This document shows positions 1 to 64,000 of a stretch of 64,000 nt of DNA, in pieces. The stretch lies in assembly GCF_002741055.1 (NCBI RefSeq), contig NZ_CP016809.1, positions 434,001 through 498,000 of the forward strand, given 5' to 3'. The notes beneath the pieces are model-generated. The model was not told where the DNA came from, did no database searches, and worked only from the letters and a program-made list of their open reading frames with translations. Within the stretch, counting starts at the first letter, position 1, and every line of letters starts with the position of its first letter. Made by a program: the position numbers and the translations under genes. Source of the stretch: Paenibacillus ihbetae (GTDB taxonomy: Bacteria > Bacillota > Bacilli > Paenibacillales > Paenibacillaceae).

Positions 1-875
1 TGCAGCATCGGGTACACCAGGACGATCGGCAGCGTTACGATCATGGTGATCGTCATTCGAATCGATTGCGGGGTAATCGTGCGCACCAGATCTCCCCGCG
101 TCAGCTGCTCGGTTGACATATTCGACAGGTTGCTCGATTGGTTCAGGAAGTTGTACAGTACGAGCTGGAGCGTCTGCAGCTTCGGATTTTCGACGAGAAA
201 GAAGTTGTCGAACCACGTGTTCCATTGACCGACGGCCGAGAATACCGCGATGGTCGCGATGATCGGCATGGAGAGCGGAAAGATGATGCTCGTATAAATC
301 TTGAAATACCCTGCTCCGTCGATCTTCGCGGATTCCTCAAGCGAGGCCGGCAGCTGCTCGATAAACGTCTTGATCAAGATGATGTTGAAGCCTGATATCG
401 CGCTCGGGATGATATACAGCAGAAAATTATTTTGCAGCCCGTAGGTCTTCATCGTCAGATACCATGGGATAAACCCTGCATTGAAATACATCGTGATCAG
501 CACGAAACGGTAGATGGCTTTGCGCATCGGCATCTCGTTCTTGGTGATCAGATAAGCGAAGAACGAGCAGCTGAACACGGTAATGAGCGTCCCCAGAATC
601 GTACGCGAGACCGAGACGATGGCGGAATCCGCAATGCCCGGAAGCTTGATCGTGGCTTGGTACGCTTCCAGGGAAAATCCTGCAGGCCATAAATAAACGC
701 CTTTCTGTGCTTCGATGGGATCGCTCACGGAATAAATGAAGATATAGTAAAACGGGTAGATTGTGATCACCACGAGCAGCAGCAGGAGCAGATAATTGAT
801 GGAGCTGATGACCGCGTCCTTCCAATCAAGACGCTTTCTGCGGCGATTTACGGTAATCTTGGCTTGTGAAATCAT
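1..875 (-). CDS. Carbohydrate ABC transporter permease, YtcP/LplC type (3' end cut by window edge)
   Basis: Integral membrane subunit of a CUT1-type sugar importer. The reading frame opens at an ATG at 875 with AAAGGAG seven bases upstream and stays open to position 1, giving about 291 residues; the family is usually close to 295, so only a short C-terminal tail is missing. An Arg/Lys-rich N-terminus is followed by a first hydrophobic helix (LLLLLLVVITIYPFYYIFIY). The EAA-like loop that docks on the ATPase is visible as EESAKIDGAGYFKIY. The gene lies 21 bp downstream of the partner permease, so the two are co-transcribed. In related loci the lipoprotein binding protein follows next, which would be outside the window. 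No ATPase is encoded here, as is common for importers that share a housekeeping MsmX-type ATPase. Confidence 0.93.
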   Translation of the reverse strand, partial: MISQAKITVNRRRKRLDWKDAVISSINYLLLLLLVVITIYPFYYIFIYSVSDPIEAQKGVYLWPAGFSLEAYQATIKLPGIADSAIVSVSRTILGTLITVFSCSFFAYLITKNEMPMRKAIYRFVLITMYFNAGFIPWYLTMKTYGLQNNFLLYIIPSAISGFNIILIKTFIEQLPASLEESAKIDGAGYFKIYTSIIFPLSMPIIATIAVFSAVGQWNTWFDNFFLVENPKLQTLQLVLYNFLNQSSNLSNMSTEQLTRGDLVRTITPQSIRMTITMIVTLPIVLVYPML

Positions 876-896
876 GCCGTTCTCCTTTCGTTCGAG

Positions 897-1838
897 TTAT
901 ACAATGCCTTGGCCCCTGAATTTCTTGGACAAGAAATTGACGCTGAAGAGCAGCACGACACTGATGACCGTCTTGAATATGCCCACGGCCGTGGAGTAGG
1001 AATAGTCACCGGTAACAAGCCCCAAGCGGTATACGTACAGGTCCAACACTTCAATCCGGTCAGCGATCATAACGTTGCTGAAGACGAGATACTGCTCGAA
1101 GCCCGCTGACATCAGATTGCTGATCGACAGCAGCAGCAGCACGATGAAGGTCGGCATGATGCTCGGAATCGTGATATACCAGATTGAGCGGAGACGCCCG
1201 GCTCCGTCCACCTTGGCGGCGTCGTATTGCTCGCTGTCGATGCTGACAATAGCGGCCAAGTAGATGATCGCGCTCCAGCCGACAGACTTCCACAGCAGAA
1301 GCAGCGTCTGGACCGTCCATACCCGGTCGTAATTGCCCAGCACGTCGACGGGCGGGCTGCCGATCCCCGTCTTTAGCATGATCGAGTTGACGGCACCCTC
1401 CGTGCTGAACATGCTGAAAGCCAGCGAGAAGACGATGATCCAGCTGATGTAATTGGGCAGCGTCGATACGGTTTGCACCAGCCGCTTGAACCAGCCGGCG
1501 CGCACCTCGGAGATCATGATCGCCAGCAGCATCGGAATCGGGGCAGTCAGGATTGACAGGAAGCTCAGTGCCAGCGTATTGATGAGCACGGGCCCCATCC
1601 GGGGATCGTCGAACATGTTGCGGAAATTCTCCAGCCCGAGAAAGGCTGCCTGACTGAGCGGGATGCCGGGGCGATAGTCAAAGAAAGCATAGATCCAGCC
1701 GAACAGCGGAACGTAGCTGAATGCAAAGGCAAACAGGATGAACGGGAGGGCCAGCAGCAGGAGGATGATGCCGTCCCTGCGATAGAGCTTGTTTTTTCTG
1801 CTCTTCTTCAAGGGCTTTGCGGTCTGCGTATACTCCAT
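897..1838 (-). CDS. Carbohydrate ABC transporter permease, LplB type
   Basis: First of two permeases of a CUT1-type sugar importer, 313 residues, about the usual length for the LplB family. A short basic N-terminus (KKSRKNKLYRRDG) precedes the first membrane helix, and the EAA loop reads EQYDAAKVDGAGRLRSIWYI near residues 200-220. The ATG at 1838 has AAAGGAG nine bases upstream. The gene starts a second transcription unit 240 bp after the sensor kinase gene; that gap contains a hairpin, a four-half-site operator and a -10 element. Together with the downstream permease it forms the membrane channel that presumably imports oligosaccharides released by the glycosidases encoded at 5502-13101. The substrate cannot be read from the sequence. 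Confidence 0.94.
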   Translation of the reverse strand: MEYTQTAKPLKKSRKNKLYRRDGIILLLLALPFILFAFAFSYVPLFGWIYAFFDYRPGIPLSQAAFLGLENFRNMFDDPRMGPVLINTLALSFLSILTAPIPMLLAIMISEVRAGWFKRLVQTVSTLPNYISWIIVFSLAFSMFSTEGAVNSIMLKTGIGSPPVDVLGNYDRVWTVQTLLLLWKSVGWSAIIYLAAIVSIDSEQYDAAKVDGAGRLRSIWYITIPSIMPTFIVLLLLSISNLMSAGFEQYLVFSNVMIADRIEVLDLYVYRLGLVTGDYSYSTAVGIFKTVISVVLLFSVNFLSKKFRGQGIV

Positions 1839-1881
1839 AGGTCTTCTCCTTTATGCAGAATCTAGCGTTTTGCTTAAGTCT

Positions 1882-1994
1882 ATGATAGCGTTTCACCGGA
1901 AGGCATTAAATGAAAGATATACGGCTGGACTTGAAAAAACATCTGCCGGGGCGGCGAAGTTGCTTGAACGATTTTGCGATCCTCTTGAACGATT
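1882..1994 (-). promoter_or_regulatory. Operator with four half-sites plus -10 element for the permease genes
   Basis: On the plus strand four NTGAA half-sites start at 1910 (ATGAAAGAT), 1931 (TTGAAAAAA), 1964 and 1985 (both TTGAACGAT). The steps are 21, 33 and 21 bp, so there are two tandem pairs of the two-helical-turn kind that AraC-family proteins use. A minus-strand -10 (TATCAT, 1882-1887) lies 22 bp from the proximal half-site, which therefore covers the poor -35 region. The same layout occurs at 13212-13326, in front of the glycosidase operon. The likely ligand is the AraC-type response regulator encoded at 3885-5498. The repeats and spacings are seen directly; the protein assignment is inference. 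Confidence 0.75.
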
Positions 1995-2002
1995 CCAAAC
2001 AC

Positions 2003-2060
2003 GACAAAAGGTGCCTTCTAAGCGCCCTGCCCCGTCCGGCAATGACGCTTTGAAAGCACC
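2003..2060 (-). terminator. Hairpin after the sensor kinase gene
   Basis: Arms 2010-2024 and 2046-2060 match at 13 of 15 positions with a 21-base loop. On the minus strand the stem is followed by TTTTGTC. It lies 20 bp past the kinase stop codon and probably separates the regulatory operon from the permease genes. Confidence 0.55.
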
Positions 2061-2079
2061 TTCTGTGCGCTGATCTATA

Positions 2080-3888
2080 TTAGTTATGTTGGATAGGCAA
2101 GGTCACAACGACCTCTGCCCCGCTCGATCGCGGATGGAACCTGACTCCGTAGCCCGGTCCGAAATACAGATGGATCCGCTTGTTGACATTGTTCAGGCCG
2201 ATTCCGCTTCCCCCGCCGGTCGAAAGAGGGGCCTCCCCCTTCTCCAATTGCCTGTTCAACTCCTCGAGTCTTCCGGGCTCAATTCCCGCTCCGGAGTCGG
2301 ATACGATCAAATGGAGGGTATCGTCCCTGATCTCGGCGCCGATCCGAATATGGATGGCATATTCCTCCTGCTTGCGTCCGGACGTAATGGAATTTTCGAC
2401 GAGCGGCTGGAGAATGAATCTCGGCACCAGGCAATCCAGTAAGTCGTCCGCCACGTCCATCTCGATGCTGATGCTGTTGTTGAACCGCATGTTAATAATT
2501 TTGATGTAGTTCTCAAGATAGCTCAGCTCGTCGCGGAGCAGACACATCGGATCCTTGCTCGAAAATACCGGCCTCAATATATTGCCGAGCGCCACGATGG
2601 TCTGGACGATGTTGTCGGCTTTGACGATGACGGCCATCCAGCGGATCATGTTCAGCGTATTATAAAGGAAGTGGGGATTGATCTGATATTGGAGCGCTTC
2701 GATTTCAAGCTCACGCTTCTTCTCCTGGATTTCATTATTTTTGTCGATCAACTCCACCATGGCTAGCGACATTTCATTGAATCGCCTGATGACGGTGCCA
2801 AGCTCGTTATTCGGAATATCGCTCAAGGTCACCCCCAGCTCGCCGCGGCTCATATCCTTCATTTTCGTCGATAGCAGGTGAAGAGGCTTGATGATCTTCC
2901 GGAGCCAGAAGTAGGAGACGATAAATATGACGGCCACGCTCAGCAGGAGCACGATCACAAGCATCCGCTGCACGACGAAAATCTGGTCCGTATATTGACT
3001 GAGCGGAATTTCCTTCAGCAGGTACCAGCCGGCTTCATGCATGCGGTAATACACGACCTGCACGCTGCGGTCATCGGTTCGGTCGTCGTAACTTCCGTAC
3101 CCGCCCTCCTCCCCGGCTGGAGGACGAAACGTGCTGTGCGTGCCGACAAGCTCCGGCCGGCTAGCCGAAGCAATCTTCCCGTCCTCATCGACGATATACA
3201 TATCCCCCTGCTCCTGATCAAGAGCGGTCGCATAAATGGAGGCCAGGTATCGTTCATCGATGTTGAAGATCAGCGTAGCGCTCGTCAGCGGATCATAGAT
3301 CGCCCTCGTTCCGCGCATCAAACTGACGAGATGGCCGTCGTCGGATCCGGTCAGGTAGGGATTGTAGAACGATTTTTTGATACCGGAATGAATGATGAGC
3401 TCAGGGTATCGTTCGAGCGTCTTATGAAACGGCTCCGATGTGAAAAAGCTGCGTTCCCACTCTTCCTTGGAATACACGAGGGTCCTGGTCTGACTGCCGC
3501 CTACAGCCCCAAGATTGTCCGCGGTAATATAAATGGAATCGATATAATTGTAATTATCGATAAAGTCCGCAATGACATCCTGCACATCGTTCTTCGATTC
3601 CAAAAACTCCACTTCCGTCTTCTCCGAGATTTTGTACAGCAGCTGCTGGATCTTGTCATCCCGGAGAAACAGCATCGACAGCCGGTCAATCTCGCTGACG
3701 AGGCTGCTGATATTGTGGTCAAGCTGCTGAAATTGCTGGAATAGCAGCTTCTCGTTCTGATCCTTGATCATATTCTGCATGAACGAGAAGATAAAATAGG
3801 AAGCGCCGGCCAAGACGGCAAGACTGACTACCGTAATGTACACAATCAGCTGCGTCCTTAACTGCTGAAACCGGAAAACGGGCCTCAT
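2080..3888 (-). CDS. Sensor histidine kinase, YesM family
   Basis: Membrane sensor kinase of 602 residues. One transmembrane helix (about 13-35), a large extracytoplasmic sensor region (about 36-300, Cache-like in length), a second helix (about 303-328) and a HAMP linker (330-382) precede the kinase core. The phospho-accepting motif QINPHFLYNTLN places the active His at 406, as in the His_kinase/YesM (HPK8) family. The ATPase domain shows N-box LVENSI and G-box residues DSGAGI and GSGIGLNN. The ATG at 3888 overlaps the stop of the regulator gene by 4 bp (ATGA), showing translational coupling. In this family such kinases sense extracellular sugars or their binding protein and phosphorylate the partner YesN regulator. 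The ligand is not known here. Confidence 0.93.
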   Translation of the reverse strand: MRPVFRFQQLRTQLIVYITVVSLAVLAGASYFIFSFMQNMIKDQNEKLLFQQFQQLDHNISSLVSEIDRLSMLFLRDDKIQQLLYKISEKTEVEFLESKNDVQDVIADFIDNYNYIDSIYITADNLGAVGGSQTRTLVYSKEEWERSFFTSEPFHKTLERYPELIIHSGIKKSFYNPYLTGSDDGHLVSLMRGTRAIYDPLTSATLIFNIDERYLASIYATALDQEQGDMYIVDEDGKIASASRPELVGTHSTFRPPAGEEGGYGSYDDRTDDRSVQVVYYRMHEAGWYLLKEIPLSQYTDQIFVVQRMLVIVLLLSVAVIFIVSYFWLRKIIKPLHLLSTKMKDMSRGELGVTLSDIPNNELGTVIRRFNEMSLAMVELIDKNNEIQEKKRELEIEALQYQINPHFLYNTLNMIRWMAVIVKADNIVQTIVALGNILRPVFSSKDPMCLLRDELSYLENYIKIINMRFNNSISIEMDVADDLLDCLVPRFILQPLVENSITSGRKQEEYAIHIRIGAEIRDDTLHLIVSDSGAGIEPGRLEELNRQLEKGEAPLSTGGGSGIGLNNVNKRIHLYFGPGYGVRFHPRSSGAEVVVTLPIQHN

Positions 3889-5498
3889 GATTTCCTCACG
3901 GCCGGTGGCAGCATTTGCCTCCGGTATTCATTCGGATTAAGCCCGGTGATTTTTTTAAACACCTTGCTGAAGTAGGTGTATTCCGGCGAGAAACCGACCA
4001 TGACGGCAACGTCGGACGGCTTGTGCCTGCCCTCCGTAAGCAGCTCCTTGGCCCGCTCGATCCGGTATCGGTTCAGGTAGTCGATGAATGAAATCTGCAG
4101 CTCCTTCCTGAACAGGCTGCTTAAATAGCTGAAGCTTAGGCCGACGTGATCGGCAACCGTCTGCAGACTGATGTTCTCGGTATAATGCTGCTTGATATAC
4201 TGGATCGCTTTCGTAATTTCACCGCTCATCTGTAAGCGGTTACGAATTTGCTCGGCAAGGCTTCCGATGTAGGTTATCACCTCATCCAGCATATCGGGCA
4301 GCGTATCGCAATCCTCCAGATTTTCGGTGATGCTGGTCAGCAGCATTTTTTCGTGGTGATGATTGTCATAAAGATTCGAGCTGATCCATTGAACGAATCG
4401 AAACATCATGATCTCAAGCGATTTGCGATCACCGGACAGCTCGCGTTCGAGACCGTCCAGAAAATCGTCATACTCCTGCTGCCGGTTGGCTGTTAGCAGG
4501 GTCCTGACCGGGATGAATGCACGGATCGTCTCCAGCCGTTCGAGCACGGATGACGGATCAGCCGGCTGCTCACCTTGATGATACAGACCAGGACCGGCGA
4601 TGAATTTGCGCTCCAATGCGCGCTGCGCCTCTCCGTACAGCTTGGGAAGAGCGGCAAAGCCGCTGCGGATGCCACTGATGCCAAACGATACCGAGCCGTT
4701 AAAATAAAGACGGATCATATCCTGGATATGGGTAAGGATTTTGCCTACTTCCTGGACGATGCTTTGCTCGGAGACGATATCGCCGAAATGGAGTACGAGG
4801 GCATAACGCCGGTCGTCGATCTGGAATGCTTCTCCCCGCTTGTGCGTCGCCATTATTTCGCCAAGCATGTTCAAAAGCGTCATCTTGACGAGATGCCCGT
4901 ACTCATCCCGGAACCGATCCTTCAGCCGGGCGTACCGGTCAACTTCCATCACGCACACGACGAGCCGGGACGCCGTCAGCCTCAGGTTGAATTGAGCGGC
5001 AAACCGGCCGAATTCCTCCGGGCTGAAGATATGGTAAAACATAAAATCTTTAAACATCTTCTCCTTCATCAAATCCAGGTTCGGAGCGGGCAGAACAGCC
5101 TCTCCCTTTTGCGGCATCCGGCCGTCCAGCTCCTCGCGCACGGTTCCAAGAACTTGCTCGATCTCCTGCTCGGTCATGGTCAGCTTCAAGATGTAATTGG
5201 ATACCCCGAGAGTCATCGCCTTGCGCACCAGCTCGAACTCCTCCAAGCATGACAGCACGACTACCCGGGTGTCTTTATCATTCTTCCGGATATTGGCGAT
5301 CAGCTCCATCCCGTCCATTTTGGGCATGCAGATGTCGGTAATGACCACATCGGGTTTTTCTCGTTCGTAATAGTCCCACGCGGCCTGGCCGTCCGGAAAA
5401 TCGGCGGCAACCTCCAGGTCGAATTTACTCCATTCCACCGAATTTTTCAGTCCGATCCGAACCAGCATTTCATCCTCTACGATCATTACCTTGTACAT
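3885..5498 (-). CDS. Response regulator with AraC-type DNA-binding domain, YesN family
   Basis: Cytoplasmic transcription factor of 537 residues. The N-terminal receiver domain (about 1-125) has the acidic pair EDE near residue 8 and the phosphorylation site Asp55 in VITDICMPKMDG. A middle region of about 290 residues, typical of long YesN proteins, links to a C-terminal AraC double helix-turn-helix (about 430-530) with the signature GFSPEYTYFSKVFKKITGLNPNEYR. The gene starts 3 bp after the GH140-like gene, with GGAGGGGG in front of its ATG, and overlaps the kinase gene. It is the natural candidate for binding the shared four-half-site operators at 1910-1994 and 13241-13326, and so for controlling both the enzymes and the transporter. 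Confidence 0.93.
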   Translation of the reverse strand: MYKVMIVEDEMLVRIGLKNSVEWSKFDLEVAADFPDGQAAWDYYEREKPDVVITDICMPKMDGMELIANIRKNDKDTRVVVLSCLEEFELVRKAMTLGVSNYILKLTMTEQEIEQVLGTVREELDGRMPQKGEAVLPAPNLDLMKEKMFKDFMFYHIFSPEEFGRFAAQFNLRLTASRLVVCVMEVDRYARLKDRFRDEYGHLVKMTLLNMLGEIMATHKRGEAFQIDDRRYALVLHFGDIVSEQSIVQEVGKILTHIQDMIRLYFNGSVSFGISGIRSGFAALPKLYGEAQRALERKFIAGPGLYHQGEQPADPSSVLERLETIRAFIPVRTLLTANRQQEYDDFLDGLERELSGDRKSLEIMMFRFVQWISSNLYDNHHHEKMLLTSITENLEDCDTLPDMLDEVITYIGSLAEQIRNRLQMSGEITKAIQYIKQHYTENISLQTVADHVGLSFSYLSSLFRKELQISFIDYLNRYRIERAKELLTEGRHKPSDVAVMVGFSPEYTYFSKVFKKITGLNPNEYRRQMLPPAVRKS

Positions 5499-5501
5499 AT
5501 G

Positions 5502-6935
5502 CTAAACCCCCTCCATAATCAATACCCAGTCGTTTCCGCGCCCGCTTGTCGGGGCGATAAAGCGTCTTGTGCCGGAGTTTGGATAGCGTCCGGCCGGCAA
5601 GGTGTTTCCGTCTCTCGGGGAAAACCAGGCGGCCGCGACTTCCGTGCCATCAATATAACCTAAAGCTACATCCACGTACAACCCGTTCGGGCAATAAATG
5701 AAAGCGGTATCGCACGTTCTGGCGGCCGCCATGTAATTGGAGCCTTCCCGGTTATGGGCAATTATTCGGGGCTCTGGCCTGAAGTCGGGGCCGAGATAAG
5801 GCTCGAGCAATCCACGCAGATGCTGCATTTGCCCGGCGCCGGGTCTTTCAAGCGCCTCCCGCCAGGACATGATGAAAAACACGCCGGCCTCGTTGAAATC
5901 GGTGGAAGCATAATGCCCTTCGCACATCGGCCACACGGAATGGTGTCCGTACGTATGGCCGAATGCGCCCGACAGCATGGCGTAATAAGCTGCCCTTCTG
6001 ACGTCGGCTTCATCAAAATAGCCGTTTGCCTCCTGAAATCCGATCGGGATATCTTCATAACAGGGCTCCGCGTCCAGGGTCGGTTTGGGAGGAGAGAGCT
6101 CATAGTCGTGCCGCACGCGCTCGTAATTCCGAATCTCCCTCTCGCCGTGACCCGACTGGATCATATTGAAATCAAGCCAGCCTTCATGATGCAGATGATG
6201 GGATGAGGATTCCGCCCCTTTGGGATGAAAGGACATGAGCTGGGGAGCACCGCCTGCTTTCAAGCCTTCGGCCATGCGGCCGACAATCTCGAAGTGGTTC
6301 CTCGTATGAAGGGGACGGTCGCCTCCAAGGATCCATACGATGTTCGATTTGTCGCGATACCGGGCTCCCAGCCAGTTCCCGTAACCAAACGCGTTCGCAG
6401 GCGTAAAAATTTCCGGCCCTTTTCCCCATAACTGGTTAAACTTATCACCCCAAGTAGGAAGAAGCGCCAAGTAAAGTCCGTTATCCGCGGCCATATCGAT
6501 CAATCGGTCTACATGTTCCCAGTAGGAATAGGGGCATTCCAGATCGGGCATCCCAGGATCCCATTCCCCTTCCGCATTTCTGTGCAGCGGCAGCCGCCCA
6601 TAGGCATTTCCGGTTGTAATGCCCTCGAGCTCGGCAAGCAGCACAGCTTGGATGACCGTAAACCCCTGGGCGGCACGCGTCTTCAGATAATGCTCCGCCG
6701 CCGGCGCATCGAGCCTGTGAAACAGCTCCCAGGCGGTATCGCCCAGCCAGAAGAAAGGTTTGCCGTTCTCATCCTCCAGGAATCGGCGATTTTCCGCCAC
6801 TCGCAATAACGGCAGGTTAAGACGTCCCGGTGCCATGTTATGTACTGCCTGCTCCAAGCACAGCCTTTTTGCGGTTTCGGAGGCTCCCGATGCATTGCGG
6901 CTATACCTTAACGGGACATCCGCCGTATCTTTCAT
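5502..6935 (-). CDS. GH140-like glycoside hydrolase (DUF4038 apiosidase-like domain plus collagen-binding-like C-terminal domain)
   Basis: A 477-residue protein without a signal peptide, so probably cytoplasmic. From about residue 50 the sequence NRRFLEDENGKPFFWLGDTA is the typical opening of the DUF4038/apiosidase-like barrel. Characterised GH140 enzymes release apiose from rhamnogalacturonan II using an Asp and a Glu; the likely equivalents are Asp206 (WILGGDRP) and Glu290 (LDAEPCYED). The last 90 residues resemble the small beta domain that follows this barrel. The ATG at 6935 overlaps the stop of the upstream phosphotriesterase-like gene (ATGA) and has GGAAGGAGG ahead of it. The first 45 residues are unusual, and an internal ATG at codon 34 is a possible alternative start. 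Apiose as substrate is inference from family alone. Confidence 0.85.
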   Translation of the reverse strand: MKDTADVPLRYSRNASGASETAKRLCLEQAVHNMAPGRLNLPLLRVAENRRFLEDENGKPFFWLGDTAWELFHRLDAPAAEHYLKTRAAQGFTVIQAVLLAELEGITTGNAYGRLPLHRNAEGEWDPGMPDLECPYSYWEHVDRLIDMAADNGLYLALLPTWGDKFNQLWGKGPEIFTPANAFGYGNWLGARYRDKSNIVWILGGDRPLHTRNHFEIVGRMAEGLKAGGAPQLMSFHPKGAESSSHHLHHEGWLDFNMIQSGHGEREIRNYERVRHDYELSPPKPTLDAEPCYEDIPIGFQEANGYFDEADVRRAAYYAMLSGAFGHTYGHHSVWPMCEGHYASTDFNEAGVFFIMSWREALERPGAGQMQHLRGLLEPYLGPDFRPEPRIIAHNREGSNYMAAARTCDTAFIYCPNGLYVDVALGYIDGTEVAAAWFSPRDGNTLPAGRYPNSGTRRFIAPTSGRGNDWVLIMEGV

Positions 6936-7915
6936 GCTAGCCCCCTCCTTCCCTGCAACCCGACGGCAAATGCTTGTGCCGGATTATCGACCATCATTTT
7001 GCGAATATTCTCCTTACCGGCACCCATAGCAAGCAGCAGCGGAAGAAACTGATCATGCAGGTAAGTCAGGCCAATCTCTCCTCCGTAAGCCTTCATTCTC
7101 GTCCTCGTCGTATCAAGTCCCAACAGCAGCCGATCCTCAAGGCCGTGTTCCAGCATGCTGACGATCCAGCGGGCTTCCGACTCGTCGTCATGGTATTTGA
7201 AACGTCCGATCGTGTCATATTCCAAATAGATTCCCCGCCGGGCAAGCTCCCTGGAAACCTCCGGTTTCGTAAGTACGCGGTCCAGATGGCACATGATCAG
7301 CTTCTGCGGGGGAACGCCGGCTTTCTCATACAAATCGCTCAGCCACAAGGCCTGCTCCGGTCCTTCGGTATGGCACATCAACGAGGCGCCGGTCTCGACG
7401 GCCGCTGCAGCCGCGGCTAGAAACCATCGCTTATCCGAATCAGCCATACGTTCTGCGTCAACCGCCGTCTTGATGAGCCCCGCCCTTGCGTCAAGCTGCT
7501 GCACCTGTTCCCCAAACGGATGATCGCGGTCCGTTCCCGCTCGCATGCCGTGGATGAGCTCATCCGCAAACAGCTCGGCCAAGCGTTCCTCGTTAAGGCT
7601 GCGTATCCAATGATCATCCGGGTAGAACGCCAGTTTATGAAACCCCGTCGAAGCAATCACATGTACCCCGGTATCCAATGAGGCGTTGACCAGCTCCCTT
7701 TCCATGCGACCGCAGCCAAGCGGCTGCGCATCCACCACGGCCATGCCGCCCGCATTCCGGAACTCGGTCAACTCCTGCACGGTCCGCGCATAATCGTCCA
7801 TCCACAAATCGGGATGAACCTTATGCGGGTGACCCTTAGCGAGAAATAAGTGCTCATGGCTGTGGCATATGCCGAGATCGTGAGGATTTACGTGTCCGAG
7901 CACGGTTTGAATCAA
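6932..7915 (-). CDS. Phosphotriesterase-family amidohydrolase (probable lactonase or carboxyl-ester hydrolase)
   Basis: Metal-dependent TIM-barrel hydrolase of the phosphotriesterase homology family. The first metal motif is visible as CHSHEHLF, and later family blocks include LIMCHLDR and LLLGLDTTR near the C-terminus. I chose a TTG start at 7915 (327 residues) because GGAGGGGGAGGG lies just upstream and it begins 22 bp after the preceding gene stops; a longer frame would run well into that gene. Relatives are mostly lactonases of sugar or homoserine-lactone type rather than true phosphotriesterases. Inside an operon of glycosidases, a sugar-lactone or acyl-sugar substrate is plausible. The exact reaction is unknown. 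The gene is translationally coupled to the GH140-like gene downstream. Confidence 0.85.
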   Translation of the reverse strand: MIQTVLGHVNPHDLGICHSHEHLFLAKGHPHKVHPDLWMDDYARTVQELTEFRNAGGMAVVDAQPLGCGRMERELVNASLDTGVHVIASTGFHKLAFYPDDHWIRSLNEERLAELFADELIHGMRAGTDRDHPFGEQVQQLDARAGLIKTAVDAERMADSDKRWFLAAAAAAVETGASLMCHTEGPEQALWLSDLYEKAGVPPQKLIMCHLDRVLTKPEVSRELARRGIYLEYDTIGRFKYHDDESEARWIVSMLEHGLEDRLLLGLDTTRTRMKAYGGEIGLTYLHDQFLPLLLAMGAGKENIRKMMVDNPAQAFAVGLQGRRGLA

Positions 7916-7937
7916 TGGTCCCTCCCCCTCCTCTCGT

Positions 7938-9830
7938 TCACAAAATCGTATACACCCAGTAGTAAAATTCGTTCCATGCCCGTGTCTCACCTGCTTGCAC
8001 ATATTCGAGTTTGATCCGGAGATCCTTCTTCCCTTCGGTATACGAGGCAGGGATGTCGAATTCGTCCTCCAGCCAGCGTTTATAGGGGTTGCGATCCGCA
8101 TAGTACCAGCATTTTTCCGTAACCGGGATCCCGTCGACATAGACATTGGCCCGCTGTCTTCCGGTAATTTGATCCGACCGCCGGCGCAGCCTCACGCCCC
8201 GGTTCTCCGGCCGGATCGAAACGGTGAACTCGCTGAACCCCTCTGTTTCATGCCCTGTATCCCGGACCAGCTTGTTATCGTGATCGCCTTCATAGGCTGA
8301 TTCCAACGTATAGTACCCCCTGCTGCCCTCATATCTGTATTCGTGGAGCTGCTCCGAAGCGCGATTGCCGATATCCAGCTGATCCGTCAATACCATTCCC
8401 GGCTCGTCGACGCCGTAATAGAACAGAATTCCGCTATGCTCGATGTACTGATTGTTGAACTCGCCGGATTCAATGCCGAAAGCTAGCTCCGTAAGAAACG
8501 GATACCAGTCCCCGGAGCACAGCCGGAGCATGGACCATGGATTGTCAGGGAGTCCATCGTACGCGCTTGACGGATTGGTCTCCGGCGGGGTGGGAAATCC
8601 CCAGCCATAACATACCCAGCTCTCGGAGCCGTCGCTCTCCACCCGTGGCGTTGCGCCCCCATCAATATGGACGCGGACATCCCCCTCGCAGCTGATAATG
8701 CCTGCATGCCGGGCATGCCCCGTGATGTGGCCGGCCACCAAATGGCCTCTGCCGGACAGGCGTGCGATGATGCTGTCCGCGCCGGGGGTTGCCTTCCGTT
8801 CATAATAAGGAGACGTCCGGAAATAACCGGTAGACCCGCGGAGGTATATCGGATTCCGATCTCTTGTTGAGCGGACTTCCAGCAAAGGTAATCGGGCCGG
8901 GCCGTCCCCACGGTTTACAAGCTCAATGCGCGCATGTTCCCAATAGGGCATCGGAAAGTAATGATAGCACCGCCCATCGGCCGTTTGCCCATGGGAGAGC
9001 ACCCCGATCGGATTCATGCCGAGCTCGCTTCCGAAAAAAGTCCCCAGCGGACAATCGATATCCGGGACTTCATGATGATCCCAGGTTGCCCGTATCCACA
9101 GTTCCCGAGTTTCGTCCTGCTTCAAGGAGTCGCCGGTAATGGAGACGATGCTGCCCTGCCCGTGATCCTCGAACACGGCGACAGCCTCCCCGGGCTTGAT
9201 CTCCACAGGATGACTGGTTTGCGATTCGACGTTTACGCGCGGCTTCGGATCCTCCCCTACGCTGCTCCACATCTGAAGGAGCCCCTCGTAGTTTTCGGAA
9301 CCTGTGAACGTTGAGACCCCGTTGGCATCGGCATAAGCGTGATAGACGACGTGACCCCAGCCTCCGTCCCCCTTTGCCGCCCCCTTTAGCCGGATATCGG
9401 TCGTGATTCGGCACGCCTTGGCAAACGGCATCGGAACGAAGCTGCGAATGACGCGGATCGGTCCCCTTCCGTTATCCTCCGGTCCGATATAGGCATCCGC
9501 AAGCGGTGTGACAAACGGATGCTTCGAACCGAATTCCGAAGGCTTAATGACGACCCGCGGCTCATCCTCATGATCGAAATAGAACTTGAACGTAGGCTCC
9601 TCGCTTTCGGGATACCGGTGCTGGACAAAGTTGTACAGGCAGCCGGGGCCGACATGATCAAATATGACCCATTCCTCCCGATCCTGGTACAACCACCAGT
9701 CCCAGTCCGCGTTATAGCCCTGCTTGTCGATGCTCCCCTCGTAATGTACCTGTACACCGTTCCGCAGCAGCGGGAGCAGATCGAACCGTTCCATATTCTC
9801 TAGTCCAATAGGCGTAATGCGCTTCATCAT
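7938..9830 (-). CDS. GH172-type (DUF2961) glycoside hydrolase, long form
   Basis: A 630-residue protein with the DUF2961 fold core in its N-terminal half: GPGCLYNFVQHRY followed by FYFDHEDEPRVVI matches the family block GPG-IQH-W...FY-DHE-P-V. Characterised DUF2961 enzymes (GH172) act on alpha-linked fructofuranose or on D-arabinofuranose residues. No signal peptide is seen. The C-terminal part (about 480-630) is a beta-rich region with aromatic residues typical of an accessory domain. The gene begins ATG-ATG behind GGAGG and lies 169 bp after the large secreted glycosidase, with a hairpin between them. The second, shorter GH172 protein of this window (32301-33383) has the same core but lacks the long C-terminal part. 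Confidence 0.82.
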   Translation of the reverse strand: MMKRITPIGLENMERFDLLPLLRNGVQVHYEGSIDKQGYNADWDWWLYQDREEWVIFDHVGPGCLYNFVQHRYPESEEPTFKFYFDHEDEPRVVIKPSEFGSKHPFVTPLADAYIGPEDNGRGPIRVIRSFVPMPFAKACRITTDIRLKGAAKGDGGWGHVVYHAYADANGVSTFTGSENYEGLLQMWSSVGEDPKPRVNVESQTSHPVEIKPGEAVAVFEDHGQGSIVSITGDSLKQDETRELWIRATWDHHEVPDIDCPLGTFFGSELGMNPIGVLSHGQTADGRCYHYFPMPYWEHARIELVNRGDGPARLPLLEVRSTRDRNPIYLRGSTGYFRTSPYYERKATPGADSIIARLSGRGHLVAGHITGHARHAGIISCEGDVRVHIDGGATPRVESDGSESWVCYGWGFPTPPETNPSSAYDGLPDNPWSMLRLCSGDWYPFLTELAFGIESGEFNNQYIEHSGILFYYGVDEPGMVLTDQLDIGNRASEQLHEYRYEGSRGYYTLESAYEGDHDNKLVRDTGHETEGFSEFTVSIRPENRGVRLRRRSDQITGRQRANVYVDGIPVTEKCWYYADRNPYKRWLEDEFDIPASYTEGKKDLRIKLEYVQAGETRAWNEFYYWVYTIL

Positions 9831-9886
9831 TTCCGAAATCCTCCGCTCTTCATGTTTTCATGCACAAACCTTTGTAAAATCACCAG

Positions 9887-9919
9887 GAAAGAGCTGCAGC
9901 ACGCCGGCCGCAGCTCTTC
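9887..9919 (-). terminator. Intergenic hairpin, possible partial terminator
   Basis: A near-perfect stem (AAGAGCTGC at 9889-9897 with GCAGCTCTT at 9910-9918) lies between the secreted glycosidase gene and the GH172 gene. The minus-strand sequence after it has only GATTTTAC, so termination may be partial or the stem may protect or process the mRNA. Confidence 0.4.
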
Positions 9920-9999
9920 CATTCGGTTACGATCCTGCTTAAGGCTATCACCGTCCTTACCGATACGCAGCCGACGACGTCCGGATGGACATCCTTACA

Positions 10000-12900
10000 T
10001 CAAGGGACGACGATCTGTACATCATCAATGAATGCCGTATTGTCCCCTGCCGTTGTCGTCGCACGAAAGGTAACAGTGTGATTCCCGGACGAAACGGTGA
10101 AGACATCGGTCGTATAAGCTTCAAACGCAGTGGTTGCCGGCTGATACGAGCCGATTCGCGTATCGTCAACATAGACATCGAAGGATTGCAGCCCGCCGAA
10201 GCCTCCCCGCTTCGCTGCCTGGAACCGGATCGAATAGGACCCTGCCGGGAAATACAGCGACTGCTTGATCTCGGCCTGTTCACCGTCCTTGGATTGAAGC
10301 AGGCCGGTCTGTATCCCCTCCGGCGCTTCGGCGGCCCCGAAGGCGGACCCGTTGCGCTGCACGCCGGCACGGTTGTTGAATACCCATCCGTCCGTCATGG
10401 GACCTGCTTTTGCTCCGCTCGTTGAAGGCGATTCAAAGCCGGCATTCGCGAACGCCGGTGCCTTCGGCGGCTGCGGTGACCCGATTCGAATATCGTCGAT
10501 GTAAGCCGTGTTGTCGCCTTCGGCTGTCGTCGCCACGAATTTGATCGTATGTTCCCCTGCCGATGCGGTGAACGTGTCGGTTGTAAAGGTCATGTACGTA
10601 CCGGAAGACGGCGCATAAGAGCCGATCACCGTATCGTCAAAGTAGACGTTAAAGGTCTGCAAACCGCCGAAGCTGGTCCGCTTGGCCGCCTGAAAGCTCA
10701 TTTGGTACGTGCCTTCCTTGAATTGAATCCTCTGGCTGAACTGTCCTGCGACCCCGCCATCCGTCTTCAGATATGCGGCTTGAACGCCCTGCGGCGCATC
10801 CGGATTCTCGAAAACGCTGCCGTTATGCATGATTCCGGTCCGGTCCCCGAACACCCACCCGTTCGTAAACGGTCCTACCCGTGTATTGCCTGTCGCCGGC
10901 TTCTCGAAGCCTGCGTTATAGAATGTTACCAGCGGCAGCTCTTCCGGAATCTCCTTGCTGTAGTAGCAGCGCTTGGCGGAATTCGGACTCGGATCCCCGA
11001 ACACTTCGTCCGAGCATGCCGCCCCGTCCGCATGGATGGCATAATTAAACAATCCCTCGGCACCATAAGCGACCACCGCCTCGCCCTCAAAGTCGCAGAA
11101 CCCGCCCTCGTAGGTGCAGAATTGATATCCATCCGGCGCATTGCTGATGTCTCGGATTCGATAGTAAGCGGATGTCACGCCAGAGTCCTGCATGCCCGGC
11201 TTTATGGCGATCGCCTGAAACAGCTGCACCGTGCCGTTATTTAAAATTACGGGGCCGGTGTAGAGCCTGGAGGATGCCGTCGGGATGCTTCCGTCGGTCG
11301 TATAGCGGATCTCCGCTCCCGGCGTCGACGACGTTACCGTTACGGCTTCGGCTGAATCGTAAACGCCGTATGGAAGGCTAAACACCGGGGCGTCAACCTT
11401 GCCGGGCGTGCTGGCAGGCGTTACGGTAATTTTCGCGATGTTGTAGCTTGCAGGGTCTTTGCTGCTGGCTGCCTTAATCGCTACTTGTCTTTGGGTAGCC
11501 ACATCCGGCGCCGTATAAAGCCCCTTGCTGCTGATCGTGCCGTTGCCTTCCCCCCCGATGACACTCCACTTCACTGCACCGTTATTGTCAAGGAGCTCAG
11601 CCGACAGCTGGATCGTTCCTTTGCCCGCAACCGTTGCCTCGATCGGCGTCAGCTTGATCTGGGTCTGAGGCGCCTCGGTCGTATAGACGATAACGTTATA
11701 ATCGGGGCCGATACTGGTATCCCTGAACGAGCTTTTAGCTTTGAAGGCACCGGACGACGAAGGCAGGAGGGCATTCCCGTCGCGGATCACGTCATCCGAA
11801 TAAACAAACTTGCGGAAGGTTTTGTTGATCTTCACCCCGCCGAAATCAAACGTAATCTCCTTTCGGGACCCCGCCTTGCTCTCCAGGACGATCGTGTAAT
11901 CGCCGCGTTCCGTTTTGAAGGCCGCCGCTCGCAAATCCGGAGAGCCTGTGTCCACCTTCACAACCGTGCTGTGCGCGGGAACATAACGCGCAAGCAAACC
12001 CGCGGAATAGAAGGTCTTCTTCGGCGTCATGCCCTGTACGGTCGAATCCCACATCGTGTAATTGCCGTTCGTGTCTCCGAAAGGATCCGTCGGCCATACG
12101 CCATTGAGCTGCCAGACAAGCGCCGACTTAACCCCCATGTTCGCCGCCTGAATCACATGGTTGGCAAATCCTGCGTCCCATCCGCTCATCCCGTCGTCGG
12201 ACCATCCGAATTCCGTCAGATGAACGGGCTTGCCGGCCGCTGCCTGAATTCGCTCGTTCATCGCTGCCGTGACGGACTCGTAGCTCGCCCCGTAAACGTG
12301 GAAGCTGTAGCCGTCGATATGTTCGGACGCATGCTCTGCCATGTAAGCCGTCCAATCCGGTGCACCCGTCTCTTCGGGAGCCCAAATTTCAATACGGTCA
12401 CGGAGACCGTCAGTGCTCAGCTGCTGGCTAACTTTCCTGACCATTTCCGCGTAATATGCCTTTTGGTCCCCAGTCGTCTCATAATCCCAATTGCCGTTAG
12501 GCTCATTATAGAAGGTCAAATATTTAATGTTGTCGTAACCGCGCCCATCGATTAATTCGCTTAAAGCCGCCGAAGCCGAGCGCGCGAATGCGCCCAGATC
12601 CGCCGGTGCGCTAATATAAGGATCGACGCCCGGAAGGACGAACCAGTCATGGATGGCCGAGCCGTTCTTCCAACCGAAATTGAGCTCGATCTCCGTTCCG
12701 GCTGCTTGAAAGGCGTCCATATACTTATAAAAGGCTTGCATTTCAGCGCTTTCCCAATCGTAGCTTCCTTTGGTTTTCTCCATCCAATCCACCTGAAACC
12801 ATACCCGCGCCACTTTGGGCTTCATGGCGACGATTCGTTTCTTGTCGATCTCCCAGTCCGTGTCCGTGTATCCAAACTGGGTGGTTCCCGGCATCAGGCT

Positions 12901-13101
12901 GCTCGGGATGACGTTGACGCCGACTCCCCTGAAGTCCTCCTGAATGACCGTACCGGGGTCAATGCGAACCGTATGGCTTGCAGGGCTGTCTGCCAAACTG
13001 GAATCTGCGGCTGCCGTGCCGGCTCCGATGGATGACAGGAGGAGGGCGGCGCACAGCAGCCCCTTGCGGCACAGCGCGAACATGGATTTCTTACTCGTCA
13101 T
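10000..13101 (-). CDS. Secreted multi-domain glycoside hydrolase (clan GH-A barrel with C-terminal binding modules)
   Basis: Exported enzyme of 1033 residues. A signal peptide (about 1-32, ending near GTAAADS) is followed by a clan GH-A-like barrel (about 40-390). The acid/base is probably Glu200 in FYNEPNG and the nucleophile Glu297 in HLTEFGW, an arrangement seen in GH39/GH5-like enzymes. A small beta domain (391-478), a bacterial Ig-like domain (about 482-562), a chitobiase C-terminal-like domain (568-650, with IRYTTDGSIPT) and a short Cys-containing segment (659-713) follow. The end is two tandem copies of a roughly 148-residue module (728-876 and 886-1033), probably carbohydrate binding. 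AAAGGAG precedes the ATG. It is the first gene of the operon under the four-half-site operator. The family number and polysaccharide target are not certain. Confidence 0.88.
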   Translation of the reverse strand: MTSKKSMFALCRKGLLCAALLLSSIGAGTAAADSSLADSPASHTVRIDPGTVIQEDFRGVGVNVIPSSLMPGTTQFGYTDTDWEIDKKRIVAMKPKVARVWFQVDWMEKTKGSYDWESAEMQAFYKYMDAFQAAGTEIELNFGWKNGSAIHDWFVLPGVDPYISAPADLGAFARSASAALSELIDGRGYDNIKYLTFYNEPNGNWDYETTGDQKAYYAEMVRKVSQQLSTDGLRDRIEIWAPEETGAPDWTAYMAEHASEHIDGYSFHVYGASYESVTAAMNERIQAAAGKPVHLTEFGWSDDGMSGWDAGFANHVIQAANMGVKSALVWQLNGVWPTDPFGDTNGNYTMWDSTVQGMTPKKTFYSAGLLARYVPAHSTVVKVDTGSPDLRAAAFKTERGDYTIVLESKAGSRKEITFDFGGVKINKTFRKFVYSDDVIRDGNALLPSSSGAFKAKSSFRDTSIGPDYNVIVYTTEAPQTQIKLTPIEATVAGKGTIQLSAELLDNNGAVKWSVIGGEGNGTISSKGLYTAPDVATQRQVAIKAASSKDPASYNIAKITVTPASTPGKVDAPVFSLPYGVYDSAEAVTVTSSTPGAEIRYTTDGSIPTASSRLYTGPVILNNGTVQLFQAIAIKPGMQDSGVTSAYYRIRDISNAPDGYQFCTYEGGFCDFEGEAVVAYGAEGLFNYAIHADGAACSDEVFGDPSPNSAKRCYYSKEIPEELPLVTFYNAGFEKPATGNTRVGPFTNGWVFGDRTGIMHNGSVFENPDAPQGVQAAYLKTDGGVAGQFSQRIQFKEGTYQMSFQAAKRTSFGGLQTFNVYFDDTVIGSYAPSSGTYMTFTTDTFTASAGEHTIKFVATTAEGDNTAYIDDIRIGSPQPPKAPAFANAGFESPSTSGAKAGPMTDGWVFNNRAGVQRNGSAFGAAEAPEGIQTGLLQSKDGEQAEIKQSLYFPAGSYSIRFQAAKRGGFGGLQSFDVYVDDTRIGSYQPATTAFEAYTTDVFTVSSGNHTVTFRATTTAGDNTAFIDDVQIVVP
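10003..10920 (-). repeat. Two tandem copies of a C-terminal module in the secreted hydrolase
   Basis: Residues 728-876 and 886-1033 share NAGFE-P, GP-T-GWVF-, NGS-F, RF/SFQAAKR--FGGLQ-F-VY-DD--IGSY and DNTA-IDD--I. The copies are also similar in DNA. This is an internal duplication of a lectin-like jelly-roll module in my reading; the fold is inferred. Confidence 0.8.
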
Positions 13102-13211
13102 TTCACACGCTCCTTTACGAATAATGAATGACCTCCTGATGGATAACCTCTATCACCTCCTTGCTGCAAGCTCTCAGATCGCCTAAGGGTTCTTCTTCGT
13201 TCGTCGTAATC

Positions 13212-13326
13212 ATCATAGACGAAGCTATGTGGCCGGACCCATGAACAATCTCGTGAATCCATTGAAAAAAATGAGGCTTATCCCGGCGCGGAGGTTGAAA
13301 CATTTTGCGGCCAGGTTGAAACATTT
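13212..13326 (-). promoter_or_regulatory. Operator with four half-sites plus -10 element for the glycosidase operon
   Basis: Plus-strand half-sites start at 13241 (ATGAACAAT), 13262 (TTGAAAAAA), 13295 and 13316 (both TTGAAACAT), with spacings of 21, 33 and 21 bp. These are identical to the spacings in front of the permease genes. A minus-strand -10 (TATGAT, 13212-13217) lies 23 bp from the proximal half-site. TTGAAACATTTTGCG here matches TTGAACGATTTTGCG there. The remaining leader down to the ATG at 13101 holds no gene that I recognise. Confidence 0.75.
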
Positions 13327-13363
13327 GCCAGGCCACTTTAATCATCAAATTCCGAAACAAGAC

Positions 13364-13391
13364 ACAAAAAAACAGCGGATTCTCCGCTGTT
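13364..13391 (-). terminator. Rho-independent terminator after the SDR gene
   Basis: Perfect stem AACAGCGGA/TCCGCTGTT (13371-13391) with loop TTC/GAA, followed on the minus strand by seven T residues. It lies about 80 bp past the stop of the dehydrogenase-like gene. Confidence 0.9.
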
Positions 13392-13470
13392 CAGTGGTTG
13401 CCTGCATGGAGCGCGTCCACTGCAGACTGCTTTTGTGTTGAAGGCTGCATGCAACTGCATGCAACCTTGC

Positions 13471-14253
13471 TTATAGCGATGGTCCTGCTCCGCCGTCAAT
13501 ATTCACCGATGTTCCTGTGACGTAAGAAGCTGCTTCGGATGCAAGGAACACGATGACTTTCGCCGCTTCATCGGTGTCGCCGATCCGGCCGAGCGGAATG
13601 TGGTGACGGGGATCCCGGGCGTATTGCTCCCATGTGAGACCCGGCTCTTCTCGCTTCCAGCGCTGCTCCAGCTGGTCGCTTCGGATCATGCCGATGCAAA
13701 CGGTGTTGACCCGAATTCCGTCCTGCGCCAAATCACGGCTCATGGCCTTCGTCAAGGCTTGTCCGGCGGCGCGGCTTACACTGCTGGGCATCGATGATGC
13801 AGGCGGGGTCTTGGCTGAAGATGTCGTGATATTCACGATGCATCCGCCCCCCGCGGCACGCAAATGCGGCACCGCTGCACGGGAGATGCGAATCGCTCCG
13901 AACAGCTTCAGATCCAAATCGGCTGTCCATGCTTCGTCGTCTATCCCTTCAAACGGCTTCGCAGCAGCGGTTCCAGCATTATTGATGACGATGTCGAGCC
14001 GGCCGTAGCGCTTGACGGTTTCCGCTACCGCCCGCTCGCAATCCGCCGGCTTCGTCACGTCGGCGCTGATGATCAGGACATCCGCTCCTGCCCGGTCCTT
14101 GATGATCGCGGCCGCGTCTTCCAGCTGCTCCTCGTTCCGGGCGCAAATGGCAACCATCGCCCCTTCCGCAGCGAACGTGACAGCCGTTTCCAACCCGATG
14201 CCCTTGCTCCCGCCGGTTACGAGAGCCACTTTGCCTTGAAGTCCTAAGTCCAT
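13471..14253 (-). CDS. Short-chain dehydrogenase/reductase-like protein with altered catalytic residues
   Basis: A 260-residue Rossmann-fold protein. The nucleotide-binding motif TGGSKGIG (14-21) and the NNAG motif (91-94) are intact, and the C-terminus ends with GTSVNIDGGAGP as in 3-oxoacyl-reductase-like SDRs. The ATG at 14253 has AAGGAG eight bases upstream, so I prefer it over a longer frame. The usual Tyr-x-x-x-Lys pair is replaced: the aligned stretch reads PSSVSRAAGQALTKA, placing Ser157 and Arg161 where Tyr and Lys should be. Ser145/146 is present. The protein may use other residues or may not be a classical oxidoreductase. It is a single gene with its own terminator; no pathway is suggested by its neighbours. 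Confidence 0.88.
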   Translation of the reverse strand: MDLGLQGKVALVTGGSKGIGLETAVTFAAEGAMVAICARNEEQLEDAAAIIKDRAGADVLIISADVTKPADCERAVAETVKRYGRLDIVINNAGTAAAKPFEGIDDEAWTADLDLKLFGAIRISRAAVPHLRAAGGGCIVNITTSSAKTPPASSMPSSVSRAAGQALTKAMSRDLAQDGIRVNTVCIGMIRSDQLEQRWKREEPGLTWEQYARDPRHHIPLGRIGDTDEAAKVIVFLASEAASYVTGTSVNIDGGAGPSL

Positions 14254-14367
14254 CTCCTTGAGCTCCTTTCGATTCCATCCTTCATGTAATATAATGTCCT
14301 TCACCATCATTTTATCATTTGACCCATGCGGGTACTATGAATTCAGGCAACAATGATTTCCGGCAAT

Positions 14368-14404
14368 AAAGGAAAAGCCGATGCCCTTGACCGGACACCG
14401 GCTT
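14368..14404 (-). terminator. Probable terminator after the cytochrome c gene
   Basis: Stem AAGCCG (14375-14380) with CGGCTT (14399-14404), extended by partial pairing inside, followed on the minus strand by TTTTCCTTTATT. It ends the gluconate-dehydrogenase-type operon. Confidence 0.6.
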
Positions 14405-14426
14405 GTTCTGCTATATGCTGATACTT

Positions 14427-14837
14427 CTATTTCTTCTGTGCCAGCCACTGCGACAGCACCGTAATATCGTCTTCCGAAAGTCTGTCCTTGAACGCTGGCA
14501 TGCCTCCGCGGCCGTTTGAAATAATGCCGGCAATCTCTTCGGCGGAATGCTCAGCGCCTATCTTCTGAAGGCTTGGAAAGTTGCCGCCGCCGCCCAAATC
14601 CGTTGCATGGCAAGCCATGCAGTTTGCATTATACAGCGACTGCGCTTGAGCGCTGACATCCCCGCCAGTCGCTCCCTCGCCATTACCTGCATTTCCGCCA
14701 TTCGCCGTATCCGGAGCCTGCTCGGTTCCGTCAGCCGGAGCGGGTTCTGTTGCATTATTCCCTCCGCCGCCGCAGGCTGCCAGCGATAGAACCAGCACGG
14801 TGATCAGTGCCGCTGCGAACCAACTTTTTTTGAACAT
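14427..14837 (-). CDS. Membrane-anchored cytochrome c (c551/c550-like lipoprotein)
   Basis: Small electron carrier of 136 residues. A lipoprotein signal ends at LSLAAC, so Cys22 would be lipidated and the protein held on the outer face of the membrane. A Gly/Ala/Pro/Glu-rich linker (23-60) leads to a class I cytochrome c domain with the haem motif CMACH (Cys73, Cys76, His77) and the likely Met113 axial ligand in GRGGMPAF. It is the last gene of the operon, 42 bp after the GMC flavoprotein gene. It probably takes electrons from that dehydrogenase and passes them to the respiratory chain, replacing the multihaem subunit of the proteobacterial gluconate dehydrogenase. It resembles B. subtilis CccB in layout; I do not assign the symbol. 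Confidence 0.9.
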   Translation of the reverse strand: MFKKSWFAAALITVLVLSLAACGGGGNNATEPAPADGTEQAPDTANGGNAGNGEGATGGDVSAQAQSLYNANCMACHATDLGGGGNFPSLQKIGAEHSAEEIAGIISNGRGGMPAFKDRLSEDDITVLSQWLAQKK

Positions 14838-14879
14838 TGTGTGTAGTACCTCCTTGAAGTGTGATGTGTAAGCTGCAGG

Positions 14880-16595
14880 TTATACCAACAGCCCGCCCTT
14901 TTTACTGTATTGGACAATCCCCTCAGCCGCGCGATAAGCTAAAGCTCCAACAGTGCCTGTCGGATTGTAGCCGCTGTTATGCGGGAAGGCGGACGCCCCG
15001 ATGACAAACAAGTTTTCCATATCCCACATCTGCATATAGTTGTTCACTGCCGAAGTGTCGGGGCTTGCCCCCATAATGACGCCGCCGGTATTATGCGTGG
15101 ATTGGTAAGTCGTGATTTCGTACGGCCCAAGCTCTTTCATTTTCAAAATGCGGTCGGTGCCCATCTCCTTCATAATGTCCCCGCAGCGGTCCGATAGATA
15201 TCGTGCCAGCTCCCGGTCCTGCTCCTCGAAGTCGAAAGTGATCCGAATAAGCGGATCCCCGAACGCATCCTTGTAGGTCGGATCCAAATCGAGGTAGTGA
15301 TGCCGAAACGGCATCGAGGAGCCTTGGGAACCGATCGTAAGCACGCTGTTGGCGTATTTCAAGGAATTTGCCTTGAACTCTTTGCCCCAACGCGGTGAAT
15401 CCTCAGGTACCGGGTTATTCTGAATCGGACGCTGGCCGGTAAACGTATGGGCAATGTTTCCGCCATGGATGAACTTCAGATCGGAGTGATCGAAATTGTC
15501 CCCGTTATAATCGTCCACGCAGACGCCGAGACTGCCCGCACCGGCGTACAGGTTGAATTTCTGATCGTCGAAGAAGCCGACCGCATTTCCTTTGATAACC
15601 TGATAGGCGTAGTTTTTGCCAATGACTCCCTTACCGGTGGCCGGATCGTACGGCTTGCCAATCTTGGACAGCAGCATCAGGCGGGTGTTATTAAATACAT
15701 ACCCCGTTGAGACCACAATATCCGCAGGCTGCTCAATTTCCTCGCCCGTTGTCATGTCCGTGTACATAACTCCGGTCGCTTTGCCTCCGCTATGTAAGAT
15801 CCTTCTTACGTAGGAGTGCGTCCGGATTTCGAACTTACCGGTTTTCTTCGCAACCGGAATCACGGTAACGACAGGGTCGGCTTTCGCGCCGTATTCGCAG
15901 CCAAACCGCTCGCAATATCCGCAATATTGGCACGCCGCACGCGAAATGCCATCCGGGTTCGTGTAGCTTTCCGACAGGTTGGCGGAAGGAACGGTGTACG
16001 GGTGGAGATTGAGCTTTTTCGCAGCCTCCACGAACATCTTCATCGATGGCGTATGGAGCATCGGCGGTGTCGGATACTCGTTCGAACGCTTACCCGCGAG
16101 CGGGTTCACCTCGCCTGAGATGCCCGCCATTTTCTCGAATTTATCAAAGTACGGCTCAAGCTTGTCGTAGGTAATTCCCCAATCCTGAATCATCATGCCC
16201 GGCGGTATTTTATCTTTCCCATATCGCTCTTCCGTCATGCTGCGGATTTCAAAATCATACGGAAGGAACCGGTACGTCTGCCCGTTCCAGTGTACGCCGG
16301 CCCCGCCTACTCCCTCTCCGAGAAGGAAGGATCCATACTGCCGCATAGGCAGGGCACGAATTTTCTCATTGCCCCGGAACGTAATCGTTTCTTTGGATAG
16401 GTCCTGCATCAGTTCATAACGAAGGGCGTAACGAAGTTCGTCATGCGCCATATAGTAATCTTCCGTCACTCTTTCTTTTCCTCTTTCCAATCCAACAACG
16501 GACAGCCCTTGTTTGGTCAATTCCGAAGCGATAATGCCGCCGGCCCAGCCGACGCCGATTATGACAACATCCGTCTTAGGCAATTTTTTGGCCAT
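14880..16595 (-). CDS. GMC-family dehydrogenase flavoprotein (gluconate 2-dehydrogenase large-subunit type)
   Basis: FAD-dependent sugar or polyol dehydrogenase of 571 residues. The FAD-binding Rossmann motif is VVIIGVGWAGGIIASEL near the N-terminus, and the GMC C-terminal block reads HNTGGVIMGASP with ASAFPHNSGYNPTGTVGALAYRAAE. The family catalytic His lies in the STHNTGG or PHNSGYNPT regions. No signal peptide is present; family knowledge says this subunit is carried across the membrane bound to the Tat-signal small subunit, which is encoded 33 bp upstream here. The electron acceptor is probably the cytochrome c lipoprotein encoded downstream. The true substrate could be gluconate, a ketogluconate, or another sugar or cyclitol. 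Confidence 0.92.
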   Translation of the reverse strand: MAKKLPKTDVVIIGVGWAGGIIASELTKQGLSVVGLERGKERVTEDYYMAHDELRYALRYELMQDLSKETITFRGNEKIRALPMRQYGSFLLGEGVGGAGVHWNGQTYRFLPYDFEIRSMTEERYGKDKIPPGMMIQDWGITYDKLEPYFDKFEKMAGISGEVNPLAGKRSNEYPTPPMLHTPSMKMFVEAAKKLNLHPYTVPSANLSESYTNPDGISRAACQYCGYCERFGCEYGAKADPVVTVIPVAKKTGKFEIRTHSYVRRILHSGGKATGVMYTDMTTGEEIEQPADIVVSTGYVFNNTRLMLLSKIGKPYDPATGKGVIGKNYAYQVIKGNAVGFFDDQKFNLYAGAGSLGVCVDDYNGDNFDHSDLKFIHGGNIAHTFTGQRPIQNNPVPEDSPRWGKEFKANSLKYANSVLTIGSQGSSMPFRHHYLDLDPTYKDAFGDPLIRITFDFEEQDRELARYLSDRCGDIMKEMGTDRILKMKELGPYEITTYQSTHNTGGVIMGASPDTSAVNNYMQMWDMENLFVIGASAFPHNSGYNPTGTVGALAYRAAEGIVQYSKKGGLLV

Positions 16596-16628
16596 TTGGT
16601 TACCTCTCTTACGTGTATAGTGATTGAA

Positions 16629-17408
16629 CTACAAGTGATCTCTCAAACTCTGTGGCGGAACAACGGTGTAATCTTTCTCGATAATATTCGTGTACGTCAT
16701 CTGGTTGCCGGGATAATCCCTCATCGCCCAGCCCTGCATGTTCTTATTGCCGCCATATAAAGGATCGCTGTAGACCCCTTCCAAGGTACTGCTGCGGAGC
16801 AGATTAAAGAATCCGCTTGCTGAGATCGTCGTAAGGTTCACTTCATCATTCTGAAATGCGGTCAATACGGCATCCTGCTCTTCAGGAGACAGAGCCGGGA
16901 AGTCTTTCTTGTATTTCTTCTGGCTGTAGTTCTGTAGCTCCCGCAAACCGATATAGAAAATCTCCCGCCGGTTAATGCGCCCCTGATACCCCTGCGTCTT
17001 CTCACCGACATAGAATGGCGGCTGCATATAGTCTCTGGCATTGAAGCCCCAATCCCCGGCCAGCTGGTGGTCGATAAAAAAAGCTACGCCCAGGTCCTTT
17101 GCTCCTGGACCGTTATCATCCGCCGGGAAGATTCGCTCCACAGCGGCTTGCGTAATAGCATACTGCTCTTGCGTGAAAAACATTAAAGCTTCATTGTAGT
17201 TCTTTTGTTGCTGCTGCGGGGCCGGCGGCGTTGCCGGCTTGGTTTCCTCCTTCGGGATCAGATATCCTAGCAATCCCCCTAGCACGACGCCTCCGACAGC
17301 ATAGCCGGATCTCGTCAAGAACTTCCGTCGTGACATTCTTTGCGACTCTTTGGTTTTCGTCGCTTCACGGTTTTCATTTTGTTGTGAATGTTGATCTTGT
17401 TCGCTCAA
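16629..17408 (-). CDS. Gluconate 2-dehydrogenase subunit 3-type protein with Tat signal
   Basis: Small subunit of the membrane dehydrogenase, 259 residues. Residues 24-50 form a twin-arginine signal: SRRKFLTRSG followed by a hydrophobic stretch (YAVGGVVLGGLLGYLIP). A Gln/Pro/Thr linker precedes the subunit-3 domain (about 70-255), which contains ITQAAVERIFPADDNGPGAKD, a block typical of this family. Its expected job is to carry the folded GMC flavoprotein through the Tat pore and hold it at the membrane. It is the first gene of the operon and is divergent from a lipoprotein gene and tatA-tatC. That arrangement suggests the nearby Tat pair serves this enzyme. Confidence 0.92.
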   Translation of the reverse strand: MSEQDQHSQQNENREATKTKESQRMSRRKFLTRSGYAVGGVVLGGLLGYLIPKEETKPATPPAPQQQQKNYNEALMFFTQEQYAITQAAVERIFPADDNGPGAKDLGVAFFIDHQLAGDWGFNARDYMQPPFYVGEKTQGYQGRINRREIFYIGLRELQNYSQKKYKKDFPALSPEEQDAVLTAFQNDEVNLTTISASGFFNLLRSSTLEGVYSDPLYGGNKNMQGWAMRDYPGNQMTYTNIIEKDYTVVPPQSLRDHL

Positions 17409-17529
17409 GGCTTTGCACCCCTACTCTAGTTCATTTGGATACCGTTATTGTCCCCAGCAAAATTCCATTCATACATTATTCTCCATCCGGGCATGCTACA
17501 TTTACCAAACCATATGGAGGCGAATAGTT

Positions 17530-18246
17530 ATGAATCCATTTTGGAGTCGCTGCCAAGCTCCGATTCTAGTATCTGCGCTGCTGCTAGCGCTGACAGCCTG
17601 TAATCAAACGGACAATCAACAGAACACGCAATCAGCTCAAAACACACAGTCTGCTCAAAACACGCAGTCTGCTCAGAACACGCATCCAAATGCAACGCAT
17701 CATGTGCAGGATCCGGGGCTCATCCCGAGCTACCATGGCATGAAAACCCGTACAACCAATGAAAATGGGGAGACGTCAAGCGAAATGGGCACGACCGTAT
17801 ACAGCTTGATCGGCTCCTCCAGCCTGCATGAAGGGGGCGTGTCCTCCCACGTTCAATCAAGACTCGCGGGTCTGGGCATTGAAGGCATTAAGGCATTTGT
17901 CGTGAATGACACGATCATTCTGGCACAAGCCGAATCCACCGTGTCTTCAAACCAATATGACCATATCCAGAGGAGGGTATTAAGCCAGATGGACGGTTTA
18001 TCGGGTAAAGGCGAGCCTGATCCAGGCGTTACAGGGAAAGAAACCTCGCAGACCGATAATCTGTCTCAGGCGAAAGAAGAAGTGAGGAACATGTTTAATA
18101 AACATGTGCAAATTCTCACCGTCACAAATCCGGAGGCGCCTGGCCTGATCGACCGGATCGCATCCAAGCTGCATGATTCGCCGCGAGATGCATCCATTGC
18201 CGGTGATATCACCAAGCTTCTGCAATTGACTTCGAAAGAACAATAA
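17530..18246 (+). CDS. Lipoprotein of YhcN/YlaJ-like type with a QNTQSA repeat
   Basis: Secreted lipoprotein of 238 residues starting at the ATG at 17530, which has GGAGG ten bases upstream. The lipobox LALTAC follows a short hydrophobic signal. Next comes a low-complexity segment of about 3.5 copies of Gln-Asn-Thr-Gln-Ser-Ala. The C-terminal two thirds ([17 protein letters not shown], then [22 protein letters not shown]) resembles the YhcN/YlaJ sporulation lipoproteins, which share an alternating strand/helix pattern around such blocks. The gene is 19 bp before tatA and on the same strand, so it is probably co-transcribed with the Tat genes. Function is unknown; assignment to YhcN/YlaJ is moderate. 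Confidence 0.75.
17620..17685 (+). repeat. 18-bp tandem repeat inside the lipoprotein gene
   Basis: Units at 17620, 17638 and 17656 and a partial unit at 17674 each encode QNTQSA with a few base differences. The length keeps the frame, so changes in copy number would only alter the linker length. Confidence 0.9.
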
Positions 18247-18265
18247 ATGTAGGGGAGTTGATCTT

Positions 18266-18451
18266 ATGCCACTTGGAAACATCGGAGTAACCGGATTGAT
18301 TCTGATCCTGTTGATCGCCTTGATTATTTTCGGGCCATCGAAGCTGCCTGAGCTGGGGCGGGCTTTCGGACGGACGCTCAGCGAGTTTAAAAACTCGACG
18401 CGCGAGCTCGTATCCGCGAACGATACGGAAGAAGGAGACAAGCTGAAATGA
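18266..18451 (+). CDS. tatA: Twin-arginine translocase subunit TatA
   Basis: A 61-residue pore-forming Tat subunit. It has a short N-terminal membrane helix ([13 protein letters not shown]), the conserved hinge [14 protein letters not shown] and an amphipathic helix with the family-typical FK, then a short acidic tail. GGGGAG lies eight bases before the ATG. The stop codon overlaps the tatC start (ATGA), so the two are translated together. With TatC it makes a minimal two-component TatAC system of the Bacillus kind. Its position next to a Tat-signal dehydrogenase subunit makes that enzyme the likely cargo. Confidence 0.96.
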
Positions 18452-19179
18452 CGGATCGGGAGCAGGAGCAGCATCTGACGGAGCACTTTATGGAACTTCG
18501 CAAGCGGATCATGATTACATTGGGCACCTTCTTGGTTGCCCTCTGTGCCGCTTTCCTGTATGTAGAACCCCTGTACAAAATGCTGACCCGCGATGTCGAG
18601 GGTCAGCTTCAGGTTCTGGGGCCTACGGATGTTATCTGGGTGTATCTCATGATTGCGGGCGTGATTGCATTGGCGGTAACAACCCCCGTTGCCGGATATC
18701 AGGTCTGGCGGTTTGTCGTGCCGGGACTTCACCCCGTGGAGCGCCGCATTACGCTGGCCTATATTCCGGCCATTGCAGGGCTGTTTGTCATGGGCCTCTC
18801 CTTCGGTTACTTTGTGATCTATCCGATGGTGCTTTCCTTTCTGGATTCACTGTCGGACAACTTTATGACCGCATACACGGCGGAGAAGTATTTCCGCTTC
18901 ATGATCAATATGACCGTACCGTTCGGGGTTCTATTCGAAATGCCTGTCGTCATCATGTTCTTAACGTCGCTTGGTATCCTGAATCCGCTGCGTCTGGCCA
19001 AAATGCGAAAAGTTGCTTATTTGCTGCTGACCATTGCGGCCGTGACCATAACGCCGCCTGATTTCGTGTCAGACATTCTCGTGATCGTCCCGCTGTTCCT
19101 TTTGTATGAGATTAGTGTCGGACTCTCCCGCCTCGTCTATCAAAGAAGGCTGACAAAGCTCAATCCGATCAGCGAGTGA
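18448..19179 (+). CDS. tatC: Twin-arginine translocase subunit TatC
   Basis: Membrane receptor for twin-arginine signal peptides, 243 residues with about six transmembrane helices. The N-terminal cytoplasmic region contains the family block [10 protein letters not shown], in which the Glu contacts the signal peptide, and later blocks include [12 protein letters not shown] and [11 protein letters not shown]. The start overlaps tatA by 4 bp. The gene ends 45 bp before a bidirectional hairpin. It completes a TatAC pair beside the Tat-dependent dehydrogenase operon. Confidence 0.97.
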
Positions 19180-19218
19180 ATGGCGGGTTGGGCAGCGGCA
19201 GCGCATGGATGACAACAG

Positions 19219-19247
19219 AGAAAAGCCGCCATTTGCCGGCGGCTCTT
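19219..19247. terminator. Bidirectional terminator between tatC and the hydrolase gene
   Basis: Perfect stem AGCCGCC/GGCGGCT (19224-19244) with a 7-base loop. The minus-strand side has TTTTC after it; the plus-strand side has CTTT. It separates two convergent genes. Confidence 0.75.
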
Positions 19248-19312
19248 TAGCGTGTCTATAATTTTGTAGGTTCGTCAAGATGCAAGCCTTCCTTCAGACC
19301 ATCCCTGCAGGT

Positions 19313-21574
19313 TTATGGACGGATACCTACTTCATTCAGCAGGATGGTTCCGCGCTTGGTCAGGTTGAACTGGAGACGGATCTTGGTTAACTGCTCCGGA
19401 TTGAAATCCGGATTCATTTTTTTGAAATCACCTAGCTCGAAATCATAGCTCTGAAAGACGGGTTCCGAGGTCTCCCCAAAATTAGATAATGGCCATTTCA
19501 GCAGTTTGCCCTTAATGACAGGCGGCAGTTTGGATATATGGCTGAGGGGAAGGCTTGCCTGACGGCCCTTCTTGTCTTCGACGGTAATCGTAAAATTGAT
19601 CAGCTCTTTCGGATCGCCGTTCTCCTCTTTTCGGCGGGCATCCGCCAGCGAGAATACGATGGAGCTCCCCTCGCCTGTCTTCACCCCTCGTTCAGGGAGC
19701 GTAACCGTATAGGCAGCGGGTTCAGCCGAAGCTTTTATTGAATTCCAACCTAAACGGACTGCGCTGTAATCCGCTTCGCCCATTTTGACCCTCACCTTCT
19801 CCTCCTTCCATTGCTGGAGGTTCTCGCCCAATAAGCTGCCGCCTGAAATCGTGGTGCTCTGCAGATCAATGTCTTCTTGAAAATCCGCAAGCAGGATCGT
19901 TTGCGAATCATTATAATTGCCTACGTACAGATTATCGGGAAGCCATTCCTTGGCGTACCCCAAATCTCTGAACACCTCTCGATATTGCCCTTGGTCCTTC
20001 AGCGTGGCATCCAAAAACGAGGATATGAACACTTTCGCAATCGCTTCCTGTTCATCCCGCGGCATGATTTGACGCACGTTAAACAGTTGGTTCCCCAAGC
20101 CTGCCACATCTCCTCTGCCCCAGCCTCCGTTAAACTGGCCGTGGTTGGCACCATAAATATAGACCAGGGCTTTCATGTAATCCGTGCCTTCCTCATACCG
20201 AATCCGATGATACTGCTTGGCACCGTCCAGGCTGCTGACATCCATATCATGAGCTCCATGCAGAGCCAAATAATTCACATCTTTCAGCGGCAGCGGTTTG
20301 CCCTGAGGCTTATATTGCCCGTCCGTGCCGGCTATGGAAACCAGGGAGCGGATCGAAAAGTTATAATCCCACTTTATATGACCGCGATCCGGATGATTCG
20401 GGAGCTTGTTGAAGGCTGCGGCGATCGCGACCGCTTCCCCGCCGCGGGAATGGCCGATGAGGGCGATTCTTTCCATATCGACCTTTTGATAAAAGGGATG
20501 GTTCGGATCGCTGTTCCAGCCCTTCCAGGTTTTCAAATGCTCCAGCAGCAGCAAGCCTCTTGCCGGATTTTCATTCAGCAGCGGGCTAATCAGGAACAGA
20601 TCCTCATACGGGGAGAAATTCAGGAAATTTTCATCCACCGACACGAAGATATACCCTTTGCTCGCCAGCAGCTTGCCCAGGTAATCATATCCCGCATCCG
20701 AATAATCGTTCATCAAGTGATTGCCATGGACGATGAGAACTAACGGAAAGGCGCCCTCCCCTTCGGGATACCACACTTTTCCGTTTAACGGCATGGCATC
20801 GGGGCCAAATCCAAGCGACTTCGTCCGAACGGATGACCATTTGTCGACAAACTCGGAAGCATCCACCGTCTTGGTGGTCAGCGAACCGCTTTGATTGAAC
20901 TCTTTTCGATAGTTGTCCGGACTTCCGTACAGCAGGACTTTGACTGGATACTCGCCTCGCTCGGCAGGGTTTTTCATCGCAGTGCCCTCATACCGGGCTG
21001 AAGTTTTCAGCTGTTTCAAGGTCACGTCCGGAGCGGCTTCATCCCCCGCACGAATCAACCAGAAGCTGCCGGAGCCAATCACGAATGCGATCAGGGACAA
21101 ACAGGCCACTGCACCAATTTTCCTGGTTTTGGAAGCCTGCTTGTATCTTCCGGTTGCAAAATTATAAACCAATGCACCAAACATAGAAAAAACAACTGCA
21201 AACAACACGATGAAAACTACCGATACTTCCAACGGTCCAATGAAGCAAAATAAAAGCATGATAAGGGAGTACAGCAATATCCAAATATAGCGACTTGGCA
21301 GTTTTTTGACCCCGTGCAGCAATAATGCAGCCAGGCCGCTTATGAGCGATGCCGCTAAGACAAACAGGAATGTACCTGTGAAAAAGCGGACGAAACCTTG
21401 CCCCGTCAATAGATACCTTGCCTGAATAAGGAACAGGATCAATGCGATGAGACCAAGCCCGAGTGACGCTCCCTTCCAACCGGCCGTCAGCGGCTTTATG
21501 CGTTTCCTGCAGGTGATCATGCTTCGAATCAAGATCGGGCCCTTCTCTGTTTTTTTCTCTTCTTGTGTCTCCAA
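19313..21574 (-). CDS. Membrane-anchored alpha/beta hydrolase
   Basis: A 753-residue protein of mixed type. The first 190 residues contain about five hydrophobic helices. The rest is an alpha/beta hydrolase, probably facing outward: PLVLIVHGNH is the oxyanion-hole region, Ser in IALIGHSRGGEAV is the nucleophile, and GAHDMD and GANHGQFN probably supply the acid and the His. The hydrolase core resembles chlorophyllase and polyester-hydrolase-like enzymes. The last 170 residues form a beta-rich domain with FTITVEDKKGRQASLPLS. The substrate is unknown. The gene stands alone between its own terminator and the two-component system genes. The ATG at 21574 is taken because the frame has no better ribosome binding site further in. 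Confidence 0.82.
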   Translation of the reverse strand: METQEEKKTEKGPILIRSMITCRKRIKPLTAGWKGASLGLGLIALILFLIQARYLLTGQGFVRFFTGTFLFVLAASLISGLAALLLHGVKKLPSRYIWILLYSLIMLLFCFIGPLEVSVVFIVLFAVVFSMFGALVYNFATGRYKQASKTRKIGAVACLSLIAFVIGSGSFWLIRAGDEAAPDVTLKQLKTSARYEGTAMKNPAERGEYPVKVLLYGSPDNYRKEFNQSGSLTTKTVDASEFVDKWSSVRTKSLGFGPDAMPLNGKVWYPEGEGAFPLVLIVHGNHLMNDYSDAGYDYLGKLLASKGYIFVSVDENFLNFSPYEDLFLISPLLNENPARGLLLLEHLKTWKGWNSDPNHPFYQKVDMERIALIGHSRGGEAVAIAAAFNKLPNHPDRGHIKWDYNFSIRSLVSIAGTDGQYKPQGKPLPLKDVNYLALHGAHDMDVSSLDGAKQYHRIRYEEGTDYMKALVYIYGANHGQFNGGWGRGDVAGLGNQLFNVRQIMPRDEQEAIAKVFISSFLDATLKDQGQYREVFRDLGYAKEWLPDNLYVGNYNDSQTILLADFQEDIDLQSTTISGGSLLGENLQQWKEEKVRVKMGEADYSAVRLGWNSIKASAEPAAYTVTLPERGVKTGEGSSIVFSLADARRKEENGDPKELINFTITVEDKKGRQASLPLSHISKLPPVIKGKLLKWPLSNFGETSEPVFQSYDFELGDFKKMNPDFNPEQLTKIRLQFNLTKRGTILLNEVGIRP

Positions 21575-21670
21575 GCTCTCCAGTCCTCCTGTATACCCTA
21601 TATAGTTGGTTCTACATCAGAGATTACCGGACAACTCTTTCATCCCGCTTTCCCTTTTCTTTCAGTAATC

Positions 21671-22837
21671 TTACATTTCTTCAGGCAGAAAAAGAACGAA
21701 TGTCGTTTGCCCGTTCGTGGTCAGTGTGATCGTGCCTCCATGCTTTTCAATGACCTGTTTGGCAATGGCAAGGCCGAGCCCCGTACCGCCATCGCTTGTC
21801 CGGGCTAGGTCTCCGCGGACAAATGCATCGAACACCGTCCCCTTGATGGCTTCCGGAATGCCGACTCCATCGTCCGACAGGTGAATCTCGACCCCGTTAC
21901 CCGCAGCTGCCAATTTCAAGCCGACGGTTGTTCCGGGCGGGTTGTATTTCAAGGCGTTGGACAGAATATTGGACACGGCCCGATATAACCAGGTCGCGTT
22001 AAATGGGATCCAGATTTCCCGATCGGGAATATCGTAATGGAAATAAAACTTATGTTCCTCGAATACCTCGTAATACTCGGCCGCGATGGCCCTCGTAAAT
22101 TCCGTTATGTCCGAGGTCTGCACGTCAAAAGGATACTCCGGACTGTCCAGCTTGGACAGCTCAAAGATCCCGTCGATCAGCTCTAACATCAGACTGGCTT
22201 TATTGGAAATCATGCTCAGGATTTGCGCCCTTCTCTCTTCCGAATCAACGAGCCCTGCCTCCATCGCTTCGATATATCCCCGAAGGGTGGTCATGGGAGT
22301 TTTTAAGTCGTGGGAAATGTCCATCAGCATTCGCTGCTTGCTCTCTTCCAGCTCCCGCTTCTCCTTCTCGATTTGTTCGAGCCGCGCTGCCATTTCATTG
22401 AAATCATCCTGAATTTGCGCAAGCTCATAGCTCGCTTGAAAATTCAGCCGTTCGTGGTAATGTCCCCGAGCGATGCTCCGGATGCCGTCTGCAATCGACC
22501 GAAGCGGAGTGGTTACCCGGGATGCCGTCCACCTTCCGAAGGCATATACGATGATTGCAAACAAAGCGAGGAACAGCAGCAGCGTTTTCAGAGCCATTCC
22601 ATAAAATACTTTCACTTTCTCTTGCTCATGCTGTTCGCTGTTCACTCCAGGCGTCGCTGTTGGACCGCCCATAACTTCAGCCTCCTCCGACTTGACCGGT
22701 CCGGAAGCCTCCCTAAAGTAATTCACCATTTGCGCATTTAATACGAACAGTGAAAACGCGGCTATTAGCGCAATCGTTATAAAAAAGAAAATATAATGGC
22801 GAATGAGCGAACGCTGCAAGCGATTAGAGGTTTTCAT
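21671..22837 (-). CDS. Sensor histidine kinase (HisKA type) of an OmpR-type two-component system
   Basis: A 388-residue membrane kinase. Two transmembrane helices (about 14-34 and 79-100) enclose a short, acidic extracellular loop of only about 45 residues. A HAMP domain (about 101-155), a HisKA dimerisation domain with active His176 in MDISHDLKTPMTTLRG and an ATPase domain with NALKYNPPGT, SDDGVGIP and GGTGLGLAI follow. The start at 22837 overlaps the stop of the regulator gene (ATGA), which fixes it; a longer frame would run into the regulator. The small sensor loop suggests sensing at or within the membrane, as in cell-envelope stress kinases. Target genes are not evident. Confidence 0.93.
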   Translation of the reverse strand: MKTSNRLQRSLIRHYIFFFITIALIAAFSLFVLNAQMVNYFREASGPVKSEEAEVMGGPTATPGVNSEQHEQEKVKVFYGMALKTLLLFLALFAIIVYAFGRWTASRVTTPLRSIADGIRSIARGHYHERLNFQASYELAQIQDDFNEMAARLEQIEKEKRELEESKQRMLMDISHDLKTPMTTLRGYIEAMEAGLVDSEERRAQILSMISNKASLMLELIDGIFELSKLDSPEYPFDVQTSDITEFTRAIAAEYYEVFEEHKFYFHYDIPDREIWIPFNATWLYRAVSNILSNALKYNPPGTTVGLKLAAAGNGVEIHLSDDGVGIPEAIKGTVFDAFVRGDLARTSDGGTGLGLAIAKQVIEKHGGTITLTTNGQTTFVLFLPEEM

Positions 22838-23547
22838 GAATGGAGCTCTTCTTTCTTCGCAAACCGGTAGCCGAGCCCGCGAATGGTTTTGATATAGACA
22901 GGCTTCCTCGGACAAGCCTCGATTTTGTCGCGCAGCCTGCTGATTTGGACCATGACGGCGTTATCGTCAGCAAGATAATGCTCGTCCCAGGCATACTCAA
23001 AAATTTGCTTCCTCGTAAATACGCGCCCCGGCTCCCCCATGAACAGCTTCAATAATTTGTATTCGATCGCGCTCAGCGAAATCGGCGTTCCCTTGATGTA
23101 TAACGTGCATTCCCGGTGATCCAGCTGCAGGTCCCCGATGCAGGTTTCAGATGCCGGCGCAGCTTCCGACGACTCATTAAACTCATAAGAACGCCTTAAC
23201 TGAGCCTGTATTCTGGCCATCACTTCCAGCGGACTGAACGGTTTGGACACATAATCGTCGGCCCCCAGCTTCAGACCGGTTATTTTATCGAGCTCCTGAT
23301 TTTTGGCCGAAATCAGTATGACCGGGATTTTATAATCCTGCCGCATCATGCGGAGCAGCTGGAAACCATCGATGAACGGCATCATAATGTCGAAGAGCGC
23401 GAGATCGACGTGCTTGCTTCGCAAATGCGCTAAGGCTGCTTTACCGTCGAAGGCTTCCAGCGTCTGATATCCTTCTGCGTCCAGATAAAGTTTAAGCATA
23501 TCGATAATATCGGGATCATCATCGACAACAAGTATGGTTTTTGGCAT
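22834..23547 (-). CDS. OmpR/PhoB-family response regulator
   Basis: A 237-residue transcription factor starting at the ATG at 23547, which has GGAGGA about nine bases upstream. The receiver domain has DDDPD at the N-terminus, the phospho-acceptor Asp53 in LALFDIMMPFIDG, and SAKNQELDK later. The C-terminal winged-helix domain shows EYKLLKLFMGEPGRVFTRKQIFE and VQISRLRDKIE, the family recognition helix region. It is co-transcribed with the overlapping kinase gene, and lies 99 bp downstream of the anti-sigma gene with no clear terminator between them. Confidence 0.94.
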   Translation of the reverse strand: MPKTILVVDDDPDIIDMLKLYLDAEGYQTLEAFDGKAALAHLRSKHVDLALFDIMMPFIDGFQLLRMMRQDYKIPVILISAKNQELDKITGLKLGADDYVSKPFSPLEVMARIQAQLRRSYEFNESSEAAPASETCIGDLQLDHRECTLYIKGTPISLSAIEYKLLKLFMGEPGRVFTRKQIFEYAWDEHYLADDNAVMVQISRLRDKIEACPRKPVYIKTIRGLGYRFAKKEELHS

Positions 23548-23645
23548 TAAAGCATCCTCCTCCAAGTAGTATATGGTTCTCCTTGGGAGGCTGATTTCCT
23601 TTTTTGCGGCTGATCGTCGACTCTTGGGTAGAGGTCCTAGCGACT

Positions 23646-25142
23646 TTACCAAGGCAGGTTCGAAAAGGCGGGCAAGTCAAATGCCCACTGGAAATTCCGC
23701 TTCTTGCCAATAACGACTCGTTTTAACGTAATAGAAGGCGGAATGTTTGTTAAGCCTTGAATCGCAAATTCCAGATTTTCCGACGTTATTGGCTCCCCTT
23801 GCGTATAAGCTCCACCGATATGGACCTTGTATTCCCGTCCATTATGATCAACTGCTACCCATTCATCCAGTAAAGGCTGATTCACAAATCTACCTTTTGC
23901 GTACACAGCCATAACTTGTTCTCCCGTAGAAGGATCTTTCAGAAGTGAAGATTTTGTAAACGTAAGAGTGTCTCCTGCATCATTCATCACAGCTGGTCTC
24001 TTATCCAGCTCCTTCGGGTTAAACTGAATGGCGCCTTCGTTGGTGAAACGCATGACCAATCCGTTGACGACCACCCTCATATGACGTGAATCCGGAGGAA
24101 TTACGGCCGAATCGAATTCATTGGACCATTCCAGAGTCCCGCTTGAAGTATTCATTTGCTGCGTTTCCACTTTTTTAACATAGGATCCGATGGTCTTATA
24201 CCCGTTACCTTCCTCAATCTTCACATCATACAAAACCTCCAGTCCGTCATGCCAGTTGGGCGGGACCTGTTCGAGCATCTGAGGAGCCAGGGATACCGAC
24301 ATATCCAAGCGCACACCATTTGGTGTAACTAGAAGCTGTTTCATGTCCATATTGAGCCCATCCTGCGGTGAATATGTACTCTCTAAAGGTTTTGATACCG
24401 ATAATGATTTGGCCTTTGTCATATCCAGCGTCAACTCCAAAGGCCAATTAACCAGGACACGTTCTTCCGGTTGTTGTTCTGGATCAACTGCTACTTCTTC
24501 TGCTTTCCCGTGGATAACAATGTGATCCGGAACGGTGCCGTCGAATACATAAACATAATCCTGTATTCCCGGATCCGTATTGCGAAGATACCTGCCGGGA
24601 ATTGCAACTTGGCGTCCCTGCGTGTCCGTAATCAAGAACGGATCGCGCACGCTGTATTTTAGTGAACGGCCATCCGGTCCGAATTGCTTTGTCACGATAA
24701 CGATATGGGAACGGTCCTTCAAAACGGCCAAGATTTCCAGCGAGAATCCGTCATCTTCAACTTTGACGTTCTGCGTTTGAAGAAGACCGAACTGTTGAGC
24801 CCTTTCATATTCCTCATTCCATAACCAATCGCTGCTGGTGGACAACGGGTCGCTCCCTTGGTTAAGCTGCTCACCGATCATTGAGGTACGATCTGGCGAG
24901 GTCTGCCATACCATATACGCTCCGCCCATAAGAATGACGACAGCAGCTCCAGTCATCACTATTCGACGAAATACCTGCTTGAGAGCCGCTTTCCTTTTCA
25001 AGTCTCCAAACGGCCTTTTCGGATCCATTTCGATGTGTTCTATTGCTTTCATCACGTTTGAAGTAAATTCGGGATCCGGTTCTTCCTCATATATTTTGGA
25101 GCCCCAACACTCCTCGTCACTAGCCTTTAGTATAGGTCTCAA
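23646..25142 (-). CDS. Anti-sigma-like membrane protein with DUF4179 domain
   Basis: A protein of about 498 residues with a short cytoplasmic N-terminus, one membrane helix (VMTGAAVVILMGGAYMVW) and a long outside region. The segment after the helix matches DUF4179, which is found in proteins paired with ECF sigma factors. I chose the TTG at 25142, since GGGAGGGA lies just upstream; it overlaps the sigma gene by 23 bp. No zinc-binding HxxxCxxC motif of the classical ZAS type is seen, so sigma binding would be by another means. The outer part (about 100-498) is beta-rich and may sense the signal. The start codon is uncertain. Confidence 0.8.
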   Translation of the reverse strand: MRPILKASDEECWGSKIYEEEPDPEFTSNVMKAIEHIEMDPKRPFGDLKRKAALKQVFRRIVMTGAAVVILMGGAYMVWQTSPDRTSMIGEQLNQGSDPLSTSSDWLWNEEYERAQQFGLLQTQNVKVEDDGFSLEILAVLKDRSHIVIVTKQFGPDGRSLKYSVRDPFLITDTQGRQVAIPGRYLRNTDPGIQDYVYVFDGTVPDHIVIHGKAEEVAVDPEQQPEERVLVNWPLELTLDMTKAKSLSVSKPLESTYSPQDGLNMDMKQLLVTPNGVRLDMSVSLAPQMLEQVPPNWHDGLEVLYDVKIEEGNGYKTIGSYVKKVETQQMNTSSGTLEWSNEFDSAVIPPDSRHMRVVVNGLVMRFTNEGAIQFNPKELDKRPAVMNDAGDTLTFTKSSLLKDPSTGEQVMAVYAKGRFVNQPLLDEWVAVDHNGREYKVHIGGAYTQGEPITSENLEFAIQGLTNIPPSITLKRVVIGKKRNFQWAFDLPAFSNLPW

Positions 25143-25704
25143 ACCATATCCCTCCCTTGTTCTCGATTTGTTTCTTAAGACTCCTTTTACCTCTGTGCAT
25201 GGCATTTCGAACTTGGTCAGCGTTTAATCCGGTAATCTCGCAGATTTCTTCATATGTCAAGTCATTCGTATACTTGAGAAGCAGCACCAATCGATACTTA
25301 AGAGGCAATTCCTGAAGCTGTCGGTAGATTTCCCGCTGCATTTCCTTTTGAAGGACAAGCTGTTCAGGCGTATGCTGATGGCTTGGTTCATGGATGCCTT
25401 CATCATTTGAAGCAGAACGGATTCGATTTCGGCGCTGAAGATCCTTCACCGCATGAACGACGATTCTATATACCCAGGCCGAAAAATGCCCCTCGTCCTG
25501 ATAGTTCGCCAAGCTGCGGTAGATTTTAACAAATGCTTCCTGGGCTATGTCCTGAGAATCCTGATGATTTAACCCCATACTCCGGATGATTCCGTATACT
25601 TTAACTTTGTAACGATCGACGATAACCGCAAATAATTGCTTCTCGCCTTCGACGATACGACGAATGATCTCCGATTCGGCAGAAGGTTCGGTCAAGTGTT
25701 TCAC
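25120..25704 (-). CDS. ECF-type RNA polymerase sigma factor
   Basis: A 194-residue sigma-70 family protein of the extracytoplasmic-function type. Region 2 is visible as DSQDIAQEAFVKIYRSLANYQDEGHFSAWVYRI, which includes the -10 melting region, and region 4 as ELPLKYRLVLLLKYTNDLTYEEICEITGLNADQVRNAMHRGKRSLK, shown here only to locate it at about residues 135-180. It is the first gene of an operon with the overlapping DUF4179 protein, which is probably its membrane-bound inhibitor. Target promoters are unknown. Confidence 0.92.
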   Translation of the reverse strand: MKHLTEPSAESEIIRRIVEGEKQLFAVIVDRYKVKVYGIIRSMGLNHQDSQDIAQEAFVKIYRSLANYQDEGHFSAWVYRIVVHAVKDLQRRNRIRSASNDEGIHEPSHQHTPEQLVLQKEMQREIYRQLQELPLKYRLVLLLKYTNDLTYEEICEITGLNADQVRNAMHRGKRSLKKQIENKGGIWFETYTKG

Positions 25705-25785
25705 CTCATTTCCCTGCTCATTTAGTACAACCTATAAAACGCAAGCAGTCCCTCAAACTTCTCAGTCTAGTTAAAAATAAAAACA

Positions 25786-25814
25786 TAAAAAAGAACCCTC
25801 CGAAATCGGAAAGG
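25786..25814 (-). terminator. Terminator after the TetR gene
   Basis: A GC-rich stem with TCCGA/TCGGA core (25796-25814) is followed on the minus strand by TTCTTTTTTATG. It separates the TetR gene from the sigma-factor operon. Confidence 0.7.
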
Positions 25815-25830
25815 CCTTCCATCTAACCAT

Positions 25831-26403
25831 TTAGCGTCGTCCAACAAAACCATACAAGAGCAGCTGGATAAGCTCAGCCATCTTCTCTCTATAATTTCCG
25901 GATCTAGCCCAAGATGCTTGGAGCGTTCCTACGGCACTTAATATTTCCAAGAGCGTTTCCAGCGTAACCGAAGCGTGAATTGCCCCCTCCTTCCTCCCCA
26001 GCTCAATAAACTCCTGGATAAGCTCAATTCTAATTTGATTGGTGCTTTCACTATATAAGCTTGCAAGCACCTGATCTTCAACGGCACCCGGTGTCCCAAG
26101 CAATTGATAGTCCTGTTCGGCACAAATCTCCAGTACCTGGGATAGCTTGTCCCTGAAGTCGATATTTTGATTCAACAGCTCCTTCGCCCTTCGGATGGTA
26201 TGCTGCATCAGAACGTTAGCACATTCTTTGACCACCCCTTCTTTACTGCCGAAATAGTTGTACAGGGATACCGATGATACGCCGGATTCCTCGGCGATGT
26301 CCTTGATGCTGACATGGATGAAGCCTTTTTCTTTAAAAAGCTTTAATGCCGCATGAATGATCGCATCCTTCTTCTGCCGCGTTCTGATTTCGAATTTGTT
26401 CAT
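25831..26403 (-). CDS. TetR-family transcriptional repressor
   Basis: A 190-residue regulator. The N-terminal helix-turn-helix is clear: DAIIHAALKLFKEKGF, then VSIKDIAEESGVSSVSLYNYFGSKEGV, with the family-typical Tyr-Phe-x-x-Lys. The C-terminal ligand domain is not conserved enough to name an inducer. It is divergent from a ketopantoate reductase-like gene. The 250-bp intergenic region holds two 36-bp palindromic copies that bracket a strong promoter for the divergent gene, so the protein very likely represses that gene and perhaps itself. Confidence 0.93.
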   Translation of the reverse strand: MNKFEIRTRQKKDAIIHAALKLFKEKGFIHVSIKDIAEESGVSSVSLYNYFGSKEGVVKECANVLMQHTIRRAKELLNQNIDFRDKLSQVLEICAEQDYQLLGTPGAVEDQVLASLYSESTNQIRIELIQEFIELGRKEGAIHASVTLETLLEILSAVGTLQASWARSGNYREKMAELIQLLLYGFVGRR

Positions 26404-26458
26404 CCGCCTTCACTCGCTTCCAAATGTCATCACTTCAGATAGTTTAACATAAACACAA

Positions 26459-26568
26459 TAATTTTTAAATTTCGCGAGTAATATTTAAAAACCTGTTGAC
26501 ATCCCGGTTGGTATCCATATAGAATCAAGCTGTAATTTTTAAATTTCGAAGATGATATTTAAAAACCT
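26459..26568 (+). promoter_or_regulatory. Two TetR-type operators flanking a promoter
   Basis: Two 36-bp copies (26459-26494 and 26533-26568) differ at only a few central bases. Each has arms TTTTTAAAT and ATTTAAAAA around a central TTCG-containing spacer. Between them is a plus-strand promoter: TTGACA (26496-26501) and TATAGA (26518-26523), spacer 16 bp. Copy 1 abuts the -35 and copy 2 covers the likely start of transcription, so binding would block the promoter. The leader of about 120 bases down to 26650 also contains a weak TTG start at 26593. Confidence 0.85.
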
Positions 26569-26649
26569 TATCGAAGAAAAGAAATAGCGCGCTTGAGCAA
26601 CACTCAATCCGACATGACGATGAGAGAGGGCGCCAAAGGGGGATCCACG

Positions 26650-27585
26650 ATGCGAATACTGGTTTACGGCGCAGGAGTGCTGGGCAGTTATTTAGCCCAC
26701 GAGCTGGAGCGCGGAGGACACAGGGTCACGATGCTGGCCAGAGGACGGCGGGCGGATGAGCTGGAGAAGAACGGCAATGTCATCCGCCACTATTTTCAAT
26801 TTCGGACCACGGTACATAACGTAAGGGTCATCCGCGAACTTCAGCCGGACGATGTTTATGACCTGATTTTTGTCGTGATGAAATACCCGGATTTCGAGTC
26901 GGTATTGCCTGCACTTGCAGCAAACCGCAGCCGCCATATCGTCTTGATGGGCAACAATGCAAGTCCAGGGCAAATGGAGGAATATTTGCAAACCCATAGT
27001 CCGGTACCCAAAAAGGTTGCATTCGCTTTTCTGTCGATCGCTGGCTGGAGAGAGAATGGTCTTGTCATAAGCGTCCGCAGCCCAAGAACCAAAATCAACA
27101 TCGGAGGTTTAGGCAAGGACCTGTCTTGGCGTTCGGTAATCGACCAGGCTTTGGTTAACACCAAATTTAAGTGGTCTTATCAGAAAGATATGGATGATTG
27201 GCTGAAAAGTCATTTTGTGTTCATCTTATCCCTGAATTTCATAGCTTCTTCCTATAACGGACATTTGCGGAGAGCCGCAAAAGACAAGAAGCTCCTTCAG
27301 CTCGTGATCGATGCTGTAGATGAGGGACATCATGTGTTGGAGAAGAACGGTTATACGGTTACTCCCGCCGCTCAGAAACAATTCGCCCGCAAACAAAGAA
27401 AGCTGTTCTACTTCCTGTTAAAGATATTGCTGTCAACCCCGATTAGCGGAATCCTGTTAAGCGATAAGGCCGTATCGGCAAACGAGACGACCGCTTTACA
27501 GCACGCCTTCAATCAATTGAAGAAGCGGGCGAACATGGCCACGCCCGCTTGGGACGAGCTTCAACATTATTCCCCGCGCAGGTAG
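26650..27585 (+). CDS. Ketopantoate reductase-like (ApbA/PanE family) oxidoreductase
   Basis: A 311-residue NAD(P)-binding protein. The dinucleotide motif is at the very N-terminus: MRILVYGAGVLGSYLAHEL. ApbA/PanE family proteins reduce 2-oxoacids, in PanE's case ketopantoate to pantoate for coenzyme A. I start at the ATG at 26650, which follows GGGGGA. Many such genes are regulated catabolic or detoxifying homologues rather than the biosynthetic panE; a TetR-controlled promoter and no pantothenate neighbours favour a non-biosynthetic role here. The 3' end overlaps the convergent amidohydrolase gene by 19 bp. Confidence 0.85.
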   Translation: MRILVYGAGVLGSYLAHELERGGHRVTMLARGRRADELEKNGNVIRHYFQFRTTVHNVRVIRELQPDDVYDLIFVVMKYPDFESVLPALAANRSRHIVLMGNNASPGQMEEYLQTHSPVPKKVAFAFLSIAGWRENGLVISVRSPRTKINIGGLGKDLSWRSVIDQALVNTKFKWSYQKDMDDWLKSHFVFILSLNFIASSYNGHLRRAAKDKKLLQLVIDAVDEGHHVLEKNGYTVTPAAQKQFARKQRKLFYFLLKILLSTPISGILLSDKAVSANETTALQHAFNQLKKRANMATPAWDELQHYSPRR

Positions 27586-29192
27586 CTTAAGGAGTCCGCC
27601 ATATATCCGATTTCCCCGTTCACAACCGTCATCCGAACCTTGATCTTGAGCAGATCATCCGGATCCATACCGTCATGTACCGAGCGATCGACGACTGTAA
27701 AATCGGCATACTTCCCGACCTCGATGCTCCCTCTTTCCCCCGCTTCACCCGCCGCTGCTGCACTGCCCATGGTGAACAGCTCCACGGCCTCGGTTACGCT
27801 AAGCTTTTCTTCCGGGATGTAGCCCTCATGCCGTTCACCCGGCTTTCTCCTTGTAACGGCGGCATGAATGCCAAGAAACGGATCCAACGGTTCAATCGGC
27901 GCATCGCTCCCGCCCGAGCAAGGGAGCCCGCTTTGGAGCCATTTCTTCCATGCATACAAATAGTTTGTCCGATTGGAGCCGACCCGTTCAAGCACCCATG
28001 GAAAGTCGCTGGCAACGAACCTTGGCTGAAGATCGACGGCCAGACGGAGCTTCATCATCCGCTCAACTGTAGGCGGCTGAACAATCTGGGCATGTATGAA
28101 ACGGTCTGGAAGCTTAGCATTCATCGGAAGCGGGTTGGCTTCCAGCACTTCCGCCATGCGTTCGGCAGCAGCGTCACCGATCGCATGGAAGGCCACCGGA
28201 TAACCCAGCCTGCGCGCGCTTCGAACAATATGTGCAAGCTCTTCCGGCGAATGCATTGCGAGCCCGCGGGTATGCGGAGCATCGTCATAGGGATCCATTA
28301 ACAATGCCGTTCTTCCGCCGACGGCTCCATCGACGAACAGCTTGATTGCACCGATACGATTCCATTCGTCTCCGCTGCCAGCCTTCAATTGAAGATCCTC
28401 TATTTCTGCCAGAAACGCATGATACATGAGCTGGTGGGTGCGGAAATGCAATCCCTGCTCTCTCAGCTCCCGATGGATGCGAAGCATGTCGTCCGCACTG
28501 CCGAGAAGCCGCAGGTCTTCCGTGTGCGCAGCCGTCAGGCCAAGACGGAGCGCATCCCGGCAAGCCTCATGCAGTGCGTGCTTCAAGGCAGCAGGCTCAG
28601 GCTGCGGCTGAACGTCAAAGAAAGGAATGGATGCATTCTCATAGATCCAGCCATTCAGCTGTCCGCTCGGATCCCTCCCGAAAGCCCCGGATTCCGGGTC
28701 CGGAGCCCCTTCGGGAATGCCTGCTTTGCGAAATGCTGCCGAATTGCCCAAATAAGCATGAAAACAGGTCCTTGTTAAAAATATCGGATGATCCGTCGAA
28801 ATTTCATCAAGCTCCAGCCTATGGAGGACCGTGCCTCCCGGGAAGCTGTTCTCGTTCCAATTCAGCCCCAGAATCCAATCTCCCGGCGGCGTAGCCGCAG
28901 CACGTTTCCTCAGCATATCCAGCATTTCTTCTTTGCTAGTCACTTCCGTAAAGTCGAGCATGCCAAGCTTCAATCCATGCATGCCCAAATGCATATGGGC
29001 ATCGACAAGGCCCGGAAGCACCCAGGCACCTTCCCAATCCACCATGCGATAGTCTTTGCCTGCCAGCTGAAGCCGCAGGTCGGCCGCGCTGCCAATGGCG
29101 CGAATGACGCCATCCTCCACAAATACTGCATCCGCAGCTGTGGGTGACTGCGGCATCCATAATTTTCCGTTCATAAACAGGACTGGTTTCAT
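27567..29192 (-). CDS. Amidohydrolase, YtcJ type
   Basis: A 541-residue metal-dependent hydrolase of the amidohydrolase superfamily. The N-terminal beta region leads into the metal motif VLPGLVDAHMHLG, and further family blocks include ILGLNWNENSF, KLFVDGAVGGRTALL, AFHAIGDAA and GSDAPIEPLDPF, where the last Asp is a metal ligand. YtcJ-family enzymes hydrolyse N-acyl or exocyclic amide bonds and their substrates are mostly unknown. The protein has no export signal. The gene is single, followed by the convergent ApbA-like gene; the two overlap tail to tail by 19 bp with no room for a terminator between them. Confidence 0.9.
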   Translation of the reverse strand: MKPVLFMNGKLWMPQSPTAADAVFVEDGVIRAIGSAADLRLQLAGKDYRMVDWEGAWVLPGLVDAHMHLGMHGLKLGMLDFTEVTSKEEMLDMLRKRAAATPPGDWILGLNWNENSFPGGTVLHRLELDEISTDHPIFLTRTCFHAYLGNSAAFRKAGIPEGAPDPESGAFGRDPSGQLNGWIYENASIPFFDVQPQPEPAALKHALHEACRDALRLGLTAAHTEDLRLLGSADDMLRIHRELREQGLHFRTHQLMYHAFLAEIEDLQLKAGSGDEWNRIGAIKLFVDGAVGGRTALLMDPYDDAPHTRGLAMHSPEELAHIVRSARRLGYPVAFHAIGDAAAERMAEVLEANPLPMNAKLPDRFIHAQIVQPPTVERMMKLRLAVDLQPRFVASDFPWVLERVGSNRTNYLYAWKKWLQSGLPCSGGSDAPIEPLDPFLGIHAAVTRRKPGERHEGYIPEEKLSVTEAVELFTMGSAAAAGEAGERGSIEVGKYADFTVVDRSVHDGMDPDDLLKIKVRMTVVNGEIGYMADSLSYLRGE

Positions 29193-29257
29193 GGTTATGT
29201 CCTCCGATGTTTTTTCTCATTATATCAAAATCAAAACCATAGGCTTGCCGAAGACGC

Positions 29258-29291
29258 AAAAAAAAGGCCCAGGAATCAACCCGAAGCCTTT
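29258..29291 (-). terminator. Terminator after map
   Basis: Stem AAAGGC/GCCTTT with a 17-base interior, followed on the minus strand by eight T residues. Confidence 0.8.
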
Positions 29292-29307
29292 GCTTCCAAC
29301 ACCTGCA

Positions 29308-30054
29308 TTACTGCATCGTTAAAATAAGCGGTCCGTCCTTCGTAATGGCAATGGTATGCTCGTATTGCGCAGACAGCTTGCCATCCGCCGTCCTGGCGGT
29401 CCAGCCGTTTGCGTCCATCTTGCTTTCCCATACCCCGACATTAATCATCGGCTCGATAGTAATCACCATGCCTTCCTTCAAACGCAGCCCTTTCCCTGGC
29501 GATCCGAAATGGGGGATCTGAGGTTCTTCATGAATTCGTGGGCCGATGCCATGACCGGTGAACTCCCGGACAACCCCGTATCCCCGAGCTTCGGCATACG
29601 TCTGAACCGCATGGCCGATATCACCGATCCGGTTTCCGATCTGTGCTTGCTCAATTCCTTTATACAGGCATTCAAGGGTTACGTCCATCAGTCCTTTCGC
29701 TTCATCGGATATGTCACCGACTGCGTAAGTCCATGCCGAATCCGCCAAGCTGCCGTTCAAATTAACGACGAAATCGATCGTAACGATGTCCCCGTTCGCA
29801 AGCGGCTCCTTCCGGGGATATCCATGGCAGATTTCATCGTTCACAGACGCGCATGTTGCATACTGGTAACCGTTATATCCGATCTGCTCCGGAATAGCCC
29901 CATGCTTCTTTAAATAGGTTTCAACAAAACGGTCGATGGCCGAAGTCGAAATGCCGGGCTTGATTAACTTCGCGACCTCGCGATGACATGCGGCGAGCAG
30001 CTTGCCTGCCTCGTGCATGGATTGGATTTCTCTATTCGATTTTAATGTGATCAT
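29308..30054 (-). CDS. map: Methionine aminopeptidase, type I
   Basis: Cytoplasmic enzyme of 248 residues that removes the initiator Met from new proteins. The five metal ligands are visible: two Asp in VTIDFVVNLNGSLADSAWTY, a His in TGHGIGPRIHEEP, and Glu in MVITIEPMI and QYEHTIAIT. There is no N-terminal zinc-finger extension, as usual for Bacillus-type MetAP I. The gene stands alone rather than in the ribosomal adk-map-infA cluster, so this could be a second copy similar to B. subtilis YflG. I cannot tell from this window whether a housekeeping copy exists elsewhere. Confidence 0.94.
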   Translation of the reverse strand: MITLKSNREIQSMHEAGKLLAACHREVAKLIKPGISTSAIDRFVETYLKKHGAIPEQIGYNGYQYATCASVNDEICHGYPRKEPLANGDIVTIDFVVNLNGSLADSAWTYAVGDISDEAKGLMDVTLECLYKGIEQAQIGNRIGDIGHAVQTYAEARGYGVVREFTGHGIGPRIHEEPQIPHFGSPGKGLRLKEGMVITIEPMINVGVWESKMDANGWTARTADGKLSAQYEHTIAITKDGPLILTMQ

Positions 30055-30219
30055 GATCGATTTCCTCCTATACCAGCCTTCGGTTGCCCATTTTGGTGCG
30101 TTCGTAGACAGACATCCGAAACGTTCTAACTCGAAGGTTTAACCTGTACGACGACAGCAATAGTCGAACAGACCGTTCGAGACTACATTACTTACTATAA
30201 CTCAATTCGCATTTAAGCA

Positions 30220-30264
30220 AAACTAAACAACCAGTCGCCGGTTCGTTTCCGGCAACTGGTTGTT
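30220..30264 (-). terminator. Strong hairpin terminator after the peroxiredoxin gene
   Basis: Arms 30227-30242 and 30249-30264 pair along 14 of 16 positions with a short loop, followed on the minus strand by TTTAGTTTTGC. The rest of the 290-bp gap to the map start has no further feature I can support. Confidence 0.8.
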
Positions 30265-30343
30265 AAACTCGCAAGGTGTTGTGATCCCAGTCTCACAAAT
30301 GGGGGTCAGTTCCCAAGCCATCAACGGGGTGCTTTTGTTTGAT

Positions 30344-31003
30344 CTATATGAAAAGTAGCTTGCTCAAGACTTCACTGGGCTCTGCTCGTACTTTATAGTC
30401 AGGATTCACATCGGCAAACCGGATGATTCCCTGCTGATCGACGATGAAAGTTGCAGGCACGGGGAGCTGCCATGAATCATCCCCGTTGAATTGATCCAAG
30501 GCGAAGCCAAGCGTCCGGTAGACGCTTTGCAGCTCCTCCGGAAGCTTGAATTGAAGCCTGTATTTCTCCGCTACCTGGTTATTCAAATCGCTAAGGACGT
30601 GAAAATCCAGCCCATTTTTCTCCTGAATAGTTAGGGAATGATCCGGAGTCATCGGGCTGATGGCGAGCAGATCGGACCCGGCTTCGTGAATGTCGTCCAT
30701 GATTCGCTGGTATGCCCGGAGCTCCAGGTTGCAGAATGGGCACCATTCCCCCCGGTAAAAGGTAATAATTACAGGACCTTTCAAAAGTTTTTCAGATAAC
30801 GTAATGCTTTCGCCAGCATGATTAACTAAAGTGAAATCCGGAGCAACGGCACCCACACTCAAGCCTTTCGCAGCTCCCGAGTCCCGGAGATCTTGAATAG
30901 ATTGCTCGAATGCCTCTATGACATCCTGGGGAAGCACCTCCATACCATGCTTTTTCAGGGTTTCCAATTCGTCATGCAGTTTTAATTTCCGGAAATTTGT
31001 CAC
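30344..31003 (-). CDS. Peroxiredoxin-like protein (AhpC/TSA family)
   Basis: A 219-residue thiol protein with a leading helical segment (1-45) before the thioredoxin fold. The active-site region reads TFYRGEWCPFCNLEL, so Cys88 and Cys91 form a CxxC pair; classical peroxiredoxins have a single peroxidatic Cys in PxxTxxC, so this belongs to the AhpC/TSA-like subgroup with thioredoxin-style chemistry. It presumably reduces peroxides or disulfides in the cytoplasm. It lies downstream of an AraC gene on the same strand, separated by 125 bp with a hairpin, so joint transcription is uncertain. Confidence 0.87.
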   Translation of the reverse strand: MTNFRKLKLHDELETLKKHGMEVLPQDVIEAFEQSIQDLRDSGAAKGLSVGAVAPDFTLVNHAGESITLSEKLLKGPVIITFYRGEWCPFCNLELRAYQRIMDDIHEAGSDLLAISPMTPDHSLTIQEKNGLDFHVLSDLNNQVAEKYRLQFKLPEELQSVYRTLGFALDQFNGDDSWQLPVPATFIVDQQGIIRFADVNPDYKVRAEPSEVLSKLLFI

Positions 31004-31073
31004 GGTTCATCTCTCCTCTTCTTGTACTGCAATCATCGTAGCATGCGTATACGGACTGCTCTACCAGTAAACG

Positions 31074-31104
31074 GAGCAACATGCTGGTTAGCGGGATGTT
31101 GCTC
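31074..31104 (-). terminator. Hairpin between AraC and peroxiredoxin genes
   Basis: Perfect 9-bp arms GAGCAACAT and ATGTTGCTC (31074-31082, 31096-31104) with a 13-base loop. No T run follows on either strand, so it may be a weak terminator or an operator for the peroxiredoxin promoter. Confidence 0.35.
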
Positions 31105-31128
31105 AATCATCAAGGAGTAGGGAGGGAG

Positions 31129-32097
31129 TTACAGCCTCCGAAGAATTTCCCCGGGGTTCGAGCCATATTTCCCGCGAAAAGCTTCCGAAAAATAGCTGGG
31201 ATTCGTATAACCGACCGCATAAGACACGTCAATCACGCTGGAGCTGCCTTCTTGCAGCAGTCGGTAAGCCAATTCCAGGCGGCGATCCCTGAGGTAGCCA
31301 AACACGGTCGTACCGTACATTCTTTTAAAACAGATTTTCAGTTTATAATCGCTCATGCCAATGATTCGGGACAGCTCCATAAGCGATGGAGGATCCGCCA
31401 TCCGAGCTACAATAATATCCCGCGCCTGTTCGATCTTGTCCATATCCGTCCTTGAGAGCTTGGTGGATGCCTGCTTACCGTCCAATAAGAAGGATCGAAA
31501 AGCATAGGACACCAGCTCGAGTATCCTGTACTCCATCTCCACATTTCGCACGCGTTGTTCCATGCTGGATTTCAGCATTTGCTGAAGGAGAATAGAGGTT
31601 GCAGGGTCCATTTTTTCCTGGAACAGCCTGTATGGCATATTTCCGATAATATGGTAAAAATCGACCGAGCGCGTTCCGGTTCCTTCTTCCATAAAGTGAT
31701 GAAAGGTCGAAACGGGGATACCGATGCTCAGCATTTGAAAAGATTGATCTTTGGAAAAATGCATGCTTGCTTCCGTCGGGTTAACGAATTGAAGACAATA
31801 GCTTTCCGGCGCAACTTCGTACCGCTTGCCTGAGACCAGAATATCCCTGCTGCCCTGTAAGCAGTAACTAAGTTCCACCATGGCAGCTTCTGTATGGAGA
31901 TCAATTTTTCTGTCTTGACGAAGTTTGAAGTCGGCAATGGCCATCCCCAGATCGGCACGGGGAACCCAGCGGTGCACGGACCCTTCTCCCAATCGGTGGT
32001 GAAGTCTCATCTGTTCCGTCCGGTTATCCGTTTGCCTGCGCATCTCCAGACCGTCAAAGAAAAAATTAAAGTTCTGATGAACATCTGCTTTTCCCAT
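31129..32097 (-). CDS. AraC-family transcriptional regulator
   Basis: A regulator of about 322 residues from the ATG at 32097; longer in-frame starts exist but have no better ribosome binding site. The N-terminal half is an uncertain sensing domain; the C-terminal 100 residues carry two helix-turn-helix units (SLMELSRIIGMSDYKLKICFKRMYG and VIDVSYAVGYTNPSYFSEAFRGKYGSNP). The overall layout is similar to PchR-like siderophore regulators, which bind a ferric siderophore and activate uptake genes. No iron-uptake gene is adjacent, so that role is only a suggestion. Confidence 0.88.
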   Translation of the reverse strand: MGKADVHQNFNFFFDGLEMRRQTDNRTEQMRLHHRLGEGSVHRWVPRADLGMAIADFKLRQDRKIDLHTEAAMVELSYCLQGSRDILVSGKRYEVAPESYCLQFVNPTEASMHFSKDQSFQMLSIGIPVSTFHHFMEEGTGTRSVDFYHIIGNMPYRLFQEKMDPATSILLQQMLKSSMEQRVRNVEMEYRILELVSYAFRSFLLDGKQASTKLSRTDMDKIEQARDIIVARMADPPSLMELSRIIGMSDYKLKICFKRMYGTTVFGYLRDRRLELAYRLLQEGSSSVIDVSYAVGYTNPSYFSEAFRGKYGSNPGEILRRL

Positions 32098-32197
32098 ATC
32101 TCGCACCCACTTTTGTGGTAAATGAATGTACACATTATAAACGTTTTTCCCTTTCATATCCACGTAAAATGGTCGCAATTCAACAATTCTAAAATTT

Positions 32198-32236
32198 TAA
32201 AAAACAGACAAAAGGCACGGCTTTATAAGCCGCACC
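32198..32236 (-). terminator. Terminator after the short GH172 gene
   Basis: Stem GGCACGGCTT/AAGCCGCACC (32214-32236) with a 3-base loop, followed on the minus strand by TTTTGTCTGTTTTTT. Confidence 0.85.
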
Positions 32237-32300
32237 CCGTATATTACACGTTATGTGTTTGTTCAAGCACTACACGACGACTATCCTGCTCTTACGCTTG

Positions 32301-33383
32301 TCAGATCACTTCCAGATGATCTTTATCCGGCAGAGCACGGAAGGTCGCATGCGGCTCAGCCTGGTACCAATACGCAACGGACGCGATATCGTCCTGCAGC
32401 GGCAAATACCTTCCACCCGAGCGCCATCCGAGGGCCTGAACCGTTACCCGCAAATCCTCCTCAAACCGGATCGGATCCATGATGTGCCAGCGGTACATGC
32501 CGAAGCGCTGCTGACTGCGGTACAAGCCATCCGGTTTAATGATCTGCGGCAGTCCCAAGAACGGCGTGGAGAACGTGCCGTACTCGCCGGTCGGATGCTC
32601 GAAATTCCAAGCTCCGCCGAAATAATCCTCCGTCCCCGTCCCACAGATGGTCGGAAACTCGCCATCGCCGTCCATGTAAAACTTGACTTCCCCTTCGCCC
32701 CACCAGCCGGTATTGTTCACCTGCCATGCCAAATAAGTGCCGACATAATGTCCTCTTCCTTGAATTCCATCGATAATCGTATGGACATCCTTATATTTCA
32801 CGGGATTGCTTCGGTTCCATGCAGCATGGAAATAGGCGGTATCCTCCGGCACCTCGGTCAACGTGTAATTAATCTGATAGTACAGGATGACATCCTCTGT
32901 CGCTCGATTCTCCACGGTCAATCGCGCCTTCCCGCGGAACGGCATCAGCCAGTAGCTGTTCATTCCTCCAGCCGGATTTACGGAGATCGGCATGGAATTT
33001 ACATTGCTGCGCTCGCACCAGCCATTGCAGAAGAAATCGCCAATAGGCACCTCAACGGACGGCGTCTCTTCGTGATCCCAGTAGAAACGCAAAATTAAAT
33101 TCCGCCAATGGCCTGGAAACGTGGTCATCCACATATGCTGGATCGCTCCCGGACCGGTGATGTCGGCCAATACAAAGGTGGTTCCTGCCGGTATGGATAC
33201 GGATGGCGATACCTTCCAGCCTTGGCCCAGATCGCGGGCACATGCCGCCCCGGTTCCTTCCGTCGCCATCGCTCCTTTCCCTTTTTCTCCGGTGAAGTTT
33301 TCCGGGCTGATCGAACGTGTGACCGCTTTCGATAAGCGCGGCAAGTTTCCGAGCCCCATATCGAGGCCATTGAATGCTGACAT
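32301..33383 (-). CDS. GH172-type (DUF2961) glycoside hydrolase, short form
   Basis: A 360-residue protein of standard DUF2961 length, with no signal peptide. The family core is clear: TGPGAIQHMWMTT, then LRFYWDHEETPSVEVPIGDFF, GRGHYVGTYLAW, VKFYMDGDGEFPTICGTGTEDYFGG and YRWHIMDPIRFEEDLRV. Characterised members are exo-acting on fructofuranosyl or D-arabinofuranosyl linkages; the acidic residues in the GTGTEDYF block probably take part in catalysis. It is divergent from an AraC-family gene that likely controls it, and a near-consensus catabolite (cre-like) site overlaps its promoter region. It differs from the long form at 7938-9830, which has an additional C-terminal region. Confidence 0.9.
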   Translation of the reverse strand: MSAFNGLDMGLGNLPRLSKAVTRSISPENFTGEKGKGAMATEGTGAACARDLGQGWKVSPSVSIPAGTTFVLADITGPGAIQHMWMTTFPGHWRNLILRFYWDHEETPSVEVPIGDFFCNGWCERSNVNSMPISVNPAGGMNSYWLMPFRGKARLTVENRATEDVILYYQINYTLTEVPEDTAYFHAAWNRSNPVKYKDVHTIIDGIQGRGHYVGTYLAWQVNNTGWWGEGEVKFYMDGDGEFPTICGTGTEDYFGGAWNFEHPTGEYGTFSTPFLGLPQIIKPDGLYRSQQRFGMYRWHIMDPIRFEEDLRVTVQALGWRSGGRYLPLQDDIASVAYWYQAEPHATFRALPDKDHLEVI

Positions 33384-33401
33384 GCTTGTTCACCCTCCAA
33401 T

Positions 33402-33415
33402 TGTAAGCGTTCTAT
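33402..33415 (-). promoter_or_regulatory. Near-consensus cre-like site upstream of the GH172 gene
   Basis: TGTAAGCGTTCTAT differs from the relaxed CcpA consensus (TGWNANCGNTNWCA) at the last two positions. It lies 19 bp before the start codon and would let preferred sugars shut the gene off. The match is imperfect. Confidence 0.35.
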
Positions 33416-33451
33416 TGCTATTGACTACGACAATGCAATTTTGTGATATAT

Positions 33452-33480
33452 TTGACTTTGTATTGAGTTTAAAATATTTA
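33452..33480 (+). promoter_or_regulatory. Candidate promoter of the AraC gene
   Basis: TTGACT (33452-33457) and TATTTA (33475-33480) with a 17-bp spacer. A second TTGACT lies 31 bp upstream at 33421. The leader to the ATG at 33587 is about 100 bases. Confidence 0.5.
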
Positions 33481-33586
33481 ACAATGGCCGGACATATCCG
33501 ATCAAGTCATTCTTTTAACCGAAATTGCTCATTATATCGACCGCCCGTTTGTGATCCTATGCATATTGGCCACAGGAGGTTTCATT

Positions 33587-34456
33587 ATGGATATGAACAT
33601 GCTTTCACCCTATATACGCGTAGCTTGGGATAGTATCGTGGAACCGCCTTTCATCATCTCGGAGCGGGTTCTCTATGACTACGAGCTGATGTACGTCAAG
33701 GAAGGCGAGGTCGAGGTTAAAATAGAGGACCAAACATTCCGCGGCGTGCCCGGAGACCTGTTCCTGTTCAAGCCAAGACAGCCGCATTCCATTCGGCTTC
33801 TTAACGGCAAACGCCTTCGCCAGCCCCATATTCACTTCGACTTGTTCTATCGAACCGACAGTCCTGAAGTCAAAGTATCCTTCAAGCCTCTGAAAGCGAT
33901 GACCCAGGAAGAGCGGAGGAGCTTTCGCGAGGATGTAACCCCGCTGCTTGATCTGCCGCTGCCCAACCACATCCGGCTTCATCAGCCGATCATCATCGAG
34001 AAGCTCCTGTTTGACATTATTCACGAGCAGGAACGAAAATTTCCGTACCACGACATTGCCGCCAAAGGTTTATTCATTCAGCTGTGGATTCAGCTGCTGC
34101 GCGAGGTTCATTGGCTCCGAAACCCGCACCTGCAATCGAAGCAAGAGCTGCTTGACCGCGTTAAGCAATATCTAAGCCATCATACTGACCATGAGATAAC
34201 GCTGGATGAGCTCGCCAGACTCGCCAACCTGAGCAAGTTTTATCTATGCCGCCTGTTCAAACAGGCCTATGGCATGACCCCGATTCAATACCATGTGACC
34301 GTCCGACTGGAGAAAGCCAAGCAGATGATTCAATTTACCGACCTGCCGCTCTCCCGCATTGCCGAGATGCTCGGTTTCCAAAGCATTTACGCCTTCAGCC
34401 GGGCATTCCGCAAGCTTGAAGACGTTCCCCCGTCCTACTACAGGAAGAAGAACTGA
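33587..34456 (+). CDS. AraC-family regulator with cupin-type sensing domain
   Basis: A 289-residue regulator starting at the ATG at 33587, which has AGGAGG seven bases upstream. The N-terminal domain (about 1-150) is a cupin-like fold typical of sugar-binding AraC proteins: YELMYVKEGEVEV, GDLFLFKPRQPHSI. The C-terminal domain has two helix-turn-helix motifs: EITLDELARLANLSKFYLCRLFKQAYGMTP and LSRIAEMLGFQSIYAFSRAFRKL. It is transcribed away from the short GH172 gene and probably activates it in response to a released sugar. A bidirectional hairpin follows 35 bp after the stop. Confidence 0.92.
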   Translation: MDMNMLSPYIRVAWDSIVEPPFIISERVLYDYELMYVKEGEVEVKIEDQTFRGVPGDLFLFKPRQPHSIRLLNGKRLRQPHIHFDLFYRTDSPEVKVSFKPLKAMTQEERRSFREDVTPLLDLPLPNHIRLHQPIIIEKLLFDIIHEQERKFPYHDIAAKGLFIQLWIQLLREVHWLRNPHLQSKQELLDRVKQYLSHHTDHEITLDELARLANLSKFYLCRLFKQAYGMTPIQYHVTVRLEKAKQMIQFTDLPLSRIAEMLGFQSIYAFSRAFRKLEDVPPSYYRKKN

Positions 34457-34490
34457 TCTTGTCTTGGCATTGACAATCTATAACGAACAT

Positions 34491-34526
34491 GAAAAAAAAC
34501 CATCATCCTGATCGCAGGATGATGGT
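34491..34526. terminator. Bidirectional terminator
   Basis: Perfect 12-bp stem (ACCATCATCCTG with CAGGATGATGGT, loop ATCG) at 34499-34526. The minus strand has eight T residues after it, serving the exporter gene; the plus strand serves the AraC gene with a poor T tract. Confidence 0.88.
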
Positions 34527-34600
34527 CTAAAGCTTTTAATGCATTGTTATTAGAGCAGATTTGCGTTTTTCAGCAGCTATCCATCTGCTTTTGCGGCTGA

Positions 34601-36034
34601 TTATTTTACATTGTCGTTTCGCAACCCAATTCCGGCGATGAGCGCCGCGATCAGCGCTGCCGTCGTCACTAGGAACGCATCGGAATATGGGATGGCGTCC
34701 AGCATGTAAAAGGGATTAAGCGGGGCGGCAGCAGTTCGGCGCGACGAGAGCACCGCCCCGATAACGCCGGCACCCGATCCGGCACCAAGATAAAGCGCAC
34801 CTTGGTATATGCCGATTCCAACGCCCACCTCCTCTTTAGACAACGAACTGACCGCAGCGCTGTTAGCCGGAGAATTGGTCAGCGCGAATGCGATCCCTGC
34901 TCCGAGTACACCCACGGATACGATCGCTGGAGGAGATCCTGCCGCATGCGTTGACAAGAATAATGTGGAGACGCCCATCAAGCTGACACCGGCAAGGATC
35001 AGTCGTTTCGTCCCCACCCGATCCGATATCCGACCGATCCAAGGAGACAGGAGCGCAACCGCTGCCCCTCCCGGCAGCAGGACCAGCCCAGCCTCCCCCG
35101 GCGTAAGCCCGTTCGATTCTGCGACCAGGAGCGGAACGAACACGAGCACGGCAAAATAAGCGAACATTGAAAAGACAGAAACCAGGATGGAACAGACGTA
35201 ATACCGGTTTGCAAACAATGCCGGAGGAACGAACGGATTGTCTACGATGGTAATTCTCCGGATAAAACCGGCCAAGGCTAACAGCGAGCAGGCAAACGTG
35301 CTTAATGACGCTAAGGAACCGAACCCGGAGCTCTCTCCAAGTGTGACGCCTAGCAGAAGCATACCTGCAGAAAGCCCCAGCAGCACGCCGCCGAGCAGGT
35401 CAAACCTTCGGCCACCTGCTCCTTCCGGCGATGGTTCCAGCTTCGGCAGCGCAAACATCGAACCGACCATGATGAGCAGGGACAGACCAAGCGTAATCCA
35501 AAACAGGGATTGCCAGCCCAATGTTTGCCCGATCATGCCGCCGAAGATCGGGCCGCCGGCAGTTCCCACGCCGATGCATCCTGCCATGATGCCTAGAACC
35601 CCGCCGCGTTTGCCCGGCGGGAACACCTTCGAAACGGCGACAATGGACAAGACGGGAATGGCCGACATCCCCGCTCCCTGGACCATCCTTCCCGCAACCA
35701 GTACGATAAGATCCCTTGCGAGGGCACAAATCAAGCTTCCAAAGGCTAAAATAGTTACCGCAATCAGAAACAGCTTTCTCAGCTCCACAACATCGGACAT
35801 CCGTCCGTATAAGGGGACGCCGAAAGCCAGCATAAGCGCAACGCCGCTGACCACCCAGCTGACCTCGGCTTTGGAAGCACCGAATTGATCGATTAAGAGC
35901 GGCAGCACCGGATTCACCATGTCGACTGTAATGGCAGCCACGAGCACAGATATCGCGACTGTTGCGATAAAGAGACTTGCCCCGCCCTGTCTTGGTGTTG
36001 AAGCCAAAGCTTTTGTATTCGTATCATGAGTCAT
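34601..36034 (-). CDS. MFS drug exporter, 14-helix (DHA2) type
   Basis: A 477-residue proton-driven exporter with about 14 hydrophobic helices. MFS motif A is visible as GRMSDVVELRKLF in the first loop, and the antiporter motif C region as GIMAGCIGVGTAGGPIFGG. The overall pattern resembles TetA(L)/TetA(K), Lde and EmrB-type pumps; the drug specificity cannot be read. Its ribosome binding site AGGAGG (36043-36048, eight bases from the ATG at 36034) is inside one arm of a perfect 13-bp hairpin, a layout that can hold translation low until the hairpin is opened. It is a single gene with a strong terminator. Confidence 0.92.
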   Translation of the reverse strand: MTHDTNTKALASTPRQGGASLFIATVAISVLVAAITVDMVNPVLPLLIDQFGASKAEVSWVVSGVALMLAFGVPLYGRMSDVVELRKLFLIAVTILAFGSLICALARDLIVLVAGRMVQGAGMSAIPVLSIVAVSKVFPPGKRGGVLGIMAGCIGVGTAGGPIFGGMIGQTLGWQSLFWITLGLSLLIMVGSMFALPKLEPSPEGAGGRRFDLLGGVLLGLSAGMLLLGVTLGESSGFGSLASLSTFACSLLALAGFIRRITIVDNPFVPPALFANRYYVCSILVSVFSMFAYFAVLVFVPLLVAESNGLTPGEAGLVLLPGGAAVALLSPWIGRISDRVGTKRLILAGVSLMGVSTLFLSTHAAGSPPAIVSVGVLGAGIAFALTNSPANSAAVSSLSKEEVGVGIGIYQGALYLGAGSGAGVIGAVLSSRRTAAAPLNPFYMLDAIPYSDAFLVTTAALIAALIAGIGLRNDNVK

Positions 36035-36041
36035 TCTATAC

Positions 36042-36075
36042 GCCTCCTAAAAAATAAAATTCTTTTTTAGGAGGC
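36042..36075 (-). promoter_or_regulatory. Perfect hairpin that hides the exporter's ribosome binding site
   Basis: Arms 36042-36054 and 36063-36075 are perfectly complementary (13 bp, 8-base loop). In the minus-strand transcript the 3' arm contains AGGAGG of the exporter gene. The 5' arm contains the matching CCTCC. The element could work in RNA as a translation switch or in DNA as a dyad operator. Confidence 0.75.
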
Positions 36076-36162
36076 TGCATCCACTGCCTTCTTCACCGGT
36101 TCCTCACTCCATTTCATGATGAGATGCATCGATGGTCTCTCTTGGCAAACGTCAGCCAACGA

Positions 36163-36192
36163 TAAAAAAAGAGGCACCGACTCATCGGTACC
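36163..36192 (-). terminator. Terminator after the small CPFC gene
   Basis: Stem GGCACCGA/TCGGTACC with loop CTCA (36173-36192), followed on the minus strand by seven T residues. It lies 40 bp past the small gene's stop and supports that gene being real. Confidence 0.85.
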
Positions 36193-36231
36193 CCTTCCTG
36201 AAGCGTTTGATTCGCTGAAAATCACGCGTGA

Positions 36232-36393
36232 TCAGCGAGATTTGTCCGTCACGAAGGCAACAAGCTTCCGGGCACCGTATTCTTCAAAACCATAAACCAC
36301 GCGGCAAAATGGGCAGACGTATCCCGTTAACGTCAAATCGCCGGATTTTTTTACGGATTGGTCCAGGTAAGCGGATGCGAATACGGATCTCAT
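36232..36393 (-). CDS. Small protein (53 residues) with one CPFC motif
   Basis: A short reading frame starting at the ATG at 36393, preceded by GAGGAGG at a good distance, and followed by a clear terminator. The protein begins MRSVFASAYLDQSVKKSGD and has a TGYVCPFCRVVYGFEEYGARK segment in which the two Cys form a CxxC pair; it ends FVTDKSR. A single CxxC could bind metal as a dimer or be redox active. No family is recognised. It is followed on the right by other thiol proteins (a thioredoxin-like protein and a bacilliredoxin) but separated from them by a terminator. Reality as a gene is supported by signals, not by homology. Confidence 0.6.
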   Translation of the reverse strand: MRSVFASAYLDQSVKKSGDLTLTGYVCPFCRVVYGFEEYGARKLVAFVTDKSR

Positions 36394-36560
36394 GTTTGCT
36401 GCCTCCTCTCGTCAATGGATACGGACATTATATCTGATCCGCTCATGAAATACAATTCGGTCATAGTCAGGAAAAGGACGCCTCTAGGATGCGTGATTGT
36501 GTGGTCAACAGACGCCAAAGCACCCGGCAGTGACAAGGAATGTGTCTGGCTTCGACTAAA

Positions 36561-36594
36561 CAAAAAAAGTCGATGAGCATGCCGCTCATCGACT
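36561..36594 (-). terminator. Terminator after the thioredoxin-like gene
   Basis: Perfect 12-bp stem (AAGTCGATGAGC with GCTCATCGACTT) at 36568-36594, followed on the minus strand by TTTTTTTG. Confidence 0.93.
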
Positions 36595-36602
36595 TCAACC
36601 AT

Positions 36603-36938
36603 TCAGGTGGCATACGCCTCATAAATTCTGTCGATTTGTGTCCTTAAGGAATCAAACTGCACGAATCGGCCTTCCCTGATCAGCTCCTTGCCATTTACAA
36701 ACAAGAGCAGTGCAGGCACAGAGAATATCAGAAATTCGGAGGCAATGTCTCGGGCGGCTTCCGCATCGACCAAACCTAACCGGATTTGCGGATAATCCTC
36801 CAACAGCGATCTCAGCTTCGGCAGAACGGCATGGCACACGCTGCAATCCTGCCGGGAAATATACACAAAGCTTAACGGATGATCATGGATAAACGCATCA
36901 ATGGCTCTGACCGAGTTCAGCTCTTGCAGCTCTTTCAT
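36603..36938 (-). CDS. Thioredoxin-like protein
   Basis: A 111-residue thioredoxin-fold protein with the active pair Cys32 and Cys35 in SRQDCSVCHAV and the cis-Pro region FSVPALLLFVNGKE. The intervening CSVC differs from the CGPC of housekeeping thioredoxin, so its redox potential and partners are probably different. It lies 25 bp downstream of the bacilliredoxin gene, forming a two-gene thiol operon that ends in a strong terminator. It is cytoplasmic. Confidence 0.9.
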   Translation of the reverse strand: MKELQELNSVRAIDAFIHDHPLSFVYISRQDCSVCHAVLPKLRSLLEDYPQIRLGLVDAEAARDIASEFLIFSVPALLLFVNGKELIREGRFVQFDSLRTQIDRIYEAYAT

Positions 36939-36963
36939 TGCAGTTCCATCGGCTTTCGGTTCC

Positions 36964-37302
36964 TTAATCCAGGACCGCTTTGATATGCTCGGTCGTCACG
37001 GCCCAATGAGAGGCGGTCCAGTATTTCGCCTTGTCTTTAATGTAGATAATTTGCGGGGATTCATGCTTTTCATTCAGATCCTCGGCAATCTGATTCGATA
37101 CCGGCCGGGATTCGATCACCTTAACGAGCGTATAATCCACGTCGGCGTTCGGGGTATCTTTCAAGTACTGCTCATATTCTCTCAAAGCGTTCGCGCTCAC
37201 GGGACATGTTGTGCTGTGTTTAAGGATAACTTGTCCGCGTTCCGCCGACTTCTCCAATATGTTCTTCCATTCGTCCTGGGTCGTGATTTCTTTCCAATTC
37301 AT
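36964..37302 (-). CDS. ytxJ: Monothiol bacilliredoxin, YtxJ/BrxC type
   Basis: A 112-residue protein of the DUF2847/YtxJ family. The active site is Cys33 in HSTTCPVSANAL; YtxJ proteins carry TCPxS and act in removing bacillithiol from modified protein thiols. Bacillithiol is made mainly by Bacillota, which supports the taxonomic call. The gene is the first of a two-gene unit with the thioredoxin-like protein. The C-terminal part SPQIIYIKDKAKYWTASHW matches the family block around the cis-Pro. Confidence 0.93.
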   Translation of the reverse strand: MNWKEITTQDEWKNILEKSAERGQVILKHSTTCPVSANALREYEQYLKDTPNADVDYTLVKVIESRPVSNQIAEDLNEKHESPQIIYIKDKAKYWTASHWAVTTEHIKAVLD

Positions 37303-37522
37303 ATAGGTTCTTCTCCTTCTGCTATAAAAATAAACTCATGCCGCTCTCTTCGCAGCACGATGCGATCTGACATTACGAGTAATGATAGCGGAAAATGCCC
37401 CATACATCAAGTTGCAAAACGCTTCGCTCCCGAAGCTGCTCTTCGCATCCTTACCTAGCGTGCGTACCTATTCTCTCTTTTCGAAGCCAAATATATCCAT
37501 AAGGAATCGGATCGAGAGCACA

Positions 37523-37556
37523 AAGAACCAGGGCATACTTGCGCCGCCTGGTTCTC
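37523..37556 (-). terminator. Probable terminator after asd
   Basis: Stem AGAACCAGG/CCTGGTTCT with a 14-base loop (37525-37556), followed on the minus strand by TTTGTGC; the T run is short. Confidence 0.6.
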
Positions 37557-37571
37557 TGGGATCCGCCGTTA

Positions 37572-38657
37572 TTATTTAGCTTGAATATAGCCTTCTGCCT
37601 TCAGCAGCTCCGCGATCAGAACCGCACCGCCGGCTGCGCCGCGCAGCGTGTTATGAGACAGCCCTACGAATTTATAATCGTAGATGGTATCCTCACGCAG
37701 TCTTCCGACCGAAACGCCCATGCCGCGCTCGATATCGCGATCCAGGTTCGTCTGCGGTCTGTTCTCCTCTTCAAAATAGGTGATGAACTGCTCCGGGGCG
37801 CTTGGCAGGCGGAGCTCCTGTGGTCTGCCCTTATATTGCCGCCAGCGGCCGATGATTTCATCCTTCGACGGCTTATTCTCGAACGAAGCAAAGACGGTAG
37901 CCAAATGTCCGTCCGTAACGGGTACGCGGATACACTGGGTTGTAATGATTGGGGAAGCGGCTTTCACGATCTCCCCATTGTCAACGCGTCCCCAAATCCG
38001 CAGCGGCTCCTGCTCGCTCTTCTCTTCCTCGCCGCCGATGTACGGGATGACGTTATCGAGCATTTCCGGCCAATCGGTAAAGTTCTTGCCTGCACCGGAA
38101 ATGGCCTGGTACGTCGATGCCACCACTTGCGTCGGCTTGTAATCAAGCAGGGCATGGAGCGCCGGCACATAGCTCTGAATCGAGCAGTTCGGCTTCACGG
38201 CGATGAAGCCGGTCGAGGTTCCAAGGCGTTTGCGCTGCGCCGCAATCACTTCGATATGCTCCGGGTTAATTTCCGGAATCACCATAGGCACGTCCGGCGT
38301 CCAGCGGTGAGCCGAATTGTTGGAGATGACTGGCGTGCCCGTTTTGGCGTATGCTTCTTCGAGCGCTTGGATTTCATTTTTCTTCATATCTACGGCACAG
38401 AAGACAAAGTCCACCTGATCGGCAACCTGCTCCACCTGCGAAGCATCCTGGACGACGATCGGCTTCACATCCTCCGGAATCGGAGTGGCCAGCTTCCATC
38501 TTCCCTGCACGGATTCCTCATACGTTTTCCCTGCCGAGTTGCTGCTTGCTGCAATGACCGTTACTTGAAACCAAGGGTGACCATCCAGCAGCTGGATGAA
38601 GCGCTGACCGACCATTCCTGTTCCGCCAACAATACCAACTTTAAGTTTTTGTGACAT
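37572..38657 (-). CDS. asd: Aspartate-semialdehyde dehydrogenase
   Basis: A 361-residue NADP-dependent enzyme that turns aspartyl phosphate into aspartate semialdehyde, the branch point for lysine, threonine, methionine and diaminopimelate. The nucleotide-binding motif VGIVGGTGMVGQRF is at the N-terminus and the catalytic Cys is in VKPNCSIQSY. The KPNCSIQ form and overall pattern look like the archaeal/fungal-type enzyme rather than the usual bacterial one. The ribosome binding region (AAAGGA) is about 12 bases from the ATG. A T-box leader ends 160 bp upstream on the same strand, and metE is further upstream. Confidence 0.95.
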   Translation of the reverse strand: MSQKLKVGIVGGTGMVGQRFIQLLDGHPWFQVTVIAASSNSAGKTYEESVQGRWKLATPIPEDVKPIVVQDASQVEQVADQVDFVFCAVDMKKNEIQALEEAYAKTGTPVISNNSAHRWTPDVPMVIPEINPEHIEVIAAQRKRLGTSTGFIAVKPNCSIQSYVPALHALLDYKPTQVVASTYQAISGAGKNFTDWPEMLDNVIPYIGGEEEKSEQEPLRIWGRVDNGEIVKAASPIITTQCIRVPVTDGHLATVFASFENKPSKDEIIGRWRQYKGRPQELRLPSAPEQFITYFEEENRPQTNLDRDIERGMGVSVGRLREDTIYDYKFVGLSHNTLRGAAGGAVLIAELLKAEGYIQAK

Positions 38658-38822
38658 GTGTACTTCAAATCCTTTCGTAATGGCATCTTTGATTCGCGTG
38701 CACGGACCAGCTTCCGGTAGCGAAGGAGGTCATGCAGTAAGCTTTTCTCTAGATTACTATTCAAACCGTCTGAAATGGTGCACGTTTCTTACAGGTATTC
38801 CATCCATCCTGCCGGCACAAAT

Positions 38823-39160
38823 AAAAAAATCCCACCCCCAAGACCGAAGTCTAAAGGGACAAGATTGAGTTCTCGTGGTACCACCCCAGATTTGCCGGCA
38901 TGTCGCCATACCAGCCTCATCGAGTACGGCATGCTTCCTGCATGCATATACTCTAGCTCTGTAACAGGAGCGCCTGTCACACCATCCCCTTTAAGAGGTT
39001 GTTCAAAAAGTCGTCGAACCGACTTTTTCAACTCGCACTTTAACCTTAGTTCCGATGTGCTGCTCAGAGGCTTTATTCAATAAGGAATTCTTTACTCCTT
39101 CCCAGCTGCCGGAGCTCTCTGCACAAAGAATTCAATATTTACTCATCTCTTCATCGCATT
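38823..39160 (-). ncRNA. T-box riboswitch leader upstream of asd
   Basis: On the minus strand the T-box element GGGGTGGTACCACGAG (38873-38888) is followed by a stem with a TTCG loop and then seven T residues (terminator, 38822-38860). Upstream, Stem I shows AGAGA...GCTGGGA and the AGTA/GAA pair of the loop E motif, flanked by complementary arms GAATTCTTT and AAAGAATTC. An internal hairpin (TTCAAAAAGTCG type) is at 39002-39032. TGGT suggests a tRNA with an A before CCA. The specifier codon is not certain: after GAA the sequence is TAAAGC, so AAA (Lys) is the only simple sense reading. A TATAAT (39168-39173) marks the likely promoter. Confidence 0.85.
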
Positions 39161-39239
39161 TAATAAGATTATAATACATAAATCGGGATCTGGGGAATCC
39201 AATTTTTAAAAATTTTTATCAAGCTGATGTTCAAGCCCT

Positions 39240-41528
39240 TTACACCGTTAGCGTATACTTTCCGCGTGCGATCCGGGTGGCCTCCACCATGTTGCGCAAT
39301 GACTCGACCGTTTCCTCGATTCCTCTCGTTTTCAGGCCGCAATCCGGATTAATCCAGAACAGCTTCGGATCCAACACGCGCAGGGCACGCTCAATCATAT
39401 TTGTCATTTCCTCTACCTTCGGAACCCGCGGACTATGGATATCGTATACCCCCAGGCCGATGCCGAGCTTGTAAGTGTTCTCCTCGAAGCTGTGGATTAA
39501 TTCCCCATGGCTGCGCGACGTTTCAATCGAGATGACGTCCGCGTCCATCGCTTCAATCGAATCGATCATGTCATGGAACTCGCAATAACACATATGGGTG
39601 TGGATTTGCGTGGTCTCCTGGACCGTGCATGTCGTCATGCGGAATGCTGCTACCGCCCAGGACAAGTATTCAGCCTGCTCCTCCACCTTGAGCGGAAGTC
39701 CTTCGCGAACCGCCGGCTCATCCACCTGGATCATCCCGATGCCGGCTCGTTCGAGCGACTCTACCTCTTGACGGAGAGCATAAGCCAGCTGATACGCGAT
39801 ATGCTCGCGCGGGATGTCCTCCCGGACAAACGACCAATTCATAATCGTAATCGGTCCGGTCAGCATGCCCTTCACCGGCCGTATCGTCTGCGACTGAGCA
39901 TATATCGTCTCTTTGACCGTCATCGGCTGCTCAAAGGCAACATCTCCGAAAATGATCGGCGGCTTCACGCAGCGGGATCCATACGACTGTACCCATCCAA
40001 ATTGGGTAAAGGCGAATCCGGCAAGCTTCTCCCCGAAAAATTCGACCATATCCGTACGCTCGAATTCACCGTGCACAAGAACATCCAGTCCGATCTCCTC
40101 CTGCAGCTTGATCCAAATGTCGATCTGCTCCCGGATGAAGGCCTCGTATCGCTCCTCGGACCATTCGCCTTTGCGCCACTGCTGCCTTGCTTTACGCACC
40201 TCCGCTGACTGCGGGAAGCTGCCGATCGTCGTCGTCGGCAGAATCGGCAGCCGCCATTTCTTCTGCTGCGCGATGTGTCTCTGCTCAAACGGATGCTTTC
40301 GCTGCGGCTCCTTCGAGCGAAGCTCGGTGACGGCCTGCTGCACGTCCTGCCGATTGCGGGCATCGGACATCTTCAAGGCTTCAAGATCATGATCACATTG
40401 GGCCAGTTCATCTCGAATGGACTCGGTGCCAGAAGACAGCGCTCTGGACAGAAGCTTGAGCTCGTCCAGCTTCTCGTCCGCGAAGGCAAGGGCATGCTGC
40501 AGTTCCGGCGGGAGCTTGGTCTCGCGCTTTGCGGTCACCGGCACATGAAGCAGGCTGCATGAGGTCTGCACGATAAGCCTTTCGGGCGCCACAGCATACG
40601 TAAGCTCCTGCAGCAGGCCGAGCTTGTCACGAAGCGGCGCTTTCCAGATACCGCGGCCGTCAATGATCCCGGCACCGAGTATTTTATTCTTCGGGAAACC
40701 GAAGGCTCGAATGGAAGCGATATTTCCTTTCAAGCCATGCACAAAATCAAGACCGATGCCTTGAACCGGCAAGCTCACGATATCCTGGTAATTCTCCACC
40801 GACTCAAAATAGGTCTGCAGCATAATATTCAGTCCGGGTACGGATGCCGCAATCGTCTCATAAACGGTCTTCAACCGCTTGTTATCCGCAGCATCCAATT
40901 TTGTAACCAGTACCGGCTCATCCAGCTGTACCCATTTCACTCCTTCTTGTTCGAGCTCCCGAAGAATATGTACATATAATGGCAGCAAGCGTCCGAGCCA
41001 TGCGTCCGTCTCGCTCTCGGCGTAGCCCTTTGACAGCTTCAGGAAGGTCAGCGGCCCGACGATCACCGGCTTTCCTTCAATCCCGAGCTTCTCCTTTGCT
41101 TCGCGATAAGCGGCCAGCGGCTTATTTTCGGTGATGACAGGAACCGCTCCTTCGAGCTCCGGCACAATATAATGATAGTTCGTATTGAACCACTTGGTCA
41201 TTTCACTGGCCGCGGCATCCTTGGTTCCCCGGGCAACCCCATAATATACGGAGAGTGGTACGGTGCCTCCTTCATATCGGAAACGCTTGGGAATGATGCC
41301 GAACATGGCGGCCGTATCCAGCATGTGATCATAATAACTGAAATCATTCACGGGAATGAGATCGATCCCCTTCTCCCGCTGCTTGAGCAAGTGCCCCAGC
41401 CGGATTTCCTCTAATCTGCTCTGGAATGACGGCTCATCCAGCTTGCCCGACCAGAAAGCCTCGAGCGCTTTTTTCCATTCCCGGTCCGCACCAATTCGCG
41501 GGTATCCCAAACTACTGCTAATTGTCAT
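39240..41528 (-). CDS. metE: Cobalamin-independent methionine synthase
   Basis: A 762-residue enzyme that transfers a methyl group from 5-methyltetrahydropteroyl-triglutamate to homocysteine. The N-terminus MTISSSLGYPRIG and the C-terminal zinc-site blocks THMCYCEFHD and NPDCGLKTRG are typical. I start at the ATG at 41528 with AAGGGG about 10 bases upstream. The leader region carries two inverted-repeat boxes with TATAG/CTATA arms, like LysR-type methionine regulators. A LysR gene is only 1.3 kb away. The T-box and asd lie downstream on the same strand. Confidence 0.97.
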   Translation of the reverse strand: MTISSSLGYPRIGADREWKKALEAFWSGKLDEPSFQSRLEEIRLGHLLKQREKGIDLIPVNDFSYYDHMLDTAAMFGIIPKRFRYEGGTVPLSVYYGVARGTKDAAASEMTKWFNTNYHYIVPELEGAVPVITENKPLAAYREAKEKLGIEGKPVIVGPLTFLKLSKGYAESETDAWLGRLLPLYVHILRELEQEGVKWVQLDEPVLVTKLDAADNKRLKTVYETIAASVPGLNIMLQTYFESVENYQDIVSLPVQGIGLDFVHGLKGNIASIRAFGFPKNKILGAGIIDGRGIWKAPLRDKLGLLQELTYAVAPERLIVQTSCSLLHVPVTAKRETKLPPELQHALAFADEKLDELKLLSRALSSGTESIRDELAQCDHDLEALKMSDARNRQDVQQAVTELRSKEPQRKHPFEQRHIAQQKKWRLPILPTTTIGSFPQSAEVRKARQQWRKGEWSEERYEAFIREQIDIWIKLQEEIGLDVLVHGEFERTDMVEFFGEKLAGFAFTQFGWVQSYGSRCVKPPIIFGDVAFEQPMTVKETIYAQSQTIRPVKGMLTGPITIMNWSFVREDIPREHIAYQLAYALRQEVESLERAGIGMIQVDEPAVREGLPLKVEEQAEYLSWAVAAFRMTTCTVQETTQIHTHMCYCEFHDMIDSIEAMDADVISIETSRSHGELIHSFEENTYKLGIGLGVYDIHSPRVPKVEEMTNMIERALRVLDPKLFWINPDCGLKTRGIEETVESLRNMVEATRIARGKYTLTV

Positions 41529-41596
41529 TCTCGTAACACCCCTTACACACATATTTGGATTACATGTAAGATATCACGGATCCCTTTGCGAGCAGT

Positions 41597-41636
41597 AACC
41601 GTTTTAAACTATATCTAGTTATAGCCAAAAGCTATA
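41597..41636 (-). promoter_or_regulatory. LysR/MtaR-like boxes upstream of metE
   Basis: Box 1 (41620-41636) reads TATAGCCAAAAGCTATA: perfect TATAG/CTATA arms in a 17-bp frame. Box 2 (41597-41613, minus strand) reads TATAGTTTAAAACGGTT. From memory, the methionine regulator MtaR of streptococci uses TATAGTTT-n-AAACTATA; box 2 keeps 13 of 16 defined positions and box 1 keeps 12. The regulator here is not proven. Confidence 0.55.
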
Positions 41637-41663
41637 ACAGACACCTTGATCTTTTGCCGCACA

Positions 41664-41708
41664 ATAAAAAAACCTCCTGACTACTTCTGATGCAGTCAGG
41701 AGGTTTTA
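41664..41708. terminator. Bidirectional terminator after the EamA gene
   Basis: Arms AAACCTCCTGACT (41670-41682) and AGTCAGGAGGTTT (41694-41706) are perfect. The minus strand has TTTTTTTATT after the stem. It protects the metE promoter from read-through. Confidence 0.93.
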
Positions 41709-41736
41709 GAAATTCGGGAAGGACCGAAAGCGGTGA

Positions 41737-42753
41737 TCAGGATCCTTGTCCGCAGGAACGCTGCGATGCCAATGCCGCTTGATCAGCCCGAATCGGCTTC
41801 TTCCGGTTCACGAGCGCGATGCTGATACATATCATCAGCAGCCCGAAGAGCAGGGTCAGCGTTACCGATTCATCCAGCATGAAGATGCTAAAGACGCTGG
41901 CGATAACCGGAATCGCAAACGTATAAGACCCGACCGTGCTTGCTTCCCCGCTGTCCAGCAATTTAAAGTACACCCACCAGCCGGCGGCTATGACGAACAC
42001 GGAGATAAACATCAGGGTACCGACAAATGCCGGCGTCCAGTGGATATCCCCCCAGCTTTCGGCTGCCGATCCGGTCACCATCAGAAACACGCCGCCGATG
42101 AGCATTTGCATCGTTACGGCCCATAGAGAATCCAGCTGCGCGCTTTTTTTCTTCATGTAGATGCTGCCGATCGCCCAGCAGAGAGCCGACAGAATGGCGA
42201 GCAGAATGCCGATCGGGGAGATATGTCCCTGCAATCCGCCAATGCTGATCTCGGCGACGCCTCCGAAGCCAAGGATGAGCCCGAGGACCTTGAGCCAGGT
42301 CATGCTTTCACCCAGCCACATCCACGAGAACAATCCAAGCAGCACCGGCTGCAAAAAAACAATCGTCGAAAACAGGCCGGCGGGCAGATAGCCGATGCCC
42401 ACGGTCTGCAGTCCGTAATATCCAATAATGTTGAATAGGGCCAGCACGAGGTACGCTCCCTTGTTCTGCTTCCAGTTCAGTCTGGACGCGTTCCGCAGCG
42501 AAATCAAGAGCAGCAGCAGCCCCCCGATCAACGTCCGCAGCCCTGAAAACAACAGGGGCGGGACATCGGTGAGCGCCAGCTTGGTGAGCGGCCAATTGAT
42601 TCCCCACACCGCGACCAGAAAAAGGACAAGCCCCAGCGTAGCTTTCGGTGATAATCGTTGGTGCAATGGGTTCCCCTCCAATCCTGATGCCGTTTGGATG
42701 GCATCTTTGTTTCTTGAAGCCTGTTGATCATCAACGTCCCAGGACTTCGTCAT
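41737..42753 (-). CDS. EamA/DMT-family transporter
   Basis: A membrane protein with about ten helices in two EamA repeats, probably exporting a metabolite or amino-acid-like compound. The ATG at 42753 has AGAAGG five bases upstream, giving 338 residues with a hydrophilic N-terminal extension; a TTG at 42666 behind GGAGGGG would give 309 residues, closer to the usual length, so the start is open. Family blocks include WGINWPLTKLAL and LQPVLLGLFSWMWLGE. It is transcribed away from a LysR gene that probably controls it. Confidence 0.88.
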   Translation of the reverse strand: MTKSWDVDDQQASRNKDAIQTASGLEGNPLHQRLSPKATLGLVLFLVAVWGINWPLTKLALTDVPPLLFSGLRTLIGGLLLLLISLRNASRLNWKQNKGAYLVLALFNIIGYYGLQTVGIGYLPAGLFSTIVFLQPVLLGLFSWMWLGESMTWLKVLGLILGFGGVAEISIGGLQGHISPIGILLAILSALCWAIGSIYMKKKSAQLDSLWAVTMQMLIGGVFLMVTGSAAESWGDIHWTPAFVGTLMFISVFVIAAGWWVYFKLLDSGEASTVGSYTFAIPVIASVFSIFMLDESVTLTLLFGLLMICISIALVNRKKPIRADQAALASQRSCGQGS

Positions 42754-42830
42754 TACCGCCTTCTTAGGGTATACTGTAATAGGTTATAAATAAAATGAAT
42801 CTTTTTAATAGAGGAGATAACTATAAAGTT

Positions 42831-43706
42831 ATGACAATCACACAAATCATGATATATGTCCGGGTGGCCGAAACCTTGAGCTTTACGCAGACTGCGCAGG
42901 ATTTGCACATGACGCAGCCGGCAGTCAGCCATGCCATCGCCAGCATCGAGGGGGAGCTGGACGTCAAGCTCCTTCTCCGCGATCGCAAGCGCGGCGTCAT
43001 GCTCACGGAGATCGGCCAGAAGGTGCTTGTCCATTTTCGCGGCATCCTGCAGCATATGGAACGGGCACAGCAGCATATCGCCGCCGAGAAAGGGCTGGAG
43101 GTCGGGACGCTGACCATCGGTGCGTTCCCTTCCGCATCGGCCTACTTTCTTCCGCCAATCATTCGGCATATCCGTCAGCATTATCCGAACCTCGTATTTG
43201 ATCTTCATGAAGGCTCTACCAATGAGGTGAAGGAATGGGTTCATACGAAAAAAATCGAAGCCGGCATCATTCTTCTCCCGGATGATGAGGTGGACCTCAT
43301 CCCGCTATACCGCGACCATATGATCGTCCTCCTCCCGGACGGCCATCCTCTAGGAGAAGGGGACAGCATTGATATCCACCAGCTGCACAATCAGGATATG
43401 GTGCTGTGCAAAGGGGGACATGAGGTTGCGATTATGGATGCCTTCGAGCGCGAGAACTGCCAGCTTCATATCAAGTTTACGACGCATAATGTAGGCACGC
43501 TCGTGAGCATGGTCCGGGAAGGGCTTGGGATTGGGATCGTGTCCTCCCTGGCCATGTCCATGTATCCGCATCATATGACCGTAAAACCGATAACGCCCCG
43601 CATTACCCGGGAGATCGGCATCGCGGTACCGTCCCTTCATAACGCTTCCCGGGCAGTGCGGCTATTTCTTCGGACTGCTGAAGAACTCTTCGGGCAGAAG
43701 CATTAA
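42831..43706 (+). CDS. LysR-family transcriptional regulator
   Basis: A 291-residue regulator from the ATG at 42831. The N-terminal winged helix is clear: YVRVAETLSFTQTAQDLHMTQPAVSHAIASIEGEL (residues 8-42), followed by the co-inducer domain. An in-frame ATG at 42795 has no ribosome binding site; the GAGGAG at 42811 is about 14 bases from 42831, which is long. A perfect inverted repeat (ATAACT, four bases, AGTTAT; 42817-42832) overlaps the start and may be used for autocontrol. The gene is divergent from EamA and close to metE, whose leader has LysR-type boxes. Confidence 0.9.
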   Translation: MTITQIMIYVRVAETLSFTQTAQDLHMTQPAVSHAIASIEGELDVKLLLRDRKRGVMLTEIGQKVLVHFRGILQHMERAQQHIAAEKGLEVGTLTIGAFPSASAYFLPPIIRHIRQHYPNLVFDLHEGSTNEVKEWVHTKKIEAGIILLPDDEVDLIPLYRDHMIVLLPDGHPLGEGDSIDIHQLHNQDMVLCKGGHEVAIMDAFERENCQLHIKFTTHNVGTLVSMVREGLGIGIVSSLAMSMYPHHMTVKPITPRITREIGIAVPSLHNASRAVRLFLRTAEELFGQKH

Positions 43707-43856
43707 GATCATCCGTGCCGAGCATCAAACGATCAATATTGGGCTTGAACAGCACGCATTCACTTGATCCTGATGTGCCTGTTATAATGATACGGTAACC
43801 GATCATATTATCATCGATCGCCTCATGTCATGGTACCAAGGGAGATAAGAACTGGA

Positions 43857-44720
43857 ATGCGTCTTTTTTCATATGCAGCTTCCTTCATTGCCGCATGGCG
43901 GGATTACCCGGCAGAAGCGGATTCCGTGCTTGGAGACCGATATACCGTCAAGCGCATGCTTGGTGAAGGAAGCTACGGAATGATCTACTTATGCGAAGAC
44001 CGGGACAGCAAGGAAATCGTAGCCGTGAAGCAGGCGAGGCCGAGCAAGGGCCATTTGGCCAAAACCCTGCTTCACCGGGAGGCAGCCGTTCTGAAATCAT
44101 TAGAACATCCTCATATTCCAGAGTACAAGGATTTCTTCACGGACAAGAATAAGGACTTTCTGGTGATGTCCTTTATCGAAGGGGATACGCTGGAGGATTT
44201 AATCTTCGACCAAGGCCGAAGGTACACGGAACAGGAATGCCTGAACATTACGCTGCAGCTTTTGGAGATTGTGACCTGCATTCATCAGCAAGGGGTGATC
44301 CACCTTGATCTTCGGATCCCGAACGTGCTGTTTATGAACGGAGAGCTGCGATTAATCGACTTCGGCCTTGCTCGCAGAGTTGGAGAGCCCCCGCCGCTGC
44401 AAAAACCTAAGCGAATATGGACACGAACATCCCGCTTGGATTCCTCAATACCGGCCAAACGGGCCGAAGAAAACTCGGATTTGGCGGATATCGGTCATTT
44501 TATGCTGTTCATGCTGTACTCGGCCTATGAGGTGGAAAACAGTCCGGATCAGACTGAGCGAAGCTGGCAGGAAGAATTGAATCTCTCAGCTGAGTTAAAG
44601 CTCATGCTTGAACGCTTGCTTGGGATCCGGGAACCTTACCAGGGATCCTCGCATTTCATGAATGAGCTGCGCGAGCTCTATTCGTCATACGGCCCGGCAA
44701 TGAGCGACATGCCCGTTTAA
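43857..44720 (+). CDS. Eukaryotic-type Ser/Thr protein kinase, YbdM-like
   Basis: A soluble kinase of 287 residues. The glycine loop is LGEGSYGMIYL, the ATP-binding Lys58 is in VAVKQ, the catalytic loop is HLDLRIPNVLF with Asp151, and the metal-binding DFG is at 168-170 (IDFGLARR). HLD replaces the usual HRD. No membrane helix or PASTA repeats follow, unlike PrkC, so it resembles the small YbdM-type (PrkD) kinases. The ATG at 43857 has AAGGGAG about 11 bases upstream; an in-frame ATG at 43830 has none. The next gene on the same strand encodes a Ser/Tyr/Lys/Arg repeat protein that could be a substrate. Confidence 0.9.
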   Translation: MRLFSYAASFIAAWRDYPAEADSVLGDRYTVKRMLGEGSYGMIYLCEDRDSKEIVAVKQARPSKGHLAKTLLHREAAVLKSLEHPHIPEYKDFFTDKNKDFLVMSFIEGDTLEDLIFDQGRRYTEQECLNITLQLLEIVTCIHQQGVIHLDLRIPNVLFMNGELRLIDFGLARRVGEPPPLQKPKRIWTRTSRLDSSIPAKRAEENSDLADIGHFMLFMLYSAYEVENSPDQTERSWQEELNLSAELKLMLERLLGIREPYQGSSHFMNELRELYSSYGPAMSDMPV

Positions 44721-44841
44721 ATGGTCGCTTCTTCTTTAAATCTCTACAGCGGCGGGTAAAGTTGAATACGGGGTTTATTCTATGATAATATCCGATTAGC
44801 ACGATGAAATGACCTCGAACAAGACAGGAGGCCACAACAAA

Positions 44842-45117
44842 ATGTTTAAAAAGATCGTGAATAAGCTTCTTCACTCCGCATCCAGCACACATGGACGGAA
44901 GCGCTACGACAGCTCAAGACAGCACTATGGCAAGCGTTACAGCAGTTCAGGAAAACAATATGGTAAGCGATACAGCAGCTCAGGAAAGCATTACGGCAAA
45001 CGTTACAGCAGCAGCCACGGATTTTCACGCCGCAAAGCCTCTTCCTCAGACTTCAAGCATCAGCATGGTCACCGTGGGCACGGCTACTATAAAGGCAGAA
45101 AATACAGCTCAAGCTAA
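44842..45117 (+). CDS. Cationic low-complexity repeat protein rich in Lys, Arg, Tyr and Ser
   Basis: A 91-residue protein starting at the ATG at 44842 behind AGGAGG. After a short helical start (MFKKIVNKLLHSAS) it contains three to four copies of YGKRYSSSGK-like units and then a His/Gly/Tyr-rich tail ending GRKYSSS. It is highly basic and has no hydrophobic core, so it is probably disordered or part of an assembled layer. CotG-like spore coat proteins have comparable Ser/Lys/Arg/Tyr repeats and are phosphorylated by a coat kinase, and a protein kinase gene lies 120 bp upstream here. The link is inference. A strong terminator follows. Confidence 0.8.
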   Translation: MFKKIVNKLLHSASSTHGRKRYDSSRQHYGKRYSSSGKQYGKRYSSSGKHYGKRYSSSHGFSRRKASSSDFKHQHGHRGHGYYKGRKYSSS

Positions 45118-45136
45118 CCTGTAAGAAGCACTCCTT

Positions 45137-45159
45137 ACCCTCTTTATTGAGGGTTTTTT
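45137..45159 (+). terminator. Terminator after the repeat-protein gene
   Basis: Stem ACCCTC/GAGGGT with a 6-base loop followed by six T residues. Confidence 0.92.
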
Positions 45160-45262
45160 CATGCTCATAGCCGCCATGCCCCAATTCCACGCCTTGTATC
45201 CTTCGCTTTATTCATCCCCCCCGCCCAGGTCAGCATTTTCAGTTTGCATTTCTTCAACCGCT

Positions 45263-46441
45263 TTACATTCGCTCCGACTGCCGCTCTTGACCGGCTTTCC
45301 GGGCTCCCGCAAACAACCCGATCGCAAGCAGCAATGCCAGCAATACGATGAAGAATCCCGCCCAGCCTAGAACCTCTACAGATGTACGACTCATCACCGC
45401 TCCACCAATGCCCGAGCCTAATGCAAATCCAAATTGAATAAAGGACGTGTTCACGCTGAGGGCGATATCCGGGGACCGGGGCACCCGAGTGACGAGATAT
45501 AGCTGCTGTGCCGGTGATGTCGCCCATGTCGCTACCATCCATAGCATGATCATCACAATGACACCAGGCAACCACCCGTTAACCATCGAGAGCATAAACA
45601 GCATGGCAGCCTGTAAAGAAAGTCCGAAATAGATGGTGAACTTCGATCCCTTGGTATCCGCCACCACGCCTCCGATTCTCGAGCCGATAAAACTGCAAAT
45701 GCCTGCAGCGAACAGAATGCCCGAAAGCTCTGCTGCCGAAAGCTCGGCATTGGCCTTCAGATAAGGCGTGATATAAGTAAATAAGGTAGAGTAAGCGCCA
45801 ATATACAACAGTGTAATCATGAGTGCTAGGACGATCTTGCCATCCTTCAATATCGACAGCTGCATACCGAGCGTGACGGCGCTCCGTTCCCGGATCGAGG
45901 GAACTTTACGGTAAACAGCGAGCAGCGGGATCAGAGTCAAGAGGCCGATTACAATAAACAGCGTTCGCCAGCCCAGCAATTCGCTCAAGAACGTACCGGC
46001 GGGTACGCCAAGAACCAGCGAACCGCTCAATCCCATCAATATGATGCCGATGGCCCTTCCACGATGCTGCACTCCGGCAATCCTGGTGGCTACCGCCATC
46101 GCAACGACGGTGGCGACCCCTCCGCTAAGCCCTTGGAACATGCGGGTAACCAGGATCATCTTAAATGAATGACTTACATAGATCATAAGGCTGCTTAGAA
46201 TGAAAATGCCGAGCGCGATAAGCAGCACGCTTTTACGGTCTGCATTGATCGTAATCGCAATGATGACAGGTGCGCCAATGGCAGCCGCAAGGGCGAACAC
46301 AGTGACAAGCAATCCGGCGGCAGAGGTCGTTACGCTCAGTTCGGCAGCCACCATTTGTATAATTCCGCTGATAATATACTCGACTGTCCCAATCAGAAAT
46401 ACCGCCAAGGCAAGCAAATACACGACCCATTTATTGTTCAT
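45263..46441 (-). CDS. MFS exporter, 12-helix (DHA1) type
   Basis: A 392-residue membrane transporter with about 12 helices. The region after helix 2 has INADRKSVLL, a weak motif A, and MFQGLSGGVATVVAMAV with IGIILMGLSGSLVLGVPAGTFLSELLGW gives the antiporter motif C of drug exporters such as AraJ and Cmr-type pumps. The start overlaps the stop of the MerR gene by 4 bp (ATGA), so expression is coupled to that regulator. The exported compound is unknown, but MerR/BmrR-type control suggests a lipophilic cation or other toxic compound. Confidence 0.9.
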   Translation of the reverse strand: MNNKWVVYLLALAVFLIGTVEYIISGIIQMVAAELSVTTSAAGLLVTVFALAAAIGAPVIIAITINADRKSVLLIALGIFILSSLMIYVSHSFKMILVTRMFQGLSGGVATVVAMAVATRIAGVQHRGRAIGIILMGLSGSLVLGVPAGTFLSELLGWRTLFIVIGLLTLIPLLAVYRKVPSIRERSAVTLGMQLSILKDGKIVLALMITLLYIGAYSTLFTYITPYLKANAELSAAELSGILFAAGICSFIGSRIGGVVADTKGSKFTIYFGLSLQAAMLFMLSMVNGWLPGVIVMIMLWMVATWATSPAQQLYLVTRVPRSPDIALSVNTSFIQFGFALGSGIGGAVMSRTSVEVLGWAGFFIVLLALLLAIGLFAGARKAGQERQSERM

Positions 46442-47265
46442 TCAGCTGCCCCCGCATCCATGATCGGAATTTGGATCTCGATCAGGCACAAGCCCGGTTC
46501 ATCCGATAATGGCACATAGATTTCCCTTCCAGGCTGATCCTCCCGGATGCGATAGCCGTTACGTTCGATCCAGGCGGCCAGGTCCGCGCAAGCCGTTTCC
46601 GAGAACGAAGAATCGGAGCGGAACAGGAGTGTAGCCATCGTTTCAGGGGGCATGCAGCGTTGCTCAAGACCCTCAGGAAGCTTGTAGGATCCCGGTTTGG
46701 CGGCAAAGCCGACCTCCAGCTCGAATGCATGATCCCGGAGGCTGCTTTCCTTCCAAAGCACCGTTTGAGGCCCTGACAGGACCGAACGTGTACTTGCACC
46801 CAGAAGGTCCTGAAAATGTTGAAATAGCTGTGGAATTTCTTCGGCATTGCCTAACGAAGCATAGGAAATATAGTGCAAGGCATCAACCTGCTTGATGACG
46901 GCCTCCTGCTCCGTCTCCATTCTTCCCTCTCGTTCCACAAGCTGCATTCGTTCTTTAATACGAGACAGCTTGGACATTTCGTTCTCCACCAGCAGCTGAA
47001 TCTCACTTTCCTTTAACCTCAGCATGCCGCGAATCTGTTCAGCGGATATATCTTCTTGAAGCAGCTGAGCAATTTGCTGGAGTGTGAACCCGAGTTCCTT
47101 GAAAATGACAATGCGGTTGATCTCCAGAAGCTGCTCGGCGGCGTAATACCGATACCCGGTCGACCTATCGATCCGTGCGGGCTTTAATAACCCGATATGA
47201 TCGTAATAACGCAATGTCTGCAGCGGGATGCGGCTCAGCCTGGAAAACTCGCTGATTTTAAACAA
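46438..47265 (-). CDS. MerR-family regulator with GyrI-like effector domain
   Basis: A 275-residue regulator of the BmrR type. The N-terminal helix-turn-helix reads FKISEFSRLSRIPLQTLRYYDHIGLLKPA, followed by a coiled coil (about 80-120) and a C-terminal effector-binding domain. I prefer a TTG start at 47265, with AAGGTGA a few bases upstream, over the ATG at 47286, which lacks a ribosome binding site. It is co-transcribed with the overlapping exporter gene. A promoter with an over-long spacer and a dyad lies just upstream, as usual for MerR proteins that twist DNA to activate. Confidence 0.9.
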   Translation of the reverse strand: MFKISEFSRLSRIPLQTLRYYDHIGLLKPARIDRSTGYRYYAAEQLLEINRIVIFKELGFTLQQIAQLLQEDISAEQIRGMLRLKESEIQLLVENEMSKLSRIKERMQLVEREGRMETEQEAVIKQVDALHYISYASLGNAEEIPQLFQHFQDLLGASTRSVLSGPQTVLWKESSLRDHAFELEVGFAAKPGSYKLPEGLEQRCMPPETMATLLFRSDSSFSETACADLAAWIERNGYRIREDQPGREIYVPLSDEPGLCLIEIQIPIMDAGAAE

Positions 47266-47297
47266 TAGCTCACCTTCCTCCTTCATATTTCGAATTG

Positions 47298-47329
47298 AGT
47301 ATATACCTTCGAGTCGACTATAAAGTCAA
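47298..47329 (-). promoter_or_regulatory. MerR-type promoter with long spacer
   Basis: Minus-strand TTGACT (47324-47329) and TATACT (47298-47303) are 20 bp apart, too far for normal use. The dyad at 47305-47326 between them matches at 8 of 11 pairs and is centred on GTCGAC. This is the layout used by MerR/BmrR/SoxR-type activators. Confidence 0.7.
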
Positions 47330-47371
47330 GGGGGAAACTCACGATGTTTGGTTTGAGACCACACATTCCCG

Positions 47372-47402
47372 TGAAAAAATGAAAACCGCGAAGCTCGCGG
47401 TT
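47372..47402 (-). terminator. Terminator after the prenyltransferase-fusion gene
   Basis: Perfect stem AACCGCGA/TCGCGGTT with loop AGC (47384-47402), then TTCATTTTTT on the minus strand. Confidence 0.88.
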
Positions 47403-47490
47403 CCCATTGCTGCATCAGCATATATTGTTATCGCACAACTTGATCGATGCACTGAGATGAGTCAAAACCCTCGAGCACGCTGGCGGTCTG

Positions 47491-49884
47491 TTAATTATCG
47501 CGATTCACCATATAATTCAGGAGATGCGTGAGAAAAGCGATCGGACGAGGCAGTTCATCCAAGGCTTCCATCGCCAGGCAATAATGCTCCCACATTTCTC
47601 GTTTGGCGCCTTCAACGCCAAGTATGGTCACAAAAGTCGACGTATTGTTCTCCACATCCTGACGCGTCGGTTTCCCAAGCACATGCTGATCGCCTTCCGC
47701 ATCAAGCAGATCATCCTTGATTTGAAATGCGATGCCTGCATGATAGGCATACCGCTTCAAAACAGAGATCTCCGTCTCGCCGACGCGGGCCAGGATCGCT
47801 GGCATGACCAGCGAAGCCTCGAAAGCAATGCCGGTTTTGTAAAAGCAGATCCTGTTTAATTCCTGAAGCGTGAGCGCCGCCCCCTTGGATTGAAGGTCCA
47901 TCGCCTGCCCCATGCACATCTCCCCGGCTTTTTGCGATGAATAACGCATCAAGCGGAGTACGACCTTCGGATCGAAGCCGGACAGGGATGCTTGTTCTTC
48001 TGTCGCCTTCTGGATCAGGTACAGGCCGGTTAACTCGGCTGTTGAACTGTTATACACTTCATGCAGGGTCGCCCTTCCCCGGCGGGTAGAGGCATTGTCC
48101 TGCGAAGGCAAATCGTCAAAAATCAAGGAAGCGGTATGCATATACTCCAGTGATTTTAAAAGTGGAGTAATCGCTGACGCATCAAGCCCGTATTCCTTCA
48201 CGCCCATCACCCATGTCAGGATGGGCCGCAGCCGCTTCCCGTCCCCATCCAGACTGTAGTTGGCCGCTTCAATCAACGACGTCTTCATCGGGGGATGATC
48301 CTCCGGCTCATCGATGCGAAGCTGATTATTGATCTGCTCGCGGACCGACTGAACCGTATCGAAAAAGGCTTCACGCTCCTGCCTTTCATTTTTCAGGATC
48401 GTAACCATCTGGTCCCGAAGCAGTTTGTCGAGGAAATCCACATCATCCGCCTTTCGGACCATTCGCTGAATGAGACGGTGGAGCTCCGGCTGTCCGGAAG
48501 CGAGGACGCTCATGATCTCGTTATATTTGTCAGAGCCGAGCCGCGCTTTGCACCGTTTAAGACCGTTGATGGCACGATCCAGGATCACCTCGCGCGTCAT
48601 GGCGTCCGAACGGTATACGTTTCGAATCAGATGCGCGATGACCGCCCAGTACAATTCGTAAGGGTTGATCAAATCGGGACGCTGCTCCCTGTATTTCAAG
48701 AAATACGTATACGGCGTTACGGCTCCCTCCCTCATATCGTCGAACATATCCGCGAAGTCATCGGCCAGCTGGTTATAAATGCCGTAATAAAACGTACGCT
48801 GGTCAAAGCCTTCATCCTCCGGGGCGCTCAATACCGAACGAACGATCAATCGCGAGGAAGAGGATTTCAAGATAACCGGCAAATAAAGCTCCTCGTTGGT
48901 GTAATCGGCTTTCGATAAATCCTTCACGCGGTCCAAATGCTGGGAATGAAAAAATACGTACGATTGCTCGAAGAACGGCATTCTGAATTCCGGCCGTTGA
49001 TGTCCTTTAATGTATTCAAAGGCTTCGCGAAGCTCGGCGTGTATAAAGCGGATCAGGTTCATGTTGCTGCCGCTCCATGCTCCAAGCGCCGGTACCGTGC
49101 CCGTGAGCAGTGCGCTCCGGATCATGCGGGAATAACGCTCCTTCTCCTGGTCATTCAGCACCCCGGAATCGAGAAGATCATCGATATACGGGTAAGTCAA
49201 TCCGTAAGAATAACCAAGCCGGATGGCATGATCCAGCCTCCGTGCACGCTCAGCGGGAAAAATTTCGCCGGGAGACTCTTCAATCTCTTCGATGGCATGC
49301 ATCACGACACCGACGATGATTTTGATGAGCTTGCGCTGGGCATGCTCCGGGTTCATGTCTTCGGGGATATGGGCCGCAACGCTTTTCAGCTTGTTCATAA
49401 CCCAGATCACGGCGCTCTCTACGCCTTCCTTCTGGGCCCAGCGGTATAGACCCGCAAAGCTAATGAACGCGGGCTGTTGTCCCCCGCCGGTCCCGGTCGA
49501 GCGAATCAGGAACTGCTCAAGCCCCTTAACGACATGTTGGATCCGGGATTGGGTCTTCGGGCAATCCAGTGCCTTGCCAAGATCCCTCATATAAATATAG
49601 GACACGCTGCGATCCAGGTAGTCTTTCATTTTCCCCGTATAATTCAACCATTTCATATATCGATGGTAATCCCGCGAATCGGGTTTACCCGTGCCCCGGG
49701 TTATAAAGGACAGCCACGGTTGGCGGCCGATATGCTTCCTGCTCCACAACCGGATATCTTCTGCCAGCCCGGTTGCATAGCTTTTATCCGTAACCTGCGC
49801 TTGTAAAATCTCAAAATACCGGGCGGCCTTCTCCTCAGCTTCCTGATACCACACGTCGGCATAATCTGTAAGCTCCACATTCAT
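47491..49884 (-). CDS. Two-domain protein: Asp-rich helical domain fused to a trans-polyprenyl diphosphate synthase
   Basis: A 797-residue soluble protein. The C-terminal third (about 500-797) is a short-chain polyprenyl synthase: GDGKRLRPIL, first Asp-rich motif DDLPSQD (590-596) followed by RRG, and second motif QIKDDLLDAEGD (721-732). The DDxxxxD spacing suggests geranyl- or farnesyl-diphosphate synthesis. The N-terminal 490 residues are also helical and Asp-rich: YPYIDDLLDSG (235-239 core) and YNQLADDFADMFDD (375-383 core). They could be a second prenyl-synthase-like or class I terpene-synthase-like domain. I do not recognise the exact family. The gene stands alone. The gap of about 400 bp upstream has no gene. 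Confidence 0.8.
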   Translation of the reverse strand: MNVELTDYADVWYQEAEEKAARYFEILQAQVTDKSYATGLAEDIRLWSRKHIGRQPWLSFITRGTGKPDSRDYHRYMKWLNYTGKMKDYLDRSVSYIYMRDLGKALDCPKTQSRIQHVVKGLEQFLIRSTGTGGGQQPAFISFAGLYRWAQKEGVESAVIWVMNKLKSVAAHIPEDMNPEHAQRKLIKIIVGVVMHAIEEIEESPGEIFPAERARRLDHAIRLGYSYGLTYPYIDDLLDSGVLNDQEKERYSRMIRSALLTGTVPALGAWSGSNMNLIRFIHAELREAFEYIKGHQRPEFRMPFFEQSYVFFHSQHLDRVKDLSKADYTNEELYLPVILKSSSSRLIVRSVLSAPEDEGFDQRTFYYGIYNQLADDFADMFDDMREGAVTPYTYFLKYREQRPDLINPYELYWAVIAHLIRNVYRSDAMTREVILDRAINGLKRCKARLGSDKYNEIMSVLASGQPELHRLIQRMVRKADDVDFLDKLLRDQMVTILKNERQEREAFFDTVQSVREQINNQLRIDEPEDHPPMKTSLIEAANYSLDGDGKRLRPILTWVMGVKEYGLDASAITPLLKSLEYMHTASLIFDDLPSQDNASTRRGRATLHEVYNSSTAELTGLYLIQKATEEQASLSGFDPKVVLRLMRYSSQKAGEMCMGQAMDLQSKGAALTLQELNRICFYKTGIAFEASLVMPAILARVGETEISVLKRYAYHAGIAFQIKDDLLDAEGDQHVLGKPTRQDVENNTSTFVTILGVEGAKREMWEHYCLAMEALDELPRPIAFLTHLLNYMVNRDN

Positions 49885-50190
49885 TGATGCATTACCTCAG
49901 CTTCTAATTGGATTAGATACGTTATCGTCCGAACATATTCATTCCTATATACGTGAAAGAATCTCATCGGTTACGAAATCGTCATCAGAATATCGTGGAT
50001 GATCCATATTCGGGACTTCGCCAGCTTAGCATTGCAGCTAACGCGGTCTGGAATCGTCTTTTAGTTACAGTCTATGCATGTTCCGTTCCCTCTACCTCAA
50101 CAGCAGACCTTTCGTTTAGCCGGGGGGTCATAGATAGGCATGTAAGAAACATATACTCTTATGCAAACTTTCGCCTGCAAATGCCCGCAG
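49885..50190. other. Non-coding gap upstream of the prenyltransferase-fusion gene
   Basis: No reading frame with a ribosome binding site, and no clear promoter pair or repeat, was seen here. It should contain the fusion gene's promoter on the minus strand. Confidence 0.5.
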
Positions 50191-50222
50191 AAAAAAAGAC
50201 TGCCGAAAAGCTCGACAGCCTT
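50191..50222 (-). terminator. Terminator after yugN
   Basis: A stem with CTGYCGA-type arms and G-T pairs (50198-50222), followed on the minus strand by seven T residues. Confidence 0.75.
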
Positions 50223-50280
50223 GCTTGTCCAGATGCATACCGTAATGACACTTTCGACGGAGCATCAGCGTTCTTCTCTT

Positions 50281-50694
50281 TTATTGAAGATATCCTGATT
50301 CTACTTCCTGCAGCACTTGCTTGGCTTGCTCAATCCATTGCTCGTCCAAAGAGGCATCCGGATCAATCGGCGATTGGAACTGATCAAACAGCGCTCCAAT
50401 CAAACGCGGCTTGGCATGCTTGTCTGTCCCTGTATTGTAGATATGGCGGAAAACAAATGGACGTCCGAGCTTGACTGTGGCCTTGCAACCGCCGCATTCC
50501 CCGTCCAGGCTGCCTCTGATGACATGAAACGGGATCCGGAGCCATACCATTCGTTCATGATCCAGACGCTTATCCAAATACCCGTGCTTATAATCCCAAT
50601 TGCCTGCTAAAGAGAACTGATGGGTACAAAAATATTGATCGATTTCATCGAATCTGCCCTCGATATTCTCCAGCCTCGATTCCAAGTTTCTCAT
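50281..50694 (-). CDS. yugN: YugN-like family protein
   Basis: A 137-residue cytoplasmic protein of the YugN family, which is known mainly from Bacillus and relatives and has no established function. Recognisable blocks are GNWDYKHGYLDKRLD, WLRIPFHVIRGSLDGE and LGRPFVFRHIYNTGTDKHA, then DQFQSPIDPDASLDEQWI. The ATG at 50694 has AAGGGGG nine bases upstream. It is a single gene with its own terminator, divergent from glsA. Confidence 0.9.
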   Translation of the reverse strand: MRNLESRLENIEGRFDEIDQYFCTHQFSLAGNWDYKHGYLDKRLDHERMVWLRIPFHVIRGSLDGECGGCKATVKLGRPFVFRHIYNTGTDKHAKPRLIGALFDQFQSPIDPDASLDEQWIEQAKQVLQEVESGYLQ

Positions 50695-50873
50695 TCGCTT
50701 AGCCCCCTTGCCGTTATAATTAAAGGATGGGCTTAGACGGCTGACGCTATACTTTTATGAGGGCAAAAATAACAGAGCAAAACGGCGCAGCGCATATGAA
50801 GGGATAAAGCGGCTTCCATCAACGAATGCTATTATTACCAATTCTTTATAACTTTGCAAAAGGAGATGGGAGC

Positions 50874-51815
50874 GTGCCATCTTACGAAATCGGAACGATA
50901 CGAGAACGGCTGGCGAATTGGGTGGAGGCGAGCCGACCTTACGCCGCAAGCGGTTGCGTTGCGTCCTACATCCCCGAGCTTGCCAAATCCCCGCACCATG
51001 CCCTCGGAATCAGCCTGCTCCATGCAAGCGGCGAATCCGCTACGGCGGGCGATTGCGGAAACAGGTTCACCATGCAGAGCATCTCTAAGGTCTTTACGCT
51101 GATCCTTGCATTGATGGATAACGGTGAAGAGGAGGTGTTCCGCAAGGTCGGCATGGAGCCGACCGGCGACAACTTCAACTCCATGCTGAAGCTGGAGCTC
51201 GTTCGCCCGGGCATTCCGTTCAATCCGATGATCAACGCAGGGGCTATTACAATATCATCACTCATTCGGGGCAGCAGCCCGGAGGAGGTATACAGACGGA
51301 TCCTGGATTTCCTGCGCGTGCTTGCCGGGAACCAGCGGTTAAGCTGCGATGAGGAGGTGTACCGCTCCGAATCCGAAACCGGTAATCTGAACCGGTCCAT
51401 TGCTTATTTTCTTAAACAAAACGGGGTACTCTCGGGAAATGTCGAGGACGTTCTTGACGTTTACTTCCGGCATTGCTCCATCCAAGCCGATTGCTCCGAC
51501 CTGGCGCGAATGGCGCTGGTCCTTGCTTGCGGCGGTCTTGACCCGCAGACGGGTACCCGGCTGATCCCCCGGCGATATGTCCAGATCGCCAAAACCTTCA
51601 TGACGACTTGCGGAATGTACAATGCATCAGGCGAATTCGCCATTCAGGTCGGGTTGCCTGCCAAAAGCGGAGTCTCCGGCGGCATCTTGGCGCTTGTCCC
51701 CGGGCAGTACGGGATTGGGGTATTTGGTCCCGCGCTCAATGACAAGGGAAACAGCCAAGCCGGCGTCCACTTACTCGAGGTGATATCGAGAGAACTCGAT
51801 TGGAGCATGTTTTGA
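50874..51815 (+). CDS. glsA: Glutaminase
   Basis: A 313-residue serine-dependent enzyme that splits glutamine to glutamate and ammonia. The active Ser69-x-x-Lys72 pair is in FTMQSISKVF, and other family blocks are GDNFNSMLKLE, PFNPMINAGAI and AKSGVSGGI. I start at the GTG at 50874, which has AAGGAGATGG in front; a frame from further left would give an N-terminus unlike the family. The length fits the usual 305-315. Next to it are yugN and a kinase-like gene with no clear joint role. Confidence 0.95.
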   Translation: MPSYEIGTIRERLANWVEASRPYAASGCVASYIPELAKSPHHALGISLLHASGESATAGDCGNRFTMQSISKVFTLILALMDNGEEEVFRKVGMEPTGDNFNSMLKLELVRPGIPFNPMINAGAITISSLIRGSSPEEVYRRILDFLRVLAGNQRLSCDEEVYRSESETGNLNRSIAYFLKQNGVLSGNVEDVLDVYFRHCSIQADCSDLARMALVLACGGLDPQTGTRLIPRRYVQIAKTFMTTCGMYNASGEFAIQVGLPAKSGVSGGILALVPGQYGIGVFGPALNDKGNSQAGVHLLEVISRELDWSMF

Positions 51816-51896
51816 CGACCTAAAGGTCTGGCGACGCTTCATATCAGGGAACGAATCTTCCATCCAACACCGCTAATGATCCGGGCTCCTATTTAC

Positions 51897-51928
51897 AAAA
51901 AAAGAAACCGTGTATGCTGCACGGTTTC
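51897..51928 (-). terminator. Terminator between glsA and the kinase-like gene
   Basis: Perfect stem GAAACCGTG/CACGGTTTC (51904-51928) followed on the minus strand by TTTTTTT; the plus-strand side has only a weak T tract. Confidence 0.88.
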
Positions 51929-51958
51929 TTCCATTTGCTTTTATATCCTATCTGCCAT

Positions 51959-52636
51959 TTATCGATGGAAAAACAGCTTTTTGATCCGCTCGGCAAATTC
52001 CTGCAGATTAGCGCTGGACGGATCGAGCCGGTAATACCCGTTTTTCACCGCCTCCAATACCCACAGCGGCAGCTTCTTACCTTCGATGAGCGGATACACG
52101 TTATCGTACGCCCACAAGAGATGCTCCCAGCGTCTGTCGTTACCGCTCTGGATATACTCCGATACATCCAGCACTTTGCCTCGGCCGTTTTGCAGCAGCA
52201 CATTTTTCAAGTGAATGTCTCTGGGATTCAGCCCTTTCTCCCTGACGAAGCTCCGTGCGGCCTCTACATCATCAATGACTTGCCTCGGTACCGGTACGCC
52301 GTACAGAAGACAATCATACAACGTCATCCCGCTCTCCCTGCTGATCGCCACGTAACGCTCGCCGGCACCGTAAAACGTAGGGAAATAAGGGCTACCTTGC
52401 AGTGATCGGTATACGCTAATTTCGGCTTCTTTTTTGGGAAGGGCCTCGGCCGCGTACAGCTTGTAAGCATAATCCGGCAGCGGTTCATAGACAAATACCG
52501 CGGCGTCAGTGCCAATCCCGATGCAATGCAGCTCATTCGATTCGCCTTCAATGGTCACCGGATCGTTAGTCCCTTGCTTCATGACTTCCATGCAGGACAG
52601 AGCATTTTCAGCCTGTTTCCAATCTTCCGTGTTCAT
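51959..52636 (-). CDS. Degenerate Ser/Thr kinase-like protein, YrzF-like
   Basis: A 225-residue kinase-fold protein from the ATG at 52636, which has GAGGTGG in front. A possible ATP-binding Lys59 is in YAYKLY. The catalytic loop is NPRDIHLKNVLL with Asp140 and Asn145 at the correct spacing. The usual DFG is replaced by DVSEY (Asp157). The glycine loop GIGTDAAVFVY is modified. These features match the small YrzF-type kinases of Bacillus, so activity is possible but altered. The substrate is unknown. It is a single gene. Confidence 0.82.
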   Translation of the reverse strand: MNTEDWKQAENALSCMEVMKQGTNDPVTIEGESNELHCIGIGTDAAVFVYEPLPDYAYKLYAAEALPKKEAEISVYRSLQGSPYFPTFYGAGERYVAISRESGMTLYDCLLYGVPVPRQVIDDVEAARSFVREKGLNPRDIHLKNVLLQNGRGKVLDVSEYIQSGNDRRWEHLLWAYDNVYPLIEGKKLPLWVLEAVKNGYYRLDPSSANLQEFAERIKKLFFHR

Positions 52637-52931
52637 AAGCCACCTCATTTGGCTATCAGCATTAACTTCCATAGATTCTGCTCGAAATCGCAAGGATCTG
52701 CATTAAAATAGGTCGCGCTAGCTTGTCCCCTGTGGCCAACAAATGCCGTGCGGGGACCCTGTCAAGCAACAATCGGAATAAGGGCCAGCGGTCCATTGCC
52801 AATCCTGGACAGCCTGTTGGCAATAACTTGTATCAGATCTTATATTATACTCTTCTCCTCACCTTCTTAGTATAAACGCTAGACGAAAATCCGGGCAAAT
52901 GCCTGAAATGTGCTCTAATTAATCCCGGTGC
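52637..52931. other. Gap upstream of the kinase-like gene with an inverted repeat
   Basis: It holds a perfect 8-bp inverted repeat (ATTGCCAA and TTGGCAAT, 52795-52824) and a minus-strand TATAAT (52844-52849) without a good -35. These could be the leader and promoter of the kinase-like gene. Nothing else was seen. Confidence 0.4.
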
Positions 52932-52972
52932 ACAAATAAAGAGAGCTTGGAAGGATTGATTTCCAGCTCTCT
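52932..52972 (-). terminator. Terminator after the propeller-protein gene
   Basis: Arms AAGAGAGCTTGGAA and TTTCCAGCTCTCTT (52939-52972) pair nearly fully; the minus-strand side continues TTATTTG. Confidence 0.75.
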
Positions 52973-53008
52973 TCATTGGGATCAACGATCTATATTCCGT
53001 TTATCTAT

Positions 53009-55777
53009 TCAACGCCAGGATTGGATGAACGCTCGGATGACGCTTTGGATACCATTCCGGACATTCGCCTCGATGTCCTCCTCCCCCGAACGTTCCAGAT
53101 GCTTAAGCGCATTTTCCAACTGGTGTACGGCTTGTTCTAGGCGCCCCGCGCCATAGTGGAAATGCGCTTGACGAATTGCATTGGTGAGCTGCTGCGCGAG
53201 CGGGTGCCGAATCTCTCCTTGGTCGATTTGGGATTCGATCCAAACCGGCAGCTGATCCGGCGTGACGGTTTCCGTATAGGTTATGGATGCATCATCATAA
53301 TAAGCCTTCGTCATCCACAACTGGGAGCAGAAAAAGACCAGTCTCACGTAAGCTGCATTCTCTGGAGCCACGGCGCTCATCTCAAGCTGCTGCCATTTGC
53401 CGCCGCCTGCTGTAATTTGAAGCGAGGTCCCGCCCACTTGCTTGCCGTTGGCATCGTAGTAGTTCATGGAGGCGAGGGTGCGTCCTTCCTGAAGGTACAC
53501 CTGGAATCTCGCCGTATACGCCGTCCCGGGCTTCACGGGAACGGAATCGGATGCAACGGCCACCGTTTCTGTCGCGGAAGCATCCGTAATGTACAAGCTG
53601 CTCGGGCCGCTTACGCTCTGCTCATTGCTTAATCCGAAAGACACGTTCGGCGTTTTATTGAACAAGGGGCTCCAGCCGGGGATCGCACCGTTATCTGCAG
53701 ATTGGTCAAAGCTTCCGTTCAAGATTGGGAGCTCGATCGGAATGTGAACGGCTCCGTCGCCTTTCGTCACTTCGATTTTTTTAAGTAAGGTATCATCCGA
53801 ATAATAGATATGTCCGTCATCACCGAGCGTCATCAATGGCGTTGTCGACAACGTGACCGCCGCTTCCGGCTCGTTCGGATCGATCACGGTAATCCTGCCC
53901 GCAAGCGTTGTGTACATATAACCGTCTTCGCCCCACCGGATGTGTGCCGGACGCCATCTTCCATAATTGGATACGGACGGATAAATATTCGCGCTCTTCA
54001 CGATGTTCATCGTCTCCGGATCCATGGCGAAGATCGTCCCATCCGCCGCTGCCCACAGCAATCCGTCAGGACCGATACTGAGCCCGCTGATCATTCCTGG
54101 TTGGGCGGATGCGCCCGGAATGGACGGAACGAATTCTTGAAGCTTTTTACCGCTGGCGATATCCCATACGAATATTTTGGCTGCGGTTTCCGTCGGATCG
54201 ATGCCGAGCCCGCCGGCCACCGTCGTTGACCCGTACAGCTTCCCGTTACGTACGGCGAGGCCGACGATCGATTGGTTGTGCACGACATCTTCATAGACGG
54301 TAAAGCCTTGCTCGGGACCGAGCGACGGATCATAGACGGTCAGCGAGCCGCCCAGTTCGCCGTAGTCCGGGATCGTGCCGATGAACAGCTTGCCTTCGCC
54401 GGGCGTCATGACGAACGGTCTGTCCTGGTGAGGAATTTTATAAATTTCTTTCGGATTCGTCCCGTCCTGAATCGGCTGATTGACATCCAGCTCCCAAATG
54501 CGGCCTCCCGGATAGAGACCGAAGTACATTTTTTCACCGAGTGCAGCCATGCCTTCGGCCTGTCCTAAGGAGAAGGTCTCGATTCGTTCGGTGGCAGGGG
54601 AATATGAAGCCCCTTTCCCTCCCGGATAGCCGCTCATATACAGCTTGCCGTCCGGCCCTTTCTCCAGCGTCTGGATCGGAATCGGATTGCCTGAGAACGG
54701 GTAGGTGACCGATTTGACCTGCTTCGTCTCCAGATTCATATAAGCAACCGCCCCCGACCACATGACGGTCGCGAGCGATTTTCCCGGAAGCTCCGGATCG
54801 TTCGGCATCTCGACCCAAGCGGTATTGCGAAGATAGGTGGTATATTCGATTCCGGTGTCGACCGCCTCCATCGAGATCAGATCCAGCTCCATCAATCGGT
54901 TATTCTGCACGAAATACACCTTATTGCTGCCCGGCTCGCCATACGATAAGCGGATTCCCTTATTGTTCAGGAAGTAGGTGTCGCTCCAAGCCCCGACTTC
55001 CGTGTCATAGAACAACAGTGCGTTATTCCCTCCGCTCAAGCCGGCTACGATATACTTGCCGGCAGCATCAAGCTGATACACTTGTGCCGTCTGCACCGCA
55101 CCGCCGTATGTCGGCAGCGGAATCTGCTCCTTCTCTCCTGTTTCCACGTTCACTTTAACGAGGCTTCCCTGAATACCGATACCTGCATACAAATATCCGT
55201 TATGGTAAGCCGTGGCCCGGGTATAGCTCTGGCCAGGCATCACGCTGCCGTAATCCTTCATCTCGCCGGTGGAGGGATCATAGCGGCCAACCTTGGCATT
55301 CGGATAAGAACCGAAATACACCCGGCCCTGCTCGTCATAGGTCAGCCCATATACAACGCTCTCACCGATCCCGCCCAGATCGCGCAGTTCTTTCGTTGTG
55401 GGGGAATACGTATACAGCTTGCCGTTACCGCCGATATACACCGTACCGTCCGGCAGGGTTACATGCGTCCAGGAGCTTTCGGTTCCTTCCAGTCGGTATT
55501 TACGCAGCACCTCCCTGCTGACCAGATCAACGACCTGGAAAATGCCCGGCTTGCCCGTTACCGTTGTATACATGACATCCCGGCCATCTTCTTTCCCGAA
55601 AGCTGCATCAAAAATGGCTACATTCTCAATCGGGGAGCCGATGGTTATCGGTTCACTGAACGCTTTGTCCACCCGTGCATCCGCCGGAGCGGCGAGCCAC
55701 GACTGCGATGCAAGAACCAAGATGAGCGCAAGCGTTAATATGATGCGCTTCTTTGCGTAAACGATCCTTTTTTGCAT
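53009..55777 (-). CDS. Secreted beta-propeller protein with carbohydrate-binding-like and FIMAH domains
   Basis: An exported protein of 922 residues. A signal peptide (about 1-34, hydrophobic LTLALILVLASQSWLAAPADA) is followed by a long propeller-like region (about 40-690) with many repeats of the kind GPDGKLYMSGYP, ending at about 690. A jelly-roll, CBM-like domain (about 690-850; GSFDQSADNGAIPGWSP, YYDDASITY) precedes a C-terminal helical FIMAH domain (about 852-922), as found on many Paenibacillus secreted enzymes. Whether the propeller is catalytic, for example a polysaccharide lyase, or only binds, is not known. A cre-like site lies 29 bp before the start codon, which suggests sugar repression. 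Confidence 0.85.
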   Translation of the reverse strand: MQKRIVYAKKRIILTLALILVLASQSWLAAPADARVDKAFSEPITIGSPIENVAIFDAAFGKEDGRDVMYTTVTGKPGIFQVVDLVSREVLRKYRLEGTESSWTHVTLPDGTVYIGGNGKLYTYSPTTKELRDLGGIGESVVYGLTYDEQGRVYFGSYPNAKVGRYDPSTGEMKDYGSVMPGQSYTRATAYHNGYLYAGIGIQGSLVKVNVETGEKEQIPLPTYGGAVQTAQVYQLDAAGKYIVAGLSGGNNALLFYDTEVGAWSDTYFLNNKGIRLSYGEPGSNKVYFVQNNRLMELDLISMEAVDTGIEYTTYLRNTAWVEMPNDPELPGKSLATVMWSGAVAYMNLETKQVKSVTYPFSGNPIPIQTLEKGPDGKLYMSGYPGGKGASYSPATERIETFSLGQAEGMAALGEKMYFGLYPGGRIWELDVNQPIQDGTNPKEIYKIPHQDRPFVMTPGEGKLFIGTIPDYGELGGSLTVYDPSLGPEQGFTVYEDVVHNQSIVGLAVRNGKLYGSTTVAGGLGIDPTETAAKIFVWDIASGKKLQEFVPSIPGASAQPGMISGLSIGPDGLLWAAADGTIFAMDPETMNIVKSANIYPSVSNYGRWRPAHIRWGEDGYMYTTLAGRITVIDPNEPEAAVTLSTTPLMTLGDDGHIYYSDDTLLKKIEVTKGDGAVHIPIELPILNGSFDQSADNGAIPGWSPLFNKTPNVSFGLSNEQSVSGPSSLYITDASATETVAVASDSVPVKPGTAYTARFQVYLQEGRTLASMNYYDANGKQVGGTSLQITAGGGKWQQLEMSAVAPENAAYVRLVFFCSQLWMTKAYYDDASITYTETVTPDQLPVWIESQIDQGEIRHPLAQQLTNAIRQAHFHYGAGRLEQAVHQLENALKHLERSGEEDIEANVRNGIQSVIRAFIQSWR

Positions 55778-56549
55778 GAATGGGATCCCCCGTTTCTTGT
55801 TATTTTGAAAGCGCTTTAAACTGATTTGTCAGCAAAACTGCCTATAAGTTCGCAATCCCCCCTCAACCGTTGTTCCCGTTTAACGCCCCAAGCTCCAAAC
55901 CGATGGATTCGTTTCGCCCCGTTCCTCCTCTGTGATCACGACCCTCGCACTCACATGCGTCATGATCAATCAAGTAGTGGACGAACGCCATTTCGCTTCT
56001 TAATTGAGCTGCCGCGTTTGCATCGGGTTCACGCCTTCCACCGCCAAGCCAGCAGAAGGCCCATTAAGCACCTTTAGTATAGGAATACCTTCCTTTTTTC
56101 GTAAAGGAGCGTATTTCCACCGTCTGTTATTTTTCGCATCCGCTGCATTCTCATCCCCGCTCAGTATGCTAATAAACGGATATTCGGCTTGTGGAATTTG
56201 CTAAATGGATAGAAATACATAAACTTAAACGGTTCTCACCCTCCCCGGATTGGCCCCTGGGACCTGATACCGGTGAACAACGAAAACCATGACACACGGT
56301 GAAGAACGGACGATGTTCCCGTAACTTTATTCCTGAGCGATTAGCCTCAAATTTCCGGTTTTCGTCCATTTTCTTATAAAATCGTTATTATATTAACGGA
56401 TGGGGCATAGTTCCTTGTTACCCGAACATGCATTCCCGATTGTGCGAATAGCGCGTCCCGTAAGAACATGGGCTCATCCCTTTTCAAATCATCAGTGATA
56501 TAATAACCCCGTTTACAAAGAAAGACTTATAGAGGAATGGAGGGAAACT
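55778..56549. other. Long non-coding gap between divergent secreted-protein genes
   Basis: About 770 bp without a supportable gene. It contains the cre-like site at 55806-55819 near the left end and TATAAT at 56499-56504 near the right end. Short frames within it lack ribosome binding sites and look like chance. Both flanking genes encode secreted proteins, so the gap should hold two promoters. Confidence 0.55.
55806..55819 (-). promoter_or_regulatory. cre-like catabolite control site
   Basis: TGAAAGCGCTTTAA differs from the palindrome TGAAAGCGCTTTCA at one position. It lies between the promoter region and start codon of the propeller-protein gene, where CcpA binding would block transcription. 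Confidence 0.65.
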
Positions 56550-58340
56550 ATGAATGTAAGAGGATGCCGGAAGCTTGCCGGCCTTCTGATGGCCTTGCTT
56601 CTGGTAGGGTTGCAGACACTGGCATATGCAGAGCAGGCCGAGGTGAAAGCGACCTGGGTATGGCAGACCGAATGGATCAAGGATGGCGGTGAAGATCTCC
56701 TTGATTATTCGCGTGAGGAAGGCATTAATCTGATCTATCTGCAAATAAATCGTCAAATGCCTGCAGCGAGCTACCAAACCTTTGTCGAGAAGGCTCATGC
56801 GGCAAATATTGCAGTCCACGCTTTGGGGGGCGATCCGGGTTGGGCGCTTGAGAAGCACTTGCCGGATATGCTGGGCCTAGCCGATTGGGTGAATGACTAT
56901 AATGCCGGTGTGCCGGAAAGCGGCCGCTTCGACGGGATCCATCTTGATATCGAGCCCTACGTGCTGCCCGAATGGGAGATTCGGCAGGAGCAGGTTATTT
57001 CATCATGGAAAAGCAATATAAGCGCTTTGCTCAGCCGTGTCTCGGGATCCGATCTTGAGCTCGGGATCGACATCCCCTTCTGGTTCGACTCATACACGCT
57101 GGAAGACGGAACGCCGGTCAACGAATGGCTCATGGGCTCCTTTGATCATGTCACCGTGATGGCTTATCGGAACCAGGTGGATTCCGAGCATGGCATTCTG
57201 TCCCTTACCCGGACTGAGCTCGAGCTGGCGGATCGGCTCGGCAAGCAGGTCGTGGTGGCGGTAAATACGAAAGAAATGCCCGGCGAAGCCCACACGACAT
57301 TCCATGGACTTGGCCGTGAATATCTGTCCAGCGCTTTGGATCAATTATCCGCCGATCTAAGCTCTTACAGCTCATTCGCGGGACTGGCTGTCCACGATGC
57401 CCGCAGCTGGAGGGACATGCCGGCGGGCGTTGATGCTGAACCCCCGAACGGAGAGAAGCCGGCACCGAATCCGGCTCCTCCTTCCAGCCCAAGTCCTGGT
57501 GATGGGAGAAGGGTGCCGGATGCGGATCCGATCGAACGGGATCCCCAGGTAAGGGGCACCTATATTTGGGAAGCGCGTGACGTTATCGAGGACAGTCAAG
57601 AAATTTTGGCGTTCGCCAAAGAGAAGAATTTGAATTGGCTGTATGTGAGATTGGATTTGGAGCAGCCGTTCGAATCGTATTCTTCTTTTGTGAAACAAGC
57701 ATCCGCAGCGGGCATTGAAGTACACGCCTTGGGCGGACATCCGATTTGGGCGCTGCAGGAAAACCGTCCACGGATGATGAGACTGGTGAACTATGTAAAA
57801 GAATACAACCGCTCCGTTGCCGGCGACGAACGATTCCATGGCATCCACCTGGATATCGAGCCGTATGTCCTGCCAGCCTGGCAGGCCGATTCGGATCAGG
57901 TTATTGCCGAATGGACGACCAATTTGGACGCATTCGTGAGCGAGCTGAAGAAGGACTCCAGCCTTGAAGCCAGCATGGATATGGCCGTCTGGCTTGATAA
58001 ACACAAGGCTCCCGGTGCAGACATTTCTCTCAGCCAATGGATGATCAGCCGGATGGATCATGTAGCGTTGATGGCCTTCCGCGACACGGCCGCAGGCTCC
58101 AATGGCATCGTCGGCGTCTCCAAAGAGGAAATCGGATTTGCAAATGAGCTTGGAAAGCCAATCATTCTCTCTGTAGAGATGAAGGAAAGCCATGAGGGCG
58201 ACCATATCACCTTCTTTGAAGAAGGGGCTGCCTTTATGGAAGAAGAACTGGCCAAGCTTCCCGGATTGCTGCAGGATTCCCCTGCATACACCGGCCATGT
58301 CGTTCATGCTTACGAATACTGGAAGAATGCGAAGCCTTGA
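56550..58340 (+). CDS. Secreted protein with two tandem TIM-barrel-like domains
   Basis: A 596-residue exported protein. A signal peptide (about 1-27) is followed by two homologous domains (about 31-295 and 333-596) joined by a Pro-rich linker (EPPNGEKPAPNPAPPSSPSP). Each copy has a HALGG block, the acidic motif GIHLDIEPYVLP (Glu135 and Glu437), and a later VMAYR or LMAFRD strand end. The DxE arrangement at the end of strand four recalls GH18 and related barrels. So a glycan-hydrolysing role is possible, but the family is not recognised. GGAGGG lies about seven bases before the ATG. A hairpin follows the stop. Confidence 0.82.
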   Translation: MNVRGCRKLAGLLMALLLVGLQTLAYAEQAEVKATWVWQTEWIKDGGEDLLDYSREEGINLIYLQINRQMPAASYQTFVEKAHAANIAVHALGGDPGWALEKHLPDMLGLADWVNDYNAGVPESGRFDGIHLDIEPYVLPEWEIRQEQVISSWKSNISALLSRVSGSDLELGIDIPFWFDSYTLEDGTPVNEWLMGSFDHVTVMAYRNQVDSEHGILSLTRTELELADRLGKQVVVAVNTKEMPGEAHTTFHGLGREYLSSALDQLSADLSSYSSFAGLAVHDARSWRDMPAGVDAEPPNGEKPAPNPAPPSSPSPGDGRRVPDADPIERDPQVRGTYIWEARDVIEDSQEILAFAKEKNLNWLYVRLDLEQPFESYSSFVKQASAAGIEVHALGGHPIWALQENRPRMMRLVNYVKEYNRSVAGDERFHGIHLDIEPYVLPAWQADSDQVIAEWTTNLDAFVSELKKDSSLEASMDMAVWLDKHKAPGADISLSQWMISRMDHVALMAFRDTAAGSNGIVGVSKEEIGFANELGKPIILSVEMKESHEGDHITFFEEGAAFMEEELAKLPGLLQDSPAYTGHVVHAYEYWKNAKP

Positions 58341-58360
58341 TCGGTTATTCGTAGATAAGC

Positions 58361-58409
58361 GGGGTGTGCCGCAAGATCTCGGATCTGGCGGACGCCCCTT
58401 GTTCTGTTT
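58361..58409 (+). terminator. Long hairpin, probable terminator of the TIM-barrel gene
   Basis: GGGGTGTGCCGCAAGATC and GATCTGGCGGACGCCCC pair with a few interruptions (58361-58398), followed by TTGTTCTGTTT. It begins 20 bp past the stop codon. Confidence 0.5.
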
Positions 58410-58720
58410 GGCGAAAATCTTCCATAGAGCTGCATAAGTTGAGTCTATATGTTTCGATTGGATGATGATAGAAAAAAGATTGACGAACCGAAATCTTGAC
58501 GCTACCATGATGAAGGACATTTATAAGGAGCATACTTCTATCATAACTTGTCCGATCATGATACGGCCGGCGTTTAACCAGCGCAAGACTTCTGAAACCA
58601 TGCACATCCAGATAAGGAAGACTGCGATTCCCCATACATATATCTGGTGCCAAGGTCAGTGGCTCTTGAGCTGCAAGGATGGACGCCATTCATCTCAAGC
58701 AGGAAAGCAGGTGATTCATT
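58410..58720. other. Non-coding gap upstream of mscL
   Basis: No gene, repeat or clear hairpin was seen. It must contain the mscL promoter, but I found no convincing -35/-10 pair. Confidence 0.4.
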
Positions 58721-59119
58721 ATGAATCTGTTAAAAGAATTTAAAGCCTTTGCGCTCAAGGGGAACGTCTTGGATCTGGCCATCGGGGTCATCATCGGTGC
58801 TGCCTTTGGTAAAATCGTATCCTCGCTGGTCAGCGACATCATAATGCCTCTGATCGGATTGCTGATCGGCGGCGTTGATTTATCCGGATTGAAGAAAACC
58901 CTTGGAAATGCCACGATTACGTACGGGGTATTTTTGCAGACGGTCCTGGACTTTCTGATCGTGTCATTCTCGATCTTCATGTTCATTCGAACCATCAACC
59001 GCTTCAAGCGAAAAGAAGAAGCCAAACCGGACGAGCCTCCTGCTCCATCTAAGGAAGAGGTGCTGCTAACCGAAATCCGCGACCTGCTGAAGCAGCAGAA
59101 CGAAACAGGCCGCTCATAA
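58721..59119 (+). CDS. mscL: Large-conductance mechanosensitive channel
   Basis: A 132-residue membrane channel that opens under strong membrane tension to release solutes after osmotic downshock. It has the N-terminal helix [23 protein letters not shown], first pore helix ([23 protein letters not shown]) and second helix ([16 protein letters not shown]), then a charged C-terminal coil. The ATG at 58721 has CAGGTGA ahead. It is a single gene ending in a strong terminator. Confidence 0.97.
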
Positions 59120-59127
59120 AGCGCTAA

Positions 59128-59171
59128 GGAAGTATGTTTTCGATGAACGAGAACATACTTCCTATTTTTTT
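59128..59171 (+). terminator. Terminator after mscL
   Basis: Perfect 11-bp stem (GGAAGTATGTT with AACATACTTCC) at 59128-59162, followed by seven T residues. Confidence 0.95.
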
Positions 59172-59298
59172 GCATGAAGCTTCCAAAGACCGCTTGTTTC
59201 ATGATGTTCCGGGCACCTTTCTTAAGTCAGCAGCTACCCGGTTCCTGCAAGCTTCGGCTTACGGGAAGTCCAGCATGACCAGCGTTATGGCCGGCAAC

Positions 59299-59338
59299 CA
59301 AAAAAAGAACCTGCGGCAAGATGTCAGCGAGGTTCTTT
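59299..59338 (-). terminator. Terminator after the lipoprotein gene
   Basis: Perfect stem AAAGAACCT/AGGTTCTTT (59304-59338) with a 17-base loop, followed on the minus strand by seven T residues. Confidence 0.88.
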
Positions 59339-59354
59339 CGCTATTTATACCGGT

Positions 59355-59990
59355 TTATTCTAGAAATTTACGGATTGGAAAGTTGACATTGCGAGTACCC
59401 GTAATCTCCATAAAATGATCGTCATAGGTTTCGATAGATAATTGGATCAGGGATTCCTCCAGCGTAATCGAGGCGATATGCTGCGTTTCTTGAACCGCAT
59501 ACTTCTCCTGCATCTTTCCGCTATCCAACGAATAGACAAAAAGCTGTCTTGTGGAAGGAATGGTTCCATATTTATTGCCCGTGGAGATCAGCAGATGTCC
59601 ATCATCCAGCCAAAACACGCGTTTCGGCGAATGATCGGAAGAAAAGTCATCCGATGACAATATTTTTTTCGTATTGTTTCCGATATAATCATACAGCCAT
59701 ATTTCACCCGACAATTCGAATTCAAACGGGGCAATAAAAGCTAATTTAAGACCATCCGGCGAAACCATCGGTTTGGAGGGAAAGTCTTCTTTCGAGCTGA
59801 TTGTCGTGCTCTGATCCTTTTCTTGCAATATAATTTCAGGTCGATCTTCAGAATAGAGCACATTTCGCCCGAGCTCCAAAGAATTTCGCAAAGTATCATC
59901 AGGGGTAGCGTTATGAGTCACACAGCCAGCCAACAGAACAGACATCATCAATAATCCGCCCCCTAAGAAGGAGCGATATATTCGAAACAT
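59355..59990 (-). CDS. Lipoprotein of unknown function (DUF4652-like propeller fragment)
   Basis: A 211-residue lipoprotein starting at the ATG at 59990, which has GGAGGG seven bases upstream. The lipobox is LLAGC. The rest contains two repeats like those in propeller proteins (KPMVSPDGLKLAFIAPFEFELSGEIWLYD and PKRVFWLDDGHLLIST), a layout resembling DUF4652. It probably sits on the outer face of the membrane. The role is unknown and the neighbouring genes give no hint. Confidence 0.78.
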   Translation of the reverse strand: MFRIYRSFLGGGLLMMSVLLAGCVTHNATPDDTLRNSLELGRNVLYSEDRPEIILQEKDQSTTISSKEDFPSKPMVSPDGLKLAFIAPFEFELSGEIWLYDYIGNNTKKILSSDDFSSDHSPKRVFWLDDGHLLISTGNKYGTIPSTRQLFVYSLDSGKMQEKYAVQETQHIASITLEESLIQLSIETYDDHFMEITGTRNVNFPIRKFLE

Positions 59991-60167
59991 GGTTTCCCTC
60001 CAATCCATGATGTGACGAATAGGATTTACCACATTATAACCGGGTACGGCTCGTCAGAGGTTACGATAAGATGAGGTTTCAGTATCGAAAGTTTAAACAA
60101 TTGCCTGAAACAAGTTCCTCACCATACTGAGCATGCCGCTGATCGCAATGTGTTGGCTGTTCCGGAT

Positions 60168-60200
60168 GCGCTAATAAGCCGACGGTGATCCGCCGGCTTA
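60168..60200 (-). terminator. Probable terminator after the VOC gene
   Basis: Stem TAAGCCGACGG/CCGCCGGCTTA (60175-60200) with a 4-base loop; the minus-strand side continues TTAG, a weak T run. Confidence 0.55.
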
Positions 60201-60239
60201 CGCAGCCATAGTCGGCTGCCATGTTGTGTGGACAAAATC

Positions 60240-60650
60240 TTATTCTTTGCAGATCATCAGCTTGTTTCCATCCGGATCCTTGATGACGAACCAGTGGTCG
60301 TGCTCGATCTCGGTGACGATTTCAGCACCCAGCTCCTTCATGTAAGTATAAGATCCTTGCAAGTCTTGCGTCAGGAGCATAAAGGCCGGCGTCTCGATAT
60401 GAGGCGCTCCCTCTTCCCGGCCACCGCCCCACTTCGGCATCGTGTCCAGGATAACTCCGGTCCCCTCCATTGGCAGCGGACAAAGATGACCGTTCAGGAT
60501 CGAGCATTCCTCTTCATTGAATCCAAGCATTCGGCAGTACCAGACGCGGGATCGTTCGATATCGCGGACCGGTATGAAAATGCTCCCTACTTTATTCTTG
60601 ATCGGGCTAACGGATGACAGTCCATCCGCTTCTTTACGTGCTCCGTTCAT
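60240..60650 (-). CDS. VOC-superfamily (glyoxalase/dioxygenase-like) protein
   Basis: A 136-residue protein starting at the ATG at 60650 with GGAGGAA upstream. The VOC fold is shown by IFIPVRDIERSRVWYCRMLGF near the N-terminus and by FVIKDPDGNKLMICKE at the C-terminus. These are metal-binding pockets used by glyoxalases, ring-cleaving enzymes or antibiotic-resistance proteins. No family assignment beyond the superfamily is supported. The gene is divergent from the TolB-like gene. Confidence 0.88.
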   Translation of the reverse strand: MNGARKEADGLSSVSPIKNKVGSIFIPVRDIERSRVWYCRMLGFNEEECSILNGHLCPLPMEGTGVILDTMPKWGGGREEGAPHIETPAFMLLTQDLQGSYTYMKELGAEIVTEIEHDHWFVIKDPDGNKLMICKE

Positions 60651-60825
60651 GATCGTTCCTCCGTTCAGTAATTTCAACACTCGCGTTATTGAAACTATGA
60701 TAGCAAACTTTTCTGCGAGGCGACTGAACAATTTTCTCATTTCGACTTCCGATTCGCCTAATTCGGACGAATGAATACACTATAAGATCATCGTTCACGA
60801 AAGGTGGATCCCTAGGGATGATAAC

Positions 60826-62178
60826 ATGGAAGATGCAATAGTATTTACAGCAGCTTCGGAGAGCGCGAAGTATGACATCTGGTTGTACCGGATTGCAGAC
60901 GGCCGCTTATTCAGGCTGACCGAAAATCTGGGCGATGCCTATTCCATACCTTACTGGTCGCCGGATACCCGCTATGTATCCTTCATCGGCCGAAACGGTA
61001 TTGTGTTCGTGTTGGATTTGCAGGACGGCGACCTGGCCCGCATCGATCAGATCGAGCCCTACACGCTGCTGAGCTGGTCGCCGGACAGCCGGTATTTAAC
61101 CTACGTGAAGGACAGTCGGGTCGTCATTTACGACATTCACTTACATGTCGGCACTGCGTTCGTTCATGAGGGGGCTTCCGATGCCCAGTGGTTTCCTTCA
61201 GGGGAAGCGCTCCTCTATGCCGCCCCGGATGAAGCGGGCAATGTCCAACTATTCCGAAGCAATGTGGCTGGCACAGACAGGGTACAGCTAACGCAGAACA
61301 ACGAAGGGCCGCTTCACAACGTCAGGATTTCCCCTAACGGGCAGTTTGCGCTCTATACTTCGCCGGGAGCCAGCATATCCTTGATCACGGTTGTGAACCT
61401 GGCCACGGGTGAGGGCCATCGACTCGAAGGCGGTCCGCAGGCCAAAAACTATTTTCCCGCATGGTCGCCGGACTCCTCGCTGATCTCGTACAGTGCGACG
61501 GATTTGGTCCAGAATCAGTACGTTTCTTACATCCAGACCGATAGCCGGAACGGGGGGCAGCAACGAACGCTGGCGGTCTCGAGCTGTTTCGCAACGCCGG
61601 TAAGCTGGTCTCCGGACGGCAGCCGCATTGCTTACTTATCCGGCTGCGGCGAACAAGAGACTGCATCCCAAATTTGGATCGTCAATACAGCAGCATCCTT
61701 TCCCCCCGTTAAGATCGTTGACGCAGGGCGAATTACTGCTTTAGCGTGGTCACCGCCCAGGCCGGTTGCCCCTCCGTACCGCTTATATCGCAATGCGGCA
61801 TACAACGTATCTTTCTACTACCCGAAGAATTGGGTACAGGTGACTGTTGAGCGATACGAGGGCCCGGACGGCTTTTTCCAAATATCCGCCATCATGTCCG
61901 AAGCGGACATTCACGAAGTGTGCAGATCGGAGGCATTTCATGCCTTAAGGCCTTATGGCAGCAATCCGAAGATCATCCCTACGGTCATTCAGTTTCAAGC
62001 AGCCTGCTATATATTCCCTTCCGCCGATCAGCCACCCGAGATGGGGACCCAATCCGCGCTGATCGTTAAATATCCGGAGCCGGTTGTTATTCAGGGCAGC
62101 GCTTATTCGTATTTGATCTTATGGGCGGACAGGGAACACATCCTTCAGCTCAGCCGAACGCTCGAGTTCATCCGATAA
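60826..62178 (+). CDS. TolB-like beta-propeller protein
   Basis: A 450-residue protein without a signal peptide. About 320 residues are WD40-like/TolB repeats with repeated SWSPDSRYLTY-type units (for example IPYWSPDTRYVSFI, LSWSPDSRYLTYV, FPAWSPDSSLISY and VSWSPDGSRIAYL). A C-terminal alpha/beta segment (about 325-450; YNVSFYYPKNWVQVTVERYEGPDGFF) resembles PsbP-like domains. Its job is unknown. The start at 60826 has AGGGATGA ahead. The 3' end faces the flavin-nucleotide-binding gene with only 18 bp between. Confidence 0.8.
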   Translation: MEDAIVFTAASESAKYDIWLYRIADGRLFRLTENLGDAYSIPYWSPDTRYVSFIGRNGIVFVLDLQDGDLARIDQIEPYTLLSWSPDSRYLTYVKDSRVVIYDIHLHVGTAFVHEGASDAQWFPSGEALLYAAPDEAGNVQLFRSNVAGTDRVQLTQNNEGPLHNVRISPNGQFALYTSPGASISLITVVNLATGEGHRLEGGPQAKNYFPAWSPDSSLISYSATDLVQNQYVSYIQTDSRNGGQQRTLAVSSCFATPVSWSPDGSRIAYLSGCGEQETASQIWIVNTAASFPPVKIVDAGRITALAWSPPRPVAPPYRLYRNAAYNVSFYYPKNWVQVTVERYEGPDGFFQISAIMSEADIHEVCRSEAFHALRPYGSNPKIIPTVIQFQAACYIFPSADQPPEMGTQSALIVKYPEPVVIQGSAYSYLILWADREHILQLSRTLEFIR

Positions 62179-62196
62179 ACAAAAAACACCCGAGTT

Positions 62197-62757
62197 CTAC
62201 TTCCCGATTTTCCTTCCAAGAGGGGTCGGCAATCCGTCGATGGTATGCATGTTTTTCTCCTGCCAATAACTCACGAGCCCCTCTTCTCCTTTATGCTCCG
62301 CCCATCGCTGGAGCGTGTCACGTTCCTTCTCATAAGTCATGAACGGCACGGCGTAACCGCATGACGTCTGTACCTTGTGCACGTCAACGACAATAATTTG
62401 CCTCGCGCCGGCAATCGGCTCGAAACGGCTGTACAGCTCCTCCCACTGCTCGTCTCCGGGCAGCACCACCGTTCCGGTTCCATAGAGGCGCAAAATGTTG
62501 GGAGGTCCTTCAAATGCGCAGAACATGACCGTAATCCGGCCATTCTCCTCAATATGGGCGCTTGTCTCATTCCCGCTTCCGGTCAGATCCAGATAGGCAA
62601 CTTGATTTTCGGACAGGATGCGAAAGGTATCGTATCCTTTCGGCGACAGATTCACGTGCCCGTCCGGCGACGATGCCGCAGTCCCGACAAAAAACAAATG
62701 CTGCTTTCCGATAAACGCCACATGCTCCGGGAGCATGGAAGGAAATTGTTTTCCCAT
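62197..62757 (-). CDS. Pyridoxamine 5'-phosphate oxidase-like flavin-binding protein
   Basis: A 186-residue protein starting at the ATG at 62757, which has GAGGAGGG about nine bases upstream. The split-barrel fold of the PNPOx family is indicated by HVAFIGKQHLFFVGTAA and SPDGHVNLSPKGYDTFRIL, then VAYLDLTGSGNETSAHIEENGRITVMFCAFEG. These are FMN- or F420-type binding blocks; the redox partner is unknown. A long in-frame extension upstream is unlikely because it has no ribosome binding site. An inverted-repeat region lies upstream. Confidence 0.87.
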   Translation of the reverse strand: MGKQFPSMLPEHVAFIGKQHLFFVGTAASSPDGHVNLSPKGYDTFRILSENQVAYLDLTGSGNETSAHIEENGRITVMFCAFEGPPNILRLYGTGTVVLPGDEQWEELYSRFEPIAGARQIIVVDVHKVQTSCGYAVPFMTYEKERDTLQRWAEHKGEEGLVSYWQEKNMHTIDGLPTPLGRKIGK

Positions 62758-62898
62758 TTCAATAGCCCTCCTCTTCAATATTGGCATCACGCTTAAAGCC
62801 GCCTGCCCGTACCGATAAAATACGGCATCGTATGCCGGCATTTCCCCAACTTTTGCCACGCGAATGTTTACGCAGCGTACTTCGAACTGCTTGCCAGC

Positions 62899-62926
62899 GT
62901 ACATCAATAAATTATGTACATTGTAC
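62899..62926 (-). promoter_or_regulatory. Overlapping GTAC-type dyads upstream of the flavin-binding gene
   Basis: GTACAT and ATGTAC (62899-62919) form a perfect inverted repeat with a 9-base spacer, and GTACATTGTAC (62916-62926) forms a second one. They lie about 150 bp before the start codon and could be a repressor site. Weak evidence. Confidence 0.35.
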
Positions 62927-63003
62927 TCGATGAAGAAAGACAAATAAACCATATTTTGGACCCGGAAAATCGTGCTTGGTTGTCCTTGACGCTGCGGGTA
63001 CAA

Positions 63004-63031
63004 TTTGAAAAAGCCTGCGTTGGCAGGCTTT
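63004..63031 (-). terminator. Terminator after the ABC exporter gene
   Basis: Perfect stem AAAGCCTGC/GCAGGCTTT (63010-63031) with loop GTTG, followed on the minus strand by TTTTTC. Confidence 0.9.
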
Positions 63032-63124
63032 CCACGAATCCGGGCGGCACATCGGTTAACTGCATCCCAACGCACCGCGATGATTTATTAATTCAAACCA
63101 TGCCTTGCAAGCCTTAACAGAACC

Positions 63125-64000
63125 CTAAACCCGCAGCTGCATGTCATATAAATGGGTGTATCGCCCTTTCTTCCCGATCAGCTCTTCGTGCGTCCCCTGC
63201 TCCTCAATTCCTTCATCGGATAGGACGATGATGCGCTGCGCGTTGCGGACGGTCGACAGACGATGGGCAATGACGATGGTAGTCCGGTTCTGGCTCAGCT
63301 GTTCCAGCGATTGCTGGACTGCCCGTTCGCTCTCGTTATCCAGCGAGCTTGTCGCTTCGTCGAAAATGATGATTGGCGGATTCTTCAAAAACACACGCGC
63401 AATGCTGAGCCGCTGCTTCTGTCCGCCCGACAATTTGACGCCGCGTTGGCCGACATCCGTCTCATACCCTCCGGGCAATGCCATGATGAAATCATGGGCG
63501 TTCGCTCTCTTCGCCGCCTCCACGATCTCCTCCATGCTCGCCTCCATGTTCCCGTACCGGATATTGTCTGCAACCGTTCCGGCGAACAAATATACATCCT
63601 GTTGAACGATGCCAATGCTTCTCCGAAGCGAGCGCAGCGTCACATCGCGGATCGGGATGCCGTCAATGAGAATACTGCCTTCGCTCGTTTCATAGAACCT
63701 TGGGATCAAGGAGCAGAAGGTGGTTTTGCCGACACCGGACGGCCCGACAAGCGCAATGTACTCCCCGGCATTGATGCGGAGAGACACATGGTTAAGAACT
63801 TCGCCGTGATCCTCCCTGTACTTAAAGCTTACATCCCGGAACTCCACACTTCCCCGCACTTGGGTCAGCTCAACGGCATTGGGAGCATCCACGATGTCCG
63901 GCTCGACCTCCAGAATCTCCATAAACCGGTCGAATCCGGTGATCCCCTCCTGATACAACCTCGCAAAATTAACCAGCCGCTGTATCGGTTCAATCAAGAT
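63125..64000 (-). CDS. ABC exporter (permease-ATPase fusion), 5' part outside the window
   Basis: The frame is open to the window edge, so only the C-terminal 291 residues of an ABCB-type exporter are present: the end of the membrane domain (PIQRLVNFARLYQEG) and the full ATPase. Walker A is GPSGVGKTT, the Q-loop is IGIVQQDVYLFAGTVADNIRYG, the signature is LSGGQKQR, Walker B is PIIIFDEATSSLD and the H-loop His is in VIAHRLSTVRNA. Such half-size exporters work as dimers and move lipids, peptides or drugs. The substrate cannot be told from this part. Confidence 0.95.
   Translation of the reverse strand: MLIEPIQRLVNFARLYQEGITGFDRFMEILEVEPDIVDAPNAVELTQVRGSVEFRDVSFKYREDHGEVLNHVSLRINAGEYIALVGPSGVGKTTFCSLIPRFYETSEGSILIDGIPIRDVTLRSLRRSIGIVQQDVYLFAGTVADNIRYGNMEASMEEIVEAAKRANAHDFIMALPGGYETDVGQRGVKLSGGQKQRLSIARVFLKNPPIIIFDEATSSLDNESERAVQQSLEQLSQNRTTIVIAHRLSTVRNAQRIIVLSDEGIEEQGTHEELIGKKGRYTHLYDMQLRV

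Follow-up and report, generated by a model that had tools for sequence, protein, structure and literature searches.

Can a single bacterial gene encode an enzyme that makes a prenyl diphosphate and then uses it? The question is raised by Paenibacillus ihbetae, a soil bacterium with a genome of 6.59 Mb, in which, as in many of its relatives, one long fusion gene is found. The window, i.e., the whole stretch of DNA analyzed, covers 64,000 nucleotides of contig NZ_CP016809.1. On its minus strand the fusion gene occupies positions 47491..49884 and encodes a protein of 797 amino acids, composed of an N-terminal class I terpenoid-synthase-like domain (residues 1-490, 48415..49884, minus strand) and a C-terminal trans-prenyl diphosphate synthase domain (residues 501-797, 47494..48384, minus strand). 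The reading frame and the motifs DDLLD (residues 235-239), DDFADMFDD (375-383), DDLPSQD (590-596) and QIKDDLLD (721-728) lie where the original prediction had placed them; to this we add the strand.

Distribution and genomic context of the fusion gene

A search with residues 1-490 returned at least 1333 protein clusters at E ≤ 0.001. All 120 listed matches contained PF00348 and, where named, were mostly called 'polyprenyl synthetase family protein'. A second search, started from a relative of 41% identity, also gave at least 1333 clusters, with three Clostridium species among the named matches. Of its 120 listed matches, all but one protein of 590 amino acids (P0140) contained PF00348. Scanning of species genomes yielded 119 loci, 80 of which were retained, with Paenibacillus and other Bacillales predominating. 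Among named relatives, the fusion protein is closest to one of Paenibacillus lactis, with 94% protein identity. The N-terminal domain is encoded in 25 of 250 Bacilli genomes (the source genome, G000, 5 congeners, 15 members of the same family and 4 others), in 28 of the 59 genomes of the source organism's family, and in 9 of 398 genomes of the phylum, where eight are fusions and one is a stand-alone homologue (G638). A contig labelled Arthrobacter beigongshangensis (L087) also has a fusion gene, with 64% identity to the query, due either to horizontal transfer or to a mislabelled or contaminated assembly.

In P. ihbetae, a YugN-like gene lies upstream of the fusion gene, and a MerR-type regulator lies downstream of it. 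Neighborhoods were compared at 80 loci, some incomplete at their ends, with ORFs under 70 amino acids left out. No conserved neighbor was found among ORFs of at least 70 amino acids, the next commonest families occurring at 15 of the 80 loci. With the fusion gene as the sole constant at this ORF size, a function within a gene cluster or operon was rejected. The loci of two stand-alone relatives and of one further fusion gave no informative context either.

Other observations concern the sequence of the gene and its surroundings. An 87-bp piece of its 5' part (window positions 49712-49798) is repeated elsewhere in the genome with 94% identity, at about G000:C1:5618532-5618618 (L029 1514-1600); the rest of that 3.1-kb locus is unlike the window, and the second copy is apparently a stray gene shard. 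Elsewhere in the window, a Ser/Thr protein kinase gene (43830-44720; PF00069, 9.6e-35) is followed by a gene for a small KRYSSSGKHYG-type repeat protein without Pfam match (44809-45117). Our guess is that the pair represents a kinase and a spore-coat-like substrate.

The C-terminal domain is a prenyl synthase

The C-terminal part had been described as farnesyl-diphosphate-synthase-like, with complete prenyl-synthase motifs. The completeness of the motifs was confirmed. The domain matches PF00348 at 2.7e-49, scoring 168.1 bits where the cut-off is 27. Conservation was examined in an alignment of 225 rows, consisting of the query, 104 loci and the best 120 database matches; 208 rows are distinct, they form 82 groups under 80% identity, and identity to the query ranges from 45 to 95%. 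The FARM DDLPSQD (residues 590-596, 48097..48117, minus strand) together with the RRG motif was present in 225/225 rows, GxGKRxR in 224/225, and the three Asp residues D724, D725 and D728 of the second motif QIKDDLLD (residues 721-728, 47701..47724, minus strand) in 224/225. By these sequence features the domain qualifies as a complete trans-isoprenyl (prenyl) diphosphate synthase.

The term 'farnesyl', on the other hand, holds as a resemblance and not as a product assignment, because the domain scores 213.5 bits with the NCBIfam FPP synthase model NF045485, whose cut-off is 275 bits. In a tree built without fungal sequences, the fusion C-domains cluster with bacterial IspA. Compared to IspA-type FPP synthases, which share PF00348, the fusion enzyme differs not only in being fused and in falling below the NF045485 cut-off, but also in having Ala585 and Phe589 at FARM positions -5 and -1 instead of Tyr and His. 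Since position -5 is Ala in 224/225 fusion rows whereas it is Tyr in 21/21 sampled IspA-type enzymes, FPP is doubtful as the product of the C-terminal domain.

Fold and conserved motifs of the N-terminal domain

Residues 1-490 matched no Pfam or NCBIfam family. Structure prediction and structural comparison gave an all-alpha class I terpenoid-synthase fold with a core at about residues 92-490, as the original prediction had anticipated, and the unrelated fold that would speak against it was not seen. The top Foldseek matches of the model are prenyl synthases; the best 50 VIA-align matches include no prenyl synthases, which may follow at lower ranks. A search of PDB sequences with the N-domain profile gave chance-like matches only, and the same was found with a profile of the stand-alone family described below, except for one weak match to an octaprenyl synthase (E 0.15). 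In the full-length model, DSSP assigned a continuous helix between the domains (residues 485-519, 48328..48432, minus strand), leaving no long flexible linker. Searching a viral structure library with a model of residues 1-500 gave two matches below 0.001, both to uncharacterised giant-virus proteins (Cedratvirus kamchatka, E 7e-5; Pithovirus LCPAC403, E 7e-4); giant viruses with class I isoprenoid enzymes are a possibility suggested by these predicted structures.

The aspartate-rich DDxx(D/E) first motif of class I terpene synthases is present as DDLLD (residues 235-239, 49168..49182, minus strand), with D235, D236 and D239 identical in 225/225 rows. The same invariance was found for D375, D376, D379 and D383 of the second motif, DDFADMFDD (residues 375-383, 48736..48762, minus strand), and for Lys340, Arg345 and Arg349 in the segment KSSSSRLIVR (residues 340-349, 48838..48867, minus strand), which are candidate diphosphate-binding residues. 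The pairing of Asp motifs in this domain exceeds chance. When residues 1-490 were shuffled 20,000 times, a pair of DDxx[DE] motifs appeared at any spacing in 3.6% of the shuffles, and 120-160 residues apart, a range picked after the motifs had been seen, in 0.44%.

The metal positions of the canonical NSE motif are 1, 5 and 9, and the N-terminal DDxxDxxxD motif carries Asp at exactly these positions. The canonical form itself, NDxx[ST]xxxE, was found in 0/225 N-domains, position 5 being Asp in all 225. Because DDxxDxxxD replaces NSE/DTE, we classify the domain as class I terpene synthase-like but non-canonical. The motif also resembles the second motif of prenyl synthases, and it is present in 176/225 C-domains. 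None of the 225 N-domains has the IPP-site motifs GGKRxR or RRG, which are present in 224/225 and 225/225 C-domains, respectively. Taken together, the invariant Asp motifs and the absence of IPP-site motifs suggest a class I site that would accept an allylic diphosphate in a metal-dependent manner and lack the usual IPP pocket. Such a site would be expected in a terpene synthase or in another non-elongating class I enzyme.

Stand-alone relatives of the N-terminal domain

The stand-alone protein of genome G638 (L179) was found at E 1.9e-10 when the phylum genomes were searched with the N-terminal domain, with which it shares 27% identity over residues 225-393 (BLASTP, E 3e-7). At E ≤ 0.001, its own search set comprises 3244 proteins. 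The listed members, 120 in number and including proteins of Alkaliphilus and Proteiniborus, have 402-466 amino acids and no Pfam match; two bear the name 'class 1 isoprenoid biosynthesis enzyme', and any others with a name are called hypothetical or uncharacterised. We found no characterization of this family in the open-access literature. These proteins differ from the N-terminal domain in being unfused and in having DNxxD instead of DDxxD as the first motif: in 37 aligned members Asp165, Asp169, Asp292, Asp293 and Asp296 are invariant, corresponding to DNxxD and DDxxD.

Profile comparison with HHalign matched the N-terminal domain to the stand-alone family with a probability of 94% (E 1.3e-7), the two Asp motifs of each being aligned in register, and with 93% when a larger N-domain set was used. 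Sequence homology thus extends across both motifs, the aligned part being residues 225-394 only. A genome search in the opposite direction, with the profile of the stand-alone family, gave a weaker result, recovering three genomes with stand-alone genes and one of eight fusion genomes (E 3.1e-4). Similarity to prenyl synthases was weak (18%), and an origin of the N-terminal domain as a recent internal duplicate of the C-terminal domain was rejected (HHalign probability 0.6%). Because of the match to the stand-alone family, the weak similarity to prenyl synthases and the lack of similarity to YtpB, the N-terminal domain probably shares ancestry with the stand-alone family and is not a copy of its fusion partner.

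YtpB was considered since class IB terpene synthases (YtpB/BalTS, PF10776) are described as Bacillales enzymes with a class I-like fold and the motifs DYLDNLxD and DY(F,L,W)IDxxED, in the sections of PMC7839719 that concern them. A YtpB-like class IB identity was rejected: these motifs occur in 0/225 N-domains, the HHalign probability is 0.6%, and up to E 10 the fusion protein does not match PF10776. YtpB, in contrast to the fusion, is encoded in 59/59 genomes of the source organism's family; the source genome has a YtpB gene at G000:C1:5053590-5054576 (PF10776). Because the squalene-hopene cyclase C-terminal family was not matched in that genome, the usual second step, after YtpB, may be missing there.

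Comparison with known chimeric terpene synthases

Fungal chimeric terpene synthases (PTTS) consist of an N-terminal class I terpene synthase domain and a C-terminal prenyltransferase domain, and were regarded as unique to fungi in the relevant passages of a 2021 study (PMC8307374). The original prediction had the fusion in the opposite order to the fungal chimeras; by the same passages, this was wrong, and the order is identical (PMC8307374). In comparison with fungal PTTS such as fusicoccadiene synthase, both the domain order and the folds agree, that of the N-terminal domain by prediction. The fusion differs in being bacterial, in a C-terminal domain that groups with bacterial IspA, in having DDxxDxxxD instead of NSE, in the link of its N-terminal domain to a stand-alone bacterial family, and in the continuous predicted helix that joins the domains. 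The cyclase domain of the fungal enzymes is also shorter than the approximately 490 residues found here. The IspA-type C-terminal domain, the bacterial relatives of the N-terminal domain and helix 485-519 are signs of an origin separate from fungal PTTS, in a comparison that contains no fungal sequences.

Geosmin synthase, which has two cyclase-type domains, and the plant enzyme delta-cadinene synthase are different from the fusion in that neither carries a prenyl-synthase domain. No bacterial terpene-synthase/prenyl-synthase fusion was found in the titles, abstract starts and some passages of the open-access literature, subscription journals and preprints being outside this scope. In the available portions of a survey from 2025 on the terpene genes of endospore formers, including a Paenibacillus, the words 'fusion', 'bifunctional' and 'polyprenyl synthetase' are absent (PMC12654598), as are 'Paenibacillus', 'fusion' and 'polyprenyl' in those of a survey from 2020 on terpene synthases of bacteria (PMC7192455).

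Proposed function of the fusion protein

Because a predicted class I fold with invariant motifs of metal-binding type is fused to a complete prenyl synthase, the best reading of sequences and models is that the protein produces a prenyl diphosphate and then consumes it itself, as the original prediction had proposed. Beyond the gene, its conservation, the complete prenyl-synthase domain, the predicted fold, the invariant motifs and the homology to an uncharacterised stand-alone family, which this analysis shows, we infer catalysis by the N-terminal domain, the length of its substrate, transfer between the domains and the product. The prenyl diphosphate that the C-terminal domain would form by condensing DMAPP and IPP is most likely C20 (perhaps longer) and not C15, and would be passed to the N-terminal domain. 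There, it would be bound via Mg2+ held by DDxxD (235-239) and DDxxDxxxD (375-383), and ionization of the diphosphate would give a linear or cyclic terpene or a terpene alcohol. We consider it reasonably probable that the fusion is such a bifunctional (chimeric) bacterial terpene synthase, with an N-terminal domain converting a C-terminal product that is most likely C20, perhaps longer.

The same fold and metal motifs would also serve a class I prenyl transferase acting on an acceptor (a peptide, an aromatic compound or a polar molecule) or a head-to-head synthase. The NCBI label 'class 1 isoprenoid biosynthesis enzyme' of two listed stand-alone relatives is shared by a Bacillus velezensis gene that we take, by its position, to be comQ, which encodes a peptide prenyltransferase. 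This explanation is unlikely, though worth keeping in mind: no possible acceptor is encoded by a conserved neighbor (next family at 15/80 loci, ORFs of at least 70 amino acids), and the N-terminal domain matches no known transferase family, in a comparison that did not extend to ComQ and squalene/phytoene synthase profiles. We give a rather low probability to a second chain-elongating synthase, i.e., a tandem enzyme making a longer chain, for which there is the DDxxD character of both N-terminal motifs, the prenyl synthases on top of the Foldseek list, and a match to Pfam polyprenyl_synt, below its cut-off, in 7 of 10 scanned N-domains. Five of these seven matches set the second N-terminal motif on the second polyprenyl_synt motif, and two set the first one there. 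Slightly less probable still is an N-terminal domain without catalytic activity of its own, serving to regulate or scaffold the C-terminal synthase. Inactive class I partners exist, e.g., the small subunits of heterodimeric prenyl synthases, but dead partners usually lose the residues that are invariant here (seven motif Asp and several Arg/Lys, 225/225). Moreover, the N-terminal part is as constrained as the C-terminal part, with dN/dS values of 0.083 and 0.076, respectively, against P. lactis (one pair; a second pair was saturated).

The fusion proteins form a real, conserved and uncharacterised family, which sequences and models suggest is the bacterial counterpart of the fungal chimeras, hidden under names like 'polyprenyl synthetase family protein'. 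For the stand-alone relatives (3244 proteins at E ≤ 0.001), the fusion offers an initial clue to function as well. If the N-terminal domain is active, bacteria would have evolved the domain order of the fungal chimeras separately, and the family would be a new class of terpene synthases missed by Pfam and NCBIfam, encoded by one gene and requiring only IPP and DMAPP. There is about an even chance that Bacillota harbor widespread, unrecognised chimeric terpene synthases, independent of the fungal ones, in which a new class I subfamily joined to an IspA-derived synthase of C20 or longer chains would make a hitherto undescribed di- or sesterterpene from IPP and DMAPP without a gene cluster.
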